Source: an uncultured Selenomonadales bacterium (lineage in GTDB: Bacteria; Bacillota; Negativicutes; Acidaminococcales; Acidaminococcaceae). From it: 64,000 nt of DNA. How positions within the stretch are numbered: position 1 is the stretch's first letter; the number at the start of each line of letters is the position of its first letter. The stretch spans positions 1 to 64,000 of the forward strand of contig OMWZ01000013.1 in NCBI GenBank assembly GCA_900314855.1. Direction: 5' to 3'. The notes below the pieces were generated by a model. The model made no database searches, was not told where the DNA came from, and saw nothing but the letters and a program-made list of their open reading frames with translations. This document shows, piece after piece, positions 1 through 64,000 of this stretch. Position numbers and translations under genes: made by a program.

Positions 1-250
1 TCCCAGCTTCCACCGGTAGGCCACAACGCTGTCATCGTCTCCATATCGGGCAATGGCGATAAAGAAAACAAGGAATCCTATATGTGCCGGATGCCGTTGA
101 ATAGACTACCCCAAAATGCCTGCGGCAGCTTCATGAAGCAGGGGTTCCGGATGTTCAAAGGATTGGGAGCGAAAAGTATGACACTCATCGCAAGTGATAG
201 GACATTCTGTCCCGATAACGTTCAAGCGGATTGCAAGTTGAGCACAAAAA
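1..250. other. Left edge, no supportable gene
   Basis: I see no convincing gene here. A 71-codon open frame on the plus strand (82-297) runs through the terminator hairpin at 251-277 and has no recognisable family features. Minus-strand frames are short and broken by stops. It may be the remnant of a gene or the intergenic space before the next gene to the left. Confidence 0.4.
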
Positions 251-277
251 TAAGGCCGCACCTTTCGTGCGGCCTTA
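246..277 (-). terminator. Rho-independent terminator of tRNA-Ser
   Basis: A perfect 11-bp stem (251-261 with 267-277, 5-base loop) is followed on the minus strand by a run of five T. It lies about 30 bases past the 3' end of the tRNA-Ser gene and points the same way, so it should end that transcript. Confidence 0.9.
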
Positions 278-306
278 TCACTTGCTACTGTCGTTAACTT
301 TTTGGA

Positions 307-394
307 TGGCGGAGAGGGTGGGATTCGAACCCACGGAAGCTTGCGCCTCGCTAGTTTTCAAGACTAGAGCCTTAAACCGCTCGGCCACCTCTCC
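307..394 (-). tRNA. tRNA-Ser (anticodon UGA)
   Basis: Read on the minus strand, the 88-base sequence folds as a class II tRNA with a long variable arm, as expected for serine. The acceptor strands GGAGAGG and CCTCTCC pair, the D region begins TGGCCGAG, the anticodon loop CTTGAAA gives anticodon TGA (reads UCA-type serine codons), and the T loop contains TTCGAAT. The discriminator base is G, and the 3' CCA is encoded. It forms a single-gene transcription unit, with its own promoter at 434-462 and a terminator at 246-277. Confidence 0.97.
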
Positions 395-433
395 GCATGG
401 AACGACCGGACTGCCCGCAGCCGGTCTTTCTCA

Positions 434-462
434 ATTATAGGGAAGATACGGGGGCTTGTCAA
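434..462 (-). promoter_or_regulatory. Consensus sigma-70 promoter of tRNA-Ser
   Basis: On the minus strand TTGACA (457-462) and TATAAT (434-439) are separated by exactly 17 bases, a perfect match to the vegetative consensus. The tRNA 5' end is 40 bases below the -10 box, which leaves a short leader to be processed. Confidence 0.93.
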
Positions 463-498
463 ATCGGGGCTTCTCACCCCAGCGCCCCCTGCCCCGTT

Positions 499-1137
499 TT
501 ATGCCCCCAGCCTGCGTTCCACTTCGGCCAGGATTTCCCGTTCCAGGTCATGGCCCAAATTGCGGCAGTCGCGGAGGCGCGTTTCTGTCTGGGACACAAA
601 GTCCGGATCCGTCACCGTATGGAGATTGGCCTGTACATTGTACGCGGCGACACGCAGGCAGGCACGGGCCAGGATGGCCGAGGCGGCCCCGTCCGTCACG
701 AGCAGGCGGCTGCCCTTGCGAACGACGGTTTCCGCCAGGCGCAGGATGGCGATACAGGTTTCGGACAAACGCAGGGACGCCAGGACGGACAGCTTTCCCG
801 TCCGCTGGAGTTCCGCGTCCCGCGCGTCCTTTTCCGCCTGGGTACTACGGGGCATCCGATAGGCGTCCAGGACGAGGCCGAAGACATCCGCGTCTTCCTG
901 GGCCAGGAGGAGCATTTCCTGTTGGAGTTTTCCAGAACGCGCGATGACGTCCCGCATCTCCTCCTCCACGGCGGCATAGCTCTTTTTACCGACGGTCATG
1001 TGGGCCGTCATGCCGGCCAGGGCGCTGGCCATCGCACCGGTAAAGGCAGCGGCACTGCCGCCGCCCGGAGCCGGTTTCGACGAGTTGAGGTCCTCGACAA
1101 AGCGACGGAAGACCTGCTCGGAATACGGTTCGGTCAT
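499..1137 (-). CDS. Cyclodeaminase (FTCD_C/FchA-like) family protein
   Basis: This 212-residue protein matches the stand-alone cyclodeaminase / methenyl-tetrahydrofolate cyclohydrolase family. Family members act on formimino- or methenyl-tetrahydrofolate in one-carbon metabolism in the cytoplasm. The N-terminal PGGGSAAA motif (around residues 24-31), the Ala-rich helices and the length of about 200 residues are typical. The start is ATG, preceded by AAGGAG ten bases upstream. It is the last gene of the long LPS operon, 17 bases after the nucleotidase-like gene, and has no obvious functional link to LPS. The exact substrate cannot be decided from sequence. No strong terminator follows; a weak GGGG/CCCC hairpin sits at 466-480. 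Confidence 0.85.
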   Translation of the reverse strand: MTEPYSEQVFRRFVEDLNSSKPAPGGGSAAAFTGAMASALAGMTAHMTVGKKSYAAVEEEMRDVIARSGKLQQEMLLLAQEDADVFGLVLDAYRMPRSTQAEKDARDAELQRTGKLSVLASLRLSETCIAILRLAETVVRKGSRLLVTDGAASAILARACLRVAAYNVQANLHTVTDPDFVSQTETRLRDCRNLGHDLEREILAEVERRLGA

Positions 1138-1154
1138 CGTAGGGATTCTCCTTC

Positions 1155-2762
1155 TCAGAATTTCAGCCGGCCGTCTCCCTGATAGTCCAGGGTCTTGGCG
1201 TAACGCAGGAAGAACTTGAAGAAATCCTGTGCCGGGCCCTTGTTCCCGGCATTGGTCAGGTAGCTCAGGTTATAGCCGTCCACGCCTTCCAGCATGCGAG
1301 AGCTGACGGCCACCGTATAGACGGCATCCTGCTGCAGGCCCTGGCCGTTCAGACGTTCCACGGAGGCAAGGCGGGATCCTTCCGCGTTGTTGAGGCGGGC
1401 GGAAACGTGCAGGCCCGAGAAGCGGATCAGCCCCGTACCGGGATTCAGTCCATGTTCCAGGATGGCCCGAATTTGGGAGCCCGTCATCTGCCCGACAATG
1501 ATGTTGTCTTTGTGGGGCATGACTGAGGAAATCGTGCCTTCGTAGACCTCCCCGGCGGGGATGCTGTACTGGAAGGAGCTGCCCGGATAGAGGACAACGT
1601 CACAGTTATAGGCTTGGCGAACCATGTCCGTAAAATATTCGCCCAGGGTCGACTGGCCGCCGGGGTAGTTCGTCAGGGCCGTCAGATTGTCCGCCAGCTT
1701 GGCGCCTTTCGCCTCCGGCTGCGGGGCTTCGTTGACAGGCCTGTTTACGTTCTGGTAGATGCTCGTTTTGGATTTCTTGTCCTGTTTCGCCGTGGGGACA
1801 TAGGACGGGGTCATGGAGCCCAGCCGGGAACCGGTGCCGCTCATGAGGCGGGAATACGTCTTTTCCAGCTTCTTGTCTTCTGTCGAAGGCAGGGCCATGA
1901 TGTCGACGGTTTTCGCCACGCCGACGAGGACCTTCTTGTCCACCCGGTTATAAAGGATATGGATTTGGGCGAGCTGCGTGCCGAAAGGCGCTGCCGCCAC
2001 GACGGGAATGTTTTTGTAGGTACCGCGTACCTCTTTGCCCGTGCCGGCCAGGAAAACGGCATCCACGCCGGTCACCTTGTCCAAGAGGCCCGTGATTTCG
2101 CCGGTAATCTGCTTGTCCCCTATCCCTTCGCCTTTCAGGCTCGTCAGGAGGACGACAATCTTCGCACCGTTGTTGCGCAGTTCATCGACGCACTGCTGGG
2201 CCACCTGGGCGGCAGGAACGACCTGGTAGCCCCTGGCGGCCGCCGGTGCCACCGCATCCTGTCCGACAAGACCGATGACGCCGATAGCGGCGCCAGCCCG
2301 GTTAAAGAGCAGGTACGGTTTATAAGGCGACGCCGTGTTGCCCTGGGCGTCGACGATGTTCGCCGCCAGATAGGCAAAGTACGACGTAGCGGCCTGGTTG
2401 GCAATCTGGTGGGCCTGATACTGGAAGTCGGACGCGCCGGGAACCGTCGCCGAAATCCCCAGGGCATTGAGCATCATGAGGGTCGGATCGCCCATGCGTT
2501 TGTCGTTTTCGTCGAAGCCGGCCAGATTGTTGCCGCCGCCGAAAAAGGCCGTGCCGTACGGATTCTGCTTCAGCAGGCTTTCGCGGACACCGGCCAGGCG
2601 CAAAGCCCCCGGTTCGGTGGCGGAGCCCGTAATGTGGCCGTGGAAGTCATTGACGCCGTACAGGTCGATTTCGGCCAGGGGCTTGATGGGCAGGACATTG
2701 CGGGCCAGCGCCGTCGACGACACGACGAGCAGGGCCAGCAGCAAAAACAGCAGCTTTTTCAT
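1155..2762 (-). CDS. Exported 5'-nucleotidase-like protein with a degenerate metal site
   Basis: This 535-residue protein has a signal peptide (residues 1-20, ending ALA) and the two-domain plan of the UshA/5'-nucleotidase family: an N-terminal metallophosphatase-like domain (about 30-290) and a C-terminal 5_nucleotid_C-like domain (about 350-535). Motif I is kept (NDFHGH, residues 38-43). The other metal-binding motifs are lost: the expected GD motif reads GGGNN (75-79), GNHE reads PGASDF (108-113), and the usual late His motifs read LTSLKG and LAGTGKE. It is probably periplasmic and probably not a normal phosphoesterase. The ATG at 2762 was chosen because AAGGAG lies nine bases upstream; the open frame extends further but reads low-complexity sequence. 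Confidence 0.8.
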   Translation of the reverse strand: MKKLLFLLLALLVVSSTALARNVLPIKPLAEIDLYGVNDFHGHITGSATEPGALRLAGVRESLLKQNPYGTAFFGGGNNLAGFDENDKRMGDPTLMMLNALGISATVPGASDFQYQAHQIANQAATSYFAYLAANIVDAQGNTASPYKPYLLFNRAGAAIGVIGLVGQDAVAPAAARGYQVVPAAQVAQQCVDELRNNGAKIVVLLTSLKGEGIGDKQITGEITGLLDKVTGVDAVFLAGTGKEVRGTYKNIPVVAAAPFGTQLAQIHILYNRVDKKVLVGVAKTVDIMALPSTEDKKLEKTYSRLMSGTGSRLGSMTPSYVPTAKQDKKSKTSIYQNVNRPVNEAPQPEAKGAKLADNLTALTNYPGGQSTLGEYFTDMVRQAYNCDVVLYPGSSFQYSIPAGEVYEGTISSVMPHKDNIIVGQMTGSQIRAILEHGLNPGTGLIRFSGLHVSARLNNAEGSRLASVERLNGQGLQQDAVYTVAVSSRMLEGVDGYNLSYLTNAGNKGPAQDFFKFFLRYAKTLDYQGDGRLKF

Positions 2763-2818
2763 AGAGTGCATCTCCTTCTTCCGATAACAGGATTGGGGTA
2801 CGGGTTGCGACAGCGGGG

Positions 2819-3283
2819 CTACTCCCCGCGGGACAGGGAGGCCAGGTAGCGGCGCACCTGGACGACGGCGGCATAGCCGTCCAAAGGTTCCGGCGGCACC
2901 TGGAGGCCCAGGGGGACCAGGCGGCGCCACCCACGCGGCGGATGGAGTTTCCAGTAAAGACGGCGGGCCTCTTCCGTCGAATGGGCCTCGCCGATTTCAT
3001 GCCAGGACACGCCCGGCAGCAGCTCCTGCAGCAGCTTCCGCACGGGAGCGCTGTAAGTGCCGTTGCCGATGACGCCGCCGGCCAGGACGGCGCGCAGGCC
3101 CCAAATGTTCCGGACGCCCAGTTCCCTTTCCAGCCAGGCCGGTAGGTCTTTCCGCAGGCCTGCCGTGCGCAGGACGCACTGACTCCGCAGGGACCCGTCG
3201 GCCCGCACGAGAGCGGCGCCGGTCTTGCCGCGGCCCGGGTCGATGCCCAGGTACAGGGATTCCTTGACCGTATCGTTCTTCAT
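2819..3283 (-). CDS. YqgF/RuvX-like RNase H-fold protein
   Basis: This 154-residue cytoplasmic protein has the RNase H-fold signature shared by RuvC and YqgF/RuvX. GIDPG near residue 13 carries the first acidic residue (D15), a central EIGEAHSTEEA segment resembles the YqgF DER-x-TS-x-EA motif, and a late LDGYAA carries the last Asp. Relatives are Holliday junction resolvases or pre-16S rRNA nucleases. It is divergent, so the actual substrate is unknown. The ATG at 3283 has GGAGG five bases upstream; a GTG six bases earlier overlaps that ribosome site. It lies 12 bases after the DUF3084 gene, in the LPS operon. Confidence 0.7.
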   Translation of the reverse strand: MKNDTVKESLYLGIDPGRGKTGAALVRADGSLRSQCVLRTAGLRKDLPAWLERELGVRNIWGLRAVLAGGVIGNGTYSAPVRKLLQELLPGVSWHEIGEAHSTEEARRLYWKLHPPRGWRRLVPLGLQVPPEPLDGYAAVVQVRRYLASLSRGE

Positions 3284-3295
3284 GGGCACCTCCGG

Positions 3296-4516
3296 TCACC
3301 AGCGCCGGACGGATTCATCCACGGAGGCCACTTTCTCCACTTCCAGGCGAAGCTGCACAGGGCCGGCCGTCCGGATGTCGCTGTCCGCATAGGCCGTCAG
3401 CATGACCTGTCCGCCCAGATGGCGCATCTTTTCCTGGATTTCCACCACCGTAATGGCGCTGATATTCCCCACCTTCCCTGTCATGGGATCCGGCAGGACG
3501 CCGGCTTCGACGGACACATGGTTGATTTCCTGCAGATAGTTCAGCAGGATTTCTTCCGCCGTCGTATCCTTGTTGGCGACATTCAGGACCTTCTGGTATA
3601 CGACCTGATCCTTGGCATAAACCAATTTGTTGGGAATGACTTCGAACTGACAGACTACCGGCTGCCCCACGACGGTATTCGCCAGGGAACGGACGCGGAC
3701 CAGGACCTGCCCCTTATAGCCTGCCAGCTGCTTCCGGACAGATTCATATTCGCTCCGGGGCACCCAGATGAGTTCGATTTTCTCCTTCGAGTCGACGCCA
3801 ATATGATTCAGGGCGGCGTTGTTGGCCGACTCAAGGAGCCACCGCATCTGGTTTTCGTTTTCCTCGTTCGAACGGCCGCCTTCGAGGACGCCGTTGAAGA
3901 CGACTTCGCCGCTGCGATAGACGAGCTGGCCTTCGCGCATATGGATGAGCCCCTCATTGAGAAGCTTCGTGCGCTCTTGCAGCTTGGCGATTTCGCGATC
4001 CAGTTCGTCCCGGGCCGCCTGAAGTCCCTTGACCTCTTCCCGGGCCGCCACCAGCTGTCCCTGCGTCGCCTCGAACTGGAGCCGCGCCGCCTTCAGGCTG
4101 TGTTCGGCGGACTGGCGGCTTTCCTCTGCCTGGAGCCGCGCCGCGTCGGCCTCTTTGATCTTGCGGTCCAGGGACGCGATTGCTTCGTTTTTATTTTTCA
4201 GGGTCGCCTGGAGGGATGCGTACTCTTCCCGGGCGGCCTTGCTCTCCGCATTGAGCGTGCGCAGCTGGTTCTGGAGCCGTTCCATGCCGAACAGGGCCGT
4301 GCGGGCGCTGTTGGACGAGGCGGCGAGGATCAGGACGGAAAACAGGGAAATGAGCATTCCCGAAAGGACCGTCAGCAGGACCGATGTCTTGTGGGGCCGA
4401 AGGCCGAAGATGGTCAATTTCTTTTTGCCGATCTTGCTGCCCAGCTTATCAGCGATATAGGCGATGGCACCACCCATTAGCGCGAGCAGAATCATCAGAC
4501 GGATGCCAAACAACAC
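3296..4516 (-). CDS. DUF3084 membrane protein with coiled coil
   Basis: This 406-residue protein has two N-terminal membrane segments (about 7-24 and 45-67), then a long charged coiled coil (about 75-195), then a mixed alpha/beta C-terminal domain. This is the architecture of the DUF3084 family, found next to lpt genes in Negativicutes and also in cyanobacteria. Its role is unknown. Its place directly after the Lpt permease suggests an envelope function, with the C-terminal part outside the cytoplasm or spanning the periplasm (inference). The start is GTG at 4516 with AGGGGG eight bases upstream. Confidence 0.75.
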   Translation of the reverse strand: MLFGIRLMILLALMGGAIAYIADKLGSKIGKKKLTIFGLRPHKTSVLLTVLSGMLISLFSVLILAASSNSARTALFGMERLQNQLRTLNAESKAAREEYASLQATLKNKNEAIASLDRKIKEADAARLQAEESRQSAEHSLKAARLQFEATQGQLVAAREEVKGLQAARDELDREIAKLQERTKLLNEGLIHMREGQLVYRSGEVVFNGVLEGGRSNEENENQMRWLLESANNAALNHIGVDSKEKIELIWVPRSEYESVRKQLAGYKGQVLVRVRSLANTVVGQPVVCQFEVIPNKLVYAKDQVVYQKVLNVANKDTTAEEILLNYLQEINHVSVEAGVLPDPMTGKVGNISAITVVEIQEKMRHLGGQVMLTAYADSDIRTAGPVQLRLEVEKVASVDESVRRW

Positions 4517-4574
4517 CGGAGGTGCCCCCTTTCTTCAGAGTAATGGGTAGAAACAAGAGGAGGAAACGGGCCGC

Positions 4575-5666
4575 TCAGTAGTTGGTCCGTTTCAAGAGGA
4601 AGATTCCCGCAACCAGGCAAATCAGGTTCGAGGACATGGCCGCCAGGGGGGCCGGAATAACGCCGCCCTTGCCAAGGCCCGTCGTAAAGGCTATGATGCC
4701 ATAGTAGACAAAAATGACGATGACGCTCATCCCCAGTCCGATGGACGACCCGCTCCGCTGGCGCTGCGTGCCCAGGGGGGCGCCCAGGAGGGCAAAGACG
4801 AAGCTCGCCAGGGGAATGGCGAAACGCATATAGATCTCGGTCCAATAATACGACGTAGGCTGATGCTGCCGTTCGAGGACCGCAATGTATCCCTTCAGTT
4901 CACCCAGGGTCATTTCATCGGCATCTTTCTGCTCCAGGCTCACTTCCCGCGGCTTCGCGTTCAGGGGAATCACCTGCTGCGTGAAGGACGCCTTGCTCGT
5001 AATGCCTTCCTTGTCGTCGAGGCTGTAGACCGTCCCCTTGTCCATGACCCACTTGTCCCCTTCCCAGGTCGCCTTGTCGGCCGTCTGGACGCGGACCAGC
5101 CTGTTGTTCTGGAATTCCTCGATAGTTACCTTGTCCAGGATGCCGGTCTTCTCGTCAAAGGAGCGGGCATAGGTGATGCGCTGCGTGGAGCCTTTCAGCA
5201 TCTTGATGACCACGTGCTCCTGCGTGCGCGGCTTCGTGTTGCCCCGGATTTCCTGCGTCAGGATCCGGCGCTGTTCCGCGTTGCACGGCGGCACGACCTT
5301 TTCCGCCCAGATGACAGAAAACATGCTCACGACAAACCCCACGACGAGGACCGGCGCCACAATCCGATAGTAGCTGACGCCGCCGGATTTCATGGCCACG
5401 ATCTCGCTGCTGGACGACAGTTTGCCGAAAGCCATGAGCGTAGCCAAAAGCATGGACATAGGGAACGTGTAATTGATGACCTGCGGCAGGCTGTACGCAA
5501 AAAGACGCGCCACGGTCCACAAAGGGGCGTTGTACGTCGTAATGTACTGGACGATTTTGAACAGCATGCTGCTGGCAATGAATATGCTGGAGAAGGAGGC
5601 GATGCCAAAGACGAAGGGATAGAGCAGTTCCTTCAGCACATATTTATCCAATAAACGAATGTGCAT
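4575..5666 (-). CDS. lptF: LPS export permease, LptF/LptG family
   Basis: This 363-residue inner-membrane protein of the YjgP/YjgQ family has three N-terminal membrane segments, a periplasmic beta-jellyroll region (about 140-270) and three C-terminal membrane segments. It is the permease that, with LptB, extracts LPS from the inner membrane and passes it to LptC/LptA. Proteobacteria use an LptF/LptG pair. Only one gene of the family is present here, so it may work as a homodimer (inference), or a second gene lies elsewhere. The start ATG at 5666 is preceded by GAGGAAAG, which overlaps the stop codon of lptB. The symbol lptF is by family; lptG is equally possible. Confidence 0.88.
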   Translation of the reverse strand: MHIRLLDKYVLKELLYPFVFGIASFSSIFIASSMLFKIVQYITTYNAPLWTVARLFAYSLPQVINYTFPMSMLLATLMAFGKLSSSSEIVAMKSGGVSYYRIVAPVLVVGFVVSMFSVIWAEKVVPPCNAEQRRILTQEIRGNTKPRTQEHVVIKMLKGSTQRITYARSFDEKTGILDKVTIEEFQNNRLVRVQTADKATWEGDKWVMDKGTVYSLDDKEGITSKASFTQQVIPLNAKPREVSLEQKDADEMTLGELKGYIAVLERQHQPTSYYWTEIYMRFAIPLASFVFALLGAPLGTQRQRSGSSIGLGMSVIVIFVYYGIIAFTTGLGKGGVIPAPLAAMSSNLICLVAGIFLLKRTNY

Positions 5667-5676
5667 CTCTTTCCTC

Positions 5677-6396
5677 CTACATCTTGAAGTTTTCGCCGAG
5701 GTAATACTTCTTCGCGACAGGATTGTTGGCAATGTCCTCGCTGCTCCCGTGGATTAGGATTTTGCCTTCGGCCAGGATATATGCCCTGTCGACAATACTC
5801 AGGGTTTCGCGCACATTGTGGTCCGTAATGAGGACGCCGATGCCACGGCGCGCCAAGTGCGCCACCATTCCCTGGATGTCCCCGACCGCCAGGGGATCAA
5901 TGCCGGCGAAGGGTTCGTCCAGCAGGATGAACGCCGGGTCCGTCGCCAGGGCGCGGGCGATTTCCACGCGGCGCCGTTCGCCGCCGGACAAGGCCGTTCC
6001 CTTGCTGTGGCGGATATGATCGATGCGGAATTCCTCAATCAGGCTGTTCATCTTGGCGACCTGTTCCTCGTGGGAAAGGTCCGTCGTCTCCAGGATGGCC
6101 ATGAGGTTTTCCTCGACGGTCATCTTGCGGAAAATGGAAGCTTCCTGCGGCAGGTAGCCGATGCCCTTGCGGGCCCGTTCCGCCATGGTATACTGGCTGA
6201 TATCCTCGCCGTCCAGCAGGACCTGGCCGCCGTCGGGCTTCGCGATGCCGACGACCATGTAGAAGGTCGTCGTCTTCCCGGCGCCGTTCGGGCCCAGCAG
6301 GCCCACTACATGCCCCTGGTCCACGTTGATGCTCACGTCGTCGACAACGCGGCGGTCCCCGTAGACCTTGACGAGGTTCTTCGTTTCGATAATCAC
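5677..6396 (-). CDS. lptB: LPS export ABC transporter ATPase LptB
   Basis: This 239-residue cytoplasmic ABC ATPase energises LPS extraction. Visible motifs are Walker A GPNGAGKT (residues 35-42), signature LSGGERRRVEIARAL, Walker B FILLDEPF and a switch His in ITDHN. The length and sequence are typical of LptB rather than of other ABC ATPases. Its start codon overlaps the lptA stop (ATGA), and lptF follows after 10 bases, so lptC-lptA-lptB-lptF are translationally coupled. Confidence 0.95.
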   Translation of the reverse strand: MIIETKNLVKVYGDRRVVDDVSINVDQGHVVGLLGPNGAGKTTTFYMVVGIAKPDGGQVLLDGEDISQYTMAERARKGIGYLPQEASIFRKMTVEENLMAILETTDLSHEEQVAKMNSLIEEFRIDHIRHSKGTALSGGERRRVEIARALATDPAFILLDEPFAGIDPLAVGDIQGMVAHLARRGIGVLITDHNVRETLSIVDRAYILAEGKILIHGSSEDIANNPVAKKYYLGENFKM

Positions 6397-7265
6397 GCTT
6401 TTATCTCCTCCGCCTGTTCCAGCTGCGTCTTGATATTCGGCGACGGATTCACGCCATGCCCATCCCGGGCCATGGCCGTCGCGCCGCTGCCGAAGGCCGC
6501 GTTTTGGATCGGCTTCTCTGTTTGAGGATAGTAGACGATGCGGACGTTCCCCTGAGCCGTCGTGCGGCTGTGCTGCGTATTGGTGTCCGTAATCCGCAGG
6601 CGGTTGCCCGTCACAGTATTGCCATCCTGCGTCGCCCGGGCGTTGCCGATGAGTTCCACGTACCCGCCGCCGGCCATTCCATACACGGCCGCGTCGCCGG
6701 ACCCTGTCATGTTCTGCGGCACATTGGCCAGCCGCACCCCGCCAGTGGCGTTGGCCACCTTGCTCTGCGTGTTGTACGTGATCTTGCCGGCCGTCAGCCA
6801 GCTCCCGTCCGCCGCGTCGAGGCGGGCCGAACCGCCTATGGTTTCGGCGAACTTCGTATCGTCGTGGTAATCCACCCGCGGGGCCGTCAGGGTCTTGTCG
6901 GCATTCGTCAGACGGGCGTTGCCCACGGCAGAGATGTATTTGTCATTATAAAGGATCAATTCCGCGCTCTGCAGGTGCTGCCCGTTCCGATCCGCCACGA
7001 CGCCGCCGAAAAGGCGGCCGCTCTTCGTCTTGCTGTTGAAGGTCGCACCGCCCTGGGCGACCGCCGTGCCCTGGTCGTCACGGAGCGTCGTCACGCCGGT
7101 CGTCTTGCCGTCGCCGGTCTTCATGTCATATTCCACGACATCCGCGTCCACGCTGTACGATCCTGCCGCGGCGTACCCCGCGTGATGCCCCTGCAGGGGG
7201 AAGACCAGGGATGCCGCCGCCAAGGCCAGTGCCAGGGCGGGTTTTCCGAACTTATTCTTCTGCAT
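6393..7265 (-). CDS. lptA: Periplasmic LPS transport protein LptA (OstA family)
   Basis: This 290-residue exported protein has a signal peptide (residues 1-33 or so, ending GYAAA) followed by repeated beta-strands of the OstA/LptA jellyroll type. LptA forms the periplasmic bridge that carries LPS from LptC to the outer-membrane translocon. It is longer than E. coli LptA (about 185 residues), so it may form a longer bridge segment by itself. The ATG at 7265 has GAGGAGGT six bases upstream, inside the end of lptC, which it overlaps by 14 bases. Confidence 0.88.
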   Translation of the reverse strand: MQKNKFGKPALALALAAASLVFPLQGHHAGYAAAGSYSVDADVVEYDMKTGDGKTTGVTTLRDDQGTAVAQGGATFNSKTKSGRLFGGVVADRNGQHLQSAELILYNDKYISAVGNARLTNADKTLTAPRVDYHDDTKFAETIGGSARLDAADGSWLTAGKITYNTQSKVANATGGVRLANVPQNMTGSGDAAVYGMAGGGYVELIGNARATQDGNTVTGNRLRITDTNTQHSRTTAQGNVRIVYYPQTEKPIQNAAFGSGATAMARDGHGVNPSPNIKTQLEQAEEIKA

Positions 7266-7821
7266 AATGACCTCCTCGTTCCACATGGGCCTTTTCCGAC
7301 AATTTGAAATGTTCCAGCTTGCTCGTCGTTTCCAACTTGCCGCCGGTGGCGAGCATATCGTCCTTGACGACGCGGATGTCCCCTTCGGCCGTCAGGATAT
7401 CCCCTTTCTGCTTCCATTCCACCTTTTGGGCCTTTAGGAAGCCCCCGCTCTTCAACCGGGCCCGGACACCTTCGTCCAGGGAGAAATCGTTGTTTTTCAG
7501 CTGGATATTCCCGCCTTTCGCCTGGACGTGCAGCTCGTCGCCGTCCTCCAGGTATACCGTGCCCTCCAGGTCTTTCGCCTGGATCCGGGTTTCATCAACC
7601 TGGGCCGCCTCCCCGACCTGGAGACGCCAGAGCAGTTTTCCCTTTTCCTTGCGTTCCAGGACCGTATGATGGATCGTGGCCCGGACCCCGTCGGACAACT
7701 TTCCCTTGTCCGCCGGCTTCGGCATCTCGGCCCCCAGGAAGAGCCAGGCAAAGAGGAGCGCCACGACAGCCAGCCCCGCCGCGATGGCGAGAATCAGGTT
7801 CTTGTGTTCCTTGAAATTCAT
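7252..7821 (-). CDS. lptC: LPS export protein LptC
   Basis: This 189-residue protein has one N-terminal membrane anchor (about 8-31) and a periplasmic beta-rich domain of LptC type. LptC receives LPS from the LptBF permease and hands it to LptA. The match rests on size, topology and context: it sits between lpxL and lptA, overlapping both (4 bases with lpxL as ATGA, 14 bases with lptA). Confidence 0.88.
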   Translation of the reverse strand: MNFKEHKNLILAIAAGLAVVALLFAWLFLGAEMPKPADKGKLSDGVRATIHHTVLERKEKGKLLWRLQVGEAAQVDETRIQAKDLEGTVYLEDGDELHVQAKGGNIQLKNNDFSLDEGVRARLKSGGFLKAQKVEWKQKGDILTAEGDIRVVKDDMLATGGKLETTSKLEHFKLSEKAHVERGGHYAEE

Positions 7822-8750
7822 GCTTTTCCGTCCTCCGTAGCCGCCTTCGCCGCCTGCTTTTCCTGCCGGCGCCGCATGGCTTCCTCATACGGCGTGTTCC
7901 AGCGGTGCTGGAACCAGAGCCAGTTTTCCGGATACTCCCGGATGATTTCTTCGACAGCCTCGGTCATCCGCCGGGTCAGCCGCACATCGTCCGCTTCGGG
8001 ATGCCCCGTATCCTCGTAATAGAAAGGCTCCCGGACAAAGACCTGGTGCCCGTACCCGTCCGGCTTGCGGACGATGAAGATCGGGATGCACGGCGCCTTG
8101 AACTTTTTGGCAAAGTACGCCGGTCCCGTCGGGGTCGACGCCATCTTGCCCAGGAAGGGGACGAAAATGCCGTCGTAGCCGCCGTCCTGGTCCGCGATGA
8201 GGCCCAGCATACGGCCTTTGCGCATGGCCCGGACACAGCCGAAGATCTCGCTCGTGCCGCGGGCGAAGATTTCCTGCCCGGCGCCACGGCGCAATTCATT
8301 CATAAAGTCGGAATAGACACGGTTCGGCTGCGGTTTTTCCACGGCGCTCATGGGAAACCCGTTCAGCGCCAGGGCTGCCCCAAGCCATTCCCAGTTATCC
8401 ATATGGCAGGCCAGGAGGACCACGCCTTTTTTCTCTTGCAAGGCTTCCCAGAGGATTTCCGGGTGGTCGAACGTTACCAGCCCGCGGATGTTATCCCGGT
8501 TCAAAGCCGGGAGATACAGCATTTCCAGGACCGTAATGCCCAGATTGACGAACAACTTCTTAATCGTCTCCCGCGCCTGTTCCTCGCTGTATCCCAGGCG
8601 CTCGCGGATGGTCTGTTCCGCGCGGACACGCTGCTTTTTCGCAACGCGCCAGTAAAGATGTCCCAGCCCCCGGCCGATGTGCACCAGCAGCTTGTAGGGG
8701 GTGTGGGAACAGAGCCAGCTCAATGCCTTGAGGACTGTGTATAGCATCAT
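7818..8750 (-). CDS. lpxL: Lipid A late acyltransferase, LpxL/HtrB family (paralogue 1)
   Basis: This 310-residue protein has an N-terminal membrane-associating segment and the LpxL/LpxM catalytic motif HX4E (H116, E121). It should transfer a secondary acyl chain to Kdo-lipid A or its precursor at the inner membrane. The last 25 residues are charged and Ala-rich. The start ATG overlaps the kdsC stop (ATGA) and its stop overlaps the lptC start. A second paralogue lies at 20753-21637. Which one acylates which position cannot be told from sequence. Confidence 0.9.
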   Translation of the reverse strand: MMLYTVLKALSWLCSHTPYKLLVHIGRGLGHLYWRVAKKQRVRAEQTIRERLGYSEEQARETIKKLFVNLGITVLEMLYLPALNRDNIRGLVTFDHPEILWEALQEKKGVVLLACHMDNWEWLGAALALNGFPMSAVEKPQPNRVYSDFMNELRRGAGQEIFARGTSEIFGCVRAMRKGRMLGLIADQDGGYDGIFVPFLGKMASTPTGPAYFAKKFKAPCIPIFIVRKPDGYGHQVFVREPFYYEDTGHPEADDVRLTRRMTEAVEEIIREYPENWLWFQHRWNTPYEEAMRRRQEKQAAKAATEDGKA

Positions 8751-9319
8751 TGCCTGTCTCCCCGTCCCATTCCGATATAGTCACGGACAAGGCTTTCCCA
8801 TTGTCCCTTTGCTTTCCAGATCAATTCCAGCAGATCCCGCGCCGCGCCCTGGCCGCCCGCGTGGGGCAGCACGACATGGACGCGCACACGGACGTCTGCC
8901 GCCGCGTCGGCCGGGCAGGCCGACAGGCCCGCCTGTGTCAGGATCGGCAGGTCGTTCAAATCGTCGCCCAGGCAGGCCACCTGCCCTGCCGTCACGCCGT
9001 ACCGCGCCAAAAGCTGCCGCAGGGCGGCGCCCTTGTCGGCCACCCCGGTCAGGACAGCTTCCGCGGGCAGGCCCAGTTCCGCCGCCCGCAGCCGGATAAT
9101 GCGGCTGTCCCGCCCGGTCAGGAGAATGACCGGCAGGCCGTGGCGCACCGAGGCGCTGACAGCCAGCCCATCGCGGCAATGGAAGCGCTTGCAGCACTCC
9201 CCGTCGTTGCCGATATAGATGCCGCCGTCCGTCAGCGTACCGTCCACATCCATAACGACGAGACGGACCGCCGCGGCCGCCGCCGTGAGGTCCTTCCCCG
9301 TCCCTGCGCCTTGCGTCAT
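8747..9319 (-). CDS. kdsC: Kdo-8-phosphate phosphatase KdsC
   Basis: This 190-residue HAD-family phosphatase removes phosphate from Kdo-8-P to give free Kdo. Motif I DVDGTLTDGG, motif II LTGRDS and the late GDDLNDLP motif are clear, and the length matches KdsC. The ATG at 9319 has GGGGGAAG five bases upstream. Longer in-frame starts up to 9376 have poor ribosome sites. It lies 46 bases downstream of kdsD and overlaps lpxL by four bases. Confidence 0.92.
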   Translation of the reverse strand: MTQGAGTGKDLTAAAAAVRLVVMDVDGTLTDGGIYIGNDGECCKRFHCRDGLAVSASVRHGLPVILLTGRDSRIIRLRAAELGLPAEAVLTGVADKGAALRQLLARYGVTAGQVACLGDDLNDLPILTQAGLSACPADAAADVRVRVHVVLPHAGGQGAARDLLELIWKAKGQWESLVRDYIGMGRGDRQ

Positions 9320-9365
9320 ATCCACTTCCCCCATATCCTTGCCGAATCTATCGGATTGCCTTTTA

Positions 9366-10340
9366 TTATACCACACCTTGGCGTACCAAATCGGTCATGT
9401 GCAGGAGGCCGATTACCTGTTTTTCGTCATCCACGACCGGCAGGACCGTAATGGGTTTCGGCTTGTGGCTTTCCATGACATGCAGCGCCTCCGCGGCGAG
9501 TTTGCCCCGCGTGATATACTTCGGGTCCCGCGTCATGAGTTCCGTCACGGGCCGCTCCAGGAAGCCGATGCCCTTCGACAGGCCGCGGCGGATGTCGCCA
9601 TCCGTCAGGAGCCCGATCATGCGGCCGCTGTCGTCCACGACAGAGACAGCGCCCAACCCCTTGTCCGTAATGACGAACAGGGCTTCCTGTACCTTCGCCG
9701 TCCCCGGTACCAGGGGATTCTCGTCGCCGGCGTGCATAATGTCTCCCACGGTCAGGAGCAGCCGCCGTCCCAGACTGCCGCCGGGATGGAAGACCGCAAA
9801 CTGCTTCGACGTGAAGTGATGCTTGCCCATGAGGGCCATGGCCAGGGCGTCGCCGAAGGCCAAGGCGGCCGTCGTGCTGGACGTGGGGGCCAATCCCAGG
9901 GGGCAGGCCTCTTTTTCCACGCCGACGTTGAGCAGGACATCACTGTTTTTGGCCAGGGTCGAATCGGGATTGCCCACCATGGCGATGAGCTTCGCCCCGA
10001 TGCGGCGCAGGGACGGGAGGATATTCAGGACTTCGCCCGTTTCCCCGCTGTTGGACAACGCGATGACCACGTCGTCGGCCGTCACCATGCCCAGGTCGCC
10101 GTGGATGCCTTCGGCCGGATGGAGGTAGAAGGAAGGCGTCCCCGTGCTCGCCAGGGTGGCGGAAATCTTATGGGCAATGATGCCCGATTTGCCCATGCCC
10201 GTCAGGACGACGCGGCCCGGGCAGGCCAAAATCAGGTTAACCGCCGCGTCGAAGTGTTCATCCACGCGGGGAATCAGGTTCAGGATGGCGTCGGCCTCCA
10301 TGCGAAGAACCTGCTGCGCGTCCGTTTCCAATGCGTTCAT
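9366..10340 (-). CDS. kdsD: Arabinose-5-phosphate isomerase KdsD
   Basis: This 324-residue enzyme interconverts ribulose-5-P and arabinose-5-P, the first step of Kdo synthesis. It has an N-terminal SIS domain (about 35-180, with TGMGKSG and SNSGETGE phosphosugar motifs) followed by two CBS domains (about 205-324). This is the KdsD/KpsF architecture. It sits between kdsA and kdsC, giving the order kdsB-kdsA-kdsD-kdsC. Confidence 0.95.
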   Translation of the reverse strand: MNALETDAQQVLRMEADAILNLIPRVDEHFDAAVNLILACPGRVVLTGMGKSGIIAHKISATLASTGTPSFYLHPAEGIHGDLGMVTADDVVIALSNSGETGEVLNILPSLRRIGAKLIAMVGNPDSTLAKNSDVLLNVGVEKEACPLGLAPTSSTTAALAFGDALAMALMGKHHFTSKQFAVFHPGGSLGRRLLLTVGDIMHAGDENPLVPGTAKVQEALFVITDKGLGAVSVVDDSGRMIGLLTDGDIRRGLSKGIGFLERPVTELMTRDPKYITRGKLAAEALHVMESHKPKPITVLPVVDDEKQVIGLLHMTDLVRQGVV

Positions 10341-10357
10341 GCCGTCAAACCTCCCTC

Positions 10358-11185
10358 TTACCGCGCGCTGCCGCGAACAATCTTGTCGATGGCCAGGACC
10401 TGGGTCAGCAAGGCCTCCAGCTGGTCCAGGCGGACCATGTTGGGGCCGTCGGACAACGCCTGGGACGGATCGTCGTGCACTTCGAGGAAAAGGGCGTCGA
10501 TGCCCACGGCGGCCGCCGCCCGCGCCATATGCGGCACGTACTGGCTCTGGCCGCCGCTCGTCTTGCCCTGGCCGCCGGGAATCTGCACGCTGTGCGTGGC
10601 GTCCATGACCACGGGATACCCCAGCCCGCGCAGGATGGCAAGGCCGCGCATATCCGTCACGAGGGTATTGTAGCCGAAGCTGGAGCCGCGTTCCGTCAGG
10701 AGAATGTTTTCATTGCCCGCGGCTTCGATCTTGCCGATCACGTTCTGCATATCCCAGGGCGCGAGGAACTGTCCCTTTTTGACATTGACGCAGCGCCCCG
10801 TCCTGGCCGCCGCATAGACCAGGTCCGTCTGGCGGCACAGGAAGGCCGGGATCTGCAGGACGTCAAGGACCTCGGCGGCCTTTTCCACCTGGCACGTCTC
10901 GTGGACGTCGCTCACGACGGGGACGCCCAGTTCCTGCTTGATGGCGGCCAGCTGCCGCAGCCCTTCCTCCAGGCCGGGTCCGCGGAAGCTGTCATAGCTC
11001 GAGCGATTGGCCTTGTCATACGACGCCTTGAAGATGTAAGGGATTCCCAGTTTGCCGCAAATGCGTTTGACTTCCCTGCCGATGGCCAGGCTATGCTCGT
11101 AACCCTCGAGGACACAGGGACCGGCCAGCAGGGCCAGGGGATGGCCCTGGCCGATTTCGTACGATCCAACTTTTACCGTATGCAT
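10358..11185 (-). CDS. kdsA: Kdo-8-phosphate synthase KdsA
   Basis: This 275-residue enzyme condenses arabinose-5-P with phosphoenolpyruvate. The N-terminal AGPCVLEG motif has Cys24 where metal-independent enzymes such as that of E. coli have Asn, which places it in the metal-dependent class II (family knowledge, as in Aquifex). The start overlaps the kdsB stop by 13 bases and has GGGAGG just upstream. Confidence 0.96.
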
Positions 11186-11913
11186 CCGTTGCCTCCCAAT
11201 AATTTGTTGACAGCGTCCAAATCAGCCTGCGTGTCCACGCCGACCCCTTTGAAATCGCTTTCCAGGACTTTGATCCGGTAGCCGTTCTCCAGCACACGGA
11301 GCTGCTCCAGGCTTTCCACCTGTTCCAGCGGTGTCGGTGCCATGGCGGCGTATTCCAGGACAAAGTCCCGCGTGTAGGCGTAAATGCCCACGTGCTTATA
11401 GACTTGGAACTTTTCGGTTTTGTTGCGCGGATACGGCATCAGGCTGCGGGAGAAATACAAGGCGTAGCCGTTCTTGTCCGTCACGACCTTGACGGCCGAC
11501 GGATCGTCGTACTCGCTCTCGTCCATGCGGACCTTCATGGTGGCCATCTTCAGGTCTGGCTCGGCCTCGAACGCCTCGGCCAGGCGGTCGATGATTTCCG
11601 GCGGAATCATCGGTTCGTCGCCCTGGACGTTGATAATCACGTCCACGTCGGGACACTGTTCCGCCACTTCGGCGAGCCGGCTCGTGCCGTTGGGATGGTC
11701 TTCCCGGGTCATGACGGCCTTGCCGCCGAAAGCCCGGACGGCGTCATAGACGCGCCGGTCGTCCACGGCGACGAGGACTTCCGCCGGCTTGGCGGCTTTC
11801 TTCGCCTGTTCGTAGACATGCTGGATCATCGGTTTGCCCGCAATGAGTTTCAAAGGCTTGCCCGGCAGACGCGTCGAAGCGTAGCGGGCCGGGATCACAC
11901 AAAGGACTTTCAT
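11173..11913 (-). CDS. kdsB: CMP-Kdo synthetase KdsB
   Basis: This 246-residue nucleotidyltransferase activates Kdo with CTP. The N-terminal signature [15 protein letters not shown] and the NVQGDEPMI motif are diagnostic. The ATG at 11913 places the family N-terminus correctly and has AAGGAG nine bases upstream. An in-frame ATG at 11940, overlapping the upstream stop as ATGA, would add nine residues and could be used by coupling. Confidence 0.95.
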
Positions 11914-11936
11914 GGGTTCCTGCTCCTTCCTGACCG

Positions 11937-14477
11937 TCATTGGCGGCGGCGCTGCCGCGCCGCTTCCTTGACAACATGGCTGATGGCGTTCTCAAAGACA
12001 TCGGCGCCCTTGGTCACTTTGATGTCCATGTTCAGGACATACAAGGGGATGTTCCGGTTGAAATAGATGAACTCCGTCGGAATTTTGACGGCGTCCTTGC
12101 CGGTCGTGATAATCGCGTCGGCGCGGAGCTCTTCCGCCCGTTCGCCGATGTACTGCATTTCCAGCATCCCGTAGTCATGGTGGTCCGGGTAGCGCACGGC
12201 TTCGAGAATCTGCAGGCCGCTGCCGGAAATATTCTGTTCGAAAGACGAAGGATTGCCGATGGCGGAGAAAATCATGACTTTCTTGCCCCGCAGCTGCTCC
12301 AGGTCGATGGCGTTGACCTGGATGCCCTTGTACCAGTCGGCAATTTCCACGAAATTCATGGCGTGGTGGATACTTTCCACGATGGGCGCGCGCGTGTTGA
12401 ACAGACGCACGTTTTCCACCAGGGATTTTCGGGTCAGCTGCGAGCTCTGGTCGCATTTGGTGAAGAGGAACATATCCGCCCGGTCCAGATGCCCCAAAGG
12501 TTCGCGCAGGATGCCCCGCGGCAGGAGGCAGCCGTTGCCGAACAGGTTCAGCGTGTCGACGAGGACGATGTCCAGGTCCCGGGCCAGCTGCCAGTGCTGG
12601 TACCCGTCGTCCATCAGGATGACGTCGGCCTTCAGTTTTTCCACGGCGTAACTACCCGTCACATAGCGGCTTTTCCCGATAACGACGGGAATACCCGGCA
12701 TGGTCTTGGCCATCAGGTACGCTTCGTCGCCGGCCTCGTAGGCCGTCATGTAGATTTTCCTGCCGTCAGACACGACCCCCAGGGGCTTGTCCCAGTGGGA
12801 GCGGTAGCCGCGGTTCAGGATGACGACGCGGAAGCCCATGCGCTGGATCATCTGGGCGACGCGCTGCGTCGTCGGCGTCTTGCCCGTGCCGCCGACCGTG
12901 ATGTTGCCGATGGAAATGACACAGCAGTCCAGGCGTTTCGTGTTCAGGATATGATGCTGGTACAGCCACAGGCTCGTCCGGGCGCCGATCCCGTACAAAT
13001 ACGACAGGGCGCGCAGAAAGCCCAGGAGCAGGAACGCATACCAGGGCCGCTCCGGCGAATGGGCCAGGTGGAAGATGTACTGGATAATGGCGCCGCCGTG
13101 TTTCAGGCCGCCGCCGCCGGCGTCATTGAAGTTCCGCGTATTGATGGGATAGCTGGTGTAAAAAGCCTGCGGGATGGAGGCTTCCTCCAGCAGCTCCGTC
13201 AGATAGTGCATCGTCTTGAGGGCAGCGCCGCGGTTCTCATGGATGACCTGGATGGACGCGGCGCCCATCTTCCGGCGCAAGTCTTCGTCGCCGGCGATCT
13301 CCCGGAAAGCCTGGGCCAGCCCCTTCGCGTCGGGGACCATGCGGCAGGCGCCGACCTTGCTCAGCAAGGAGTAGGAATCCTTGAAGTTTTCCATGCTCGG
13401 CCCCACGAGAATGGGTTTGGCATGAGCCGCCGGTTCCAGCACGTTATGTCCCCCGTGGTGCATGAGGCTGCCGCCGATAAAGACAATGTCCCCGACCGCG
13501 TAGATCCGGCCCAGTTCGCCGATGGTATCGAGGAGGAGGACGGGATAAGACGGCCGCTCGCTTTTCTCCTTCATGACGGAACGGAAGCCCGTCTCATAGC
13601 CGAACTTACCGGCCAGGCGGCGGATCTCGTCGGCCCGCGCCGGTTTCCGCGGCGCGATGACCAGCTTGGCCCGGGGATAGTCCCGGCGCAGTTCCGTAAA
13701 GGCCGTGAGGACCGCCTCTTCTTCGGAGGGGTGGGTGGAACCGGCCACAATGACCGGGAAATCGCCTTCGCGGATGCCCAGTTCTTCCCGGTAGGCCGCC
13801 AAATCTTCCGGCGTCACTTCCGCATACGTCTGATCGAATTTCGTATTGCCCGTGACGAAGATTTTGTTCGGATCGGCGCCCAGATGGGTAATGTAGTTCG
13901 CGTCAATGCTAGACTGCATGCAGAAGCGGCTGACAGTGCGCAGCATATCGCGCCAGATGCTGAACAGGTAGCGGTAGTTTTTGACGGATTTCTCGGAAAT
14001 ACGGCCGTTGACCATCATGACAGGGATATTGCGGTTCCGGATGGCCCGCAGGAAATTGGGCCACAGCTCCGTTTCAACCGGCATAAAGATGCCCGGGTGC
14101 ACGCGACGCACGACGGACTCCGCCACCCAGGGCAGGTCCAAGGGAAAATAGATGATCGCGTCCGCCTCGGGAATAATCTGCCGGGCCATATTGTAGCCGC
14201 CGACCGTGAAGGCCGATACAAGGACCTTCCGTTCAGGCATGATTTTCTTGATTTCCTTGACCAGTGGGCTGGTCGCCACGATCTCCCCGACAGAGGCGCC
14301 GTGGATCCAGATGCACCGCCGGTCGATGACGTTTTCGATTTCCTCGCGCCGCACCAGGCCCATGCTCTGGCGGAACCGGGTCCCAAAGCCTTTCTCCCGC
14401 GCCAGGCGATAGCCGTAGTAAGGCAGGATGAAGAACAGGAAGGCCAAGAACCCCAGGATATTATAAAGTATGTACAT
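11937..14477 (-). CDS. waaA-lpxK: WaaA-LpxK fusion: Kdo transferase plus lipid A 4'-kinase
   Basis: One 846-residue frame carries two enzymes. Residues 1-430 are a GT30 Kdo transferase (membrane anchor 3-22, acceptor motif GASVGE 60-65, GGHN and LEPA nucleotide-sugar motifs near 342-350). Residues about 460-846 are tetraacyldisaccharide 4'-kinase LpxK (P-loop GNITVGGTGKT, 524-534, then RGYRS and MDDGYQH). LpxK makes lipid IVA by 4'-phosphorylation, and WaaA then adds Kdo, so the fusion joins consecutive steps at the inner membrane. There is no stop, frameshift or internal ribosome site where the domains join. The start has GAGGGA upstream. Confidence 0.95.
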   Translation of the reverse strand: MYILYNILGFLAFLFFILPYYGYRLAREKGFGTRFRQSMGLVRREEIENVIDRRCIWIHGASVGEIVATSPLVKEIKKIMPERKVLVSAFTVGGYNMARQIIPEADAIIYFPLDLPWVAESVVRRVHPGIFMPVETELWPNFLRAIRNRNIPVMMVNGRISEKSVKNYRYLFSIWRDMLRTVSRFCMQSSIDANYITHLGADPNKIFVTGNTKFDQTYAEVTPEDLAAYREELGIREGDFPVIVAGSTHPSEEEAVLTAFTELRRDYPRAKLVIAPRKPARADEIRRLAGKFGYETGFRSVMKEKSERPSYPVLLLDTIGELGRIYAVGDIVFIGGSLMHHGGHNVLEPAAHAKPILVGPSMENFKDSYSLLSKVGACRMVPDAKGLAQAFREIAGDEDLRRKMGAASIQVIHENRGAALKTMHYLTELLEEASIPQAFYTSYPINTRNFNDAGGGGLKHGGAIIQYIFHLAHSPERPWYAFLLLGFLRALSYLYGIGARTSLWLYQHHILNTKRLDCCVISIGNITVGGTGKTPTTQRVAQMIQRMGFRVVILNRGYRSHWDKPLGVVSDGRKIYMTAYEAGDEAYLMAKTMPGIPVVIGKSRYVTGSYAVEKLKADVILMDDGYQHWQLARDLDIVLVDTLNLFGNGCLLPRGILREPLGHLDRADMFLFTKCDQSSQLTRKSLVENVRLFNTRAPIVESIHHAMNFVEIADWYKGIQVNAIDLEQLRGKKVMIFSAIGNPSSFEQNISGSGLQILEAVRYPDHHDYGMLEMQYIGERAEELRADAIITTGKDAVKIPTEFIYFNRNIPLYVLNMDIKVTKGADVFENAISHVVKEAARQRRRQ

Positions 14478-14489
14478 AACGCTGTTCCC

Positions 14490-16223
14490 TCATTCCTCTT
14501 TCTTCCGGCTGTACTGGATCTGGTACAGGTGGGCGTACAGGCCGCCCTGTTTCATCAATTCCTCGTGGGTCCCGTCTTCGACCAGGCGGCCATGGTCCAG
14601 GACCAGGATGCGGTCCGCATTTTTGATGGTCGACAGGCGGTGGGCGATGACAAAGGCCGTACGGCCGATCATGAGGCGGTTCAGTGCCTCCTGGACGACG
14701 CGCTCGCTTTCCGTATCCAGGGCCGACGTGGCTTCGTCCAGGATCAGGATGCGCGGGTCCTTCAGGATCGCCCTCGCGATGGAGATGCGCTGCCGCTGGC
14801 CGCCGGAAATGTTCACGCCCCGGTCGCCCAACATGGTCTGGTAGCCCTGGGGCAGGTTCAGGATAAAGTCATGGGCGTTGGCTGCCCTGGCCGCCGCCTC
14901 CACCTCGTCCGTTGTCGCGTCGAGGCGGCCGTACTTGATATTGTCATAGACCGTACCGTTGAAGAGGAGCGTTTCCTGCGGCACGATGCCCACCTGCTCG
15001 CGCAGGGAATCCAAGGTAACCGTGCTGATATCCGTCCCGTCGATCCGGATGGTTCCCGTATCGACGTTGTAGAACCGGGGCAGCAGGCTCGCGATGGTCG
15101 ATTTTCCCGCCCCGGACGGGCCGACGACGCCGATGCTCTGGCCGGGCTGTACAGTCAGGCTCAAGTCGTGGATTACCTCTTCGCCGGGGTTGTAGGAGAA
15201 GCTCACGTGCTCGAAGGACACGGAACCACGCACAGGCGGCAGCGGTTTCGCGCCGGGCATATCCTGCACCTCCTCCGGCAGGTCCAGGACGTCGAAGACT
15301 CGCTGGGCCGCCGCCAGGGCGCGCTGGATGTTGCCGATGACGCGGGTGATGCGCTTGATGGGGTTGGAAATGTTGACGGCGTAGACCAGGAAGGCAATCA
15401 GGGAGCCCGGTGTCGTCTTGCCGTCGATGACGTTGTGGCCGCCGTACCAGAGGATCAGCGTGACCCCCAGGGCCGCCACCAGTTCGATGGTCGGCGTCAG
15501 CGTCGCCATGTAGCGGGCGTTGCGCATATTCGCCTTAAAATTGGCCATGTTCTCTTTGTCGAAGCGGACGATTTCATAGGCTTCGCGGACAAAGGACTTG
15601 ACGACCCGCGCCGACGCGACCGCTTCCTGCAGGACCGACGTGATGTCCGCCGTCGCTTCCTGGATCTGGCCGCCGGAGCGGCGGATTTTCCGTCCGAAGA
15701 AGTTCATGAACCAAAGGACCACGGGGAAAGTGCAGAACGTGAAGACCGTCAGGCGCCAGTCCAGATACACCATGGCGCCGATGGAACCGATGAGGATGAA
15801 CCCTTCCGTCACCAGCTCGATGGTATTCTCGACCATGGCGCCCTGGAGGGCGTTGACGTCGTTCGTCACGTAGCTCATGATGGTGCCGGTCTTGTTCTTG
15901 TCGTAAAAGGACATGGACAGACGCTGGAGCTTACGGAACACTTCGCTGCGGATGTCGATGATGACGTGCTGTCCGACCCAGCTCATGAGGTAGTTCTGGC
16001 CGAAGAAGAAAATGCCCCGCAGGATGAAGATGACCACGATGCTCAGGGCGATCATGTTCAGCATGAAGGCGTCCTTGTCGGACAGGACCCGGTCGACCAT
16101 GTCCCGGATAATCCAGGGCAGGTACAGGTTCCCCGCCGCGGCGAGGACCGTGCAGACGAGCGCCAGGGCGAGCACCCTCAGGTAGGGCCGTACGTACGCT
16201 AAGATTCGTTTATACAGATTCAT
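14490..16223 (-). CDS. msbA: Lipid A export flippase MsbA (ABC transporter)
   Basis: This 577-residue half-transporter has six membrane segments in residues 1-320 and an ATPase domain with Walker A GPSGAGKST, signature NISGGQRQR and Walker B ILILDEATSALD. Its place between lpxB and the Kdo transferase gene marks it as MsbA, which flips core-lipid A across the inner membrane. The start overlaps lpxB by 14 bases. Confidence 0.93.
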   Translation of the reverse strand: MNLYKRILAYVRPYLRVLALALVCTVLAAAGNLYLPWIIRDMVDRVLSDKDAFMLNMIALSIVVIFILRGIFFFGQNYLMSWVGQHVIIDIRSEVFRKLQRLSMSFYDKNKTGTIMSYVTNDVNALQGAMVENTIELVTEGFILIGSIGAMVYLDWRLTVFTFCTFPVVLWFMNFFGRKIRRSGGQIQEATADITSVLQEAVASARVVKSFVREAYEIVRFDKENMANFKANMRNARYMATLTPTIELVAALGVTLILWYGGHNVIDGKTTPGSLIAFLVYAVNISNPIKRITRVIGNIQRALAAAQRVFDVLDLPEEVQDMPGAKPLPPVRGSVSFEHVSFSYNPGEEVIHDLSLTVQPGQSIGVVGPSGAGKSTIASLLPRFYNVDTGTIRIDGTDISTVTLDSLREQVGIVPQETLLFNGTVYDNIKYGRLDATTDEVEAAARAANAHDFILNLPQGYQTMLGDRGVNISGGQRQRISIARAILKDPRILILDEATSALDTESERVVQEALNRLMIGRTAFVIAHRLSTIKNADRILVLDHGRLVEDGTHEELMKQGGLYAHLYQIQYSRKKEE

Positions 16224-17370
16224 GGAGTCTCCTTGTTTTTCCTTGGGCCGCCACGCGCAGGACCAGATCGGCCACCCGCTGTACGGCGCCCGGTTCTCCC
16301 AGGCGGGCCCGCGTTTCCGCCAGGTCCGCTTTCAGCCGGGCGTAACACGTCGGCTCCAGCAGCGCTTCCGTCGTGTCCGCCACCTGCTCCGGCGTGCACT
16401 GGTCCTGGAGCAGTTCCGGTTCGATGAGACGGCCGGCGACGATATTCGGAAGGCCGATATGCGGGATTTCCACCACATGCTTCGCAATCCAAAAGCTAAG
16501 GGGAGAGGATTTGTAGAGGATGACGCAGGGCAGGCCGCAAAGGGCCGCTTCCAGCGTCACGGTGCCGCTGGTGGCGATGGCGAAATCCGCCACGGACATG
16601 ATATCATAGGTGCCGCCGTTCGTAATCGTGACCTCCAGGCCCACCCGGTCCACCGCCTGCCGCAGGGTTTCCTGCGGGATGGTCGAGGCCCGGGGCAGGA
16701 CAAAGTCGAAGTCGGGATGGCGGTCCTTCAAAATCCGGGCCGCTCCCAGCATGACCGGCAGCAGGCGCTGGATCTCCATGGGACGGCTCCCGGGCAGCAG
16801 CAAAATCAGGGGATGGCCTGGCCGCTTGCCGGCCAGGGCCTCCGCCTCGGCCCGGGGCAGACCGGGACGCACCGTATCCACCAGGGGATGGCCCACGAAC
16901 TCGATGTCCGCGCCGTAGCGCTTGTACAGGTCGTACTCGAAAGGAAAGATGGACGCAATCTTGTCGACGACCTTCACGACCCCCACCGCGCGGCCGGGAC
17001 GCCAGGCCCAGGCCGACGGGGGAATGAAAGAAACGACAGGAATTCCGCGTTCCTTGGCCCATTTTGCCAGGCGCATATTGAAGCCCGGATAGTCGATAGT
17101 CAAGAGCACGTCGGGACGGTGTTCGTCCAGAAGACGCACGAACTCCTTCCGCAGGCGCAGCAGGTCCGGCAGCTTGCGCAGGACTTCCACAAACCCCATG
17201 ACGCTGTGGTCCTTGATGTCGAACAGCACCGTGCCGCCGGCCGCGCGCAGATGGTCCCCGCCCATGCCGTAGACCTCGGCGCCGGGTTCCCGCCGCAAAA
17301 GGGCCCGGCAAATGGCCCCAGCGTGCAGATCGCCCGAAGCCTCGCCGGCAGAAATCAGAATTCTAGTCAT
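16210..17370 (-). CDS. lpxB: Lipid A disaccharide synthase LpxB
   Basis: This 386-residue GT19 glycosyltransferase joins UDP-diacylglucosamine and lipid X. The N-terminal SAGEASGD motif, the IPPSAWAWRPGR segment and LLPGSRPMEI are typical. The ATG at 17370 follows AGGTGG and puts the family N-terminus at residue 1. It is the first gene of the 17-kb LPS operon; promoter and terminator signals upstream separate it from lpxI. Confidence 0.96.
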   Translation of the reverse strand: MTRILISAGEASGDLHAGAICRALLRREPGAEVYGMGGDHLRAAGGTVLFDIKDHSVMGFVEVLRKLPDLLRLRKEFVRLLDEHRPDVLLTIDYPGFNMRLAKWAKERGIPVVSFIPPSAWAWRPGRAVGVVKVVDKIASIFPFEYDLYKRYGADIEFVGHPLVDTVRPGLPRAEAEALAGKRPGHPLILLLPGSRPMEIQRLLPVMLGAARILKDRHPDFDFVLPRASTIPQETLRQAVDRVGLEVTITNGGTYDIMSVADFAIATSGTVTLEAALCGLPCVILYKSSPLSFWIAKHVVEIPHIGLPNIVAGRLIEPELLQDQCTPEQVADTTEALLEPTCYARLKADLAETRARLGEPGAVQRVADLVLRVAAQGKTRRLHESV

Positions 17371-17409
17371 AATCCACCTATTATCCATTTCTACTATAAA
17401 TACTAAAAT

Positions 17410-17415
17410 ATTATA
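17410..17415 (-). promoter_or_regulatory. Extended -10 promoter of the lpxB operon
   Basis: TGGTATAAT on the minus strand is a perfect -10 with the TGn extension, 40 bases above the lpxB start. The -35 region (TTTCGT at 17 bases) is weak, as is usual with extended -10 promoters. It lies just below the lpxI terminator in an AT-rich patch. Confidence 0.75.
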
Positions 17416-17462
17416 CCATAAGAGGCCCCGTAACGAAATAGAAAGAAGGCGGAAGAAAGCGG

Positions 17463-17501
17463 AAAAACACTGGCTTGCGGAGCCGATTCCACAGGCCAGT
17501 G
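17463..17501 (-). terminator. Rho-independent terminator after lpxI
   Basis: A 7-bp outer stem CACTGGC/GCCAGTG (17468-17474 with 17495-17501) continues, after one unpaired base on each side, into a 6-bp inner stem with one G-U pair. T5 follows on the minus strand. It separates the lpxC-fabZ-lpxA-lpxI unit from the lpxB operon. Confidence 0.88.
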
Positions 17502-17541
17502 CCGCCGCCGCGGGAACAGCTGTCCCGTCCCCGCGGGTTCC

Positions 17542-18351
17542 TTACTCTTTTACCCAAATGGTGATGCCGTGCGCTTCCGCCATGGCGACGGTCCGTGCCC
17601 GGTCGATGATCAGGGTCTGCCCTGCCTCGATGACAATGCCCGTCGCGCCGGCGTGGATCATGGACTGCATCGTCGTCGGCCCGAAGCCGGGCATATCAAA
17701 GCGGGTGTCCTGCTGCGGTTTGGCCGTCTTGGCGACGATGACGCCGCCCTTGCCCAGATAGCCGCCGCGCAGGATGCAGGCGTCGGTTCCCTCAATGGCT
17801 TCCAGGGCCATGACGGCCTGGTTCTTCACCACGACGGTCTGCCCGATGTCGAGGCGGCCCAGCTCCTTCGCCATGCGGAACCCGAACTCCATGTCGGACC
17901 GTTCCGCTTCCGTGGGCTGCCGCTTCGTCAGCACCCCCGGCGGCGGCAGGAGGGGCCGAATCAGTTTTGTCTGGTCCATGACCTGCATGCCTGCATCTTC
18001 GATCAGTTTGACAATGGCGTACATGATGGTATCGTCCTTGCGGTCCGGCAGGGACGCCAACAGTTTGATGGCCGTCAGGTCCGGCAGGACGACGCCCTTG
18101 CGGTAGAGCACTTCTTTGGTGACCTTGCCGATCATGGTCACTTCGCGCACGCCGTTCTTTTGGAGCGTGTCGATGATTTTGCCTGCCTTGCCGGGATTGA
18201 TTTCGTAATACGCGTCGGCGCTGCCGGCCAGCTCCTCGTCCGGCGTGGCCACGACACAGATAACGACGACACGGTAGCCCAGGGACTTGGCCGCCCGGGC
18301 GACGTCCACAGGCAGATGGCCGATGCCGGCCAGGATTCCGATGGTCTCCAT
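17542..18351 (-). CDS. lpxI: UDP-2,3-diacylglucosamine pyrophosphatase LpxI
   Basis: This 269-residue protein of the LpxI (DUF1009) family hydrolyses UDP-2,3-diacylglucosamine to lipid X, replacing LpxH. The N-terminal IGILAGIGHLPVDVA segment and the C-terminal region with VVKNQAVMALEAIEGTD match the family. It lies in the order lpxA-lpxI-lpxB, as in other lpxI bacteria. ATG at 18351 (GGAGGGG nine bases upstream) and GTG at 18354 are equally possible starts. Confidence 0.93.
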   Translation of the reverse strand: METIGILAGIGHLPVDVARAAKSLGYRVVVICVVATPDEELAGSADAYYEINPGKAGKIIDTLQKNGVREVTMIGKVTKEVLYRKGVVLPDLTAIKLLASLPDRKDDTIMYAIVKLIEDAGMQVMDQTKLIRPLLPPPGVLTKRQPTEAERSDMEFGFRMAKELGRLDIGQTVVVKNQAVMALEAIEGTDACILRGGYLGKGGVIVAKTAKPQQDTRFDMPGFGPTTMQSMIHAGATGIVIEAGQTLIIDRARTVAMAEAHGITIWVKE

Positions 18352-18387
18352 CACGGGATTCCCCTCCTATCACGGATCCGATAACGC

Positions 18388-18420
18388 AAAAAGGGCAGCG
18401 ATAAAAGGTTCGCTGCCCTT
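18388..18420 (-). terminator. Hairpin terminator between lpxA and lpxI
   Basis: A perfect 10-bp stem AAGGGCAGCG/CGCTGCCCTT (18391-18400 with 18411-18420) is followed on the minus strand by T-rich sequence. It lies 11 bases after lpxA and within 40 bases of the lpxI start, with no room for a clear promoter between. It is therefore probably a partial terminator that reduces lpxI expression. Confidence 0.75.
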
Positions 18421-18430
18421 CCGTTTCCAC

Positions 18431-19234
18431 TTATTTACGGGTGTGGATGATGCCGCGTTCCACATTGCGCAGGAAGCGCATCAAATGTTCCACGGGCTCG
18501 TTGCTGTCCAGTTCCTGTTCCATGGTTTCCACCGCCTGTTCCAGCGGCAATCCGCTGCGATAGAGGATGCGGAAGGCCTTTTTCAGCTGGGAACGGATTT
18601 CCAGCGGCATGCCGGCGCGGGCCAGGCCCACGCTGTTCAGCCCGGCGACAAAAGCCGGATCGCCCGAAACGAGCATAAACGGCGGAACGTCCTGGGAAAT
18701 ACGACTCATGCCGCCGACCATGGCGTTGCGGCCGATGCGGCAGAACTGGTGGACCGCCGCCAGGCCGCCGATGACCGCACGGTCCTCGACGACGACGTGC
18801 CCCGCCAGGGTTGCCACGTTGGACATGATGACATTGTTGCCGACGATGCAATTGTGGGCCACGTGGGTGTAAGCCATCATGAGGATGTCATTGCCCAGGC
18901 GGGTCTCATTGCCTTCGCCCGTGGCACGGCTGACCGTGCAGCATTCGCGGAAGGTGCAGCGGTCCCCGATGACCGTCGCACTGTGTTCGCCTTCAAACTT
19001 CAGGTCCTGCGGTTCCCCACCGATGGAAGCGCCGGGGAAAAAGCGGCAGTCCTTGCCGATATAGGTATACGGATGGATGACCACATGCGGTCCCACGACG
19101 CATCCGTCGCCGAGTTCCGTATCATGACTGATGACCGCGTACGGGCCGATGGTGACATTCTTCCCGATGACAGCGCCTTCTTCAATGATGGCGGTCTGAT
19201 GGATCTTGCACAGCGGTGTAACTACCGATGCCAT
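18431..19234 (-). CDS. lpxA: UDP-GlcNAc acyltransferase LpxA
   Basis: This 267-residue left-handed beta-helix acyltransferase carries out the first step of lipid A synthesis. Many hexapeptide repeats fill residues 8-190. The catalytic His segment (YTHVAHNC), GGLAAVHQF and the helical C-terminal tail are typical. The ATG at 19234 has GGGAG nine bases upstream. A 200-base gap with promoter-like boxes separates it from fabZ, so it may have extra transcription of its own. Confidence 0.96.
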   Translation of the reverse strand: MASVVTPLCKIHQTAIIEEGAVIGKNVTIGPYAVISHDTELGDGCVVGPHVVIHPYTYIGKDCRFFPGASIGGEPQDLKFEGEHSATVIGDRCTFRECCTVSRATGEGNETRLGNDILMMAYTHVAHNCIVGNNVIMSNVATLAGHVVVEDRAVIGGLAAVHQFCRIGRNAMVGGMSRISQDVPPFMLVSGDPAFVAGLNSVGLARAGMPLEIRSQLKKAFRILYRSGLPLEQAVETMEQELDSNEPVEHLMRFLRNVERGIIHTRK

Positions 19235-19351
19235 TGTTTCACACTCCCTGCCGATATGAACTACCATTTCTGGAAATCTGAGCCTGGTTTTACGCTACTT
19301 AAAATTATAGTCTGCTCCGAGCCCTCTTTTCGGCATTCCGTATTTTTGTAA

Positions 19352-19357
19352 ATTATA
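19352..19357 (-). promoter_or_regulatory. Candidate lpxA promoter (extended -10)
   Basis: TGTTATAAT on the minus strand is a perfect extended -10 box about 115 bases above lpxA. No good -35 is visible. A second TATAAT lies at 19304-19309, nearer the gene and also without a good -35. The AT-rich 19235-19434 gap holds nothing else I recognise. Confidence 0.55.
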
Positions 19358-19434
19358 ACATTCCCAATGCATTTCGCGAGTTTCCGCAAAATTTCATCAA
19401 GACATGTCTGTTTTTCGTCAGAATACTTGCTTTT

Positions 19435-19878
19435 TTATTTCTTGTTCTCCTGAATGGCAAAGAAGCAGTCGCATTCGCAGGCCACTTCGCCGTCCACCTT
19501 CCCTTCGCAGTGGATGACGCCCATGGTGCCGTGGATCTTAACCACTTCGGCCCGCGTGATGAGCTGGTCCCCCGGCACGATCGGTTTGCGGAACCGCACC
19601 TTGTCGATCTTCCCGAACACAGCGATCTTGCCGCGGTTTTCCGGCGGATAGAGCATGGCGACGCCGCCGACCTGGGCCATGGCTTCAATCAGGAGGACGC
19701 CCGGCATAATCGGTTCGTCCGGAAAATGACCGAGGAACTGCATTTCGTTGACCGTGATGTTTTTCAGCCCGACGGCCCACTTCATGGGTTCCAGGTCGAG
19801 GATACGGTCCACGAGAAGCATGGGGAAACGATGGGGCAGAATCTTCTTGATTTCGTTGACATCCAACTGAATAGCCAT
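19435..19878 (-). CDS. fabZ: 3-hydroxyacyl-ACP dehydratase FabZ
   Basis: This 147-residue hot-dog-fold dehydratase is used in fatty acid elongation and balances the hydroxyacyl-ACP pool used by LpxA/LpxD. HRFPMLLVDR (catalytic His16) and the GHFPDEPIMPGVL ... EAMAQ motif are diagnostic. The start directly follows the lpxC stop, with its ribosome site inside lpxC. In Bacteroidetes and some other groups LpxC and FabZ are fused; here they are separate genes. Confidence 0.96.
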   Translation of the reverse strand: MAIQLDVNEIKKILPHRFPMLLVDRILDLEPMKWAVGLKNITVNEMQFLGHFPDEPIMPGVLLIEAMAQVGGVAMLYPPENRGKIAVFGKIDKVRFRKPIVPGDQLITRAEVVKIHGTMGVIHCEGKVDGEVACECDCFFAIQENKK

Positions 19879-20709
19879 TTATTTACCCTCCCTGTATGCG
19901 ATGATTTTTTTGGCAAGCTGTGAATTGTAGGCATGTCCCGACTTGACGGCGAGGACATGGCCCTCCCAGGGACCGAGGAGAGACAAGTCTCCCAGCACGT
20001 CCAGGATCTTATGACGCACCAGTTCGTCCGGGAAGCGGAGCCGGGACAGGCACTTCGTGTCATCGTAGACGACGCAGTTTTCCAGGGTCCCGCCCAGGCC
20101 GAGGCCCATCTTTTTCATCTGTTCCACTTCGGCCATGAACCCAATCGTGCGGGCCGGTGCGATTTCCTCCAGGAAAGAGGCTTCCGTCAATTCCACGTCC
20201 TGATATTGTGTTCCCAGCAGGGGGTGGGAATTGAGCGATGTAAAAGAGATGCGCATGCCGTCATAGGGCAGCATGACGATGTATTTATCCCCGTCGTAGA
20301 CGCTGAAGGCGCGGTCCACCTTGTAGACCTTGCGTTCCGCTGCCTGTTCCGTCCGGCCGGCCTGCTGGACGAGCCGGGCGAAGACGAGACCGCTGCCGTC
20401 CGCTACCGGCGGTTCCGGCGAATCCATTTCAATGCGGCAATTATCCACCCGCAGGGCGGACAAGGTTCCCAGCAGGTGCTCCACCGTAAAGACCTGCGCC
20501 CCGTTTTCACTGAGGGTCGTGGCCCGGAGGGTCGACGTGACCAGTTCCGCCCTGGCGTGGATTTCCGGCAGCCCCGGCAAATCCGTGCGGACGAAGACGA
20601 TACCCGTGTCCGGCGCGGCAGGCCGCAGTGTCATGGTCACAGGTTTACCCGAGTGCAGCCCGTTTCCGGAATACGAAACGGGGCCTGCCAGTGTCATCTG
20701 TTTCTGCAT
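19879..20709 (-). CDS. lpxC: UDP-3-O-acyl-GlcNAc deacetylase LpxC
   Basis: This 276-residue zinc deacetylase performs the committed step of lipid A synthesis. The Zn ligands H78 (VEHLLG), H233 and D237 (HKILDVLGD) and the catalytic E77 and H259 are all present. The length is slightly short of E. coli LpxC (305) but complete. The start has AAAGGAG upstream. It follows the second lpxL paralogue and precedes fabZ without a gap. Confidence 0.97.
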   Translation of the reverse strand: MQKQMTLAGPVSYSGNGLHSGKPVTMTLRPAAPDTGIVFVRTDLPGLPEIHARAELVTSTLRATTLSENGAQVFTVEHLLGTLSALRVDNCRIEMDSPEPPVADGSGLVFARLVQQAGRTEQAAERKVYKVDRAFSVYDGDKYIVMLPYDGMRISFTSLNSHPLLGTQYQDVELTEASFLEEIAPARTIGFMAEVEQMKKMGLGLGGTLENCVVYDDTKCLSRLRFPDELVRHKILDVLGDLSLLGPWEGHVLAVKSGHAYNSQLAKKIIAYREGK

Positions 20710-20752
20710 TTGCCTACTCCTTTATCTCTCTCTTGGGACGCGTCCGTCCCCC

Positions 20753-21637
20753 TTAGCGGTCAAACCGCTTCCGCCCGTCTTTCCAGCGGTCGTGGACCCA
20801 AAACCACATCGGCGGGTTGCTGCGGATTTCCGCTTCCAGGATACGAAGAAGTTCCTCCGTCACCTCGCGTAGATCCTTATCCTTGTCCTTGGTCCTGGCC
20901 GCGTAGAGCGGCGGATAAATCCTGGCCCGGCACGACCCGTCCGCGTCGTAGTGCATGAAAATCGGCAGGATCGGACATCCGAACGTACGGGAAAAGACGG
21001 CCGGTCCCGCCGGTGTGACGGCCCGCTTGCCGAACAGCTCCAGTTCGATGCCCGTATCGTTCGTGTCCTGGTCGAACAAAATGCCGAGCAGATGTTTCTC
21101 CTTCAAATAGCGTCCCATGGCGAGGACGCCTTCCTTGCCGCGGTTATAGGCCACCTTTTGGCCGGCCAGTTCGCGGTATTCGTTGATAAACCGGTCCATG
21201 GCGCCGTTATTCTGCTTGCGCGCGATGGACAGGATGGGATACCCGTGCAGGGCGACGGTCGCCCCCAGGAGCTCCCAGTTGCCGAAATGACCCGTGCACA
21301 TGATGACGCCCTTGCCCTTGGCGTAGGCTTCTTCCAGGTACTCCAGCCCCTCCGTACGGACGACGGAATCGATACTCCGTCGCACCAGGAGGGGAAACCG
21401 CAGGACTTCCACGATCATCCGGCCGAATTTGACCACGCTGGCCCGGGCGATGCGCTCCGCGCTCTCCGGCGGTACTCCGAGGCATTCCTGCACGTTGGCC
21501 GCGGCCATCTTCATGCGCCACGCCGGCACGAACCGCAGGCTGAAACGCCCCAGCCAGTCCCCGAACGCCCGTCCCCAGCTCTCCGGCAAGACGCAGAACA
21601 GCCGACTTAGGGCCTTCATCAGATAGTAAGCGAACAT
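20753..21637 (-). CDS. Lipid A late acyltransferase, LpxL/LpxM family (paralogue 2)
   Basis: This 294-residue member of the lysophospholipid acyltransferase family has an N-terminal hydrophobic region and the catalytic HX4E motif (H117, E122). It is likely to add a secondary acyl chain to lipid A. It differs clearly from paralogue 1 (7818-8750), so the two probably have different positions or acyl-chain preferences (inference). It lies four bases after lpxD and 43 bases before lpxC. Confidence 0.9.
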   Translation of the reverse strand: MFAYYLMKALSRLFCVLPESWGRAFGDWLGRFSLRFVPAWRMKMAAANVQECLGVPPESAERIARASVVKFGRMIVEVLRFPLLVRRSIDSVVRTEGLEYLEEAYAKGKGVIMCTGHFGNWELLGATVALHGYPILSIARKQNNGAMDRFINEYRELAGQKVAYNRGKEGVLAMGRYLKEKHLLGILFDQDTNDTGIELELFGKRAVTPAGPAVFSRTFGCPILPIFMHYDADGSCRARIYPPLYAARTKDKDKDLREVTEELLRILEAEIRSNPPMWFWVHDRWKDGRKRFDR

Positions 21638-21641
21638 AGGC

Positions 21642-22694
21642 TTACTGCCCCTCCCCGCCGCGGGCCGCCTCCAGCTGCGCCTGCAGCTCCGCGACCTGTT
21701 TTTTCAACTCGCGCATGGATTTGCTGATCTCGGAAATCTTGCGCAGTTTGGACTGCTGCCGCAGCCATTCCATATGCGGCATAGACGGGAAGCCCGCCAG
21801 GATCTGCCCGTCCCCCACATCGCCGATGACGCCGCAGCGTCCGGCGAAGGTGTTGTTGCTGCCGATCTTGATATGGCCCACCGTGGCGGACTGGCCGCCG
21901 AAGGTATTGTTGTTGCCGATGTGGACACTGCCGGGGATGCCGACGAGGGCGACGAAAAGGTTGTTCTCCCCAATGACATCGTTGTGGCCCAGATGGACCA
22001 GGTTGTCCAGTTTCGTGCCGTTCCCCACGATCGTGCTGTCCACGGTGGCACGGTCAATGCAGGTATTGCAGCCGACTTCCACGTCGTCGCCCAGAACGAC
22101 GTTGCCCGTCTGGAGTACCTTGTTGTGCTTTCCCTTCGTCGTGACAAAGCCGAAGCCATCGCCGCCGATGACACAGCCAGACTGCAGGATGTCCCGGTTG
22201 CCTACGACGCAATTTTCCCGGATGGTCACATGGGGATAGAGGATGCAGTCCGTCCCCACCTTGACATGACGCCCCACATAGGTGTAGGGGTAGATTACCG
22301 TATTATCGCCCACCTCGGCGCCGCTATCGATGACCGCAAAGGGCATGACAGCCACATTCCGACCGACTTTCGCGTCGTCCGCGATATAGGCCAGGGGGCT
22401 GAGGACCCGTTCCACCTCTTCCCGGGGACGGAACAATTCCAGCAGGGCCGCGAAAGCCTCGCGCGGGTTTTCCACGCGGAGAACCGGGCGGTCGCGCAGT
22501 TCCCCTTCGCCGTAGGCCAGGATCATGGCGCCAGCACGGCTTTTCCCGCAAACCTCCACATACGGCTGGACGGCAAAGGAAATCTCCGTCGGGCCCGCTT
22601 CCACGAGGCCATTCACGCCGGTAATCTTCAAGTCCGACGCGTGTTCCAGGGTTCCGTGCAGAAATGCGGCCAGTTCTTGTAACGTTTTTTCCAT
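21642..22694 (-). CDS. lpxD: UDP-3-O-acyl-glucosamine N-acyltransferase LpxD
   Basis: This 350-residue enzyme adds the N-linked acyl chain in the third step of lipid A synthesis. It has an N-terminal uridine-binding domain (1-100), a hexapeptide-repeat beta-helix (about 105-305, with VGHIKIG and catalytic LVHLGHND-type His segment) and a C-terminal helix. The order skp-lpxD is shared with proteobacteria. The 99-base gap upstream contains a GC-rich hairpin without a T-run. Confidence 0.96.
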   Translation of the reverse strand: MEKTLQELAAFLHGTLEHASDLKITGVNGLVEAGPTEISFAVQPYVEVCGKSRAGAMILAYGEGELRDRPVLRVENPREAFAALLELFRPREEVERVLSPLAYIADDAKVGRNVAVMPFAVIDSGAEVGDNTVIYPYTYVGRHVKVGTDCILYPHVTIRENCVVGNRDILQSGCVIGGDGFGFVTTKGKHNKVLQTGNVVLGDDVEVGCNTCIDRATVDSTIVGNGTKLDNLVHLGHNDVIGENNLFVALVGIPGSVHIGNNNTFGGQSATVGHIKIGSNNTFAGRCGVIGDVGDGQILAGFPSMPHMEWLRQQSKLRKISEISKSMRELKKQVAELQAQLEAARGGEGQ

Positions 22695-22793
22695 GTCTTT
22701 TCCCTCTCTCGTGCCCCTTGCCGTCTCACAGGACGTCCGCCGTCCGTCAGCCCTTCCCCGGCGGGGCAGCCGTTCCCGCTGTGCCGGGAACGC

Positions 22794-23201
22794 TTATTTC
22801 ATCTTCTTGATCACATCTTCCGTCACATCGACCCCGCCGGACGGAACAGCGTCCTTCAGAAGGATCGCGCTCAGGTTTTTTTCCTTGGAAACTTCCTGCA
22901 TGGCCGTATCGAGGCTGGCTTTCAGTTTGTTCTGCGCTTCCGAGGAAGCGACCTGCATCTGGGCCGACTTGTCCCGGGCGATCTTATCCTGTTCTTCCTG
23001 ACTCTTGCCTGCCGATTCCTTCTTCATGTCCTCCTGCAGTTTTTGGGATTTCTCCTGCAGCTCTTTCTTCACATTCTGCACGGCCGGCGCGTCTTGTTCC
23101 ACCTTCCGCATATCCACGACGCCGAACGCGGCGTTACGGCTGCTGCAGCCGAAGGCCAGCAGCGAACAGGTCACCATGAGGAGTGCTAATACTTTTTTCA
23201 T
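22794..23201 (-). CDS. Skp/OmpH-like chaperone lipoprotein (copy 1)
   Basis: This 135-residue protein begins with a lipoprotein signal peptide (lipobox LLAFGC, Cys19 or so) followed by an OmpH/Skp-type helical domain rich in K, E, Q and A and a short C-terminal strand region. Skp chaperones carry outer-membrane proteins through the periplasm. E. coli Skp is soluble, whereas this copy seems lipid-anchored. The ATG at 23201 has GGAAGAAAG upstream. It is the last of three consecutive Skp-like genes before lpxD. Confidence 0.82.
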   Translation of the reverse strand: MKKVLALLMVTCSLLAFGCSSRNAAFGVVDMRKVEQDAPAVQNVKKELQEKSQKLQEDMKKESAGKSQEEQDKIARDKSAQMQVASSEAQNKLKASLDTAMQEVSKEKNLSAILLKDAVPSGGVDVTEDVIKKMK

Positions 23202-23233
23202 GTGTCTTTCTTCCTTCCTGAAATTCATCGATT

Positions 23234-24214
23234 TCATTTTGATGTACCTTGGGCAGCAGCCGTCGGAGCCGTCCTGCGGCGAAGCCCATCGGCCAGTTTA
23301 CGCTTGGACGCCAGCTGCTGCAGGTCCCGCAGGACCGGCTGCGTGATGTCGTCAGCGGAAATATTGGCTTTATACTTGTAAAAAACGACGGTATATCCTT
23401 TTTCCCGGGCCAGTTTCGTGACAATCCCCGCCACGTCGGATTTCATATCCGCCTCCAGGGTCTCTATGGCCTGCTGGCGCTTGTCCAGCTCGCGGTCCAC
23501 GGAGCCCAGCAGGACCTGGAAGGACTCCGGTCCCTGTTGGAACCGCGCCTTGTCTTCCCGGGCCAGTTTGTCCAAGGACCCTTCCATGCCGGCGCGCAGC
23601 TCCCGGGCGTACGCCAGCAGCCGTTCCTGCATGGCCTGTCGTTCCGGCCGGATCCGCTCCGCCACGAAGCGCTGCTTCTCCGCGTCGACGGCCTGCCGTT
23701 CCCGGTCCCGTTCCAGCAGGACCCGGTTCAGCTCGTCCCGGACCGCCTTTTCTTCGTCCGGTTTCAAGTGCAGGCCTTCCCGCTTGAGGCGCAGGTTAAA
23801 GAGAGGCAAGGCGTACTTTTCCTCCACGGCCTGCCGGCGGGAGGCCAATTCCTGCTCCACCGCCGCGGCGACGGCCGCCTCCCGGGCGGCCAGCGCCATC
23901 TCTTCCTGTGTCTGCCGTTCCGTCAGCTGCGCCAGCAGGTCGGCAGACAGGTAGCTCCGGTGGCTCGTTTCCCGCAGCTGCCGGAGCTTGTCCAGATCCG
24001 ACAGGTGCGCCCGCCCCCGCGCCTCCTGTTCCTGCCGTTTCTTCAGCAACAGGCTGTACTCTTCCTTCATCCGCCGCAGGCGCACCTGGTCCGGATGGGC
24101 TTCCAGGATCTTATTCCAGTCGACGACGGCGATTTTCCCTTTTCCCTGGGAAACAAAGGAACACGAAGAACTCAGCAGGGCCAGAAGCAGCAGCACTACG
24201 GTCAGCCAGCGCAT
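23234..24214 (-). CDS. Long Skp/OmpH-like coiled-coil lipoprotein (copy 2)
   Basis: This 326-residue protein has a signal peptide with lipobox LLSSSC (residues 13-18), a Skp-like entry strand (KIAVVDWNKILEAHP), a very long Arg/Glu/Gln-rich coiled coil (about 45-250) and an OmpH-like exit (EKGYTVVFYK, ISADDITQ). It is about twice the length of a standard Skp and looks like either two Skp units in tandem or one unit with a doubled tentacle. It presumably works in the periplasm with copies 1 and 3. The ATG at 24214 follows GGGAGGG. Confidence 0.75.
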   Translation of the reverse strand: MRWLTVVLLLLALLSSSCSFVSQGKGKIAVVDWNKILEAHPDQVRLRRMKEEYSLLLKKRQEQEARGRAHLSDLDKLRQLRETSHRSYLSADLLAQLTERQTQEEMALAAREAAVAAAVEQELASRRQAVEEKYALPLFNLRLKREGLHLKPDEEKAVRDELNRVLLERDRERQAVDAEKQRFVAERIRPERQAMQERLLAYARELRAGMEGSLDKLAREDKARFQQGPESFQVLLGSVDRELDKRQQAIETLEADMKSDVAGIVTKLAREKGYTVVFYKYKANISADDITQPVLRDLQQLASKRKLADGLRRRTAPTAAAQGTSK

Positions 24215-24284
24215 AAGGTCCCTCCCGCGGCTCTTGCCGCCACTCCGGCCGCCCGTACGGGTCCGGCTTGTCATCCGAGAATGG

Positions 24285-24309
24285 AAAACGAGGCTTCGCA
24301 GGAAGCCTC
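24285..24309 (-). terminator. Attenuator-like terminator after Skp-like copy 3
   Basis: A stem GAGGCTT/AAGCCTC (24290-24296 with 24303-24309) is followed by GTTTT on the minus strand. It lies 12 bases after copy 3 and upstream of copy 2, so it probably gives partial termination that makes copy 3 more abundant than the genes below. Confidence 0.65.
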
Positions 24310-24321
24310 ACCAGTTCCGTC

Positions 24322-24819
24322 TTATTTCGCGGCGCCCTGCAGCGCCTTAGCTACCTCGTCCGTAATGTCGGCACCGCCGTAAATGACGGAACTCTTGTCG
24401 ACGACGACCGAGAGGCCTTTTTTCTGGGCAATCTTTTGGATGGTGTCATTGATTTGCTTCAGGAGCGGATCCATCAGTTCGTTCTGCTTGTTGCCCAGCC
24501 GCTGCTGCAGCTGCTGGTAATAACGGTCCTTTTCCTCCGTGTTCATATTCTTGCTCTTGTCCTCGAACTCCTTGCGCGTGGCTTCCACTTCCTTCTGCAT
24601 GGCCTCGCGGACCTCGTTCAATTTCGGGGACTGGGATACCAGGACCTGGTAGTTCACCACGCCGATCGCCGAGTCACTGCCCGCCGCCGACGCCACGCCG
24701 CCCAGGTTGCTGAATCCTCCGGCCGTCAAGGCGATGGTGAAGCAGCCGATGACGAAGATCGCCGCGATGACCAGGGAAATGGTCTTCACATTTTTCGGAT
24801 TACGCAATTTTTCCATCAT
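24322..24819 (-). CDS. Membrane-anchored Skp/OmpH-like protein (copy 3)
   Basis: This 165-residue protein has an uncleaved-looking N-terminal membrane segment (about 14-33), then a typical OmpH/Skp domain: AIGVVNYQVLV strand, long helical hairpin (about 60-125) and a closing KKGLSVVVDKSSVIYGG region with ADITDEV. It is closer in size and ending to classical Skp than the other two copies. It is first in the skp-lpxD-lpxL-lpxC unit and has a strong promoter. Start ATG at 24819 or 24816; AGGT lies about ten bases upstream. Confidence 0.83.
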   Translation of the reverse strand: MMEKLRNPKNVKTISLVIAAIFVIGCFTIALTAGGFSNLGGVASAAGSDSAIGVVNYQVLVSQSPKLNEVREAMQKEVEATRKEFEDKSKNMNTEEKDRYYQQLQQRLGNKQNELMDPLLKQINDTIQKIAQKKGLSVVVDKSSVIYGGADITDEVAKALQGAAK

Positions 24820-24924
24820 GATAGCAATTACCTGCCCTTTCCTATTCCACCGTGCGGTGGCACTTTGGGAACCCGCGGCACGGCGGGGGATTTTGTTCCC
24901 GCGCGCCGGCAGATTCGCCATAAC

Positions 24925-24953
24925 ATTATACCAGCGTTACGTGTTTCTTTCAA
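24925..24953 (-). promoter_or_regulatory. Promoter of the skp-lpxD-lpxC operon
   Basis: TTGAAA (24948-24953), a 17-base spacer and TATAAT (24925-24930) with the TGn extension on the minus strand make a near-consensus promoter about 105 bases above Skp-like copy 3. The leader between contains GC-rich inverted repeats (for example CCACCG-CA-CGGTGG). Confidence 0.88.
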
Positions 24954-25001
24954 CATTTCCCGCCGCGGAGGCGCTATTTTTCACAGATTCGCCTGTCTCC
25001 C

Positions 25002-26291
25002 TCACAGGTTCCCGATAATGCGGAAATACGACTTGTCCGAGGAAAAGACGTACTCGCCGCTCAGGAATTCATGGATGCGGTAGCGCACGGCATATTCGTT
25101 GTCACCCGTATCGCCGAAATGCTCCAGGCGGAGACGCCACTTCGGCGTAAAATCATAGGTTCCGCGGTAGATATTCTTGTCGTCGGGAAACCGCCGCATC
25201 AGGGCCAGCGTCGCCTTGCCCCGGTGATAGGCGAAGCCCGGGTCGAAGGTCCAGTCCACCTCGTCCAGGTCCACTCCCGCTTCCCCGAACAGTTCGACCT
25301 GCGGCGAAATGTACTTGCCCAAATGGGCCCGGCCGGACAAATTGTGGTCGTCCCTGCCGATGTCGCCGTATCCCTCAAACCAGATTCTGTATTCCTGCGA
25401 CTCCAGCGTAATATCCACGACGGCATCCCCGCTGCCCGCCGCGGCAATCGTCAGACCCGGCGTCAGGCGATGACGCCGTACGGACGGTTCGGCCTGGAGC
25501 TGCGCCAGGAAATACCGCTCCAACTCAGCCCGGTGCGAGCGCATATACCCCAGCGGCAGGCCGCGCAGCGCTTTCGCCTTGTCGGCGTACTTGTACTTGA
25601 GCCCCATGAGCAGGATGTTGGGGATGGATTTGGAAGCCATGCTGTACTGTACATCCCGCACGACAGGGCCGACGGGATAGACGATAACCTGCACAAAGGC
25701 GTCGCCGCCGCGGGTTGTCACGTCGACGGCCGCCTTAAAGTCCGGCAAGGCCGTTTCAACCTGCTTCTGCACTTGGGCGCGCACCAGGGAGCCGGCCCAG
25801 TCCGCCGCGTCCAGGGACGCCCCCTCCAGGGTCTGGCGCAGCTGCTGTTCCAGGCCGGGCAGTCTGTGTTCCAGGAGCGCCGCCGTTTCCGTGTCCAGGC
25901 CGGAGAACTGCAGGTCCACCTTCACCTTGCCTACGGTCTGTGCCCAGGGGGAAACGGAAAAATCGGCCATGGCCGTCGTGCCCTGGGCCGAATCGACAAA
26001 ACGCAGGGTGACCTGATTCGTCTGGTACCCCGTAATGACGCGGTCCGAAATCTCGCCGAGAAGACGTTCGTAATCCCCGGCAGCGGCCGCGAGGGCCGCC
26101 GAATCCCGTCCGTTGAAGAGCTGCTCCGCCACGACGCGCATGCTCCCGGACATCTTGTCCAGCAGGAGGCGGCTCGTCGTGCCGCGGCTGTCCGTAATAT
26201 GCACTTGTACCTGTGTGACCGGCGCCGCCGCCGCAAGGGACGGCAGAGCCAGGGTCAGGGCCAGCAGGCCCGCCATTGCGTATGTGGTCAT
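25002..26291 (-). CDS. Exported protein of unknown function, possible outer-membrane protein
   Basis: I do not recognise a named family. This 429-residue protein starts with a hydrophobic signal-like segment (residues 5-23, ending LAAAA) that lacks the usual basic N-terminus. The middle (about 30-250) is mixed alpha/beta. The last 130 residues alternate polar and aromatic/hydrophobic residues in short strands (for example YRIWFEGYGDIG, YAVRYRIHEF) and end at a hydrophobic residue, as in beta-barrel proteins. No clear ribosome site precedes the start. It sits between bamA and the skp genes, which suggests a role in outer-membrane assembly (inference). Confidence 0.6.
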   Translation of the reverse strand: MTTYAMAGLLALTLALPSLAAAAPVTQVQVHITDSRGTTSRLLLDKMSGSMRVVAEQLFNGRDSAALAAAAGDYERLLGEISDRVITGYQTNQVTLRFVDSAQGTTAMADFSVSPWAQTVGKVKVDLQFSGLDTETAALLEHRLPGLEQQLRQTLEGASLDAADWAGSLVRAQVQKQVETALPDFKAAVDVTTRGGDAFVQVIVYPVGPVVRDVQYSMASKSIPNILLMGLKYKYADKAKALRGLPLGYMRSHRAELERYFLAQLQAEPSVRRHRLTPGLTIAAAGSGDAVVDITLESQEYRIWFEGYGDIGRDDHNLSGRAHLGKYISPQVELFGEAGVDLDEVDWTFDPGFAYHRGKATLALMRRFPDDKNIYRGTYDFTPKWRLRLEHFGDTGDNEYAVRYRIHEFLSGEYVFSSDKSYFRIIGNL

Positions 26292-26297
26292 AATGGG

Positions 26298-26331
26298 AAA
26301 GAAACCGGAAGGAGACTAAGCCGCCTTCCGG
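26298..26331 (-). terminator. Hairpin terminator after bamA
   Basis: A perfect 8-bp stem CCGGAAGG/CCTTCCGG (26305-26312 with 26324-26331) is followed by TTTCTTT on the minus strand, just below the bamA stop and just above the next gene. It probably causes partial termination. Confidence 0.65.
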
Positions 26332-26353
26332 TGTGAAATCCAGCCGGCCGTCC

Positions 26354-28345
26354 TTAGAACTGGCCGCCGAAGCTGAAGTGGAATTTGTTCTGGTTTTCGC
26401 CGATGCCGTAGTCCAGCTTGATGGGACCCAGGGGCGAATTGATGCGGACGCCGAGGCCGTAGCCGACTTTGATCAGGCCCAGGTCGAACATGGTCTCGTC
26501 CCGTTTGTCCCAGGCGTAGCCCGAATCGACGAAGAGGACGCCCTGGACTTTCTTGACGATGGGCACGCGATATTCCATGGTAGCACGGAGCATGCTGTTG
26601 CCGCGGAACTGATCGTCTTCGTATCCGCGCAGGGTGTCGGCGCCGCCCATGGAGAAGCGCTGCGACAAGGGCATGTTGCCCCAGGCGTACCCGGCGCCGA
26701 AGTTGAAGGCCAGGACATTCTGGCCGCCGGCTTTCAGGTAGTACCGGTAGTCGACCGTGACCTTTTCAAAGCGGAAATCCCCGCCCAGGCCGGCCCATTC
26801 GAAGGTGTAGGAATTGCGTTTGCCCGCGTGCGGGTCGTAAATATTGTCGCGGGAGTCGTAAACGCGGGAGTAAGCGATGCTGCGCGTATCGCCGAAGTTT
26901 TCCGCCCGGCGCTGCGCCGCGGTCTTTCCGTAAGTTTCGCCCGTGTAATTCTCTTCGTAGTACTGCGTAGAATAGCCGTCGACGGGGCCGTCGTACTTAT
27001 CGGACCGGTTCTTCAGGGTCACGACGTTGCTCACGTATTCGCCCTGGCGGCGCGAGAAGGACAGTTCCTGTCCGACGCGTTTCTTGTCGTACCGGGCGAT
27101 TTCTTTGGCGTTGCGGTCGTAGTCGGCATATTCGTTCGTAAACTTGTAGACCGACAGGCTGGCCGTCGTCTCTTTTCTGTCGATCCAGGGCTTTGTGTAT
27201 GTGACGTCGTAGTTGGCGTTGTCCTCGCCGCCGAATTCCCAGCGGAGCATGACGCTGTCGCCGGTGCCGCGGAAGTTCTTGTCGCCCAGGCTGACCATAC
27301 CGACGAAGCCGTCGGCGTCACTGTAGCCGGCGCCGATCCCGAAGGTCCCCGTATTCGTTTCGACGACGCTGACTTCCATTTCCACGGAGTTCGGGTCGCT
27401 GCCCGGGTTGAGGCGCACGTTGACGTCTTCGAAGAAGCCCAGGTTGTAGATGCGCTGCATGGAGCGGCGGGCCAGGTTCGTGTTGAACGGTTCGCCCTTC
27501 TTCATACGGATTTCGCGCAGGATGACGTAATCCTTCGTCTTGACATTGCCTTTGACCTTGAAATCCTCGACCTTGCCTTCGTTGACCTGTACATACAAGG
27601 TGCCGTTGGGCAGGACGCGCAGGTCTGTCACGCGGGCCAGGATATAGCCCTGTTTCTTGTATTCCGCTTCCACCTGCTGGACTTTTTCCGTAACGTCCCG
27701 GAGATTGATCATCTGCCCCCGCTGCAGGGACAACATCTTTTCGATGGCGTCCGTGGGCAGCTTCGTATTGCCGTCAATGCGATAATTCGTGAATTTCGGG
27801 TTTTCCAGGACGTGGTACGTTACCTCGACCCCTTCGGGCACGGCCTGGAAGGTGGGCCGCAAATCATAAAACCAGCCCATGGCGTAGATGGACTGCAAAT
27901 CCCGGGCCAGCGCTTCTTCCGTCAGCTTGACGCCCGGTTTGCTGATCACGGCGGCGGCAATGTTCTCCGTCTTGATTTCCTTGTTATCGGCAATGACGAT
28001 TTTCGTAATCTGCTTGTCCAGGAAGGGCTTCAGTTCCGGATCGACCTCGTGTTCCACCACAGCGGGAACGGATTCCTGCTGCGGTTCCCCGGCCTGCGCT
28101 GCCGCCGTGCCGCGGGGTCCCTGCGCCATCGCTTCCGCCGCCCGCCGGGCCGCCTCCGCCTGTTTTGTCGCCAGGGACTGCGCTTCCGTCGTGGCGTCCT
28201 TGGCCACGTTCGTGTCGACAGTCTGTTTCGTTTTGAGATCGACCGCATGAGAGGTGCTGCCCGTCGTTTCGGCGAAGACCGGAGACGTGGAACACATCAT
28301 CAGGGTCAGGGCCAGGGCCAGCCGCGTTTTCAACGCTTGGTTCAT
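26354..28345 (-). CDS. bamA: Outer-membrane protein assembly factor BamA
   Basis: This 663-residue Omp85 protein folds and inserts outer-membrane proteins. It has a signal peptide (1-25, ending VFA), an Ala/Glu/Thr-rich linker (about 26-80), three POTRA domains (about 85-330) and a C-terminal 16-strand-type barrel ending KFHFSFGGQF with the terminal Phe. E. coli BamA has five POTRA domains; three is a shorter form. The ATG at 28345 has GGAGG ten bases upstream and a signal peptide begins there. Confidence 0.95.
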   Translation of the reverse strand: MNQALKTRLALALTLMMCSTSPVFAETTGSTSHAVDLKTKQTVDTNVAKDATTEAQSLATKQAEAARRAAEAMAQGPRGTAAAQAGEPQQESVPAVVEHEVDPELKPFLDKQITKIVIADNKEIKTENIAAAVISKPGVKLTEEALARDLQSIYAMGWFYDLRPTFQAVPEGVEVTYHVLENPKFTNYRIDGNTKLPTDAIEKMLSLQRGQMINLRDVTEKVQQVEAEYKKQGYILARVTDLRVLPNGTLYVQVNEGKVEDFKVKGNVKTKDYVILREIRMKKGEPFNTNLARRSMQRIYNLGFFEDVNVRLNPGSDPNSVEMEVSVVETNTGTFGIGAGYSDADGFVGMVSLGDKNFRGTGDSVMLRWEFGGEDNANYDVTYTKPWIDRKETTASLSVYKFTNEYADYDRNAKEIARYDKKRVGQELSFSRRQGEYVSNVVTLKNRSDKYDGPVDGYSTQYYEENYTGETYGKTAAQRRAENFGDTRSIAYSRVYDSRDNIYDPHAGKRNSYTFEWAGLGGDFRFEKVTVDYRYYLKAGGQNVLAFNFGAGYAWGNMPLSQRFSMGGADTLRGYEDDQFRGNSMLRATMEYRVPIVKKVQGVLFVDSGYAWDKRDETMFDLGLIKVGYGLGVRINSPLGPIKLDYGIGENQNKFHFSFGGQF

Positions 28346-28422
28346 AATGGTAAGTCCTCCAAACCTCATGCCCTGCCTGTAGGCAGCGCATTCTTTACAA
28401 AACGTCACACAAAATAATATTT

Positions 28423-28451
28423 ATTATACCACAATTGGCAAAGCTTGACTA
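28423..28451 (-). promoter_or_regulatory. Promoter of bamA
   Basis: On the minus strand TAGTCA (28446-28451), 17 bases and TATAAT (28423-28428) with a TGn extension form a good promoter. It lies about 78 bases above the bamA start and just past the stop of the preceding gene. Confidence 0.82.
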
Positions 28452-28460
28452 CTAAAGGTC

Positions 28461-28988
28461 TTACGGTGTCCCTCCGAGTTCCTGCCGGCCCGAACGGACG
28501 AGCTGCCGCAGTTCTCCCGAGGAAAGCCGGACGCGGGATGCCGGCGGCGCCGGACGCGCGGCGGGATGCTGATCCGTGCCGGGGCCCTCGGCCGGCACGT
28601 CCTCCCCGCGGGCCGGGGCCGGGGTGGCAGGGGAAAGGACTGCCGCGTTTCCTGCCACAGGGACTGCCGCTCCGCCCGGGGCCAGCCCTGGCGCGCCGGC
28701 TGCCGGCAGCGGCGGCACCGGCGGGACAGGGCGGCTGCGGGTCGCAGACCACCACCAGCCGACGCCGCCGGCGGCGATGATAACCAGGGCGCTCAGGACG
28801 GCGAAGCTGCGCCGCGTCCAGACCATCCAGGCCGGCCGTTTGCGCCGCAGGCTCTGCAGCTCCGCCTCGGCCAGCATCAGATCCAGTTCGCCGCGGACGT
28901 CCGCGTTGCTCTGGAAGCTCTTTTCCGCGTTGTCCAGGCTCGCCTTGGCGTTCCGTATGCGGTGATAGACCGCGTTGCGCTCCGACAC
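28461..28988 (-). CDS. Single-pass membrane protein with Pro/Ala-rich tail
   Basis: I do not recognise the family. This 175-residue protein has a charged helical N-terminal part (1-55), one membrane segment (about 56-80) and a long Pro/Ala/Gly-rich tail (about 85-175) that would lie in the periplasm. The N-in topology next to a sigma factor gene is reminiscent of anti-sigma factors, but no known anti-sigma domain is visible, and a strong terminator separates the two genes. GTG at 28988 was chosen because AAGG lies eight bases upstream; an alternative GTG is at 28997. Confidence 0.65.
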   Translation of the reverse strand: MSERNAVYHRIRNAKASLDNAEKSFQSNADVRGELDLMLAEAELQSLRRKRPAWMVWTRRSFAVLSALVIIAAGGVGWWWSATRSRPVPPVPPLPAAGAPGLAPGGAAVPVAGNAAVLSPATPAPARGEDVPAEGPGTDQHPAARPAPPASRVRLSSGELRQLVRSGRQELGGTP

Positions 28989-29052
28989 ATCCTTCACCTT
29001 CCTTCTTCCGGCCGCGGGCCTTCCTTTTCCATCCTTATCTACAGTTTATAAT

Positions 29053-29081
29053 CGCCGGCAACCGGCGGAATGTTACGTTCC
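29053..29081. repeat. Two adjacent inverted repeats upstream of the Pro-rich membrane protein gene
   Basis: CGCCGG-CAA-CCGGCG (29053-29067) directly abuts GGAATGTTACGTTCC (29067-29081), a 7-1-7 inverted repeat with one mismatch. A TATAAA box (minus strand) lies just below, near 29046-29051, without a clear -35. The arrangement could be an operator and promoter for the gene at 28461-28988, or chance. Confidence 0.4.
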
Positions 29082-29190
29082 AAATTCAGGGTTATTTTGA
29101 GGTTTATTCCAATTTATTTCCTGTTTTCTTCTGTTATCGCGCAAAAATGCCTGTTTTTCTTTCCCGGTACAGGGTAAATCGCCGGGGACC

Positions 29191-29242
29191 AAAAAACCGC
29201 GGACCGGACTGTCCCACAACACAGGGGCGGCCCGGCCCGCGG
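29191..29242 (-). terminator. Rho-independent terminator after the sigma factor gene
   Basis: An 11-bp GC-rich stem with one G-U pair (29197-29207 with 29232-29242) is followed by T6 on the minus strand. This is among the strongest terminators in the window and ends the tamB-sigma unit. Confidence 0.92.
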
Positions 29243-29267
29243 CAGCAGGACAGGCGCAGGGGACTTG

Positions 29268-29903
29268 TCATCCCTTGCGGAAATCACTCATAAAACGGGA
29301 CAACATGCCCCGCACACGCTGGACGCCTTTCTTTTCCAGGCGGTAGACGTGATTCGTACTGACATGGATGGCGTCAGCCAAATCGGCAGGACTCCGGTTA
29401 TCCAGGAAGAGGCCCTGCAGCACCGCCTTTTCTTTGACGGGCAGCCGGTCCACGGCACCACAGACGCGATCCGACACGGCCTTGCGCTCCGCGATTTCTT
29501 CCGGCACCGGCTGCGGGCTGGCGAGCAGGTCGGCCAAGGTGCCACCCGCTTCGTTCTCCCGGTCCAGGGACATCCATTCGTTGGCGTGTTCCCGGCCCAA
29601 AAAGTCACACATGCTGCCGCGGATGCGGTGCATGGCAAACAGGCTGAACGCCACGCCGCGCGTGTAATCGTAGGAATCGGCCGCTTCCAGGAGCCCGACC
29701 ATGCCTTCCTGGATGAGTTCCATGGTCACATCTTCCCGAAGGTGGAAGGACGCGGCAATCTTGAAGACCAGGGGCTGGTACGCCGTCATGAGGCGGCCGT
29801 GCGCCGTTTCATCGCCAGCCGCTTCTGCAGCCCACAGGGAACGTTCCTCCTCGGGGGACAGCAATGCGATTTTTTTCAGTTCAGCCAAGTAGGCGGCGAG
29901 CAT
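29268..29903 (-). CDS. RNA polymerase sigma-70 family alternative sigma factor
   Basis: This 211-residue protein has sigma region 2 (about 35-100, with LIQEGMVGLLEA and YDYTRGVAFSLFAMHRIRG) and region 4 (about 150-205, RLPVKEKAVLQGLFLDN then a helix-turn-helix). It lacks region 1.1 and most of region 3, so it is an alternative factor, neither housekeeping nor a minimal ECF type. Target genes are unknown; its position in the envelope cluster, 33 bases after tamB, suggests an envelope-linked regulon (inference). The ATG at 29903 has AAGGGG nine bases upstream; the ATG at 29912 abuts that site. Confidence 0.88.
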   Translation of the reverse strand: MLAAYLAELKKIALLSPEEERSLWAAEAAGDETAHGRLMTAYQPLVFKIAASFHLREDVTMELIQEGMVGLLEAADSYDYTRGVAFSLFAMHRIRGSMCDFLGREHANEWMSLDRENEAGGTLADLLASPQPVPEEIAERKAVSDRVCGAVDRLPVKEKAVLQGLFLDNRSPADLADAIHVSTNHVYRLEKKGVQRVRGMLSRFMSDFRKG

Positions 29904-29936
29904 CTTCTCCATCCCCTTTCCCCTGCTTCCACGGGC

Positions 29937-32900
29937 TCAGAAGCCGACATGATATTGCACGCTGTAACGCTTTTGCGAATCCTGGTCCCGGGACACGGTC
30001 AGTGTGAGCCGGTCTGTCAGGGCGTACTGCGTGTATACGTTATCCGTATCGCCGTTGAAACTGCTCGTATAGCCAAAACTCCAGCGATCGGTCAAATTCT
30101 TGGATACGAGCCAATTGTACTGCTTTTGCTCGTCCCTCGTCAAATCTTTTTCATGGTTCGTCGTGAAATCGACGCCGTTTTCCACGCGGCCCAGATAAAT
30201 ACGGAACTCATCGATATGGAGAGTGCGCCGGATCATTTGTTCCACGTCGCCCAGCATGCCCGCCTGCAGGCCCGCAATGAGCAGGTTCTGCATATCTTCG
30301 CCCGTCACGGAATTGCCGCCCACGGAGAACCGCTGCAGCAGGAGCATCCGCATCAAGGTCTGCTGCGGCAAGCTCGGGTCGGAGTGCAGCTTCCAGTCGA
30401 GTTCTTCCTGGGACAACGGCCCGGAAATATCGCAGGCGACACGGTACCGGCCAAAGCGTGTATGGGCGGAGAGGTTGACATTGGGCAGGAAGGTGCCCGG
30501 TTCAATCCACGTCAGGCGGCCTTCGTCGATCTGGAAGTCCGTCCGCAGGTACGTCAGATGCCCTTTCGTCGCTTCGATCCGGCCGTCCACCAAGGGGAAA
30601 AAGGTGCTGTTCCGGACCTGTAGGTTCCCCTGGAGCCACATATCGTACAGGTACTTGTTGTACAAGTGGACCTTCGGTCCCAGGGTGACGTTCACGTCGA
30701 GGCCGATGTTGCTCGGCTCGTCGCTCAGCTCCGGAATGGTCGGCAGATTCACGAGGACATCGTCCAGGCGCAGGTCCAGTTTGACCTTGGCCCGGTACCC
30801 TTCCCGCAGGAATCCTTTCGTATCCTGCCCCCGCAGGACGTAGTGTTCCGGCGCGAGCAACAGGTTGCCGTTCAGGCGGGCCTGGACGTAGGCCGAATCG
30901 ATTTGCGCATTCTGCAGGGCCAGTTGGAAGTTATAGCCCCGGTCCGCCGCCGCCTGCAGGTCATAGGTCCCGCCGGCGGCAAGAAAGCCGTTCCCCATGC
31001 GGGCCGACAGGTTGCGGACATTGACCAGGCTGCCTTCGAAGTCCACGTCGAGGTGGATATCATCGATGACATTGCGCAGGTCGCGGAATTTCAGGGTACC
31101 ATTTTCCACCTGGAGTTCCCCGTACATTTCCGGGGCATCGAGGGTTCCCCGGATGTTCAGGGTCCCCTTCGTATCCCCCGTTCCCCAGTCGATAAAGGAA
31201 AAAGTGTTCAGGACGGCCAGACTGGCTTCGTTGAAGTCGACGCGCAGGTCCATCTGGGCGTCCGGGTCCTTGCGCTGCGATTTCGCGCGGAACAAGTCCA
31301 GGGGAACTGCCCCGGACGCGGTCAGTTTGTATACATCCCGTTCGACCAGGAGCTGGTCCAGATGGATAATCCCCCCGTCCATGGTCAGCATGGCCGTCGC
31401 CCGATCGAAATTCGCGCCGGTCACCGTGCCGTCCGTGATTTCCAGGGAGCCATTGCCCGACGGGTTATCGAAAGATCCCTGCAGCTGTACGGCCGCGTTC
31501 AACAGGCCCGTAAAGGCGACGGGGCGCTGCATCAGGGCCGTAATAATCGCCGGATTCGCGTCCACAGCGCCCGCTTCGAGACGCAGGGTGCGCTTCCCGA
31601 AATCCACGACCCCCTGGGCAGCGAGAATGCCATCGTCGGGGAACATATCTTCTTCCTGCAGCTTCAAGGTCCGGATGTTGAGGACGCCCCGCAGGAAATC
31701 CGCCCGCAAGGTCATGCGGTCATAATGCTGCTGGTTGATGTAGATGTTGCTGATCAGCCCGTCCAGCAGCATCGGCTGTTCCGGGCCGTTGAAGGCGATC
31801 AGGCCTGTCGCCGTGCCGCGGATGGGCAGGTCGACCCGGGCCATCCGGAGCAGTTTCGTCAGGTCCGCCGAAGAGAATCCCACCCGGCCCCGCAGGTCCT
31901 TGTGGGGCACATCGAGGGTCAGGTTGGCGCGGTATTCCGCCGTTTCGCCGTCCGGGCCGGCCTGTTGGAAGGAAAGTTTCAATTCATTCGTATCCTTGCC
32001 ATTGCCGCGGACCGTCCCTTCCAGACGCTGCACGGAAACGCCATTCAGGGAGAAGGAATCGCTCGTCACGGTCCCGTCGAAGAGCGGCGCCTCCAGGGTG
32101 CCTCCCAGATGGCCTGCCACGGACACGTAGCCTGCCAGCCGGGCCGTTTCATCCTGCACCGGCAGTTTGGCCAGGTCCAGGTCCCGCGCCTCCGCTTCGA
32201 AATCCAGGTTCCGGGCCTTATCCATAGTGCCGCCCAGACGAACCGTCGCGGACAGCGAGTGGACCAGGCCGTCCGTGACGGTCAGGGCCCCGTCCTCATA
32301 GAGGTAGCGGCCCGATACATCGGCAACGAGATAGCCCATGGCGCTGCCGTCGCTCCAGTGAAGCGAACCATCCATGCGGGGATGGGCCAGGGTCCCGCCG
32401 AGGGTCATCGTATTGGTCACGTTGCCCGTCGCCGGGAACGTCTTGTCGAAACCGCCGGCCTTCAGCAGGGGCTCCAGGCGCACGTTTTCCGTCGCCACCG
32501 TCAGGGCGAGGGCCGGGTCGGCGGCGCCTGCGTCGACCGTCCCGGCCAGCACGTGCCGCCCCTGGGGCATGCGGACCACAAAGTCCCGCAGGGTAACCCG
32601 ACGGCCCTCCACAAGGACCGGTCCGGCCGCTTCCGGGATCTCCACGCCCCGGACGCGAAGGTTCTCCGCCCGCAGGCGGGTCCGCGCCGACACGGCCGCC
32701 CCCTGGGCCTGCACCTCGTATTCGCCCGACAGGAACCCTGCGCCGCTTTCGCCGGCCAGGGCCAGGAAAGGCCGCAAGTCCAGCTTCGCCAGACGGCCAT
32801 GCAGGGCGTACGTCCCGTCCCGCCCGACCGTGCCTGCTGCCGTCAGGGACCCCTCCCCGACGCGGGCCGACAGGGTATGGAGGACCGCGCCTCGTTCCGT

Positions 32901-34208
32901 CAGTTCCGTATCAAAATTGAGGACGCGCGCCTGCAGGCCGCGCCAGGTCAGTTCCGCCGTCCGGGCAGCCAGGGACGCGGCCAGTTTGCCCGTCTTCCAA
33001 TCCAGGGTGCCGGCCAGGGCCAGGTCCGCCTGGACCCCCACAGTTTCCACACCCTTGCCGAGCGGCACGGAGGCGGTCACCCGATCCACCCGGGCCTGGG
33101 CCGTCAGGGCCCCGCTCCGCAGATCGTATTCGCCGCCGGCCCGGATCGTGCCGCCGCCATATTCCGCCACGGCCTCGCGCAGGAAAGCCGTCCCGTCGAC
33201 CAGGGCGCCGTCCACCCGGACGTGGCGCGCCGTCTGGTCCCCGTAAGTCAGGACCGGTGCCTCGGCCCGCAGGGTCCCGTTCAGATGGTTCCTGTCGTGG
33301 AAATCCACGTCGCCGTCCAGCCGGACCGTCTGTCCGTCCACGGTGACGGTCAGTTCTTTCGTGGCCAAGGTATGGTCCGTCCCGGTCACGGTCCCCGTCA
33401 CGCGGAAGGGCCAGTCCCTGCCGCCGTACGGATAGACGCCGTGGACATCCTGCAGGGTCGCGAGGCCCTGCAGGAGCGTATCGGTTCCGTCATTCTGCCA
33501 CCAGCCGCTCAGGCCCGTCACGGCCCCGCCGGCGTCACGGACGCCGCCGTAGGCCTTCGCGAGCGCGTCAAAGGGGGCCAGGTCCACCCGGTTCGTGGCA
33601 AAGTGGATCTTGCCGACCCCCCGGGTCGTCACACCGCCGGTCACATGGACCGGTTCCAGGGCGGGGTTCGTCACGGTAAAGTCCAGGTCAAAGACAGGAT
33701 TGCGAGCGCCGTCCACCTGCCCGTTGATCCCGAAGTCCCAGGCGCCTTGCGGCAGGGAAACCCGCGCCGTCCCGTCCTCCACGGCCAGGACGCCATAGAA
33801 AGGGGTCGTGTCCGACTGGGACGGTTTCAGCAGGTTCTGCAGGTTCCATTGGTGGTTTTCTTCCTGGACGATATGGAGTACGGGACGCCGCAGCGTCAGG
33901 GAGGCAATCGCCTTGTCCAATCCCTCGACGGCCCGGAAAGGATGCACGGTCACCTTCGTTTCCGGCAGTTCCGCCACGGCGCGGCCGGCCCTATCGCGAA
34001 TGTCCACGTCACGGACAAGCAGGGACAGTCCGCCGGGCCATTCGATGGACCCGATACGGACGCTTCCGTTGAGGTAATTGGCTGCCTGCCGCTCCGCGTA
34101 GGGACGGGCCTCCTGCAGCACGCGGGGCATGACGGCATGGAACACGGCCAGGCAGGCGACAGCCAGGACTGCCACGACGCCGAGTATCCATTGCATGGTG
34201 CGGTTCAT
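29937..34208 (-). CDS. tamB: TamB-like intermembrane lipid transport protein
   Basis: This 1423-residue AsmA/TamB-family protein has an N-terminal membrane anchor (about 5-27), a very long array of beta-strands forming the lipid groove (about 40-1150) and the conserved TamB/DUF490 C-terminal domain (about 1150-1423) ending in YHVGF. TamB proteins bridge the two membranes and move phospholipids; in proteobacteria the partner is TamA. No tamA is present here, so BamA, encoded nearby, is the likely partner (inference). The ATG at 34208 has AAAGGAAAG upstream. Confidence 0.92.
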   Translation of the reverse strand: MNRTMQWILGVVAVLAVACLAVFHAVMPRVLQEARPYAERQAANYLNGSVRIGSIEWPGGLSLLVRDVDIRDRAGRAVAELPETKVTVHPFRAVEGLDKAIASLTLRRPVLHIVQEENHQWNLQNLLKPSQSDTTPFYGVLAVEDGTARVSLPQGAWDFGINGQVDGARNPVFDLDFTVTNPALEPVHVTGGVTTRGVGKIHFATNRVDLAPFDALAKAYGGVRDAGGAVTGLSGWWQNDGTDTLLQGLATLQDVHGVYPYGGRDWPFRVTGTVTGTDHTLATKELTVTVDGQTVRLDGDVDFHDRNHLNGTLRAEAPVLTYGDQTARHVRVDGALVDGTAFLREAVAEYGGGTIRAGGEYDLRSGALTAQARVDRVTASVPLGKGVETVGVQADLALAGTLDWKTGKLAASLAARTAELTWRGLQARVLNFDTELTERGAVLHTLSARVGEGSLTAAGTVGRDGTYALHGRLAKLDLRPFLALAGESGAGFLSGEYEVQAQGAAVSARTRLRAENLRVRGVEIPEAAGPVLVEGRRVTLRDFVVRMPQGRHVLAGTVDAGAADPALALTVATENVRLEPLLKAGGFDKTFPATGNVTNTMTLGGTLAHPRMDGSLHWSDGSAMGYLVADVSGRYLYEDGALTVTDGLVHSLSATVRLGGTMDKARNLDFEAEARDLDLAKLPVQDETARLAGYVSVAGHLGGTLEAPLFDGTVTSDSFSLNGVSVQRLEGTVRGNGKDTNELKLSFQQAGPDGETAEYRANLTLDVPHKDLRGRVGFSSADLTKLLRMARVDLPIRGTATGLIAFNGPEQPMLLDGLISNIYINQQHYDRMTLRADFLRGVLNIRTLKLQEEDMFPDDGILAAQGVVDFGKRTLRLEAGAVDANPAIITALMQRPVAFTGLLNAAVQLQGSFDNPSGNGSLEITDGTVTGANFDRATAMLTMDGGIIHLDQLLVERDVYKLTASGAVPLDLFRAKSQRKDPDAQMDLRVDFNEASLAVLNTFSFIDWGTGDTKGTLNIRGTLDAPEMYGELQVENGTLKFRDLRNVIDDIHLDVDFEGSLVNVRNLSARMGNGFLAAGGTYDLQAAADRGYNFQLALQNAQIDSAYVQARLNGNLLLAPEHYVLRGQDTKGFLREGYRAKVKLDLRLDDVLVNLPTIPELSDEPSNIGLDVNVTLGPKVHLYNKYLYDMWLQGNLQVRNSTFFPLVDGRIEATKGHLTYLRTDFQIDEGRLTWIEPGTFLPNVNLSAHTRFGRYRVACDISGPLSQEELDWKLHSDPSLPQQTLMRMLLLQRFSVGGNSVTGEDMQNLLIAGLQAGMLGDVEQMIRRTLHIDEFRIYLGRVENGVDFTTNHEKDLTRDEQKQYNWLVSKNLTDRWSFGYTSSFNGDTDNVYTQYALTDRLTLTVSRDQDSQKRYSVQYHVGF

Positions 34209-34314
34209 AGACGTACGCTTTCCTTTGCTGGTCACTGAAAATCCGGGTCCGGGCGCCGCGCGGCGCCGTCATTCCCGGAAAACAAAAGTACAAACTCCCC
34301 CATGTTACAAAACC

Positions 34315-34344
34315 ATTATAACAGAAAAGGGATTGCCAGGACAA
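34315..34344 (-). promoter_or_regulatory. Promoter of tamB overlapping the tolC terminator
   Basis: TTGTCC (34339-34344), an 18-base spacer and TATAAT (34315-34320) with TGn extension on the minus strand. The -35 box lies inside the stem of the tolC terminator, so the two signals share bases. It is about 107 bases above the tamB start. Confidence 0.75.
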
Positions 34345-34365
34345 AAAATTCGTCCCGGCAATCCC
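34325..34365 (-). terminator. Rho-independent terminator of tolC
   Basis: A 14-bp stem with one G-U pair (34329-34342 with 34352-34365) and T4 on the minus strand, 33 bases after the tolC stop. It ends the tolC transcript and overlaps the tamB promoter. Confidence 0.9.
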
Positions 34366-34398
34366 CGGTCAGTATGGTATTTTCCCTGGTAATCCGGC

Positions 34399-35925
34399 TT
34401 ACTCCGTCTTACCGGCAGCGGCGGTCTGCCCCGCCTGGTCGGCCTTGGCGGCGGTTTTTTCCGCCTTGGCGGCCTTGCGCCGTTCGTCGCGGGCCTTTTC
34501 ATAGGCGTCGACACGGTCCGCGATGGCCTGGGCCTGCGTGCTCTCCAGCGTCGTGTCGTAGTGGTCTTTCGTCGCGCGGACACGGCTATACTTGTTCCCC
34601 GTGTCGTAGCCGTCCGGCCGGGCTTCGACGCCCATACTGGTCAGCAGGGCATTGTGCGACGTGTTGTAGTCGTACATCGCCGTGTTGTAGTTGTTCCGCG
34701 CCGTCAACAGGGCCACTTCGGCGTCCATGACGTCCGTGTTGGTGCCCACGCCGTTGGCGTAGCGGACCTGGGCAATCCGGTAGTTTTCTTCCGCTTCCGC
34801 CACGGCCAGTTTCGTCGTCTGGATGCGTTTCTCCGCCTCGCGCAGGTTGTTGTAGCAATTGCGCACATCGAGGCGTACCGTGTCGGCGTCCTGGCGGTAC
34901 GATTCTTCCGCCCGGAGCAGGTTCGCCTTGGCTGCGTCCACCTTGGAGCCCGTCACCCCGCTGTCGAAAACGGTCATGGACAGGTTCAGCACGGCGGCCC
35001 ATCTTTCGTCGTCGTCGCCGGGCCAGTGCCCGTTGGCCCAGTTATTCGACACGGTGCCGCTGACGGACGGCCGCCAGCCGGACTTGGCCGCGTTCACGGC
35101 CGCCTTGGCATAGTCCACCTGGAGCTTGCTCTGCTGCAGGTCGATGCGGTGCGTCAGGCCGTAGGAGACGCAATTTTCCAGGGTGCCGTCATAGGGGTTG
35201 TATTCCAATTTTTCCGTCGGTTCCAGTTTTGTGTTGTGGGGCAGGCCCATGTAGTTGTTCAGGGCGGCGACGGCATTGTCGTGCGCGTTCTGCGCCTGAA
35301 TCAGGCTCTGCTGGGCGTTCGTCAATTCCACCTGGCTGCGGAGCAGGTCGACCTTGGCCACGACGCCGACGTCGTACTGGGCCTGGACGTTCTTCAAATG
35401 ATCCCGCAGGTCCTGGACGGACTGCTGCCGCACATGGACACCATCGATGGCGGACAGGAGCGTGTAGTACGCGTCCGTCACATTCCGTTTCAGCTGGATG
35501 TAGGCCAGTTCCTCACCGAGGACGCTGCTGCGGTAATTCGCCCTCGCCTCGTCACGGGCGCCTTCCAGCTGCCCGCCCGTATAGATCGGCACGGTCAGGG
35601 ACACCACGTTGTTGTAGGTGTTGCCGATGCCCTTCGTACGCGCGCCGGAAGCCGTCAGCTGCTCTTCCCAGTAGCCGCCGCGGCCCGTGCTGTGGGTCAG
35701 GCGGACCGCCGGGCCAAAGCTTTCCCGCGCCGCGTTGAACGTCGCCCGGGCGGCGTCCGTGGCGTATTCCGCCTTCCGGATATCCGCGTGGGTCGCGTAG
35801 GAACGGCTCAGGGCCGTCTGCAGATCTATGGGCATGGCTTCCGCCGCGAAGGCCGACGGAACCAGCAGGAAGGACATCAGGGCGCCGAGCAGGGCCGCCC
35901 TTTTCCCATGAGTTGTGCGAGTCAT
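34399..35925 (-). CDS. tolC: TolC-family outer-membrane efflux protein
   Basis: This 508-residue protein of the OEP/TolC family has a signal peptide (about 1-28, ending AFAAE), two repeats of long helical hairpins and barrel strands (about 35-240 and 250-450) and a Lys/Ala-rich tail (about 465-508). TolC trimers form the exit duct of efflux pumps and type I secretion. No pump genes are nearby. The ATG at 35925 has GGAGGT six bases upstream; an ATG six bases earlier abuts the ribosome site. It has its own promoter with an operator-like repeat. Confidence 0.92.
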   Translation of the reverse strand: MTRTTHGKRAALLGALMSFLLVPSAFAAEAMPIDLQTALSRSYATHADIRKAEYATDAARATFNAARESFGPAVRLTHSTGRGGYWEEQLTASGARTKGIGNTYNNVVSLTVPIYTGGQLEGARDEARANYRSSVLGEELAYIQLKRNVTDAYYTLLSAIDGVHVRQQSVQDLRDHLKNVQAQYDVGVVAKVDLLRSQVELTNAQQSLIQAQNAHDNAVAALNNYMGLPHNTKLEPTEKLEYNPYDGTLENCVSYGLTHRIDLQQSKLQVDYAKAAVNAAKSGWRPSVSGTVSNNWANGHWPGDDDERWAAVLNLSMTVFDSGVTGSKVDAAKANLLRAEESYRQDADTVRLDVRNCYNNLREAEKRIQTTKLAVAEAEENYRIAQVRYANGVGTNTDVMDAEVALLTARNNYNTAMYDYNTSHNALLTSMGVEARPDGYDTGNKYSRVRATKDHYDTTLESTQAQAIADRVDAYEKARDERRKAAKAEKTAAKADQAGQTAAAGKTE

Positions 35926-35950
35926 CTTCATACCTCCATTTATTTTCTGA

Positions 35951-35962
35951 CTGACAAGTCAG
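35951..35962. promoter_or_regulatory. Operator-like inverted repeat in the tolC leader
   Basis: CTGAC-AA-GTCAG is a perfect 5-2-5 inverted repeat, flanked by another TGAC half on the plus-strand left. It lies 6 to 18 bases below the -10 box, around the expected start of transcription, where repressor binding (for example TetR type) would block tolC. No regulator gene is adjacent. Confidence 0.5.
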
Positions 35963-35968
35963 CAATTC

Positions 35969-35998
35969 ATTATAAAAACAAATTTTTAGGGATGTCAA
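35969..35998 (-). promoter_or_regulatory. Promoter of tolC
   Basis: TTGACA (35993-35998), 18 bases and TATAAT (35969-35974) on the minus strand are both perfect consensus hexamers. They lie 26 bases below the mlaD stop. Confidence 0.92.
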
Positions 35999-36023
35999 GT
36001 AAACTTACTGTGTCAAAAGCGTG

Positions 36024-37307
36024 TCAGAAATAGGTACGCAGACCCATATACACGTCGCCGGAATTCCCGTTGCGCACGTCCGTGCTTTCCACCGTCAGAT
36101 AAATGTCCGGCTTGAACTGATATTCCCCGCCCAGGCGGATTTTTAGGTCGTCCCAGTCGTAAAACTGGGAGTAGAGATGAAAATCGCGGTTCACATCGAA
36201 GCCGAGGCCGATGCCTTCGTGCCCCAGCATGGAGCCGGCGCTGACATCGAAACGGCGGAACTTTTTCCCGCCGTACAAGTCCAGCTTCGGATCGTCGCCC
36301 AGTCCCGACGCGCCGGCGTAGAGGTACGTCCCCTTGCCGGTCTTTTCAAAACGGAGTCCCGCGCTGCCGCGCCACTGGCCGTCATCCAAGCTGTGCAGCA
36401 GGTCCGCCCTGCCGTGGAAGTCGACCTTGTCCACGAAGGCTAGGGCCTTGTTGGCCCGGGCCGTCACGCTGCGCGTGTTATGCAGCGTCGCCTGGATATC
36501 CGCCTTCGTCTGCGGATCCCGGGCGACCTGGGCGAACAGGTTCGTCACTTCCTCCATATGCTGGCTTGTGGCCGCCAGATTCTGCGCCATCCGGGCCACT
36601 TCCCGGCCTGTGGCGCCGTTGTTGTCGACCCCGTTCAGGAGGCTTTCCACGTGGGCCGTCGTCTGGTTCAGGCGCACGGACATCTGGCTCAGCTGGGCTA
36701 CCATGTTCTTGATATCCGCCTGGTTGGCTTCCGCCGAATCGGCCATGACCTTCGTAAAGCGATTCAGGTTCTTGCTGATGTCCCCCATGGCGATAAAGCC
36801 TTCCCGCATGGACTGCTGGACCGCCTTGTCGCCGAAGATGTTGTTGAAAGCGTCCGCCACGCCTTCGACCTTCTCCATGACCTTTCCGGATGAGTTCATA
36901 AACTCATCCAGGCCGCCGCCGGGCGTCCCCGTCAAGTTGGAACCGGGCTTGACAAAGACGCCGCTCGCCCGCTCCGGCGGCTGAATCTGGACGAACTTTT
37001 CGCCCATGACGCCGTCCGAGCCGATGGAAAAAGACGAATCCATGGGAATCTGGACCTCTTTCTTCACATGCATGGTCACGACGACATGGCTGCCATCGAC
37101 CTTCATGTCCTTGACCGTCCCGACGGGCACGCCGGCATACCGCACCTGCCCGCCGGTCAACAACCCGTTGACCGAAGGATAGGTGACGTGCAAGTCATAG
37201 CCGCTGTCAAAGAGGCTGAAGGCCCCGAGAAAGCTGATCATCCCCGCCAGAAGGACGGCGCCGCCCAGGGTCAGGGCCCCTACTTTCACTTCACTGACCG
37301 ATTTCAT
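36024..37307 (-). CDS. mlaD: MlaD-type MCE protein with C-terminal beta-barrel-like domain
   Basis: This 427-residue protein has an N-terminal membrane anchor (about 10-30), an MCE domain (about 38-115, with GQVRYAGVPVGTV), a long helical/coiled stretch (about 130-290) and a strand-rich C-terminal domain (about 300-427, ending in Phe) that looks like an outer-membrane barrel. E. coli MlaD stops after about 180 residues. A trans-envelope MlaD with a fused barrel has been described in Veillonella, and this gene fits that plan. Such a protein would itself connect both membranes for phospholipid transport and remove the need for MlaC/MlaA. Its start overlaps the mlaF stop (ATGA). Confidence 0.9.
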   Translation of the reverse strand: MKSVSEVKVGALTLGGAVLLAGMISFLGAFSLFDSGYDLHVTYPSVNGLLTGGQVRYAGVPVGTVKDMKVDGSHVVVTMHVKKEVQIPMDSSFSIGSDGVMGEKFVQIQPPERASGVFVKPGSNLTGTPGGGLDEFMNSSGKVMEKVEGVADAFNNIFGDKAVQQSMREGFIAMGDISKNLNRFTKVMADSAEANQADIKNMVAQLSQMSVRLNQTTAHVESLLNGVDNNGATGREVARMAQNLAATSQHMEEVTNLFAQVARDPQTKADIQATLHNTRSVTARANKALAFVDKVDFHGRADLLHSLDDGQWRGSAGLRFEKTGKGTYLYAGASGLGDDPKLDLYGGKKFRRFDVSAGSMLGHEGIGLGFDVNRDFHLYSQFYDWDDLKIRLGGEYQFKPDIYLTVESTDVRNGNSGDVYMGLRTYF

Positions 37308-38062
37308 CGTACAAAAGCTCCTTCCGGCTCCTCGCCCGTAATGAATCCCCGGATCAGAGGATTGGACGAATTCCTGAATTCTTCCGGCGTCCCCACGGCG
37401 GCCACCTTGCCTTCGTCCAGCAGGGCCACCCGGTCCGCCGCCACATAGACCGATTCCATGTCGTGCGTGACCAGGATCGATGTCACGTTGTATTTATGCT
37501 GCGTTTCCCGGATGAGTTTGCTGATACTCATGGTCCGCAACGGATCAAGCCCTGCCGTCGGCTCGTCGTAGAGGACGATGCGCGGCCGGAACGCCAGGGC
37601 GCGGGCCAGGCTGACGCGTTTCTTCATGCCGCCGGACAATTCCGCGGGAAACTGGGATTTGGCGTCGAGCATGCCCACATCCCGCAGCAGGGCGTCGACA
37701 CGATCCCGGATTTCCGCCTCGGACAAGTGGAAATGCTGCCGCAGTCCGAAGGCTACATTTTCCCCCACATCGAGGAAATCGAAAAGGGCCGAATACTGGA
37801 AGACCATGCCGACGTGGCGGCGGATCTCATTCCATCCCTCCTCCGGCAAATGGGTCACGTCGCGGCCGGCCAGGAACACACGGCCGCCCGTCGGTTCCAG
37901 CAGGCCCGTCAGGACCTTCAGGATAGTGCTCTTGCCCGTTCCCGAAGGGCCGATGACCGCCATGGTCTCGCCGGGCACGACGTCCAGGTCGACGCCGGTC
38001 AGGACCCGTTTCTCCCCAAAGGAAACCTGCAGATGCTGCAGGGATATTTCGGAAATCGCCAT
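37304..38062 (-). CDS. mlaF: Phospholipid transport ABC ATPase MlaF
   Basis: This 252-residue cytoplasmic ATPase drives the Mla transporter. Walker A GPSGTGKST (residues about 35-43), signature LSGGMKKRVSLARAL, Walker B IVLYDEPTAGLDP and ILVTHDM are intact; the GGMKKR variant of the signature is typical of MlaF/Mkl ATPases. It lies 10 bases after mlaE and overlaps mlaD by four bases. Confidence 0.94.
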   Translation of the reverse strand: MAISEISLQHLQVSFGEKRVLTGVDLDVVPGETMAVIGPSGTGKSTILKVLTGLLEPTGGRVFLAGRDVTHLPEEGWNEIRRHVGMVFQYSALFDFLDVGENVAFGLRQHFHLSEAEIRDRVDALLRDVGMLDAKSQFPAELSGGMKKRVSLARALAFRPRIVLYDEPTAGLDPLRTMSISKLIRETQHKYNVTSILVTHDMESVYVAADRVALLDEGKVAAVGTPEEFRNSSNPLIRGFITGEEPEGAFVR

Positions 38063-38072
38063 AATGCCTCAC

Positions 38073-38849
38073 TCAATCGCCTACGTAGAGCAGGACCGTC
38101 ATAAAATAATCCGTAATGAAAATCAGGATGATGGACAAGACCACGGAGGCCGTCGTCGCCAGGCCGACCCCTTCGGCGCCCTGCTTCGCGTGAAGCCCCT
38201 TGTAGCAGCCCACGATGGCGATGATGGCGCCGAACACGACCCCTTTGATCATCCCGCCGAACAGGTCAAAGGAATCGCACAGGGTCTTGATGGAATTGAT
38301 GTACGTGAAAGAGCTGATGCCGGCGTAGAAATGGGCCACCACATAGCCGCCGGCATTGCCGATGAAGTTGCCGAACACGATGAGGACGGGCATCATCAGG
38401 GAAATGGCCAAAAAACGCGGGCAGACGAGATAACGGACCGGGCTCGTCGCCATGACCCGCAGGGCATCGATCTGCTCCGTGACCTTCATGGTCCCCAGCT
38501 CCGCCGCGATGGCCGCGCCGATCCGGCCGGCCACGACGACGCCCGACAGGACGGGCACCAGTTCGCGTCCCATGGCAATGGCCACGATGCCGCCGACCGT
38601 GTTCGACGCCCCGAGGGTAACGAATTCCTTCGCCGTCTGGACGGAGAAAACCATGCCCACGCAAAGCATCGTCAGCAGAACGATCGGCAGGGAGTCCGCC
38701 CCCAGGAGGGCCATCTGCCGCAGGGTTTCCCGGCCATCGACCGCGCGGAGGCGCTTCAGGACATCGGCGAAAAGAAGCGTCATGCCCCCGGCGGAACGGG
38801 AAAAGTCGATCATTTTGCGCCCGATGGCGGCGCACATATCCTGCAGCAT
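38073..38849 (-). CDS. mlaE: Phospholipid transport permease MlaE
   Basis: This 258-residue integral membrane protein of the MlaE/YrbE family has five to six membrane helices and the conserved RIGAAIAAELGTMKVTEQ region near the middle. It forms the permease with MlaF and holds MlaD. The start follows AAAGGAG. The operon order is lipoyl-like, S55 peptidase, mlaE, mlaF, mlaD. Confidence 0.94.
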   Translation of the reverse strand: MLQDMCAAIGRKMIDFSRSAGGMTLLFADVLKRLRAVDGRETLRQMALLGADSLPIVLLTMLCVGMVFSVQTAKEFVTLGASNTVGGIVAIAMGRELVPVLSGVVVAGRIGAAIAAELGTMKVTEQIDALRVMATSPVRYLVCPRFLAISLMMPVLIVFGNFIGNAGGYVVAHFYAGISSFTYINSIKTLCDSFDLFGGMIKGVVFGAIIAIVGCYKGLHAKQGAEGVGLATTASVVLSIILIFITDYFMTVLLYVGD

Positions 38850-38899
38850 GGCCTCACTCCTTTCTGTGGGTTTCCCGCCCTTCCTCCCCGCGTCCCTTG

Positions 38900-40693
38900 T
38901 CAGCGGGAGGATTTGACCTTGACCGTAACCGTCGTTTCCCCGTCGATAATATAATCCAGGGGCGTCACCTGCCGGTGGGGGCCGCCGGCCATCATCGCCG
39001 TCAAGGACGGGCCCGAGGTTCCCTCCGGGCCGGTCGGGGCCGTCGCCGTCTTGCGGGCGGCGTATTCCACGATCAGGTCATTGTTGCGGACCGCGTTGTT
39101 CACTTCGCGCACATAATCACGCAGGCGGAGCTTGCGTTTCTTTTCCGCTTCCTTCGCCTTGGTCTTTTCCTTGTCCGTGTCGCCGGAAGGCTGTGGATCC
39201 TCGCCGTCGACGGTCGGGACTCCGGCCGCCTTCTGGTTGCGCAGCAGTTCCTGGATCCAGTTCAGGGAAGCGCCGCCCTTGACGGCGAGACGGACCGTGC
39301 CTGCCGCGTCTTCCGGCAGTTTGTAGGAAATGGTACGGACCATCGGCGCGACACGGTACGGTTTCAGCGTCACCTCGAGATGGATCGTGTCGCCGGCCCG
39401 GGGATGTTCTTCCCGTACTTTGGCCGACTGGATTTCCGCCACCAGGCTGTCCGTGCTCAGATCGACCTTGACGTCGACCTGCTGGATCCGCACGGCTTCC
39501 AGTTTGTTGCGCAGGAAGACGTTCACGGCCTCCTGCAGTTCCGCCGTGACGGAATCAAAAAGCTTGTCCGGGCTGTAGAACATATTCTGCCGCGTAACGC
39601 GCAAGGGCTTTCCCTCGCTGTCCGTGGCGGCGATATCGAAGAAAATCCGGCTGGACCCTCCCGCGGCCGTATCGGCGACCTTGGAGGCCAGGGACAGGGC
39701 CGCCGCGGAAATGAGGTCCGGCGCCAGCAACGGGTCGTGGACCACCTGGACGCGGGCCGTGGCGCTGGCGGAACGGTCCATGTCCGTAGCGGCGATGTAG
39801 ACCGGGATGGCCGCCGGACGGCCGCCTGTTTTCCCGGCCACGCCGGCGCTCCGGTCCTGGAAAACGGTTCCGACAGGGGCGCCGAGGGACCCGACCTTAT
39901 AGGAAGTCTGCAAGTTGGGCAGCGAGGCGAGAATCCAGGCCTTGGTCAGGAAGAAATCCGCGTCCCCCCGTTGGACAAAGGGATGGCCGAAGGCCAGGAT
40001 CCGGCCTTGTTCATCCGTCCAGGTGACCGTGCCGATGGCGCCCATGGTCAGGTCCCCCGTCATGAGGGCTACCCCGACGGCGCTGCCAGGCTGCAGGTCC
40101 GCCACGAATTCCGCCGTGCCGGGAACGGCCGCCTCAGAAACATCCAGCCCCTGCCTAGCCAGGTCCCGTTTCAGGACCGCCAGGGCCTGGTCCGTGAAAC
40201 CGCCGGCCAAAAGCCGCGTCCCCACGGGCAGGCTGCCTTCCCTGGCGGCCGCCGGGAGCAGGCCGCGGCGCGGCACGGCAGGATTCAGCAGGGCCAGCAT
40301 GGCCTCGATGGGCTGGAGGAAACAGTAGCGCGGATCGTTAAAGGCCTTGCCGAAGGCGACAGCCCCGGCCAGCCGGCCGTCCAGGTAGACGGGACTGCCG
40401 CTCATGCCCTGGGAGATGCCGCCGCTGCGTTCCATGACATCTCCGCCGGCCTTGATCAGGATCTGGTACCCCTGGGCATCATTGCCCGTGACGCCCAGCA
40501 CTTCCACGGGGAAGGTTTCAATCGTATCGCCCTGCAGGACCGTTTTGGCATAGCCCGTCATGCCCGGGCGGATCTGTTCCACCGGCAGAATGGGCGTGCG
40601 GGCGGCAGCCGTCCCCGCCAGCCGGGCCGTGCCTAGCCAAAGCGCGCAGAAGGCGCACAGGACGCACAAGATATTCCTAAGGATGTGTCTCAA
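38900..40693 (-). CDS. SpoIVB-type (S55) serine peptidase domain protein with permuted motif order
   Basis: This 597-residue protein has an N-terminal signal or anchor (about 5-30), the S55 serine motif SQGMSGSP (Ser98) followed by GRLAGAV, and a later His motif ILAFGHPF (His237) preceded by GAIGTVTW. In SpoIVB, as I remember it, the His block comes before the Ser block; here the order is reversed. The rest (about 270-597) is strand-rich, with a charged Lys/Glu segment near 500-530. It is probably envelope-exposed and its substrate is unknown. The start is TTG at 40693 with AGGAG seven bases upstream. It is co-transcribed with mlaEFD. Confidence 0.8.
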   Translation of the reverse strand: MRHILRNILCVLCAFCALWLGTARLAGTAAARTPILPVEQIRPGMTGYAKTVLQGDTIETFPVEVLGVTGNDAQGYQILIKAGGDVMERSGGISQGMSGSPVYLDGRLAGAVAFGKAFNDPRYCFLQPIEAMLALLNPAVPRRGLLPAAAREGSLPVGTRLLAGGFTDQALAVLKRDLARQGLDVSEAAVPGTAEFVADLQPGSAVGVALMTGDLTMGAIGTVTWTDEQGRILAFGHPFVQRGDADFFLTKAWILASLPNLQTSYKVGSLGAPVGTVFQDRSAGVAGKTGGRPAAIPVYIAATDMDRSASATARVQVVHDPLLAPDLISAAALSLASKVADTAAGGSSRIFFDIAATDSEGKPLRVTRQNMFYSPDKLFDSVTAELQEAVNVFLRNKLEAVRIQQVDVKVDLSTDSLVAEIQSAKVREEHPRAGDTIHLEVTLKPYRVAPMVRTISYKLPEDAAGTVRLAVKGGASLNWIQELLRNQKAAGVPTVDGEDPQPSGDTDKEKTKAKEAEKKRKLRLRDYVREVNNAVRNNDLIVEYAARKTATAPTGPEGTSGPSLTAMMAGGPHRQVTPLDYIIDGETTVTVKVKSSR

Positions 40694-40739
40694 AGTGATT
40701 CTCCTACGTAGTGATGTGAACCGCAGCGCTGTTTCCTGC

Positions 40740-41048
40740 TTACGGCTCGATTTCCGCGACGGCCTGGCCGCCGGAGATGGTCTGCCCCGCCTGGACGGAA
40801 ACGGACTTCACCGTACCGGATACGGTCGCGCGGGACGCCGGCATGGCGCCCATCAGGGTCTTGACCTGGACGAGCACGTCGCCCTGCCGCACGGTCTGTC
40901 CGACCCGAACGAGGCCTTCGGCCTGGACGACGCCGCTCAAGGTGCTTTTCTGGACCACGCCGGCCGCGAACGCCAGGGAATAGAGTCCCACCGCCGCCGC
41001 AGCCACCGCCGCCGCCATCACATATTTCCACGTTGCCAATCTGCGCAT
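40740..41048 (-). CDS. Small exported biotinyl/lipoyl-like protein
   Basis: This 102-residue protein has an N-terminal signal/anchor (about 8-28) followed by one small beta-barrel of biotinyl-lipoyl type (QAEGLVRVGQTVRQGDVLVQVKT ... VSVQAGQTISGGQAVAEIEP in outline). The usual biotin site AMKM is absent, so it is unlikely to be biotinylated. The fold is also used by HlyD-type adaptors, but the coiled coil is missing. ATG at 41048 has GGAGG upstream. It is first in the Mla operon, and its function is unknown. Confidence 0.72.
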   Translation of the reverse strand: MRRLATWKYVMAAAVAAAAVGLYSLAFAAGVVQKSTLSGVVQAEGLVRVGQTVRQGDVLVQVKTLMGAMPASRATVSGTVKSVSVQAGQTISGGQAVAEIEP

Positions 41049-41150
41049 CCCGATTCCTCCTTCCCTCAGGATCCCTGCCGCGCCGGCGGCGGGACAGGGA
41101 TCAAAAACCAACCAGGCGGTTCCTTTTCGTTATAATTGTCCATTCCAATC

Positions 41151-41179
41151 ATTATACACCGAAACAGCCTGCTTGGCAA
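41151..41179 (-). promoter_or_regulatory. Promoter of the lipoyl-like/S55/mlaEFD operon
   Basis: TTGCCA (41174-41179), 17 bases and TATAAT (41151-41156) on the minus strand, about 103 bases above the first gene. The 224-base gap (41049-41272) otherwise holds only GC-rich sequence after the preceding gene. Confidence 0.88.
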
Positions 41180-41272
41180 AATTCTGACCGGTCAGTCCGC
41201 AGGCTTCCGTCCGCCCGGAAACCCCGGCCCATCCGGAAATCCGGGCCGCCGGGTGCCGCCAGACGACGGCTC

Positions 41273-42667
41273 CTACTTGCGGAAGACGCCCAAGGCGATG
41301 CTGACGGGGCGTTCCTGCCCGTCGGAGGGCTGGTTGCGGACCACGCCGTCCAGGACGAGTTCGGAAGAACCACCGCCGTCAAAGTTTACGGCATCCCTGG
41401 CGCCGAAACGGCGCAGGTACCAGGCAAACTCTTTCAAGGTCATGCCGGCCGAATACTGGCTGCGGCCGTCGACCACCATCAGGATCAGGGAGCCGTCCGC
41501 CTTGACGCCGGCCCCCGTGCGGGGCGCGCGGCCGTTGGCAATGTCCGGCGCCATCTGTTCCTGGGCGGAGCGGACGTTGATCGTGCCGTCCTCCACCAGG
41601 GAGGGCCCGGCGCCGACGACCATGCGCAGGAGATCCGCAGCATGGTTGCCCAGGGTCTGTGTCACCGTGACGCGGTCCCCGGGCCGGAGGCCCGCCAGGG
41701 CATCCGCCTTGGCGCCGTGGGCCGACAGGACGAGGGCCCCCGGCTCCAGCGCCATGTTGCCCTGGGTCGACACGGCCGTCACGCGGCCCTCTTTCACCTT
41801 GATTTCCCGGCCGAAGGCGTTCGTCCGCGTCGACGGCCCGTAATAGCGGTTATAGACGATCAAGTCCTGGGCCAGCCGCTGGCGGTTAACGCCCGTAACG
41901 GCCAGGGCCGTCCCCGCGCCGGCACGCACCGTGCCGCTATAGGACAAATCCCGCAGGACCTGCCAGCGGCCCGCGGCATCCATCCCCAGGGCGCTGCGGG
42001 GCGTACTGTCGCCGCCGAAAAACTCCCCGTCCCACTTGCAGTTGCCGATGACCCAGCCATCCGTATCGAAGTAGCAGGCATTGACGGCGGCGCGGGCGCC
42101 GGCCCCCTGGACAGCCTTGCTCAGCCGCCCCCGTCCGTTCCGGTCCAGGGCCGCAGAAAAAGGTTTCACGAAATAGGCGCTGTCCGGCGCCAGGGTCAGG
42201 GCATAGAGCCGCACGACCTTGCCGTCCATGTCATCCTGCCAGTATGTGTATTGCAGGCCCTGGCCCAACTCCCGCGTTTCGCGGATGATCTGGATCCGGT
42301 ACAAGTCGAGGACCAGCCGGTCGGGCTTTTTCAGGAGCAGCACCCGGTGCTGCCCGGCCTTGGTCAGGTCGACTTCGAGACGGCATTTGTCCCGGCCCCG
42401 GGGAAGGACCGTGAGGGATCGTACGGCCTTGTCTTTCGGCGTCTGGCTGAACTTTTTCAGGGTCTTCGTATCCAGGTCCAGACGGAGCGTCGTCCCGTCC
42501 ACATCTTCCTTGTACGTCACGGGCGCGTCCAAATCCAGGACGACGCGCACCTTCGTCGGGCTCGTACTGACCCGCAGACTCGTGACGGCCGCCTGGGCCG
42601 TCGCCTGCCCCCACAGCAGGACAGCGCCGAGCAGGCCTGCCAGCCGTCTGATGCTTCTTCTTTCCAT
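41273..42667 (-). CDS. Exported AMIN-like plus phosphodiester glycosidase (NAGPA) domain protein
   Basis: This 464-residue protein has a signal peptide (about 1-27, ending AQA), an AMIN-like beta domain (about 28-120, often binding peptidoglycan or polymer) and a NAGPA-type domain (about 170-464) with the family motifs NACYF, PRTGAG and FDGGGSSELV. NAGPA-family proteins cleave GlcNAc-1-phosphodiesters or related cell-wall links. The target is unknown, but murA and mreB upstream point to the cell wall. ATG at 42667 has AAAGGA upstream. A terminator lies just above it, so expression is probably by readthrough. Confidence 0.83.
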   Translation of the reverse strand: MERRSIRRLAGLLGAVLLWGQATAQAAVTSLRVSTSPTKVRVVLDLDAPVTYKEDVDGTTLRLDLDTKTLKKFSQTPKDKAVRSLTVLPRGRDKCRLEVDLTKAGQHRVLLLKKPDRLVLDLYRIQIIRETRELGQGLQYTYWQDDMDGKVVRLYALTLAPDSAYFVKPFSAALDRNGRGRLSKAVQGAGARAAVNACYFDTDGWVIGNCKWDGEFFGGDSTPRSALGMDAAGRWQVLRDLSYSGTVRAGAGTALAVTGVNRQRLAQDLIVYNRYYGPSTRTNAFGREIKVKEGRVTAVSTQGNMALEPGALVLSAHGAKADALAGLRPGDRVTVTQTLGNHAADLLRMVVGAGPSLVEDGTINVRSAQEQMAPDIANGRAPRTGAGVKADGSLILMVVDGRSQYSAGMTLKEFAWYLRRFGARDAVNFDGGGSSELVLDGVVRNQPSDGQERPVSIALGVFRK

Positions 42668-42686
42668 GCGTTCCTTTCTTCTTTTC

Positions 42687-42734
42687 AAAAACGGGAAAAC
42701 GGCCGGATGGGGCAATTGCCACCATCCTGGCCGT
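42687..42734 (-). terminator. Terminator after mreB
   Basis: A 12-bp stem with one bulged base (42699-42710 with 42722-42734) is followed on the minus strand by TTTTCCCGTTTTT. It lies 46 bases after mreB and above the NAGPA-type gene. Confidence 0.78.
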
Positions 42735-42780
42735 CTTCCGGAATCCCGGCTGCCGGGCGGTCCGTCCGGACAGCCCCGCG

Positions 42781-43803
42781 TCAAAACATGGCGTTGCTGA
42801 AAACCGTCCCCGGACGCAGCTTATCGAGATTTTCCAAGGCCTTGCCCGTACCGACCGCCACGCAGTCCAAGGGGTTTTCGGCCACAATGACCTTGATGCC
42901 CGTGTTCTTGCTCAGCATATGGGCCAGGCCGCCCAGGAGGGCGCCGCCGCCGGTCAGGCAGATCCCGTTTTCCACGATGTCCGCCGACAGCTCGGGCGGG
43001 CACTTTTCCAAAACGGAACGGATCCGGCCAAAAAGGCTGTCCAGGGGCTCTTGCAGGGCTTCGCGGACATCCTTCGACGTCAGGGTCAGGCTGACCGGCA
43101 TGCCGTTGACCGTATTCTGGGCCGTCATGTCCATGGATTTGGGCACCGCGTCGGGATCCACGTTACCGACGTCGATCTTCACCTTCTCGGCCAGGGTTTC
43201 GCCGATAAGGCAGTTATATTCCTTTTTCACATAGCGGACGATAGCTTCGTTGAACTTGTCGCCGCCGATCCGGACCGAATCGGAATCCACGACGCCGCCG
43301 AGGCTCAGGATCGCGATGTCCGTCGTGCCGCCGCCGATATCGACAACCATCTTGCCCGACGGGACCATGATGTCCAGCCCGGCGCCGAGGGCCGCCGCCA
43401 GCGGTTCCTCAATCAGGTACGTCTTGGACACGCCGGCCTGGATTGTCGCTTCCAGGACCGCCCGCTTTTCCACGGACGTAATATTCACGGGGATGCAGGT
43501 CATGACGCGGGGCCGGAAAAAGAAGCTCTTCCCCGCCACCTTGTGGATCAAATATTCCAGCATCTTCTGCGTAATCGTATAGTTCGCAATGACCCCTTCG
43601 CGCAGCGGCCGCACCGCGACGATGCCGTGGGGCGTGCGGCCCAGCATCTCCCGGGCTTCCGAGCCGACGGCAAGGATCTTGTTCGTCTTTTTTTCCACTG
43701 CCACGACGGAAGGCTCGTTCAGCACGGTCCCCTTCCCTTTCACATATACGAGGATATTGGCAGTCCCCAAATCAATTCCAATGTCTGTCGATCCGCTGAA
43801 CAT
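42781..43803 (-). CDS. mreB: Rod-shape actin MreB
   Basis: This 340-residue bacterial actin organises lateral cell-wall synthesis. The phosphate-1 motif DIGIDLGTANILVYV, phosphate-2 VVDIGGGTTDIA and adenosine motif LTGGGALLGGL are intact. It lies 19 bases after murA; the murA-mreB/mbl pairing is also seen in Firmicutes. It could equally be called mbl. No mreC/mreD follow. Confidence 0.94.
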   Translation of the reverse strand: MFSGSTDIGIDLGTANILVYVKGKGTVLNEPSVVAVEKKTNKILAVGSEAREMLGRTPHGIVAVRPLREGVIANYTITQKMLEYLIHKVAGKSFFFRPRVMTCIPVNITSVEKRAVLEATIQAGVSKTYLIEEPLAAALGAGLDIMVPSGKMVVDIGGGTTDIAILSLGGVVDSDSVRIGGDKFNEAIVRYVKKEYNCLIGETLAEKVKIDVGNVDPDAVPKSMDMTAQNTVNGMPVSLTLTSKDVREALQEPLDSLFGRIRSVLEKCPPELSADIVENGICLTGGGALLGGLAHMLSKNTGIKVIVAENPLDCVAVGTGKALENLDKLRPGTVFSNAMF

Positions 43804-43822
43804 AATCCGTCTCCTTCTTTAT

Positions 43823-45097
43823 TCATTCTCCGTCTTCCACGGTAACGCGGCGGATGTCCCCGCCGAGGGCCTGCAATTTGCCCACGAGGTTCTCGTACCC
43901 GCGGTCGATATGATGCAGATTGCCGATGGTCGTCGTGCCTTCCGCCACCAGTCCGGACAGGACCATGGCCGCGCCGGCGCGCAGGTCCGTCGCATTGACT
44001 TCGCAGCCCGTCAGCTTGGCCGGGCCTTCGATCAGGGCGACGCGGGCGCCCGTCGTTTCAATGGCCGCCCCCATGCGGTTCAATTCGACAACGTGCATAA
44101 AGCGGTTCTCGAAGACCGTCTCCATGACCGTACTCCGGCCGTGGCAGATGGTCATCATGGCCATCATCTGGGCCTGCATATCTGTCGGGAAGCCCGGATA
44201 GGGCATCGTTTTGACGTTGATGGCTTTCAAGTCGCCCGGGCAGGTCACGTGGATACGGTCGATATCTTCCTCGATGAGCACGCCGGCTTCGCGCAGTTTC
44301 GCCAGCAGCGGTTTCTGGTGTTCCACGAGGACATTCTCGATGATGACGTCGCCATGGGTCATGGCCGCGCCGATCATGTAGGTGCCCGCCTCAATCCGGT
44401 CCGGAATGACCGTATGGGCGCTGCCGTGCATATGCTGGACGCCTTCGATGCGGATGACATCCGTCCCGGCCCCGCGCACATGGGCCCCCATCTGGTTCAG
44501 ATAGTTCGCCAGGTCGACGATTTCCGGCTCCTCGGCCGGATTTTCCAGGATTGTCGTCCCTTCGGCGAGACAGGCGGCCATCATGATGTTTTCCGTCGCG
44601 CCGACACTGGGAAAGTCCAAGTAAATATTCGCCCCTTTCAGGCCATGGGGGGCCGATGCCTCGATAAACCCATGGTCCTGCGTGATCCTGGCCCCGAGCA
44701 GCTCAAAGCCTTTCAGGTGCAAATCGATCGGCCGGCTGCCGATGGCGCAGCCGCCGGGCTGGGAAATGCGCGCGTGCCCGACCCGGGCCAACAGCGGACC
44801 CATGACGACGAAAGACGCGCGCATACTGCGTACCAGTTCATACGGCGCCTCATCGGCCGTGATGGTCCGCGTATCCAGGGTCAGGGCGTGATCTTCGCCG
44901 GCATCCACCTTGACGCCCAAATATTCCAGGACGCCACAAATCGTGCGAACGTCTTCCAGCTGGGGAATCTCGTCGAGATGACTCGGCGTCTCGCCCAGGA
45001 TCGAAGCGGCAATAATCGGCAGCACGGCGTTCTTCGCGCCACTAGTCTTGACAGTTCCGACCAACCGGTTGCCGCCTTTGACAATCAACTTCTCCAC
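43823..45097 (-). CDS. murA: UDP-GlcNAc enolpyruvyltransferase MurA
   Basis: This 424-residue enzyme carries out the first committed step of peptidoglycan synthesis. K22-N23 (SGAKNAVLP) and the catalytic Cys117 in [13 protein letters not shown] are present; Cys at this site makes the enzyme fosfomycin-sensitive in principle. The start is GTG at 45097 with GGAGG seven bases upstream, which gives the family N-terminus MEKLIVKGG. Confidence 0.96.
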
Positions 45098-45171
45098 TCG
45101 GAATCCTCCTGCGTGCCCCAAGGCACGAATTTATTCTCCGTTTATATAGACACACGGTGCCATGTTACAGG

Positions 45172-45199
45172 TTGACTATTCCATAGTCTTTACTATAAT
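45172..45199 (+). promoter_or_regulatory. Plus-strand consensus-like promoter opposite murA
   Basis: TTGACT (45172-45177), 16 bases and TATAAT (45194-45199) read on the plus strand, against all neighbouring genes. No plus-strand gene follows. It would drive RNA from about 45206 through the 11-bp repeats to the hairpin at 45322-45353. Its -10 box overlaps that of the murA promoter on the other strand. Confidence 0.5.
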
Positions 45200-45224
45200 A
45201 TCACTTTTCCCGGTTTGTCCGCAA
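45195..45224 (-). promoter_or_regulatory. Promoter of murA-mreB
   Basis: On the minus strand TTGCGG (45219-45224), 18 bases and TATTAT (45195-45200) with a TGn extension, about 98 bases above the GTG start of murA. Confidence 0.6.
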
Positions 45225-45254
45225 GTCCCTCCCCGCCCGCGGAAGGAATCCCGC

Positions 45255-45287
45255 CCTGCCGCTGTCCTGCCGCTGTCCTGCCGCTGT
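45255..45287. repeat. Three tandem copies of an 11-bp unit
   Basis: The unit CCTGCCGCTGT is repeated three times exactly, with a partial fourth (CC). It lies in the 264-base gap between the hypothetical gene at 45362 and murA. No coding role is seen, and it may be a slippage-prone repeat. Confidence 0.85.
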
Positions 45288-45361
45288 CCAAGGGGCGGAT
45301 GACTCCGTCCCTTCTGTCCCGCGCCGGAAAAGGCAGGCGTTCCGTCTCCGGCGGGAATCTT

Positions 45362-45799
45362 TCATTTCTTCAGTTTTAAGGCGCGGGCCGCCGCTTCTTC
45401 CTGCTGGCGCCGTTCTTCTTCCAGTTCCTTCATCCGTTTGGCCTTGATTTCCGCCCGCTGCCGCTGGGCTTCGTCCAGGTCGGCCGAAGTCTGGTGGTTT
45501 TTGGCCGCTTCCTCGCGCCGCAGCCGTTCCCAGGCTTCCCGTTCCGCCTGGACCCGCTTGCGGTTCTCTTCCATCCGGCGGCGCATTTCCGCCTCCCGCT
45601 CATACAGGGGTGGCAGGGCCTTTCCAGCCATCTTGCGGGAATAGTACAGGTAGGCAAAAAAGACGGGCCACAGGAGAAACGTGAACACGATCCAGCCGGG
45701 CCGGAAGGGCGTCTTCCGCTTTTCCGAATCGCGGATGACGTATAGGGTCATGGCCGTTCGGAGGAGGAGGGAAAGCCATGTGTAAAGGTTCTGATCCAT
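45362..45799 (-). CDS. Small membrane protein with charged coiled-coil tail, unknown function
   Basis: I do not recognise the family. This 145-residue protein has one or two membrane segments in residues 5-57 (LYTWLSLLLRTAMTLYVI and WIVFTFLLWPVFFAYLYY) and then a very charged Arg/Glu/Ala-rich coiled coil to the end. It lies 15 bases after another small coiled-coil gene and upstream of murA. The composition (AEREAWERLRREEA) suggests a cytoplasmic rod at the membrane. Confidence 0.65.
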   Translation of the reverse strand: MDQNLYTWLSLLLRTAMTLYVIRDSEKRKTPFRPGWIVFTFLLWPVFFAYLYYSRKMAGKALPPLYEREAEMRRRMEENRKRVQAEREAWERLRREEAAKNHQTSADLDEAQRQRAEIKAKRMKELEEERRQQEEAAARALKLKK

Positions 45800-45814
45800 G
45801 GGCTGCCGTCACTC

Positions 45815-46000
45815 CTACTTGGACAGACGGACCTTGTCCGCCAGGATGTTATAATACGTTTCCTTTTCCGCGATGGTCTTTTTCAGGCGCTGGATCTTGT
45901 CGGGATCATCCTCCTTGGCCAGGAGTTTCCGCAAATCATTGATCTCCGCCTTCAGTTCATACATCTTATTGCCTGCCAGGGGTTCCATAAAGTCCTGCAT
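45815..46000 (-). CDS. Small coiled-coil protein, unknown function
   Basis: This 61-residue protein consists almost entirely of one predicted coiled coil (KAEINDLRKLLAKEDD then KIQRLKKTIAEKETYY). No family is recognised. The ATG at 46000 has GGAGG six to seven bases upstream. It follows the atp terminator by 73 bases and precedes the small membrane protein gene by 15 bases, so the two probably form an operon. Confidence 0.62.
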   Translation of the reverse strand: MQDFMEPLAGNKMYELKAEINDLRKLLAKEDDPDKIQRLKKTIAEKETYYNILADKVRLSK

Positions 46001-46068
46001 GTTCGTCCTCCTTCTCCTTCCGGGCCGCGGGGATCCCCGCGACAACCAGGGCCAGGGCGCCCTTGGGG

Positions 46069-46100
46069 AAAAAAGGGCCGTAACTCCCGTTACGGCCCTT
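46069..46100 (-). terminator. Rho-independent terminator of the atp operon
   Basis: A perfect 12-bp stem (46073-46084 with 46089-46100, 4-base loop) is followed by T6 overlapping the stem base on the minus strand, four bases after atpC. Confidence 0.95.
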
Positions 46101-46104
46101 CCCT

Positions 46105-46527
46105 TTATTCCTTGGATTTTGACAGCGTTACCGTCTTGAGGCGGGCTTCGGCACGCTTCAAGTCGGCCTGGGCCGCCGGCAGGTCGATTTCCTGATCCAG
46201 GTTTTCGATCTTCGCCTTAGCGCGTTCCAGGGCTGCCTGTGCCTTTTCCACATCAATGGATTCGGCAAGTTCCGCGGCTACGCTTAAGACCGTAACCACG
46301 TTGTCCTTGACCTCCAGGTATCCCGTGTCCACAAACAGATAGTGTGCCACCCCGTTGTCGTCGCGGTATTTCAGCGGCGCCGCATCGAGGGCCGCGACCA
46401 TGGTGGCGTGCCGGGGCAGGATGCCGACGGCGCCGCCTTCCGTGTGGGCGTCGATGTAGGAGATGTTGTCTGCCTGGAATACATAGGAATCCGGGGACAG
46501 GACATTCAACTGCATTAAATTAGCCAT
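46105..46527 (-). CDS. atpC: ATP synthase epsilon subunit
   Basis: This 140-residue subunit of the F1 central stalk links rotor and catalytic head and inhibits ATP hydrolysis. It has an N-terminal beta-sandwich (about 5-85, GGAVGILPRHATMVAAL) and a C-terminal helical hairpin. ATG at 46527 has GGAG upstream; it lies four bases after atpD and is last in the operon. Confidence 0.96.
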   Translation of the reverse strand: MANLMQLNVLSPDSYVFQADNISYIDAHTEGGAVGILPRHATMVAALDAAPLKYRDDNGVAHYLFVDTGYLEVKDNVVTVLSVAAELAESIDVEKAQAALERAKAKIENLDQEIDLPAAQADLKRAEARLKTVTLSKSKE

Positions 46528-46531
46528 AAGC

Positions 46532-48765
<2,234 letters not shown>

Positions 48766-48772
48766 CAGTCAC

Positions 48773-50620
48773 TCACCTCTTTCCGTCAGAGGGGGTAAAA
48801 GTCTGCTTGAAGTCTTCAATAGCCTTCTTCAGAGCTGCTTCATTAGCGTCGGTGATTTTCTTGTTCTTGACAATATCTTCGCCGATTTCCGGGGCGTTCG
48901 TGTCGAGATATTTCAGCATTTCCGCTTCAAACCGGGTAACATCGGACGTCGCTACGTCATCCAGATAGCCTTTCGTGCCCGCGAAAATGGACATGACCTG
49001 CTTCTGGACAGGCAACGGGGAGTACTGGGGCTGTTTCAGCAGTTCCGTCATGCGGATACCGCGGTCCAGCTGTGCCTTCGTGGTCTTATCCAGGTCGGAG
49101 CCGAACTGCGCGAAAGCAGCCAGTTCGCGATACTGGGCGAGGTCCAGGCGAAGGGTACCGGCCACGCTCTTCATGGCCTTGATCTGCGCGGAACCGCCTA
49201 CGCGGGAGACAGACAAGCCGACGTTGATGGCCGGACGGATACCGGCATAGAACAGGTCCGTTTCCAGGTAGATCTGGCCGTCCGTGATGGAAATGACGTT
49301 GGTCGGGATATAGCCGCCTACGTCGCCTGCCAGGGTCTCGATGATCGGCAGGGCCGTGATGGAGCCGCCGCCGGCCTGCTCGTTCCGACGGGCCGCGCGT
49401 TCCAGCAGGCGGGAGTGCAAATAGAAGACATCGCCAGGGTACGCTTCGCGTCCGGGCGGACGGCGGAGCAGCAGGGACATGGCGCGATAGGCCACGGCGT
49501 GCTTGGACAAGTCGTCGTAGATGCAGAGCACGTCTTTGCCCTGATCCATGAAATACTCGGCCATGGAAACGCCGGCGTACGGAGCCAGGTACTGCAGCGG
49601 CGCGGACTGAGCGGCCGTAGCGGCCACGATGATGGTATAGTCCTTGGCGCCATATTTTTCCAGGGTACGGGACAGACGGGCAACAGTGGATGCCTTCTGG
49701 CCGATGGCAACGTAGACGCAGATGACGCCGTTGCCTTTCTGGTTGATGATCGTATCGATAGCGATAGCCGATTTGCCCGTACCGCGGTCGCCGATGATCA
49801 ATTCGCGCTGGCCACGGCCGATAGGTACCATGGCGTCAATGGCCTTGATACCGGTCTGCAGGGGCACATCGACCGGTTTCCGGTCGGCAATGCCCGGCGA
49901 CGGGGATTCGACGGGGCGGGTCGCGTTGTATTTGATTTCGCCCAGGCCGTCGATAGGTTCGCCCAGGGGGTTGACGACGCGGCCCAGCAGGCCATCGCCG
50001 ACCGGAACCTGCATCAACTTGCCCGTGCGGCGGACGATGTCGCCCTGCTTGACGGTCGTTTCCCCGCCCATCAGAACGATACCGACCCGATCCGGCATCA
50101 GGTTCTGGACCATGCCGGACACGCCGCCGTTCAGGGATACCAGCTCACCGGCCATGGCATGGCCCAGGCCCGTGACGGTCGCAATGCCGTCGCCGACCTT
50201 TTCGATGGTGCCGACTTCTTCCATGTCGGGCTTGATATCCGTCTCTTCGACAGTTTTCGCCAGGCTTTCCGCAACGGCGGAAAAGTCCGTGAGGGACCCC
50301 TTCGCGTTGTTTTTGGCCATGGCGTCGCTGACCTTTTCCATTTGACGCTTCACGCTGGCGTCATAAATCTGATCGCCGGCTTTTAAGACAGAACCGCCGA
50401 TAATGGAAGGATCAACAGTGGTTTCCAAGTATACCAGATAGCCCAATTTATCGCCGATAAATTTGGCTACGGTGTCTTTTTCAGATACAGTGAGTTCTTT
50501 TGCCGTCGTCAGGACAACGGGGATAATGCCGTTGCTGGCAACGGACTTCAGCTTGTCACCCGCGAGCTGGAGTTTATCCAGGCTCTTGAGGATCAGGCTC
50601 AGTTTTTCGTCGCTAGCCAT
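48773..50620 (-). CDS. atpA: ATP synthase alpha subunit with fused delta C-terminal domain
   Basis: This 615-residue protein is about 110 residues longer than a normal alpha subunit. Residues 110-615 are a complete alpha ([11 protein letters not shown], Walker A GDRGTGKS at 277-284, then the usual head). Residues 1-105 match the C-terminal half of delta (OSCP): a helix-strand pattern, the [10 protein letters not shown] segment (69-78) and [12 protein letters not shown] (82-93). No separate atpH exists between atpF and atpA, and the N-terminal domain of delta is missing. The join is in one frame with no stop. Delta normally ties alpha to the b stalk; here the link would be covalent. The ATG at 50620 follows GGAGGTGAAAG. 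Confidence 0.95.
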
Positions 50621-50714
50621 ACTGTATCTTTCACCTCCATGTCTCCTGTGTGTTACAGGTATTCTAGTAACAGGCCCTAGAGCCTGTGTCATTGCTTAAT
50701 GGGTTGCGGTTCGA

Positions 50715-51197
50715 TTATTTGTTCAGGACGGAATCGGCAGTCTTGGCAACCAATTCCTGGTCAGCGGCAGAATTGAGCTTCTGATCGACGACTTTGCCGG
50801 CGATTTCCGTCGCTAGGGCGATTACCTGGGCGCGGACGTCCGTCATGGCCTGATCCTTTTCATTGGCGATATTCTGTTTCGCCGCAGCCATCATCTGATC
50901 CTTTTCAGCCTGGGCCTGTGCTACATAATCGTCATGAACCTTCTGGCCGGCTTTGTTGGCCTTGTCGATAATAGCAGTCGCTTCCGTGCGGGCTTCAGCC
51001 AGCTGTTTGCTGTACTGTTCCTTCAGGGCTTCCGCTTCGACGCGGGTCTTTTCAGCGGTTTCCAGATCGTTGGCAACACGCGCGCGGCGTTCGTCCAACA
51101 CTTTCATCAACGGTTTGTAGGCGAATTTTGCCAGGATGAAGAGGAGGATGAGGAAATTTAAAATCTGCCAAAAAAATGTTGCATCAAATTGTATCAA
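50715..51197 (-). CDS. atpF: ATP synthase b subunit
   Basis: This subunit of 160 residues or so forms the peripheral stalk. It has an N-terminal membrane helix (FFWQILNFLILLFILAKF) and a long charged helix. The length is normal, and it ends without any delta extension, so it is not a b-delta fusion as in mycobacteria. The start is probably TTG at 51197 (AAGGAG eight bases upstream), because the GTG at 51206 abuts the ribosome site. Confidence 0.93.
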   Translation of the reverse strand: MIQFDATFFWQILNFLILLFILAKFAYKPLMKVLDERRARVANDLETAEKTRVEAEALKEQYSKQLAEARTEATAIIDKANKAGQKVHDDYVAQAQAEKDQMMAAAKQNIANEKDQAMTDVRAQVIALATEIAGKVVDQKLNSAADQELVAKTADSVLNK

Positions 51198-51247
51198 TTT
51201 CAGCACTCCTTTTCATGTCTATCAAGCAGATTCCCCAGCGGGGTCGC

Positions 51248-51499
51248 TTATTTTACGAACGGGTTCGCGAACACCAGGACGATGGCGATAACGACAGCGA
51301 TGATGGGAATAGATTCGATCAGGCCGACAGAAATGAACATGTTGACCAGGAAGGAGGAGGACTGTTCCGGCTGACGAGCCATGCATTCGAGAGTCTTGGA
51401 GGTAACCATGCCGTCACCTTTGGCAGCGCCCAGGGCAGCGGCTGCGCCAATGATACCTGCGGCCAATACGGAGGCAGCTACGATAATTGCGTTTTCCAT
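51248..51499 (-). CDS. atpE: ATP synthase c subunit with two carboxylates
   Basis: This 83-residue hairpin of two membrane helices forms the rotor ring. The loop ARQPE (41-45) is typical. The ion-binding Glu62 is followed by Ser63. Opposite it, where the Na+ enzyme of Ilyobacter has Gln32, this protein has Asp29 (KGDG), with the same 33-residue spacing. An acidic pair of this kind (Glu32/Glu65) was described for the Na+-driven c-ring of Fusobacterium. Na+ coupling is therefore plausible but unproven. Confidence 0.96.
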   Translation of the reverse strand: MENAIIVAASVLAAGIIGAAAALGAAKGDGMVTSKTLECMARQPEQSSSFLVNMFISVGLIESIPIIAVVIAIVLVFANPFVK

Positions 51500-51568
51500 G
51501 TTAGATACTCATCCTTTCAATTTTCTTTTCTTAAAATAACCAACCAGTTTTTGTCATTCATTGCGCGG

Positions 51569-51588
51569 ATCCGGCCGTCCCGCCGGAT
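51569..51588 (-). other. Intercistronic hairpin between atpB and atpE
   Basis: A 7-bp GC-rich stem ATCCGGC/GCCGGAT (51569-51575 with 51582-51588) with no T-run, 12 bases after atpB. Structures here often stabilise mRNA to give more subunit c than a, but no evidence beyond position supports that role. Confidence 0.45.
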
Positions 51589-51599
51589 TCCTCTCCTGC

Positions 51600-52301
51600 T
51601 CAGTGCTTGACGAACGACGGCGCGATATTGATGATAGACAGCATCGTGAAAACGAAGGCCTGCAAGACGCCGACGAAGAGACTGAACAGTACCCAGATGT
51701 CAGGGATGACCCAGGGGCACAACTTATACAAGACAATCAGAAGAATTTCGCCGGCAAGGATATTACCAAACAGACGAAGTGCCAAGGTTACGGGTTTCGC
51801 GATTTCTTCGATGAGGTTCAGCGGTAAGAACGGAAGATACGGCTTCACAAAATGGCCGAAATAGTGGATCCCGTTGCGGCCGATACCGTAGATGTAAGCG
51901 ATGACCATAACCAGGATGGACAAGGCAAAGACGGTGTTCACGTCGTTCGTGGGCGAAGTGAAGTGTACGCCGATGCTCGGCAGGAACACACCCAGTTCGT
52001 TGGAAACGAACAGATAGAGGAACAGCGTGAAGAAGAATGCCTGCAGTTTTTCGCGGCCTTCCTTCCCCAAGTTGCTTTCAATCAGTCCGCCCAGGGCGTC
52101 GAAGAACATCTCCAAAGCTACCTGCGCGCGGCCCGGAATCATTTTGGACCCGGACGTGATACACCAGACGATGACAATCGTGAGAATGCACGCGAGCCAG
52201 CTCATGTAGAGCGTCTGCATGCGGACCGTCATGCCGAGGAAGTCCAGCTGCATGGGCAGGTAATGGATAATCTCGTTGCTTGCTTGTTCAGCAGTTCCCA
52301 T
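51600..52301 (-). CDS. atpB: ATP synthase a subunit
   Basis: This 233-residue membrane stator subunit forms the ion half-channels with the c-ring. It has five to six membrane helices. The essential Arg lies in LALRLFGNILAGE, and NELGVFLP is present. The length is normal. It lies 18 bases after atpI, and a 100-base gap with a hairpin separates it from atpE. Confidence 0.96.
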   Translation of the reverse strand: MGTAEQASNEIIHYLPMQLDFLGMTVRMQTLYMSWLACILTIVIVWCITSGSKMIPGRAQVALEMFFDALGGLIESNLGKEGREKLQAFFFTLFLYLFVSNELGVFLPSIGVHFTSPTNDVNTVFALSILVMVIAYIYGIGRNGIHYFGHFVKPYLPFLPLNLIEEIAKPVTLALRLFGNILAGEILLIVLYKLCPWVIPDIWVLFSLFVGVLQAFVFTMLSIINIAPSFVKH

Positions 52302-52319
52302 CTCGTTTTTCTCCTTTCC

Positions 52320-52730
52320 TCACGGCCGGCGAATATCTGTAGGGTTCTTTCGGCGCGTGAAATTTAGTAAATTAAAAATAAATATAATATGTAACAGGAC
52401 AAAGCCCAGCAGCAGCGGTGCCGCTGCCAGTCCCAGTCCCAACATACTACAAACGAAGATAACCGCGAGACTCACGCGGGTGACCCGCATACTGTTCACC
52501 AGACCCCAGGCCCGCTCGGGATGCAGGGTGGAATACCACGCCCAGACAAGGACGATCACCACGTCCAGCAGGGACCAGGCCAGGGCACACAGCCAAGAGC
52601 GCAGGGCACCGCCGGAAAGCAGGAGGCAGCCGGCGGCCCCCACGAGGGCCGTCAGCCAGGACTGGCGTCTCCAAAGCCGCTTCAAGGCCGCCATGACGTC
52701 GGTCGGGCTACTTCCTCTGAAATCCAGCAT
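52320..52730 (-). CDS. atpI: ATP synthase subunit I (AtpI-like)
   Basis: This 136-residue membrane protein has four hydrophobic segments (about 27-45, 50-67, 83-100, 104-122). It matches the ATP synthase I family, which helps c-ring assembly or Mg2+/Ca2+ handling. The assignment rests on topology, size and its place as the first gene of the operon. ATG at 52730 has GGAG upstream. Confidence 0.85.
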   Translation of the reverse strand: MLDFRGSSPTDVMAALKRLWRRQSWLTALVGAAGCLLLSGGALRSWLCALAWSLLDVVIVLVWAWYSTLHPERAWGLVNSMRVTRVSLAVIFVCSMLGLGLAAAPLLLGFVLLHIIFIFNLLNFTRRKNPTDIRRP

Positions 52731-52781
52731 AGGGTGTTGTGCTCCATAATTGTGAAAAATCTGTGATATGTACGCTACATT

Positions 52782-52810
52782 ATTGTAATATATTCCGGCC
52801 GCATCGGCAA
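52782..52810 (-). promoter_or_regulatory. Promoter of the atp operon
   Basis: TTGCCG (52805-52810), 17 bases and TACAAT (52782-52787) on the minus strand, 52 bases above atpI. The 153-base gap above it holds no clear terminator for wecB. Confidence 0.75.
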
Positions 52811-52883
52811 CTCTTTTTTGTGCCGTGCCACGGCGGAACTACAGAGTATACAAAAAGCCTTCCTGTTCTTCTATTTTCACTTA

Positions 52884-54041
52884 TTATTGTACATTGAATT
52901 CATCCGGCATTTCGTCCGTATAGCCAAAGCGGTTCAGGATGAAGCCGACGATGCGCCGGCAGGCCTGGCCGTCCCCGTACGGGTTGACGGCCTCGGCCAT
53001 ACTTTGGTAGTACGACCGGTCGGTCAGCAGCCGCAGCGTCTCGTTCCGGACGGCGTCGTAGTCCGTGCCGACGAGGCGTACCGTGCCGGCCGCGACCGCT
53101 TCGGGCCGCTCCGTCGTCCCGCGCAGGACCAGGACCGGCTTGCCCAGGGCCGGCGCCTCCTCCTGGATGCCGCCGCTGTCCGTCAGGATAACGGAAGCGC
53201 GGCTCATGAGGTTGGCGAAGGGCTGGTAATCCATGGGTTCCGTCAAATAGACCCGGTCCTGTCCGGCCAGTTCGGCCTGCACTACTTCGCGGACTTTCGG
53301 ATTCTTGTGGACGGGGAAGACGGCCGCCACGTCGGGGCACTGCGCCAGGGCGTCCTTGACGGCGCGATAGACATGGCGCATCGGTTCGCCCAGGTTCTCG
53401 CGGCGGTGGGTCGTCATGACTAACAGGCGGGGATGGCGGGACAGGGCCTCTTCCACGACGGGATCGTCAAAGCGGTAATCCGCCTGGACCGTCGTGGCCA
53501 GGGCATCGATGACCGTGTTGCCCGTCACAAAAATCGCCGCAGGGTCCACGTTTTCCCGCAGCAGGTTATCCCGGCTCGTCGTCGTCGGCGCAAAATGCAG
53601 GTCCGCGATGGCGCCGGTCAGTTTCCGGTTCATTTCTTCCGGGAAGGGGGAATACTTGTTGCCCGTGCGCAGTCCCGCTTCCACGTGGCCGACGGGGATC
53701 TGCAGATAATACGCGGCCAGGGCGCCGGCAAAGGTCGTCGTCGTATCGCCGTGGACCAGAACCAGGTCCGGCCGAGCCTTTTCCATGACCTCCTTCAGGC
53801 CCGTCAGGGCACGGGTCGTGACGTCGTACAACGTCTGGCCGCCCTGCATGATGTTCAAGTCGTAGTCGGGCACGATACCGAACAGGTCCAGCACCTGGTC
53901 CAGCATTTCGCGGTGCTGGGCCGTGACGGCCACGATGGGCTCCAACGTATCCGGGTGCCTGCGGAGCTCCTGCACCAGGGGGCACATCTTGATTGCCTCC
54001 GGGCGGGTGCCGAACACCGTCATCACTTTCAGTTTTTTCAA
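52884..54041 (-). CDS. wecB: UDP-GlcNAc 2-epimerase
   Basis: This 385-residue non-hydrolysing epimerase makes UDP-ManNAc for surface polysaccharides. FGTRPEAIKM at residues 10-19, the HRREN segment and the DSGGIQEEAP motif are diagnostic. The start is TTG at 54041 with GGAGG eight bases upstream. It follows the wecA-like gene by 25 bases, which matches a pathway that builds on undecaprenyl-linked GlcNAc. Confidence 0.96.
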   Translation of the reverse strand: MKKLKVMTVFGTRPEAIKMCPLVQELRRHPDTLEPIVAVTAQHREMLDQVLDLFGIVPDYDLNIMQGGQTLYDVTTRALTGLKEVMEKARPDLVLVHGDTTTTFAGALAAYYLQIPVGHVEAGLRTGNKYSPFPEEMNRKLTGAIADLHFAPTTTSRDNLLRENVDPAAIFVTGNTVIDALATTVQADYRFDDPVVEEALSRHPRLLVMTTHRRENLGEPMRHVYRAVKDALAQCPDVAAVFPVHKNPKVREVVQAELAGQDRVYLTEPMDYQPFANLMSRASVILTDSGGIQEEAPALGKPVLVLRGTTERPEAVAAGTVRLVGTDYDAVRNETLRLLTDRSYYQSMAEAVNPYGDGQACRRIVGFILNRFGYTDEMPDEFNVQ

Positions 54042-54066
54042 CGGAAAGACCTCCTCCCAAAACCCG

Positions 54067-55077
54067 CTAATTCATGCGGTCGTTCAAAATACCGATCTTT
54101 TTGGCCCCAATGGCGATGGCCACGACCACCACCACAATGACCGCCGCCGCCACATAGCCGCTCGCCACGGACAGGACGGCTGCCGCCAGGCTCAGGACGA
54201 TGCTGATGGCATACATGAGCAGGACCGCCTGCCGCTGGCTCAGGCCCATGGCCAGGAGCCGGTGGTGTAGATGGCCCTTGTCGGGCTGGAAAATGGGACG
54301 GCCGTTGCTGTAGCGCCGAAGGATGGCGAAGGCCGTGTCCATGATCGGCACGCCCAGGGCCACGGCAGGCACGATCAGGGCGATAGTGGCGGCACTCTTG
54401 ACGGCGCCGAAGACCGAAATGGCCGCCAGCATGTAGCCGATGAACATACTGCCCGTATCGCCCATGAAAATGGTCGCCGGATTGAAATTGTAGTGGATAA
54501 AGCCGATGATGGCGCCGGCCAGGGCCGCCGTAACCGTCGCCACCGGGAAATAGCCCTGGTGGACGGCCACGAGGATGACCGTAAGGGAAGCGATGCCCGT
54601 CACGCCGGCCGCCAGTCCGTCCAGGCCGTCGATCAGGTTGACGACGTTAATGAAACTGATGACCCAGAAAATGGTAAAGGGGATGGACAGGTATTCCAGG
54701 TAGAAATACCCGCCGAAGGGATTGTTGAGCCATTCGATGCGAATATCGAACAGGCACAGGATACAGGCCCCGACAATCTGGCCCAGGAGTTTTCCCTTCG
54801 CCGGCAGGGAGTACTTGTCATCCAGGATGCCCAGGATGACGATCCACGTGCCGCCCAACAGGATACCGAGGATATCCTTCGTCAAGGGGACACACAAGAC
54901 CACGGCAAGGACGGTGGCCAAATAAATGGCCAGCCCGCCAAGCCGCGGCATGATGTGCGTATGGACTTTGCGCTTGTCGGGACGGTCTACCGCCCCGATG
55001 CGGAACGCCAGCTTCTTCACGTAGGGCGTGAGCAGAAAACTGGCCAACAATGCGATAATGAGGGCTAAAATATACAC
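54067..55077 (-). CDS. wecA: Undecaprenyl-phosphate GlcNAc-1-phosphate transferase (WecA/TagO family)
   Basis: This 336-residue membrane enzyme with about ten helices starts surface glycan synthesis on the lipid carrier. DDKYSLPAKGK, NLIDGLDGLAAG (catalytic Asp cluster), FMGDTGS and the HLHHRLL His motif are present. In Firmicutes the orthologue is TagO, in enterics WecA. The start is GTG at 55077 with a modest ribosome site (GAGG about 11 bases upstream). Confidence 0.94.
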   Translation of the reverse strand: MYILALIIALLASFLLTPYVKKLAFRIGAVDRPDKRKVHTHIMPRLGGLAIYLATVLAVVLCVPLTKDILGILLGGTWIVILGILDDKYSLPAKGKLLGQIVGACILCLFDIRIEWLNNPFGGYFYLEYLSIPFTIFWVISFINVVNLIDGLDGLAAGVTGIASLTVILVAVHQGYFPVATVTAALAGAIIGFIHYNFNPATIFMGDTGSMFIGYMLAAISVFGAVKSAATIALIVPAVALGVPIMDTAFAILRRYSNGRPIFQPDKGHLHHRLLAMGLSQRQAVLLMYAISIVLSLAAAVLSVASGYVAAAVIVVVVVAIAIGAKKIGILNDRMN

Positions 55078-55117
55078 GCTCGCTTAACCTCTGGATCTCT
55101 GAAGATAGGAAGCCGCC

Positions 55118-55609
55118 TTACTGGCCGTCCTGACCGTCCTCCGGGCGGGCAGGGGCGTCGAGGACCTCCACGCGGATCGTCGAACCGGCCAGCATTTCCT
55201 CCGCCAGTTTGTCCGGATAAGGCTCTTTGTAGACAATCCGTTCGATGCCCGCGTTGATGAGAATCTTGGTGCAGACCACGCAGGGCTGGTTGGTACAGTA
55301 GAGCGTCCCGCCTTCGACGGAGACGCCGTGCACGGCCGCCTGTATGACGGCGTTCTGCTCCGCGTGGATGCCGCGGCACAGTTCATGGTTCTGGCCCGAC
55401 GGGACATGAAGCTGTTCCCGCAGGCACCCGACTTCGGCACAGTGGGGCATGCCCTTGGGTGTCCCGTTGTACCCCGTCGCCAGGATTTGCCGGTCCTTCA
55501 CGATAACCGCGCCGACACTGCGGCGCAGGCACGTGGACCGCTTGCTGACCACTTCGGCGATTTCCATGAAATAGTGGTCCCAATCAGGTCTTGTTTCCTT
55601 CACTGCCAT
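55118..55609 (-). CDS. comEB: dCMP deaminase (ComEB-like)
   Basis: This 163-residue zinc deaminase converts dCMP to dUMP for thymidylate synthesis. The catalytic HAEQNAV and the PCVVC zinc pair are present, with an extra His/Cys-rich insert (MPHCAEVGC) typical of dCMP deaminases. It lies between upp and wecA, giving a nucleotide-metabolism pair. It has no link to competence here beyond the family name. Confidence 0.95.
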
Positions 55610-55669
55610 AAGAATCCTTCCTTCCGCCGGCGGTCAGCGACAGTCGGCGCGGGCCGGGCCGCGGACGGC

Positions 55670-56290
55670 TCACAGGGTGCCGAAGACGCGGTCGCCCGCA
55701 TCGCCCAGTCCGGGCAGGATGTAGGCCTTGTCATTCAATTCGCGATCCAAGGCCGCCGTATAGATTTCCACATCCGGATGGGCCTGGTTGACGACTTCCA
55801 CCCCCTGCGGCGCTGCCACGAGCACCATAAGGGTGATGTTTTTCAGTCCGTGCTCCTTGAGCATCGTAATGGCCGCCGCCGCGGAACCGCCCGTGGCCAG
55901 CATGGGGTCGACGACGATACACTTCGCATCCATCTGCTTGGGCAGGCCGCAGTAGTATTCGTGGGGCGCATGGGTGACCGGATCCCGGTACAGGCCGATG
56001 TGGCCCACGTGGGCGTAGGGAATCATGTTGAGGACGCCGTTCAGGAGCCCCAGTCCGGCGCGCAGGATCGGGATAATCGTCACTTCGTCCTTCAGGCGGG
56101 CGCCCGTCATCGTTTCCAGGGGCGTTTCCACCGCAACGGGCTCCGTCGGCCAGTCACGGGTGACTTCGTACGTCATGAGCGACGCGATTTCGCCGCAAAG
56201 TTCGCGAAAATTCTTGCTGTTGCAGTTCTTGTCGCGCATCATCGTCAGCTTGTGCGCGATTAACGGATGTTCCACAATGTGCAGTTTCAT
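55670..56290 (-). CDS. upp: Uracil phosphoribosyltransferase
   Basis: This 206-residue pyrimidine salvage enzyme turns uracil and PRPP into UMP. The PRPP loop VDPMLATGGSA and the C-terminal GDAGDRVFGT motif that contacts uracil are intact. ATG has GGAAGGGG upstream. It lies 23 bases after rpiB, the same neighbourhood as in Bacillus. Confidence 0.97.
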   Translation of the reverse strand: MKLHIVEHPLIAHKLTMMRDKNCNSKNFRELCGEIASLMTYEVTRDWPTEPVAVETPLETMTGARLKDEVTIIPILRAGLGLLNGVLNMIPYAHVGHIGLYRDPVTHAPHEYYCGLPKQMDAKCIVVDPMLATGGSAAAAITMLKEHGLKNITLMVLVAAPQGVEVVNQAHPDVEIYTAALDRELNDKAYILPGLGDAGDRVFGTL

Positions 56291-56313
56291 TTCGTAGGTC
56301 CCCTTCCGGTTCG

Positions 56314-56751
56314 TTATTTTTCAATAGCCATGATCTTATGGACACGGCGTTCATGGCGTCCGCCGGCAAATTCCGTATCCAGCCATACGTCGAGCATCAT
56401 TTCCGCCAGGCCCGGTCCCGTGACGCGTTCGCCCAGGCACAGGACATTGGCGTCGTTGTGTTCACGGCTCATCTTCGCGGAAAACACATCGCCGCACAGG
56501 GCCGCCCGGATCCCGTCGACCTTGTTGGCCGCCATGGACATGCCGATGCCCGTGCCGCAGACCAGGATGCCCCGGTCCGCCCGGCCCGAAACGACTTCGT
56601 CGCACACCTTGACCGCGAAATCAGGATAGTCGCAGGAATCATCCGTATAAGTTCCCACGTCCGTATACTCCACATTCCGCGCCGCCAGATGCTCCTGGAG
56701 GACCTTCTTCAGATGGATGCCGCCGTGATCGCAGCCAATCGCAATTTTCAT
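56314..56751 (-). CDS. rpiB: Ribose-5-phosphate isomerase B
   Basis: This 145-residue isomerase interconverts ribose-5-P and ribulose-5-P. GCDHGG at the N-terminus and CGTGIGMSMAANK (catalytic Cys, about residue 66) are diagnostic. ATG at 56751 has GGAGG seven bases upstream. It is first in the rpiB-upp-comEB-wecA-wecB unit. Confidence 0.96.
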   Translation of the reverse strand: MKIAIGCDHGGIHLKKVLQEHLAARNVEYTDVGTYTDDSCDYPDFAVKVCDEVVSGRADRGILVCGTGIGMSMAANKVDGIRAALCGDVFSAKMSREHNDANVLCLGERVTGPGLAEMMLDVWLDTEFAGGRHERRVHKIMAIEK

Positions 56752-56811
56752 TTTTCCGCCTCCGCAATGTTCCCTTGCCACCCTGGGGGTGGCGTATTCT
56801 TCAATCGTTTT

Positions 56812-56840
56812 ATTTTACCATAAACAGGCCACAGTTACAA
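56812..56840 (-). promoter_or_regulatory. Promoter of the rpiB operon
   Basis: TTGTAA (56835-56840), 17 bases and TAAAAT (56812-56817) with TGn extension on the minus strand. The leader contains a 7-bp hairpin GCCACCC/GGGTGGC (56777-56793) of unknown role. Confidence 0.72.
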
Positions 56841-56878
56841 ACGGCCGTTCCGCAGGACACGGCGATTCCCCGCCGGCC

Positions 56879-57988
56879 TCACTCGGCCAGCAGGTAGTCC
56901 GGGAAGCCCGTCCCGCCCTGGACCGTCACGACGCCGTCCCGGGCCTGGAGGATGTGGAACCCCGCCGCCTTCCGCAGCCGGTTCATGACCGCCAGGCCCA
57001 TGCCGCCCTCGTCCACGCCCATGCCCAAGATCAGCTGGGGATGGAAGCGGTCAAAGTCCCGCAGCAGCGTGTAGAGGTTCTCCGCCAGGTCCGCCTTGCC
57101 CCGCCCCCAGGAGAGGATCAGGAACGACGGGTTGCGTCCCAGCCGTTCCCGCAGGGACCGCGCCGTGACGGCGTCGCAGAGGATGCCCGCGCGCACGCCC
57201 TTTGCGGCCGCCCGTTCCGCCGCCCGGGCCAGGCACAGGGGCGCCTCGTCCCCCTCGTAAAGGTAGAGCGGCGCCGCCGGGGCATAGTGGCGGTATTTCA
57301 TACCCGGCGCCTTCGGGCGCAGGGCGGGATTGCCCGCCAGGGCCGGATCGATATCGACGGCGCCCAGGAGGTTCTCCAACATTTCCCGGGTAATGCCGCC
57401 GGGCCGCAGGATTGTCGGAATGGGGGACGTCGTGTCCACGACGGTCGATTCCACGCCGATGCCGCAGCTGCCGCCATCCAGGATGCCTGCGATTTTCCCG
57501 TCCATGTCCTCCGCCACGTCCGCGGCGTTCGTCGGGCTCGGCTTGCCGGATAAGTTGGCGCTCGGCGCCGCGATGGGGCAGCCGCAGGCCGCGATAAACG
57601 CATTCGCCACAGGATGGGAAGGCATGCGCACGGCCACCGTGTCGAGGCCCGCGCTCGTTTCGTCGGGCACGCAGGGCGCCTTGGGCACGACCACCGTCAG
57701 GGGGCCGGGCCAGAAGGTCTCGATGAGGGCCCGGGCGCTGGCGCTCAGGCCCGTCGTCAACGTCTCGACCTGCTCTTTGCGGGCCACGTGCAGAATCAGG
57801 GGATTGTCCACGGGCCGCCCCTTGGCCGCGAAAATCCGGGCCACGGCGGCGCCGTTCAGACCGTCCGCCCCGAGGCCGTACACCGTTTCCGTCGGAAAAG
57901 CGACGACTTCGCCGGCCCGCACCAGAGCAGCCGCCTCTTCCATCGCCTGCCGCGGGTTTTTCTTCAAATCCCAATACTTCGTTTCCAC
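56879..57988 (-). CDS. sua5: Threonylcarbamoyl-AMP synthase (Sua5/TsaC)
   Basis: This 369-residue enzyme makes the intermediate for the t6A37 modification of tRNAs. The YrdC domain (about 15-205) shows FPTETVYGLGAD, KGRPVDNPL and PSANLSG; a C-terminal Sua5 domain (about 235-369) makes it the long form. The start is GTG at 57988 with AGGAG six bases upstream. It follows prmC by 10 bases. Confidence 0.95.
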   Translation of the reverse strand: METKYWDLKKNPRQAMEEAAALVRAGEVVAFPTETVYGLGADGLNGAAVARIFAAKGRPVDNPLILHVARKEQVETLTTGLSASARALIETFWPGPLTVVVPKAPCVPDETSAGLDTVAVRMPSHPVANAFIAACGCPIAAPSANLSGKPSPTNAADVAEDMDGKIAGILDGGSCGIGVESTVVDTTSPIPTILRPGGITREMLENLLGAVDIDPALAGNPALRPKAPGMKYRHYAPAAPLYLYEGDEAPLCLARAAERAAAKGVRAGILCDAVTARSLRERLGRNPSFLILSWGRGKADLAENLYTLLRDFDRFHPQLILGMGVDEGGMGLAVMNRLRKAAGFHILQARDGVVTVQGGTGFPDYLLAE

Positions 57989-57998
57989 TTGTCTCTCC

Positions 57999-59150
57999 TC
58001 ATTCCCTTGCTTGCCCCTCGTCCTTTTCCGCGTCCTTGCGCAGGGCCGCCACGGCCGGGGCAAAGCGGGTTCCCGCCCGGGCGGCGAAAACCATGCGGTC
58101 GATGCCGGCGAAATCCGGGCAGACCGCCGTTTCCGCCAGGCCCACACGGCGGCAGAAGGAGGCCACGGCCCGCCCTTCTCCCTGTCCCACTTCCAGGGCC
58201 ACCAGGCCGTCGGCGGCCAGGAAAGCCGGAAGCTGCCGCAGCAGTCGGCGATACACATCCAGCCCGTCGTCCCCGCCGGCCAGGGCAAGGACCGGCTCCC
58301 GCCGCACTTCCGGCTGGAGGGACGCCATATCCCGGGCCGGGATATACGGCGGATTGGAAACAATCACGTCGTACCGGCGCTCCGCCGGAAGGGCGGCGCA
58401 CAAGTCCGAATGGAGCCATTCCACGCGCTCCGCCACGCCCAGCCGGACCCCATTTTCCCGGGCCACGGCGAGGGCCGCCGGCGATAGGTCGACGGCCGTC
58501 CCTGTCGCCTCCGGCAAGAGGGCCAGCAAGGACAGGACGATAGCGCCGCTGCCCGTGCCCACATCGAGAACGCGCAGGGCATGGCCGGCCAGTTCCCCTT
58601 CCCGGCCTGTGCCGCGGGCGGCCGCCTCTTCCGCCGCGGCCTGGCAGTCCGTCACTTCCTGGACGAGGAAACGGGCCTTGTCGGGATCCGTTTCTTCCGG
58701 CAGGCGCTCCCGGGCCGCGGCCACGGCCTTTTCCGCCAGGGCCCGCGTCTCGGCGGCCTTTTTGCGCCAGAAGGCTTCCTTTTCCAGCTGCGTCAGGCTT
58801 TTACCGGTCACGCAGCGGACGATGTTCTCCACGAGCAGTTCCGTTTCCGGGCGGGGAATCAGGACATCCGGCGTGACCTTGAAATCCCACTTCAAAAAGG
58901 CCTTGCGGCCCAGGATATAGGCCACCGGTTCCCGCCGGGCTCGGCGCACGACGACCTCGTGGTACCGGTCGAGGACGGACTGGTCCAGATCCTCCTGCAG
59001 GCGCAGGAACAAATCCAGCCGCCGGCAGCCGAGAATGTCACAAAGCAGTATTTCCGCGTCGAGGCGCGGATTGTCCACGCCCTTGCCGCGAAAATACTGC
59101 TGCGTCCAATTCAATATTTTGTTGACGGTCCAAACGGTTGCTTCTGCCAT
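57999..59150 (-). CDS. prmC: Release factor glutamine methyltransferase PrmC with a large insertion
   Basis: This 383-residue enzyme methylates the GGQ glutamine of release factors. It has an N-terminal helical domain (1-100), motif I LDVGTGSGAI (195-204) and the catalytic NPPY (266-269). It is about 100 residues longer than usual. Between PETELLVE (101-108) and LDVGTG lies an extra helical, charged and Ala-rich segment of about 70 residues (113-190), where E. coli PrmC has a short link. It lies 12 bases after prfA, whose product is its substrate. Confidence 0.94.
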   Translation of the reverse strand: MAEATVWTVNKILNWTQQYFRGKGVDNPRLDAEILLCDILGCRRLDLFLRLQEDLDQSVLDRYHEVVVRRARREPVAYILGRKAFLKWDFKVTPDVLIPRPETELLVENIVRCVTGKSLTQLEKEAFWRKKAAETRALAEKAVAAARERLPEETDPDKARFLVQEVTDCQAAAEEAAARGTGREGELAGHALRVLDVGTGSGAIVLSLLALLPEATGTAVDLSPAALAVARENGVRLGVAERVEWLHSDLCAALPAERRYDVIVSNPPYIPARDMASLQPEVRREPVLALAGGDDGLDVYRRLLRQLPAFLAADGLVALEVGQGEGRAVASFCRRVGLAETAVCPDFAGIDRMVFAARAGTRFAPAVAALRKDAEKDEGQARE

Positions 59151-59162
59151 AGGGATCCCTTC

Positions 59163-60230
59163 TCACTTCATCGCTTCGAGTTTCTTGCGCTGGGCTTCCG
59201 TCAAGAGGGCCTCGAGCAATTCTTCCAGGTCCCCGTCGATGACGGCGTCCAGTTTGTGCAGGGTCAGGCCGATACGGTGATCCGTCACCCGGCCCTGGGG
59301 ATAGTTGTAGGTGCGGATGCGTTCGCTTCGGTCCCCTGTGCCGACCTGGCTCTTCCGTTCCGCCGCTTCCGCCTGCCGCTGTTCCCGCTGGTACACTTCG
59401 AGCACGCGGGAACGAAGGATGCGCAGGCATTTTTCGCGGTTCTTCAACTGCGATTTCTCATCCTGGCACTGGGCCACAATGCCCGTCGGGAGATGGGTCA
59501 TGCGCACGGCCGACTCGGTCTTGTTCACGTACTGCCCGCCGGCGCCGCCGGCCCGGTACGTATCGACCTTGATGTCCTCCGGACGGATGGCCACATCCAC
59601 CTCTTCCGCCACGGGCAGGACCGCGACGGTACAGGTCGACGTGTGGATGCGGCCCTGCGATTCCGTCTCGGGCACGCGCTGCACGCGGTGCACGCCGCTT
59701 TCGAATTTCAGGCGGGCGTAGGCGCCGGCGCCGGAAATCTGGGCGACCACTTCCTTGAACCCGCCCAGGCCCGTTTCACTGACGTCCATCACTTCGACCT
59801 GCCACCCCTGCCGTTCGGCGTACCGCGTGTACATGCGGAACAAGACCCCCGCGAAGAGGGCCGCTTCGTCGCCGCCGGCGCCGGCCCGGATTTCCAGGAG
59901 GATGTCCTTGTCGTCGTTCGGGTCGGCCGGAAGCAGGAGCAGCGTCAGACGCTGTTCATAGGCGGCCAGGACCGGCTCCAATTCCGCTGCCTCGGCCCGG
60001 GCCATATCCGCCAGTTCCGGATCGGTCCCATCCCGGGCGGTTTCCCGGTCCTCGTCGTAGATTTTCTGTTTTTCCCGGTATTCCCGGTAGACCGTGACGA
60101 TTTCCGTCAGTTTGGCGTGCTGCCGGGCATATTTCTGGTACAGGGCCGGATCGGAAACAATCTCCGGGTTGGAAAGTTTCGCTTCCAGGTCGAGATATTT
60201 TTCCTCCAGTCCTCGCAGTTGTTCCCTCAT
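59163..60230 (-). CDS. prfA: Peptide chain release factor 1
   Basis: This 355-residue factor ends translation at UAA and UAG. The peptidyl-hydrolysis loop [10 protein letters not shown] with the GGQ motif and the tripeptide region [10 protein letters not shown] (PxT type, RF1) are present. The length is standard. ATG has AGGATGAGGG-type sequence upstream. The order prfA-prmC is conserved across bacteria. Confidence 0.97.
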
Positions 60231-60265
60231 CCTCTTCCCTCCGTCCTGTCCCGCCGGCGTCCCGT

Positions 60266-61219
60266 TCAGTCCCGCGCCGCTTCCCCGCCCGGGCGGACCG
60301 TTTCTTCCACCGCCAGGGCCAGGGCTTTTGTTTCCACCGGCAGGGAGACCTTCCTGCTTTCGTCCACGGGAAGGACCGCCTGGACGGAAGCAATGGCCAC
60401 CTCAATCATTTCGTCGTCAGGCTCGCGCGTCGTCAGTTTCTGCAGGAGCAGCCCCGGCAGGATCAGCTTATGGACCCAGGGCCGGTCGTCATGACGGCCC
60501 GCGAACCGGATAATCTCGTAGCTGATGCCGGCCACGACGGGCATCAGCAGCACCCGCGACAGGATACGCTCCCACACGTTCGGCCAGCCCAGGAAGGCGA
60601 AGACGAAGATACTGATGCTCATGACGATCATGAGGAAGTTCGTCCCGCAGCGCGGATGCAGGCGCGGAAAGCGGCGCACGTTCTCCACGGTCAGGGGCAG
60701 GCCCGCCTCATAGGTGAAAATGGTCTTGTGCTCCGCCCCGTGGTACTGGAACACGCGCTGGATATCCTTCATGGAGGAGATGGCCCCGATATAGGCCAGG
60801 AAAATAGCCATGCGGAGCAGGCCTTCGGCCAGGTTCAGGGTAATGCTGTTCGCCGTCCAGTGCTGCAAAAAGCGCATGGACCACGTGGGAATGGCGATAA
60901 AGAGGCCCACGGCCAGCAGGACAGACACGACGATGGTCAGGGCCATGTCTTGATCGTCCATCTGCTCGTCTTCGTCGCCCGATATCTGGGCAGAACGGCT
61001 CAGGGCCTTCATGCCCATGATCAACGACTCCACCAGGACGACGACGCCCCGCAGGAACGGCTTTTTCAAAATGGGATAGCGGTCCTGGACGCTGTGGACC
61101 GGCTGGACGTCCACGTCGATCGTCCCGTCGGCTTTGCGCACGGCGACGGCCACCTCTTTCGGGCCGCGCATCATGACGCCCTCAATGACGGCTTGGCCGC
61201 CGATATTGAATTTTGCCAT
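60266..61219 (-). CDS. DUF1385 membrane protein
   Basis: This 317-residue protein belongs to the DUF1385 family that commonly lies between rpmE and prfA in Firmicutes. The N-terminus [14 protein letters not shown], the YHGAEHKTI segment and HPRCGTNFL are family hallmarks. Four or more membrane helices fall between residues 90 and 250. Its function is unknown. The GAEHK and HPRCGT motifs are conserved enough to suggest an enzyme or metal site (inference). ATG at 61219 chosen; ATG at 61228 would add three residues. Confidence 0.88.
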
Positions 61220-61253
61220 GTTACACATTCTTCAAAATTTGTCCGTATACAAT

Positions 61254-61279
61254 TACAGCAGAGCCTAAGCTCTGCTGTA
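61254..61279 (-). terminator. Hairpin after rpmE
   Basis: A perfect 11-bp stem (61254-61264 with 61269-61279, CTAA loop) lies 24 bases after rpmE. The following minus-strand sequence TTGTAT is only weakly T-rich, so termination may be partial and allow readthrough into the DUF1385 gene. Confidence 0.7.
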
Positions 61280-61303
61280 TGTGTCGCTTGATTCGGTTTG
61301 TGA

Positions 61304-61510
61304 TTATTTTTCCACGCCGTACCGCTTGTTGAACTTTTCAATGCGGCCGCGGGCTGCGAGGTTACGCTGCTGGCCCGTGAAGAAGGGATGGCACTTGCTG
61401 CAGATATCCACGCGCAGTTCCGGTTTGGTGGAGCCCGTCGTGAAGGTGTTGCCGCAGCCACACGTTACTTTGCAGTCGGTATAGAATTTCGGATGGATCT
61501 TTTCTTTCAT
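61304..61510 (-). CDS. rpmE: 50S ribosomal protein L31 (zinc form)
   Basis: This 68-residue ribosomal protein has the zinc-ribbon cysteines C17, C19, C37 and C40 (CGCG and CSKC), which mark the zinc-binding paralogue. The C-terminal FNKRYG is typical. ATG has AGAGGTG upstream. It has its own promoter that overlaps the end of pth. Confidence 0.97.
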
Positions 61511-61566
61511 TTCAAAACACCTCTTTTTTAAATTACCCTAATGTATCCAGACATTAACGCTTGAAT

Positions 61567-61595
61567 ATCATACCATACGATGGGAAAGAGTGCAA
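61567..61595 (-). promoter_or_regulatory. Promoter of rpmE
   Basis: TTGCAC (61590-61595), 17 bases and TATGAT (61567-61572) with TGn extension on the minus strand, overlapping the pth stop codon and about 57 bases above rpmE. Confidence 0.75.
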
Positions 61596-62278
61596 GCCCC
61601 TCCCTCTTTTTCTTCCGGAATCCCTGCGGGGGCGTCGGCAGACGCCGTTGCCTCCTGCGGTTCCTGCCGCGCCGCCTGCCCGGCCCGCTTTTTCGCCGTC
61701 CGGGGCTTTGTGTTGAATTTCTGCATGACCGCGTCCGTATCCCCGTCCCGTTCCAGCCAGTATTCCAGGGCGTCCGCCGTCTTCGCCACGGCGTCGTCCA
61801 TAGCCGCCTTGTCCTCGCCCTGGAACCGCTGCAGGACGTGCTGGATGACAGCCCGCTGTTCATGGGCCGGGTGCCCGATGCCCAGGCGGAAGCGCGGGAA
61901 GGCGTCCGTCCCCAAGTGATTCAGGATTGACTTGATGCCGTTGTGGCCGCCGCTGGATCCTTTCGCCCGAATCCGCAGGGAGCCCACGGGCAAATCCATG
62001 TCATCGTGGATAACGGCGATATCTTCCGGGGCCACGTTGTAGAAATGGGCCCATGCGCCGACGGCGTTGCCGCTCAGGTTCATATACGTCGTCGGTTTCA
62101 GGAGCACGATCTTTTCCGCGCCGGCCCGGTATTCCACATATTCCGCGTCCCGGGCCGTACGCCAGGCGTGCGTCAGGCCCCAGCGGCGGGCCAGTTCGTC
62201 CGCCACCATAAAGCCCACGTTGTGGCGCGTGCCGGCATATTCCCGGCCAATATTTCCCAATCCTGCAATCAATTTCAT
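61568..62278 (-). CDS. pth: Peptidyl-tRNA hydrolase with C-terminal tail
   Basis: This 236-residue enzyme recycles peptidyl-tRNA. LGNIGREYAGTRHNVGF with the catalytic His, YMNLSG and DDMDLPVG are intact. The core ends near residue 185; the last 45-50 residues are a low-complexity Lys/Ala/Glu-rich tail not found in most Pth proteins. ATG at 62278 gives the family N-terminus, although its ribosome site overlaps the preceding stop. Confidence 0.95.
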   Translation of the reverse strand: MKLIAGLGNIGREYAGTRHNVGFMVADELARRWGLTHAWRTARDAEYVEYRAGAEKIVLLKPTTYMNLSGNAVGAWAHFYNVAPEDIAVIHDDMDLPVGSLRIRAKGSSGGHNGIKSILNHLGTDAFPRFRLGIGHPAHEQRAVIQHVLQRFQGEDKAAMDDAVAKTADALEYWLERDGDTDAVMQKFNTKPRTAKKRAGQAARQEPQEATASADAPAGIPEEKEGGACTLSHRMV

Positions 62279-62280
62279 GG

Positions 62281-63129
62281 TTATTTCCATCCTCGCTTTG
62301 CTTCGTCCAAACTGACCGGACAGTATCCCGCCCGGCGCCATGCCTCCAACAAGGGCCCCACGGCATCCACCGTGGGCTGCCGCGACGCCTGGTAACGGGG
62401 GCTGTCCCCGTCATGCAGCAGGACAATGGCATTTTCTGTCGTCCCCGCCTGCACGCGCCGCACGATATCCCCGGAAGAAATCCCCGTCCAGTCGCGGGGC
62501 ACGACGTTCCAGGTCACGACCGTCAAGCCCAGTTCCCGGGCCAGGGCCATGACGGAGGGATCGCGAAAGCCGTGGGGCGGGCGCCAGTACGTCAGGCGCC
62601 GGCCCGTGAGCCGTTCCAAGACCACTTTCGCCCGCGTCAGGTCCGCCCGTTTTTCCGCGTCGGTCAATTTCAAATAATCCTGGTGACGGTAGGCATGGAT
62701 GCCCACTGTGTGGCCGTCGGCCACGATCTGCCACACCAGGTCCGGATGGCGTTCCGCCTGGGACGCGACCAAAAAGAAGGTCGCCCGGACCTGATGCTGC
62801 CGCAGGACCGCCAGCAGTTCCCCCGTAAAGGGCTCATAGGGACCATCGTCGAAAGTCAAGGCCACGGGAGCCCCCGAGCCGGGGACAGCCGCCCGGGCCG
62901 GAAAGGTTCCTGCCGGGACCGCGCCGGGCAGTTCCCGCAAATTCGTCACGGTCGGGCCGTACCAGTTCCCGAAGGGCACGACCGCCCCCGCCAGGGATAC
63001 GGCGCCCGCCGCGCCCAGCAGGAGGGCCGCCAGGCCGGCCCGACGGCGGGGCCAGCGGCCGGTCCGGCCCAGCCAGAGGCAGACCAGGGCAGCGGCCGCG
63101 CAGGCCCCCAACAGATCCAGTACTCGCAC
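62281..63129 (-). CDS. Membrane-anchored polysaccharide deacetylase (NodB family)
   Basis: This 282-residue protein has two N-terminal hydrophobic segments (about 3-22 and 31-52) and a NodB domain (about 85-275). The catalytic motif TFDDGP (D94, D95), the metal His pair HAYRH (H145, H149), RPPHG and the late LLHDGD are complete, so it should be active. Likely substrates are N-acetylated cell-wall or surface sugars outside the cytoplasmic membrane. The start is GTG at 63129 with GGAGG seven bases upstream. Confidence 0.9.
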   Translation of the reverse strand: MRVLDLLGACAAAALVCLWLGRTGRWPRRRAGLAALLLGAAGAVSLAGAVVPFGNWYGPTVTNLRELPGAVPAGTFPARAAVPGSGAPVALTFDDGPYEPFTGELLAVLRQHQVRATFFLVASQAERHPDLVWQIVADGHTVGIHAYRHQDYLKLTDAEKRADLTRAKVVLERLTGRRLTYWRPPHGFRDPSVMALARELGLTVVTWNVVPRDWTGISSGDIVRRVQAGTTENAIVLLHDGDSPRYQASRQPTVDAVGPLLEAWRRAGYCPVSLDEAKRGWK

Positions 63130-63186
63130 GGCGCCGCCTCCCTTCCCGTTTCGCCGTCCCGCGGGGCCGCCATGGCGGCGCCGCAT

Positions 63187-63218
63187 AAAGAAAGGGCCTG
63201 TCCGCGGTGGGCAGGCCC
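63187..63218 (-). terminator. Rho-independent terminator of prs
   Basis: Stem GGGCCTG/CAGGCCC (63194-63200 with 63212-63218) followed by TTTCTTT on the minus strand, 11 bases after prs. It separates prs from the deacetylase gene. Confidence 0.85.
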
Positions 63219-63228
63219 GACTTCGCTC

Positions 63229-64000
63229 TTATTTTTTGACGTCCTCAAAGAGCTGGCTCACGGACCAGTCGTTGTAGACGCGCAGCATTGTCTCTGCCAG
63301 GATCGGGGCGATGGACAACACTTTGATCTTCGGGTGCTTCTTGTTCGGGGCCAGGGGAATAGTGTTCGTGACGACCAGTTCCGTGATTTCCGAACCGGCG
63401 ATGCGGGACAGGGCCGGATCCGTCAGGATCGGGTGCGTGCAGCACGCGTAGACTTCCTTGGCGCCGAACTTCTTGACGGCTTTCGCCGCTTCCGTCAGGC
63501 TGCCGGCCGTATCGACCATGTCGTCCACGAGGATAGCCGTTTTGCCCTTCACGTCGCCGATCAGGTTCATGACTTCGGCCACACCCGGTTCCGGGCGGCG
63601 TTTATCGATGATGGCCATGCCGCAGTTCAACCGTTCCGCGAAAACGCGGGCACGGCCGACCCCGCCGAGGTCCGGCGAAACGACGATGGTGTCTTCCAGA
63701 TTCTTCTGCTTGATATAGTCGGCCAGGACCGGCGCGGCAGGCATATGGTCCAGGGGAATGTTGAAGAAGCCCTGAATCTGGGCGGCGTGCAGGTCGATGG
63801 TGATGACACGGTTGATGCCGGCGCACTGCAGCAGGTCTGCCATCAGTTTCGCCGTAATGGGTTCACGGCCGCGGGCCTTGCGGTCCTGCCGGGCGTACCC
63901 GTAGAAGGGGATGACGGCCACGATCTTGTGGGCCGACGCGCGTTTGAAGGCATCTGCCATAATCAGCAGTTCCATGACGTTGTCGTTGACCGTAGGACCG
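63229..64000 (-). CDS. prs: Ribose-phosphate pyrophosphokinase, 3' part (cut by window end)
   Basis: The last 256 codons of PRPP synthetase, which makes PRPP from ribose-5-P and ATP for nucleotide and amino acid synthesis. The frame is open to the window edge, beginning with GPTVNDNVMELL. YGYARQDRK, DLHAAQIQGFF and the PRPP-binding VDDMVDTAGS loop are intact. About 60 N-terminal residues lie outside the window. Confidence 0.96.
   Translation of the reverse strand, partial: GPTVNDNVMELLIMADAFKRASAHKIVAVIPFYGYARQDRKARGREPITAKLMADLLQCAGINRVITIDLHAAQIQGFFNIPLDHMPAAPVLADYIKQKNLEDTIVVSPDLGGVGRARVFAERLNCGMAIIDKRRPEPGVAEVMNLIGDVKGKTAILVDDMVDTAGSLTEAAKAVKKFGAKEVYACCTHPILTDPALSRIAGSEITELVVTNTIPLAPNKKHPKIKVLSIAPILAETMLRVYNDWSVSQLFEDVKK

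Follow-up and report, generated by a model that had tools for sequence, protein, structure and literature searches.

A probable circularly permuted SpoIVB-type serine protease encoded beside envelope genes in diderm bacteria

Just upstream of an mlaEFD cluster in the 64,000-nucleotide stretch of DNA analysed here (the window), a gene at positions 38900–40693 on the minus strand encodes a 597-residue protein that carries the catalytic blocks of the S55 protease SpoIVB in reversed order. This locus raises two questions: whether the two halves of the protease are truly permuted, and what such a protein does beside lipid-transport genes. The gene starts with TTG, preceded by GGAG at 40704–40701, seven bases 5' of the start, and a signal peptide covers residues ~1–30. 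The protein comprises a Ser-bearing barrel (residues 32–138; 40280–40600), a linker or insert of ~60 residues (139–197; 40103–40279), a His-bearing barrel region (198–322; 39728–40102) that holds a six-strand barrel at 205–289, and a C-terminal β-rich region (323–597; 38903–39727) with weak Ig-like matches, all encoded on the minus strand. Ser98 (codon 40400–40402) lies within SQGMSGSP, and His237 (39983–39985) lies within AFGHPF, with GAIGTVTW ahead of it; the His237 motif follows the Ser98 motif by 139 residues.

The preliminary description placed the His block first of the two in SpoIVB, and this is correct. His precedes Ser by ~140 residues in 27 of 27 SpoIVB proteins checked, seven of them encoded by sporulating Negativicutes and 20 by members of another Bacillota phylum, and the B. 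subtilis protein places His236 before Ser378 (PMC12502668, PDB 9lnf). The L004 SpoIVB, with a GHI variant of the motif (GALGHI), was missed by the motif pattern and shows the same His-then-Ser order by eye. The window protein reverses the order of MEROPS S55 and PF05580, in which the His block precedes the Ser block. PF05580 matches occur in 40 of 41 related genomes, seven of which also encode a full-length SpoIVB covering nearly the whole profile, so that both orders coexist in sporulating Negativicutes. The swapped order is thus a real, family-wide difference from SpoIVB that marks a separate clade.

The Ser half is homologous to the C-terminal barrel of SpoIVB beyond doubt. PF05580 (Peptidase_S55) matches residues 33–132 with an E value of 1.3e-11 and 45.4 bits (cut-off 25), and the match uses only profile positions 110–209 of 210, the C-terminal half of the family; the Ser98 motif is therefore the end of the family placed at the start of the protein. 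NCBIfam spore_IV_B (TIGR02860) reaches 39 bits over the same stretch, against a curated cut-off of 305. The Ser half aligns with SpoIVB at E 7e-17 (hhalign), and its profile reaches 9lnf at E 2.5e-13. Superimposition of residues 32–138 onto 9lnf residues 311–422, the C-terminal barrel with its terminal helix, covers 105 residues at 27% identity (VIA-align; Z 6.5, rmsd 2.3), with the SpoIVB motif GGIxQGMSGSP shared between the two. The Ser barrel also aligns, at Z ~6–7, with the C-terminal barrels of HtrA/Deg proteases (DegP-DegS, S1C), which are likewise periplasmic PA-clan two-barrel serine proteases but differ in their native barrel order, their PDZ domains and their sequence family. No PDZ domain was detected in the window protein (E up to 1), whose signal peptide runs directly into the Ser barrel; in SpoIVB, a PDZ domain precedes the protease domain.

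The AlphaFold2 model of the full-length protein, built from a 73-sequence alignment (pLDDT 87.9, pTM 0.85), predicts two confident chymotrypsin-type barrels in swapped order, with strands spanning 46–128 and 205–289; the His half modelled alone has a pLDDT of 92.2. These predicted strands, together with VIA-align and Foldseek matches, support the two six-strand barrels of the PA clan. In both barrels the predicted strand order is that of the chymotrypsin counterpart, and the likeness extends to a C-terminal helix: the last Ser-barrel strand (123–128) is followed by a helix (129–136) that resembles the one closing chymotrypsin-type proteases at their C-terminus. In the model, His237 occupies the loop between strands three and four of its barrel and Asp280 the turn between strands five and six, sites that correspond to those of chymotrypsin His57 and Asp102. 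Foldseek with the full model returned no match at E below 0.001, as expected for swapped halves, since Foldseek aligns sequentially.

The His half matches the N-terminal barrel of SpoIVB weakly but coherently, and in register. Alignment of profiles from 73 permuted and 27 SpoIVB proteins (hhalign) is collinear over 89 columns, with a weak score (P 0.0026) that two of 300 column-shuffled decoys equal. GTVT...FGHPF...QDRxAGIAG of the permuted family faces GTLT...LGHVI...KNTxFGIYG of SpoIVB, pairing His with His, Asp280 with Asn, and GxxG with GIYG, so that the two barrels share the pattern GTxT...GH...GIxG. Whole-protein hhalign against only seven SpoIVB proteins did not detect the His half, which the deeper profile detected weakly. 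When His-half fragments are scanned singly, PF05580 is the family matched most often (12 of 73, best E 0.0015), and the four matches inspected fall at profile positions 13–85 or 13–61, in the N-terminal half. Foldseek with the isolated His-half model gives 9lnf the highest probability (0.98), though at an E value of 0.31. VIA-align also pairs the His half with other chymotrypsin-type barrels; the two barrels of this fold are alike and hence indistinguishable by fold alone. The absence of 9lnf among the 50 VIA-align matches listed for the His half is uninformative either way, because those listed are full of same-fold C-terminal barrels from other chymotrypsin-type proteases. With a clear match for the Ser half and a weak, in-register match for the His half, the circular permutation suspected at the outset gains support.

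The 73 aligned homologues come from Negativicutes, Halanaerobiales, Synergistota and other groups, and the only Ser, His and Asp residues invariant among them are Ser98, His237 and Asp280 (codon 39854–39856). The sequences and the model suggest a canonical triad in permuted order, with Ser98 as the predicted nucleophile, His237 as the predicted general base and Asp280 as the predicted third member. Opposite the Asp280 column, all 27 SpoIVB proteins have an Asn, which is Asn290 in B. subtilis numbering as counted along the alignment to 9lnf. The 2025 crystal structure of SpoIVB left its third catalytic residue open: Asp363 lies ~24 Å from His236, and Thr393 was proposed instead (PMC12502668). 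Among the permuted proteins, the Asp363 position (Asp85) is Asp in 39 of 73 and Pro in 21 of 73, and was rejected as the triad acid. The Thr393 position, which should correspond by topology to chymotrypsin Ser214, is occupied by Ala, Gly or Ser and is not conserved. Given the variability at both positions, we propose Asp280 as the third triad member of the permuted family and its invariant counterpart, Asn290, as a candidate for that role in SpoIVB.

In a tree of Ser halves, a single branch with support of 100/100 separates 55 permuted proteins from 27 SpoIVB proteins, so that one permutation event explains the split. The tree itself gives no direction; the permuted form is most likely the derived one, because the other PA-clan families known to us have the His-first order. 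In a Bacillota phylum whose members may or may not have an outer membrane, the permuted form and Omp85/BamA are each found in 36 of 149 genomes: both occur in 34, one without the other in two and two, and neither in 111 (Fisher p 9e-29, a value inflated by the common descent of the genomes). Most of the remaining genomes of this set carry SpoIVB. Of 41 Synergistota, 40 have the permuted form and show no additional SpoIVB-like match, and most Negativicutes searched carry it without a full-length SpoIVB. Omp85 was detected in 17 of 19 carrier genomes tested, 15 of the 19 from outside Negativicutes. In the groups surveyed (Bacillota and Synergistota), the permuted gene is a marker of diderm lineages; it is tied to the outer membrane, whereas SpoIVB is tied to sporulation, and it is not confined to endospore formers as SpoIVB is. 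No relatives were found on plasmids, and S55 genes have been reported in Acidobacteria (PMC8841776). In one Synergistota genome (G229, C1:697696–699335), the coding sequence of the permuted protease is divided between two overlapping frames, owing either to an error in sequencing or to disruption of the gene. Two metagenome-assembled genomes labelled Acholeplasmataceae (L046 and L047) carry an outer-membrane gene cluster of Acidaminococcaceae type, and their labels look wrong.

The gene order described earlier for the window, with a lipoyl-like protein upstream and mlaE-F-D downstream, is confirmed, all genes lying on the minus strand. Upstream are mreB (42781–43803), a gene for an AMIN and phosphodiester glycosidase (NAGPA/DUF2233) protein (41273–42784), and a gene for a HlyD/biotinyl-lipoyl-like barrel-sandwich protein (40740–41048; 102 aa from ATG). 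The last of these, short and exported, sits between the NAGPA gene and the protease; no MKM lipoylation motif was seen in it. Downstream, the mlaE permease gene (38073–38849) begins 50 bp after the protease gene and is followed by the mlaF ATPase gene (37304–38062), mlaD for a 427-residue MCE protein (36024–37307), a tolC-like outer membrane protein gene (34399–35931) with its own promoter-like site at 35998–35969, and a tamB-like gene (29937–34235) recognized by tblastn to homologous loci that hold it at the same position; the tamB-type homologue adjoining the protease in L095 matches Pfam TamB. A 1190-codon open frame (30666–34238, plus strand) runs antisense to tamB and probably arises from codon usage at high G+C. 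A sigma-70-like sequence, TTGCCA-17-TATAAT (41151–41179, minus strand; 11 of 12 positions matching), stands immediately ahead of the lipoyl-like gene, with the next promoter-like sites preceding tolC and tamB. The proposal of one promoter for the lipoyl-like, S55 and mlaEFD genes is plausible, this site being a consensus match, and the arrangement suggests a single transcription unit.

The gene is not an invariable companion of mlaEFD. In a survey of 80 loci, mlaE follows directly in 50 of 53 loci from Negativicutes outside Selenomonadaceae, and mlaEFD is present in all 49 of these loci with 6 kb readable, usually followed by tolC and tamB; mlaE is also next in three of three Synergistota loci. 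The gene directly downstream is murA, not mla, in Selenomonadaceae, tamB in Halanaerobiales, and bamA in several other Bacillota. Upstream, mreB and the NAGPA gene are found in most Negativicutes and other Bacillota, the NAGPA/DUF2233 gene being a steady neighbour also in loci without mla. A role in lipid transport or envelope assembly, as first suspected, is supported by this synteny and by the co-occurrence with Omp85, in a form broader than mla that takes in tamB and bamA. The neighbourhood is no proof of a lipid-transport role, and Selenomonadaceae break the linkage to mla.

The gene is not wholly new. Antunes et al. described a large conserved envelope locus of diderm Firmicutes (PMC5007114), and a Veillonella parvula homologue, Vpar_0521 (COG3064), was flagged in 2016–2017 as an 'N-terminus SpoIVB' protein of unknown role, conserved in diderm Firmicutes and recovered in the outer-membrane fraction together with Vpar_0519 (DUF2233), Vpar_0525 (TolC), Vpar_0526 (TamB) and Vpar_0527 (BamA) (PMC5491611). 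By its description as having an N-terminal SpoIVB domain, the locus numbering and the Veillonella loci, Vpar_0521 is the same gene as that of the permuted protease, and Vpar_0519 is likely the Veillonella counterpart of the NAGPA/DUF2233 gene. The passages of that study concerning Vpar_0521 list only the N-terminal SpoIVB domain and a C-terminal DUF1090, with no mention of a permutation, a His barrel or a triad (PMC5491611). The words protease, peptidase and SpoIVB do not occur in a Veillonella Mla study, where the mla phenotype is sensitivity to SDS/EDTA (PMC10665443), and a limited literature search found no report of a permutation in an S55-like gene or of a naturally permuted chymotrypsin-fold protease.

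We consider it probable that the protein is an exported, permuted S55 serine endopeptidase with a Ser98-His237-Asp280 triad, acting in envelope processing in diderms, and three other explanations were weighed against this one. Were the Ser barrel alone an S55 relative, with the AFGHPF region an unrelated β domain, the permutation would be illusory; the His half of the window protein indeed has no match in a single-sequence Pfam search, and its profile gives only chance matches among PDB sequences and misses 9lnf. The collinear, in-register profile alignment, the PF05580 N-terminal-half matches from several homologues, the Foldseek result for 9lnf, and the invariant His in the β3-β4 loop of a six-strand barrel all argue the other way and make this explanation very improbable. 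A different possibility keeps the permuted S55 fold but has it act in trans, with Ser and His barrels from separate chains paired in a domain-swapped, dimer-dependent enzyme whose activity is perhaps switched by envelope stress. The inter-barrel linker, which varies in length among homologues, is compatible with such a swap, and the confident full-length monomer model speaks against it, leaving the arrangement unlikely.

The protein might also have kept the S55 fold as a scaffold or chaperone that lacks catalytic activity and serves the machinery of outer-membrane assembly. Its location in the outer-membrane fraction, its gene's position beside tolC, tamB and bamA (PMC5491611), and the long C-terminal β-rich region after the barrels fit such a role. 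In a scaffold, loss of one or more of Ser98, His237 and Asp280 would be expected; all three are instead invariant in 73 sequences, and we give the scaffold, too, little chance of being correct.

For the permuted endopeptidase, the following mechanism is proposed. The protein would be exported to the periplasm and act there as a serine endopeptidase belonging to the SpoIVB (S55) lineage, with barrels permuted such that the Ser barrel comes first and the 60-residue linker, joining the old C-terminus to the old N-terminus, leads into the His barrel, with the cut at the old inter-barrel junction. We infer that the triad assembles, that Ser98 and His237 come into contact and that the enzyme is active, His237 and Asp280 being presented from β3-β4 and β5-β6 loops as in chymotrypsin. 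The protease would be dedicated to outer-membrane assembly or lipid transport in the diderm envelope, where its inferred substrate would most plausibly be a part of the neighbouring MlaD/TolC/TamB/BamA machinery that it trims or licenses. SpoIVB acts between two membranes, the kind of compartment to which both proteins are exported, and triggers a downstream process, the activation of sigma-K; a comparable role for the diderm enzyme could be the cleavage or maturation of a component of the Mla/Tam/Bam machinery. A fuller account, in which one ancient permutation separated forespore SpoIVB from a diderm housekeeping enzyme with a canonical triad, Asn290 is the third SpoIVB residue, and the permuted enzyme controls MlaD/TamB/BamA assembly, is more tentative, and we regard it as possible but somewhat doubtful as a whole.

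The permuted protease is no oddity; its gene is conserved in diderm Firmicutes and Synergistota and follows the distribution of the outer membrane. It provides a named target for how diderm Firmicutes build and control their envelope, and suggests a testable identity for the third member of the SpoIVB active site. One shared ancestor would connect a protease of sporulation with one linked to the outer membrane, a connection relevant to the relation that has been proposed between outer membranes and sporulation.

Follow-up and report, generated by a model that had tools for sequence, protein, structure and literature searches.

The window analyzed here, a 64,000-nucleotide stretch of contig OMWZ01000013.1 from an uncultured Selenomonadales bacterium, carries on its minus strand an ATP synthase operon with the gene order I-a-c-b-[deltaC-alpha]-gamma-beta-epsilon, an order already proposed in a first-pass annotation and borne out by the ORFs and by the operons of relatives. 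Ahead of the fusion gene lie an atpI-like gene (52320..52730, 136 aa), placed by position and by partial similarity in relatives; atpB for the a subunit (51600..52301, 233 aa), an ORF identified by position and a BLAST match in the operons of relatives; atpE for the c subunit (51248..51499, 83 aa); and atpF for the b subunit (50715..51206, 163 aa; PF00430, E 4.1e-37). Behind it follow atpG for gamma (47950..48765, 271 aa; PF00231), atpD for beta (46532..47953, 473 aa), assigned from its ORF and relatives, and atpC for epsilon (46105..46527, about 140 aa), whose start was picked from relatives. The window gamma lacks its last ~38 residues compared with relatives: near 47960-47965, 125 bases present in the relative L098 are absent, comprising the last ~38 codons, the stop and the GGGAGG ahead of beta, so that gamma now ends in KNYR and overlaps the beta start. 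Either the strain has lost these bases or the assembly is in error here.

The fusion gene itself (48773..50620, minus strand) starts with an ATG at 50620, stops at 48773-48775 and encodes 615 aa. Residues 1-27 (50540..50620) align as short N-terminal helices, modeled with low confidence by AlphaFold2 at residues 3-15 and 21-27, and their counterpart is mostly missing in the relative G042. They precede the delta/OSCP C-terminal domain (residues 28-101, 50318..50539), which matched positions 98-172 of the 172 in PF00213 (E 3e-14, 53.9 bits, cut-off 22.3) and which also aligned with delta/OSCP chains of the PDB. The profile search that had been proposed for the N-terminal part, run on the first 105 residues alone, gave E 6.7e-16 and 59.3 bits against the same cut-off; the OSCP-like similarity claimed earlier thus holds, while its extent, given as residues 1-105, narrows to 28-101. 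A linker and the alpha N-terminal helix come next (residues 102-136, 50213..50317), a region delimited by its collinearity with chain I of the engineered enzyme 9jc1 and by an entropy comparison, in which the helix motif is degenerate. The remainder is a complete F1 alpha (residues 116-615, 48776..50275) with the ATP-synt_ab_N domain, the nucleotide-binding domain and the C domain all whole (PF02874 2-69/69, PF00006 1-213/213, PF00306 1-126/126), and the protein scored 791.1 bits against the F-type alpha model TIGR00962 (cut-off 484.45). Both profiles therefore confirm the central observation that a delta C-domain and a whole alpha form a single protein. Structure prediction added little: the AlphaFold2 models were poor for the full fusion (25-row alignment, mean pLDDT 51.3, pTM 0.26) as well as for the first 138 residues (27-row alignment, mean pLDDT 57.3), and the Foldseek matches obtained with them were weak, being mostly delta/OSCP chains (best E 3e-5), with 9jc1_I on top for the full fusion at E 8e-42 yet at a TM of only 0.20.

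The whole genome (1,829,522 bases, 33 contigs, 89.5% complete) gave a single PF00213 match at E <= 10, the fusion itself, and no match at E <= 1 to a delta N-domain profile, in line with the earlier reading that atpH and the delta N-domain are missing. As this genome is only 89.5% complete, the absence of both across the family weighs more.

We therefore turn to the family Acidaminococcaceae (Negativicutes). The PF00213 scan found an OSCP match above cut-off in 50 of 59 family genomes, and in all 50 the C-domain stands in frame with alpha; 42 of these were read as sequence and eight through counterpart contigs in the named collection, three of which end within the fusion locus. A search for F1 alpha found none in the other nine genomes (G028, G033, G034, G037, G041, G047, G049, G052 and G054), the matches in G049 and G052 being partial and at no more than 29-31%, so these genomes are without the operon or without the contig carrying it. 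The delta N-domain profile matched nothing at E <= 0.1 in any of the 59 genomes (E 0.12-0.48 in three), while it reached E <= 1e-35 in four sister-family genomes, which are the source of four of its 11 rows. No free atpH was found above cut-offs in the 59 genomes; 11 PF00213 matches below cut-off elsewhere in them (E between 0.0014 and 0.27), some of which cover positions of the N-domain, were taken as chance. The reported stops in G042 and G002 sit upstream and both fusion genes are open, and the alpha part is interrupted in two genomes, by a stretch of N in G045 and by a frame break in G055. The window enzyme is thus a further member of this fused set, from the Succiniclasticum group of the family. 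Over its first 139 residues, the nearest named contigs, RUG237 and RUG113 of uncultured Selenomonadales, match it at 92%.

A survey of the Negativicutes, as had been suggested, placed the fusion family-wide in the Acidaminococcaceae, with no atpH above cut-offs there. It covered 253 genomes with a minimum completeness of 90, and in 211 of 213 non-family genomes, rows being listed for part of these, the best PF00213 match had E <= 1.4e-41, as a full-length delta would give. The two exceptions were G146, which is fused, and G149, where half a delta, the N-domain side, lies at the end of a contig. The scan of the named collection confirmed 57 loci, 40 fused and 17 unfused; 38 of the fused loci come from family genomes, and the other two are labeled Selenomonadaceae (L150) and Schwartzia (L148). 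Among the MAGs with these labels, the fusion lies at L090 and L150 (both genome G146) and at L148, and that of G146 is 81% identical to the window fusion across all 615 residues, which reflects either transfer or mis-binning.

Fusions were also present in other Bacillota. The phylum sample held 398 genomes, 332 with a PF00213 match at E <= 1e-4; 24 of these, picked for weak or double matches, were examined, and the fusion counts are lower bounds. Read as sequence, 13 of the 24 carry a delta C-domain in frame ahead of alpha, in nine further families: f51 (G293, G336, G437 and G461, the last cut by a contig end), f31 (G273, G565), f69 (G352), f133 (G484), f100 (G384), f50 (G554) and f142 (G535), along with f144 (G542) and f78 (G320), where the fused operon is a second one beside a canonical operon. 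Pfam, run on seven of the 13, found OSCP above cut-off in all seven (barely in G535, at 23.3 bits) together with the alpha domains. Apart from cut contigs, the order in these operons is a-c-b-[deltaC-alpha]-gamma-beta-epsilon, and the 11 fused genomes without a second operon gave no further PF00213 match at E 0.001. Six more genomes (G358, G393, G448, G472, G586, G644) are fused as judged by frame length only. The remaining 11 of the 24 comprise canonical deltas (G288, G552), N-domains only (G423, G496, G519, G606, G626), a contig-end fragment (G414) and three odd architectures. In G611, b has an OSCP-like tail; G547 has, between b and an alpha that is not fused, a free 80-aa delta C-domain gene (L249:4962-5204, PF00213 36 bits), which is the only PF00213 match of that genome at E <= 0.001; and G316 encodes a 290-aa delta (L235:6692-7564) with an N-domain part and two tandem OSCP C-domain matches in an otherwise ordinary operon. 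Two short ORFs of the genus g216 (L250:6204-6587 and L251:3396-3710) hold a delta N-domain only, and no other ATP-synthase genes were matched in the 10-14 kb of sequence covered there.

The trees support at least two origins of the fusion, since a single clade for all fusions was rejected (AU p 8.9e-9), and parsimony would allow up to four. Fused rows of non-family genomes, 11 in all, fell in three places on a quick tree, but a single origin of these rows was not rejected (p 0.226).

The family f2, sister to the fused family in the alpha+beta tree (SH-aLRT 99), has a different arrangement. In both f2 genomes examined (G059 and G272), a full-length delta (192 aa) is followed by a separate 110-aa gene encoding only a delta C-domain (delta') and then by an unfused alpha, with 4-base overlaps at delta/delta'/alpha; the contig of G272 stops 96 codons into alpha. 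The Pfam match of delta' in G059 covers profile positions 99-172 only. In a C-domain tree of 57 domains and 72 columns, few by the program's own warning, the 43 fused domains formed one clade (98/80), to which delta' was sister (bootstrap 96, SH-aLRT 83). The f2 arrangement is a plausible intermediate on the way to the fusion, and duplication before fusion is the history favored by the best tree; it is not forced, as the constraint grouping delta' with the delta of its own genome was not rejected (p 0.344).

Among known systems, the mycobacterial b-delta fusion also joins a delta part covalently to a neighboring stator subunit, but there delta is joined to b and alpha is left free, and the delta N-domain and one stalk are kept. 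The window operon is not of this type, its b being a free 163-aa protein with no OSCP match. The N-type (alternate) F1Fo ATPase is not known to have an atpH, and its b model TIGR03321 was weakly matched by the window delta domain (24.3 bits). The window alpha, however, scored only 614.4 bits against the N-type model TIGR03324 (cut-off 750.5), and the N-type gene order, beta-epsilon-a-c-b-alpha-gamma, is different (PMC5709465). The same source names delta-less transcription units in Clostridia, with no delta-alpha protein fusion mentioned in its excerpted text.

The closest counterpart is an engineered one. When the first 177 residues were compared with the PDB, only 9jc1_I matched at E <= 1e-10, query residues 31-174 aligning with residues 2-144 of the chain. 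This is the deltaDeltaN-alpha FoF1 of Ueno et al. 2025 (PMC12229609), in which the delta N-domain of the Bacillus PS3 enzyme was removed and the C-domain fused to alpha to permit several stalks. Both proteins carry a delta C-domain on the N-terminus of a complete alpha, with a junction collinear over 144 residues, and both enzymes lack a delta N-domain and a free delta, as far as the 89.5% complete window genome goes. The window fusion differs in being natural and in having 30 extra N-terminal residues, its own linker and a degenerate alpha N-helix, and the engineered enzyme is also without the epsilon C-domain (PMC12229609).

The fusion is thus real and conserved, and it has been briefly reported before for relatives. 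The Discussion of PMC12229609 states that Acidaminococcus fermentans, UniProt G4Q3K6 and A0A1I2C5T3 have similar features, the same gene architecture as here, and calls a multi-stalk structure in A. fermentans, a member of the same family that is fused in our scan, 'highly likely'; the natural fusion is therefore already in print, with its multi-stalk part as a prediction. A0A1I2C5T3 may, at a guess, be the protein of Succiniclasticum ruminis. The excerpted text of that paper names these three natural examples and holds no free delta-C gene, phylogeny or fusions from other families, comparisons that the sister-family gene pair and the other-family fusions now supply. Among the open-licence papers listed by our search, PMC12229609 alone was recognized as describing a natural delta-alpha fusion or a natural multi-stalk enzyme, and in that literature no prior report of the sister-family intermediate, the other-family fusions or the relaxed alpha helix described below was seen. 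The sister-family delta', the fusions of other Bacillota, which span nine or more further families, and the relaxed alpha N-helix are thus apparently new.

Alpha occurs three times in F1. Three delta C-domains per F1 follow from this alpha3beta3 arrangement, as had been deduced earlier, unless the N-terminal part is removed. The accompanying picture of three C-domains facing one b dimer stands for the C-domains, and its single b dimer is doubtful. With a delta C-domain on each alpha, F1 would present three identical docks for b2 instead of the one set by a free delta. The delta N-domain, sitting on the three-fold axis, limits wild-type enzymes to one stalk, and its loss would lift this limit, so that more than one b2-a stator, and up to three, could assemble. 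Such an enzyme would couple each ATP to c x a / 3 ions and could make ATP at a low ion-motive force. We lean toward this reading, an enzyme with three b2 docks, most likely more than one b2-a stator given the loss of the delta N-domain, a raised ion/ATP ratio and ATP synthesis at low ion-motive force, although the three docks, an occupancy above one, the higher ratio and the physiological benefit are all inferred.

The engineered enzyme speaks to occupancy in both directions. Its a and b subunits reached 2.2x and 1.8x wild type on gels, and its H+/ATP ratio was 5.8 against 3.0 (PMC12229609). Since each of its sites can take its own b2-a stalk, multiple stalks in the natural enzymes are at least as likely as one. 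On cryo-EM grids, particles with 0, 1, 2 and 3 stalks made up 15, 51, 26 and 8%, a mean of 1.26, and activity was reduced (PMC12229609), so three docks need not be filled. The fusion might therefore merely replace the tether of the delta N-domain, with one b2 on one C-domain and the other two empty. Besides the 51% of one-stalked particles, this single-stalk alternative would draw on the covalent joint, which would make up for the lost docking of delta-N, and on the a, b and c genes, of which just one each was matched in the window operon and in the fused operons fetched whole. Against it, the engineered enzyme averages two stalks by gel stoichiometry and H+/ATP, and Ueno et al. put the low cryo-EM count down to grid preparation (PMC12229609). 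The sister family has, moreover, added a second delta C-domain beside a full delta, a step that extra b docks would need and that a role in tethering only would not predict. We consider a single stalk a serious but distinctly less probable outcome.

The start of alpha carries a further trace of the missing domain. A conserved helix (consensus RPEEISSIIKQQIE) opens the canonical alphas, and the N-terminal region of alpha touches delta (Ueno et al., PMC12229609). Mean column entropy of this helix was 1.13 bits in canonical alphas (n=31, many families), 1.94 in the fused set (n=41: 40 from the family plus G146) and 2.27 in the other fusions (n=11), whereas the start of the barrel next to it remains conserved in all three (0.73, 0.51 and 1.01, respectively); the samples are unequal in breadth, a bias that for the family opposes the result. 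The helix is therefore relaxed in both fused groups, which fits with the loss of the delta N-domain.

If the N-terminal 105 residues were instead split from alpha, by an internal start or by proteolysis, a free delta C-domain and a normal alpha would result. Of the 34 fusions with a delimitable linker (that of G535 was excluded), 33 do have start-like codons (ATG, GTG or TTG) there, and in nine of the 34 an SD-like stretch precedes one. However, their positions are not conserved; the window ATGs, at residues 94, 101 and 133, are preceded by no SD-like stretch of the tested set; the linker of G554 has no start codon; and those of G013, G437 and G542b have no ATG. An internal start is thus unsupported as a general mechanism, and we regard such a split as very improbable. 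As for an artefact of assembly or annotation, in which a deletion would have brought atpH and atpA together, the window genome is indeed an incomplete assembly and the adjoining gamma deletion was not seen in the compared relatives. The fusion is, however, present in every family genome with an OSCP match above cut-off, including the single-contig assemblies G001 and G006, and the isolates that carry it, S. ruminis DSM 9236, Phascolarctobacterium faecium DSM 14760 and A. fermentans WCA-389-WT-5B, already refute this explanation, whose probability is negligible.

Taken with the trees, the multi-stator reading suggests a history that we put forward tentatively, at somewhat below even confidence: multi-stalk ATP synthases would have evolved naturally more than once. 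In the Acidaminococcaceae lineage, the delta C-domain would have been duplicated as a free dock for b, then fused to alpha, and the full delta lost, while other Bacillota would have made the fusion separately; the single genomes with a free delta C-domain minus the N-domain, or with a delta of two C-domains, are counted within this multi-origin reading. Beside the size of the c-ring, the number of stators per motor would then be a second gear ratio open to evolution, one that suits cells living at a low ion-motive force.

The size of the effect can be estimated from the relation of Ueno et al. (PMC12229609), in which ions per turn equal c x a. By our own arithmetic, assuming a ring of 10-15 and two or three a subunits, about 7-15 ions would be used per ATP, and at 50 kJ/mol roughly 78-35 mV would be needed, against about 155 mV for c10 and one a. 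A natural enzyme of this kind, having two or three stators, would break the rule stated by Ueno et al. and, if true, would account for ATP being made where the driving force is below what ordinary enzymes require. The prediction of several stalks is directly testable in the cultured A. fermentans, P. faecium and S. ruminis.

The succinate and glutamate fermenters of the family have a low-energy lifestyle. Of the 59 family genomes, 51 gave a match to the Na+-pump decarboxylase beta subunit (PF03977) at E <= 0.001, 50 of them above cut-off, and so did all 38 of high quality; the 89.5% complete window genome gave no match. The glutaconyl-CoA decarboxylase of A. fermentans appears as a reference title in PMC5662883.

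The c subunit of the window has an Asp at the position of Gln32 and ES at 65-66, in the Ilyobacter numbering. We dropped Asp32 with Glu65/Ser66 as a two-carboxylate signature, as canonical Negativicutes have the same motif. Nor is the motif uniform within the genus, position 32 being Asn in S. ruminis (G044, same genus) and also in Phascolarctobacterium genomes. The c subunits of two fused operons of the family f51 (L232:4489-4752 and L234:8546-8809) have Gln32, ES at 65-66 and a Tyr, which is presumably the Na+-binding pattern.
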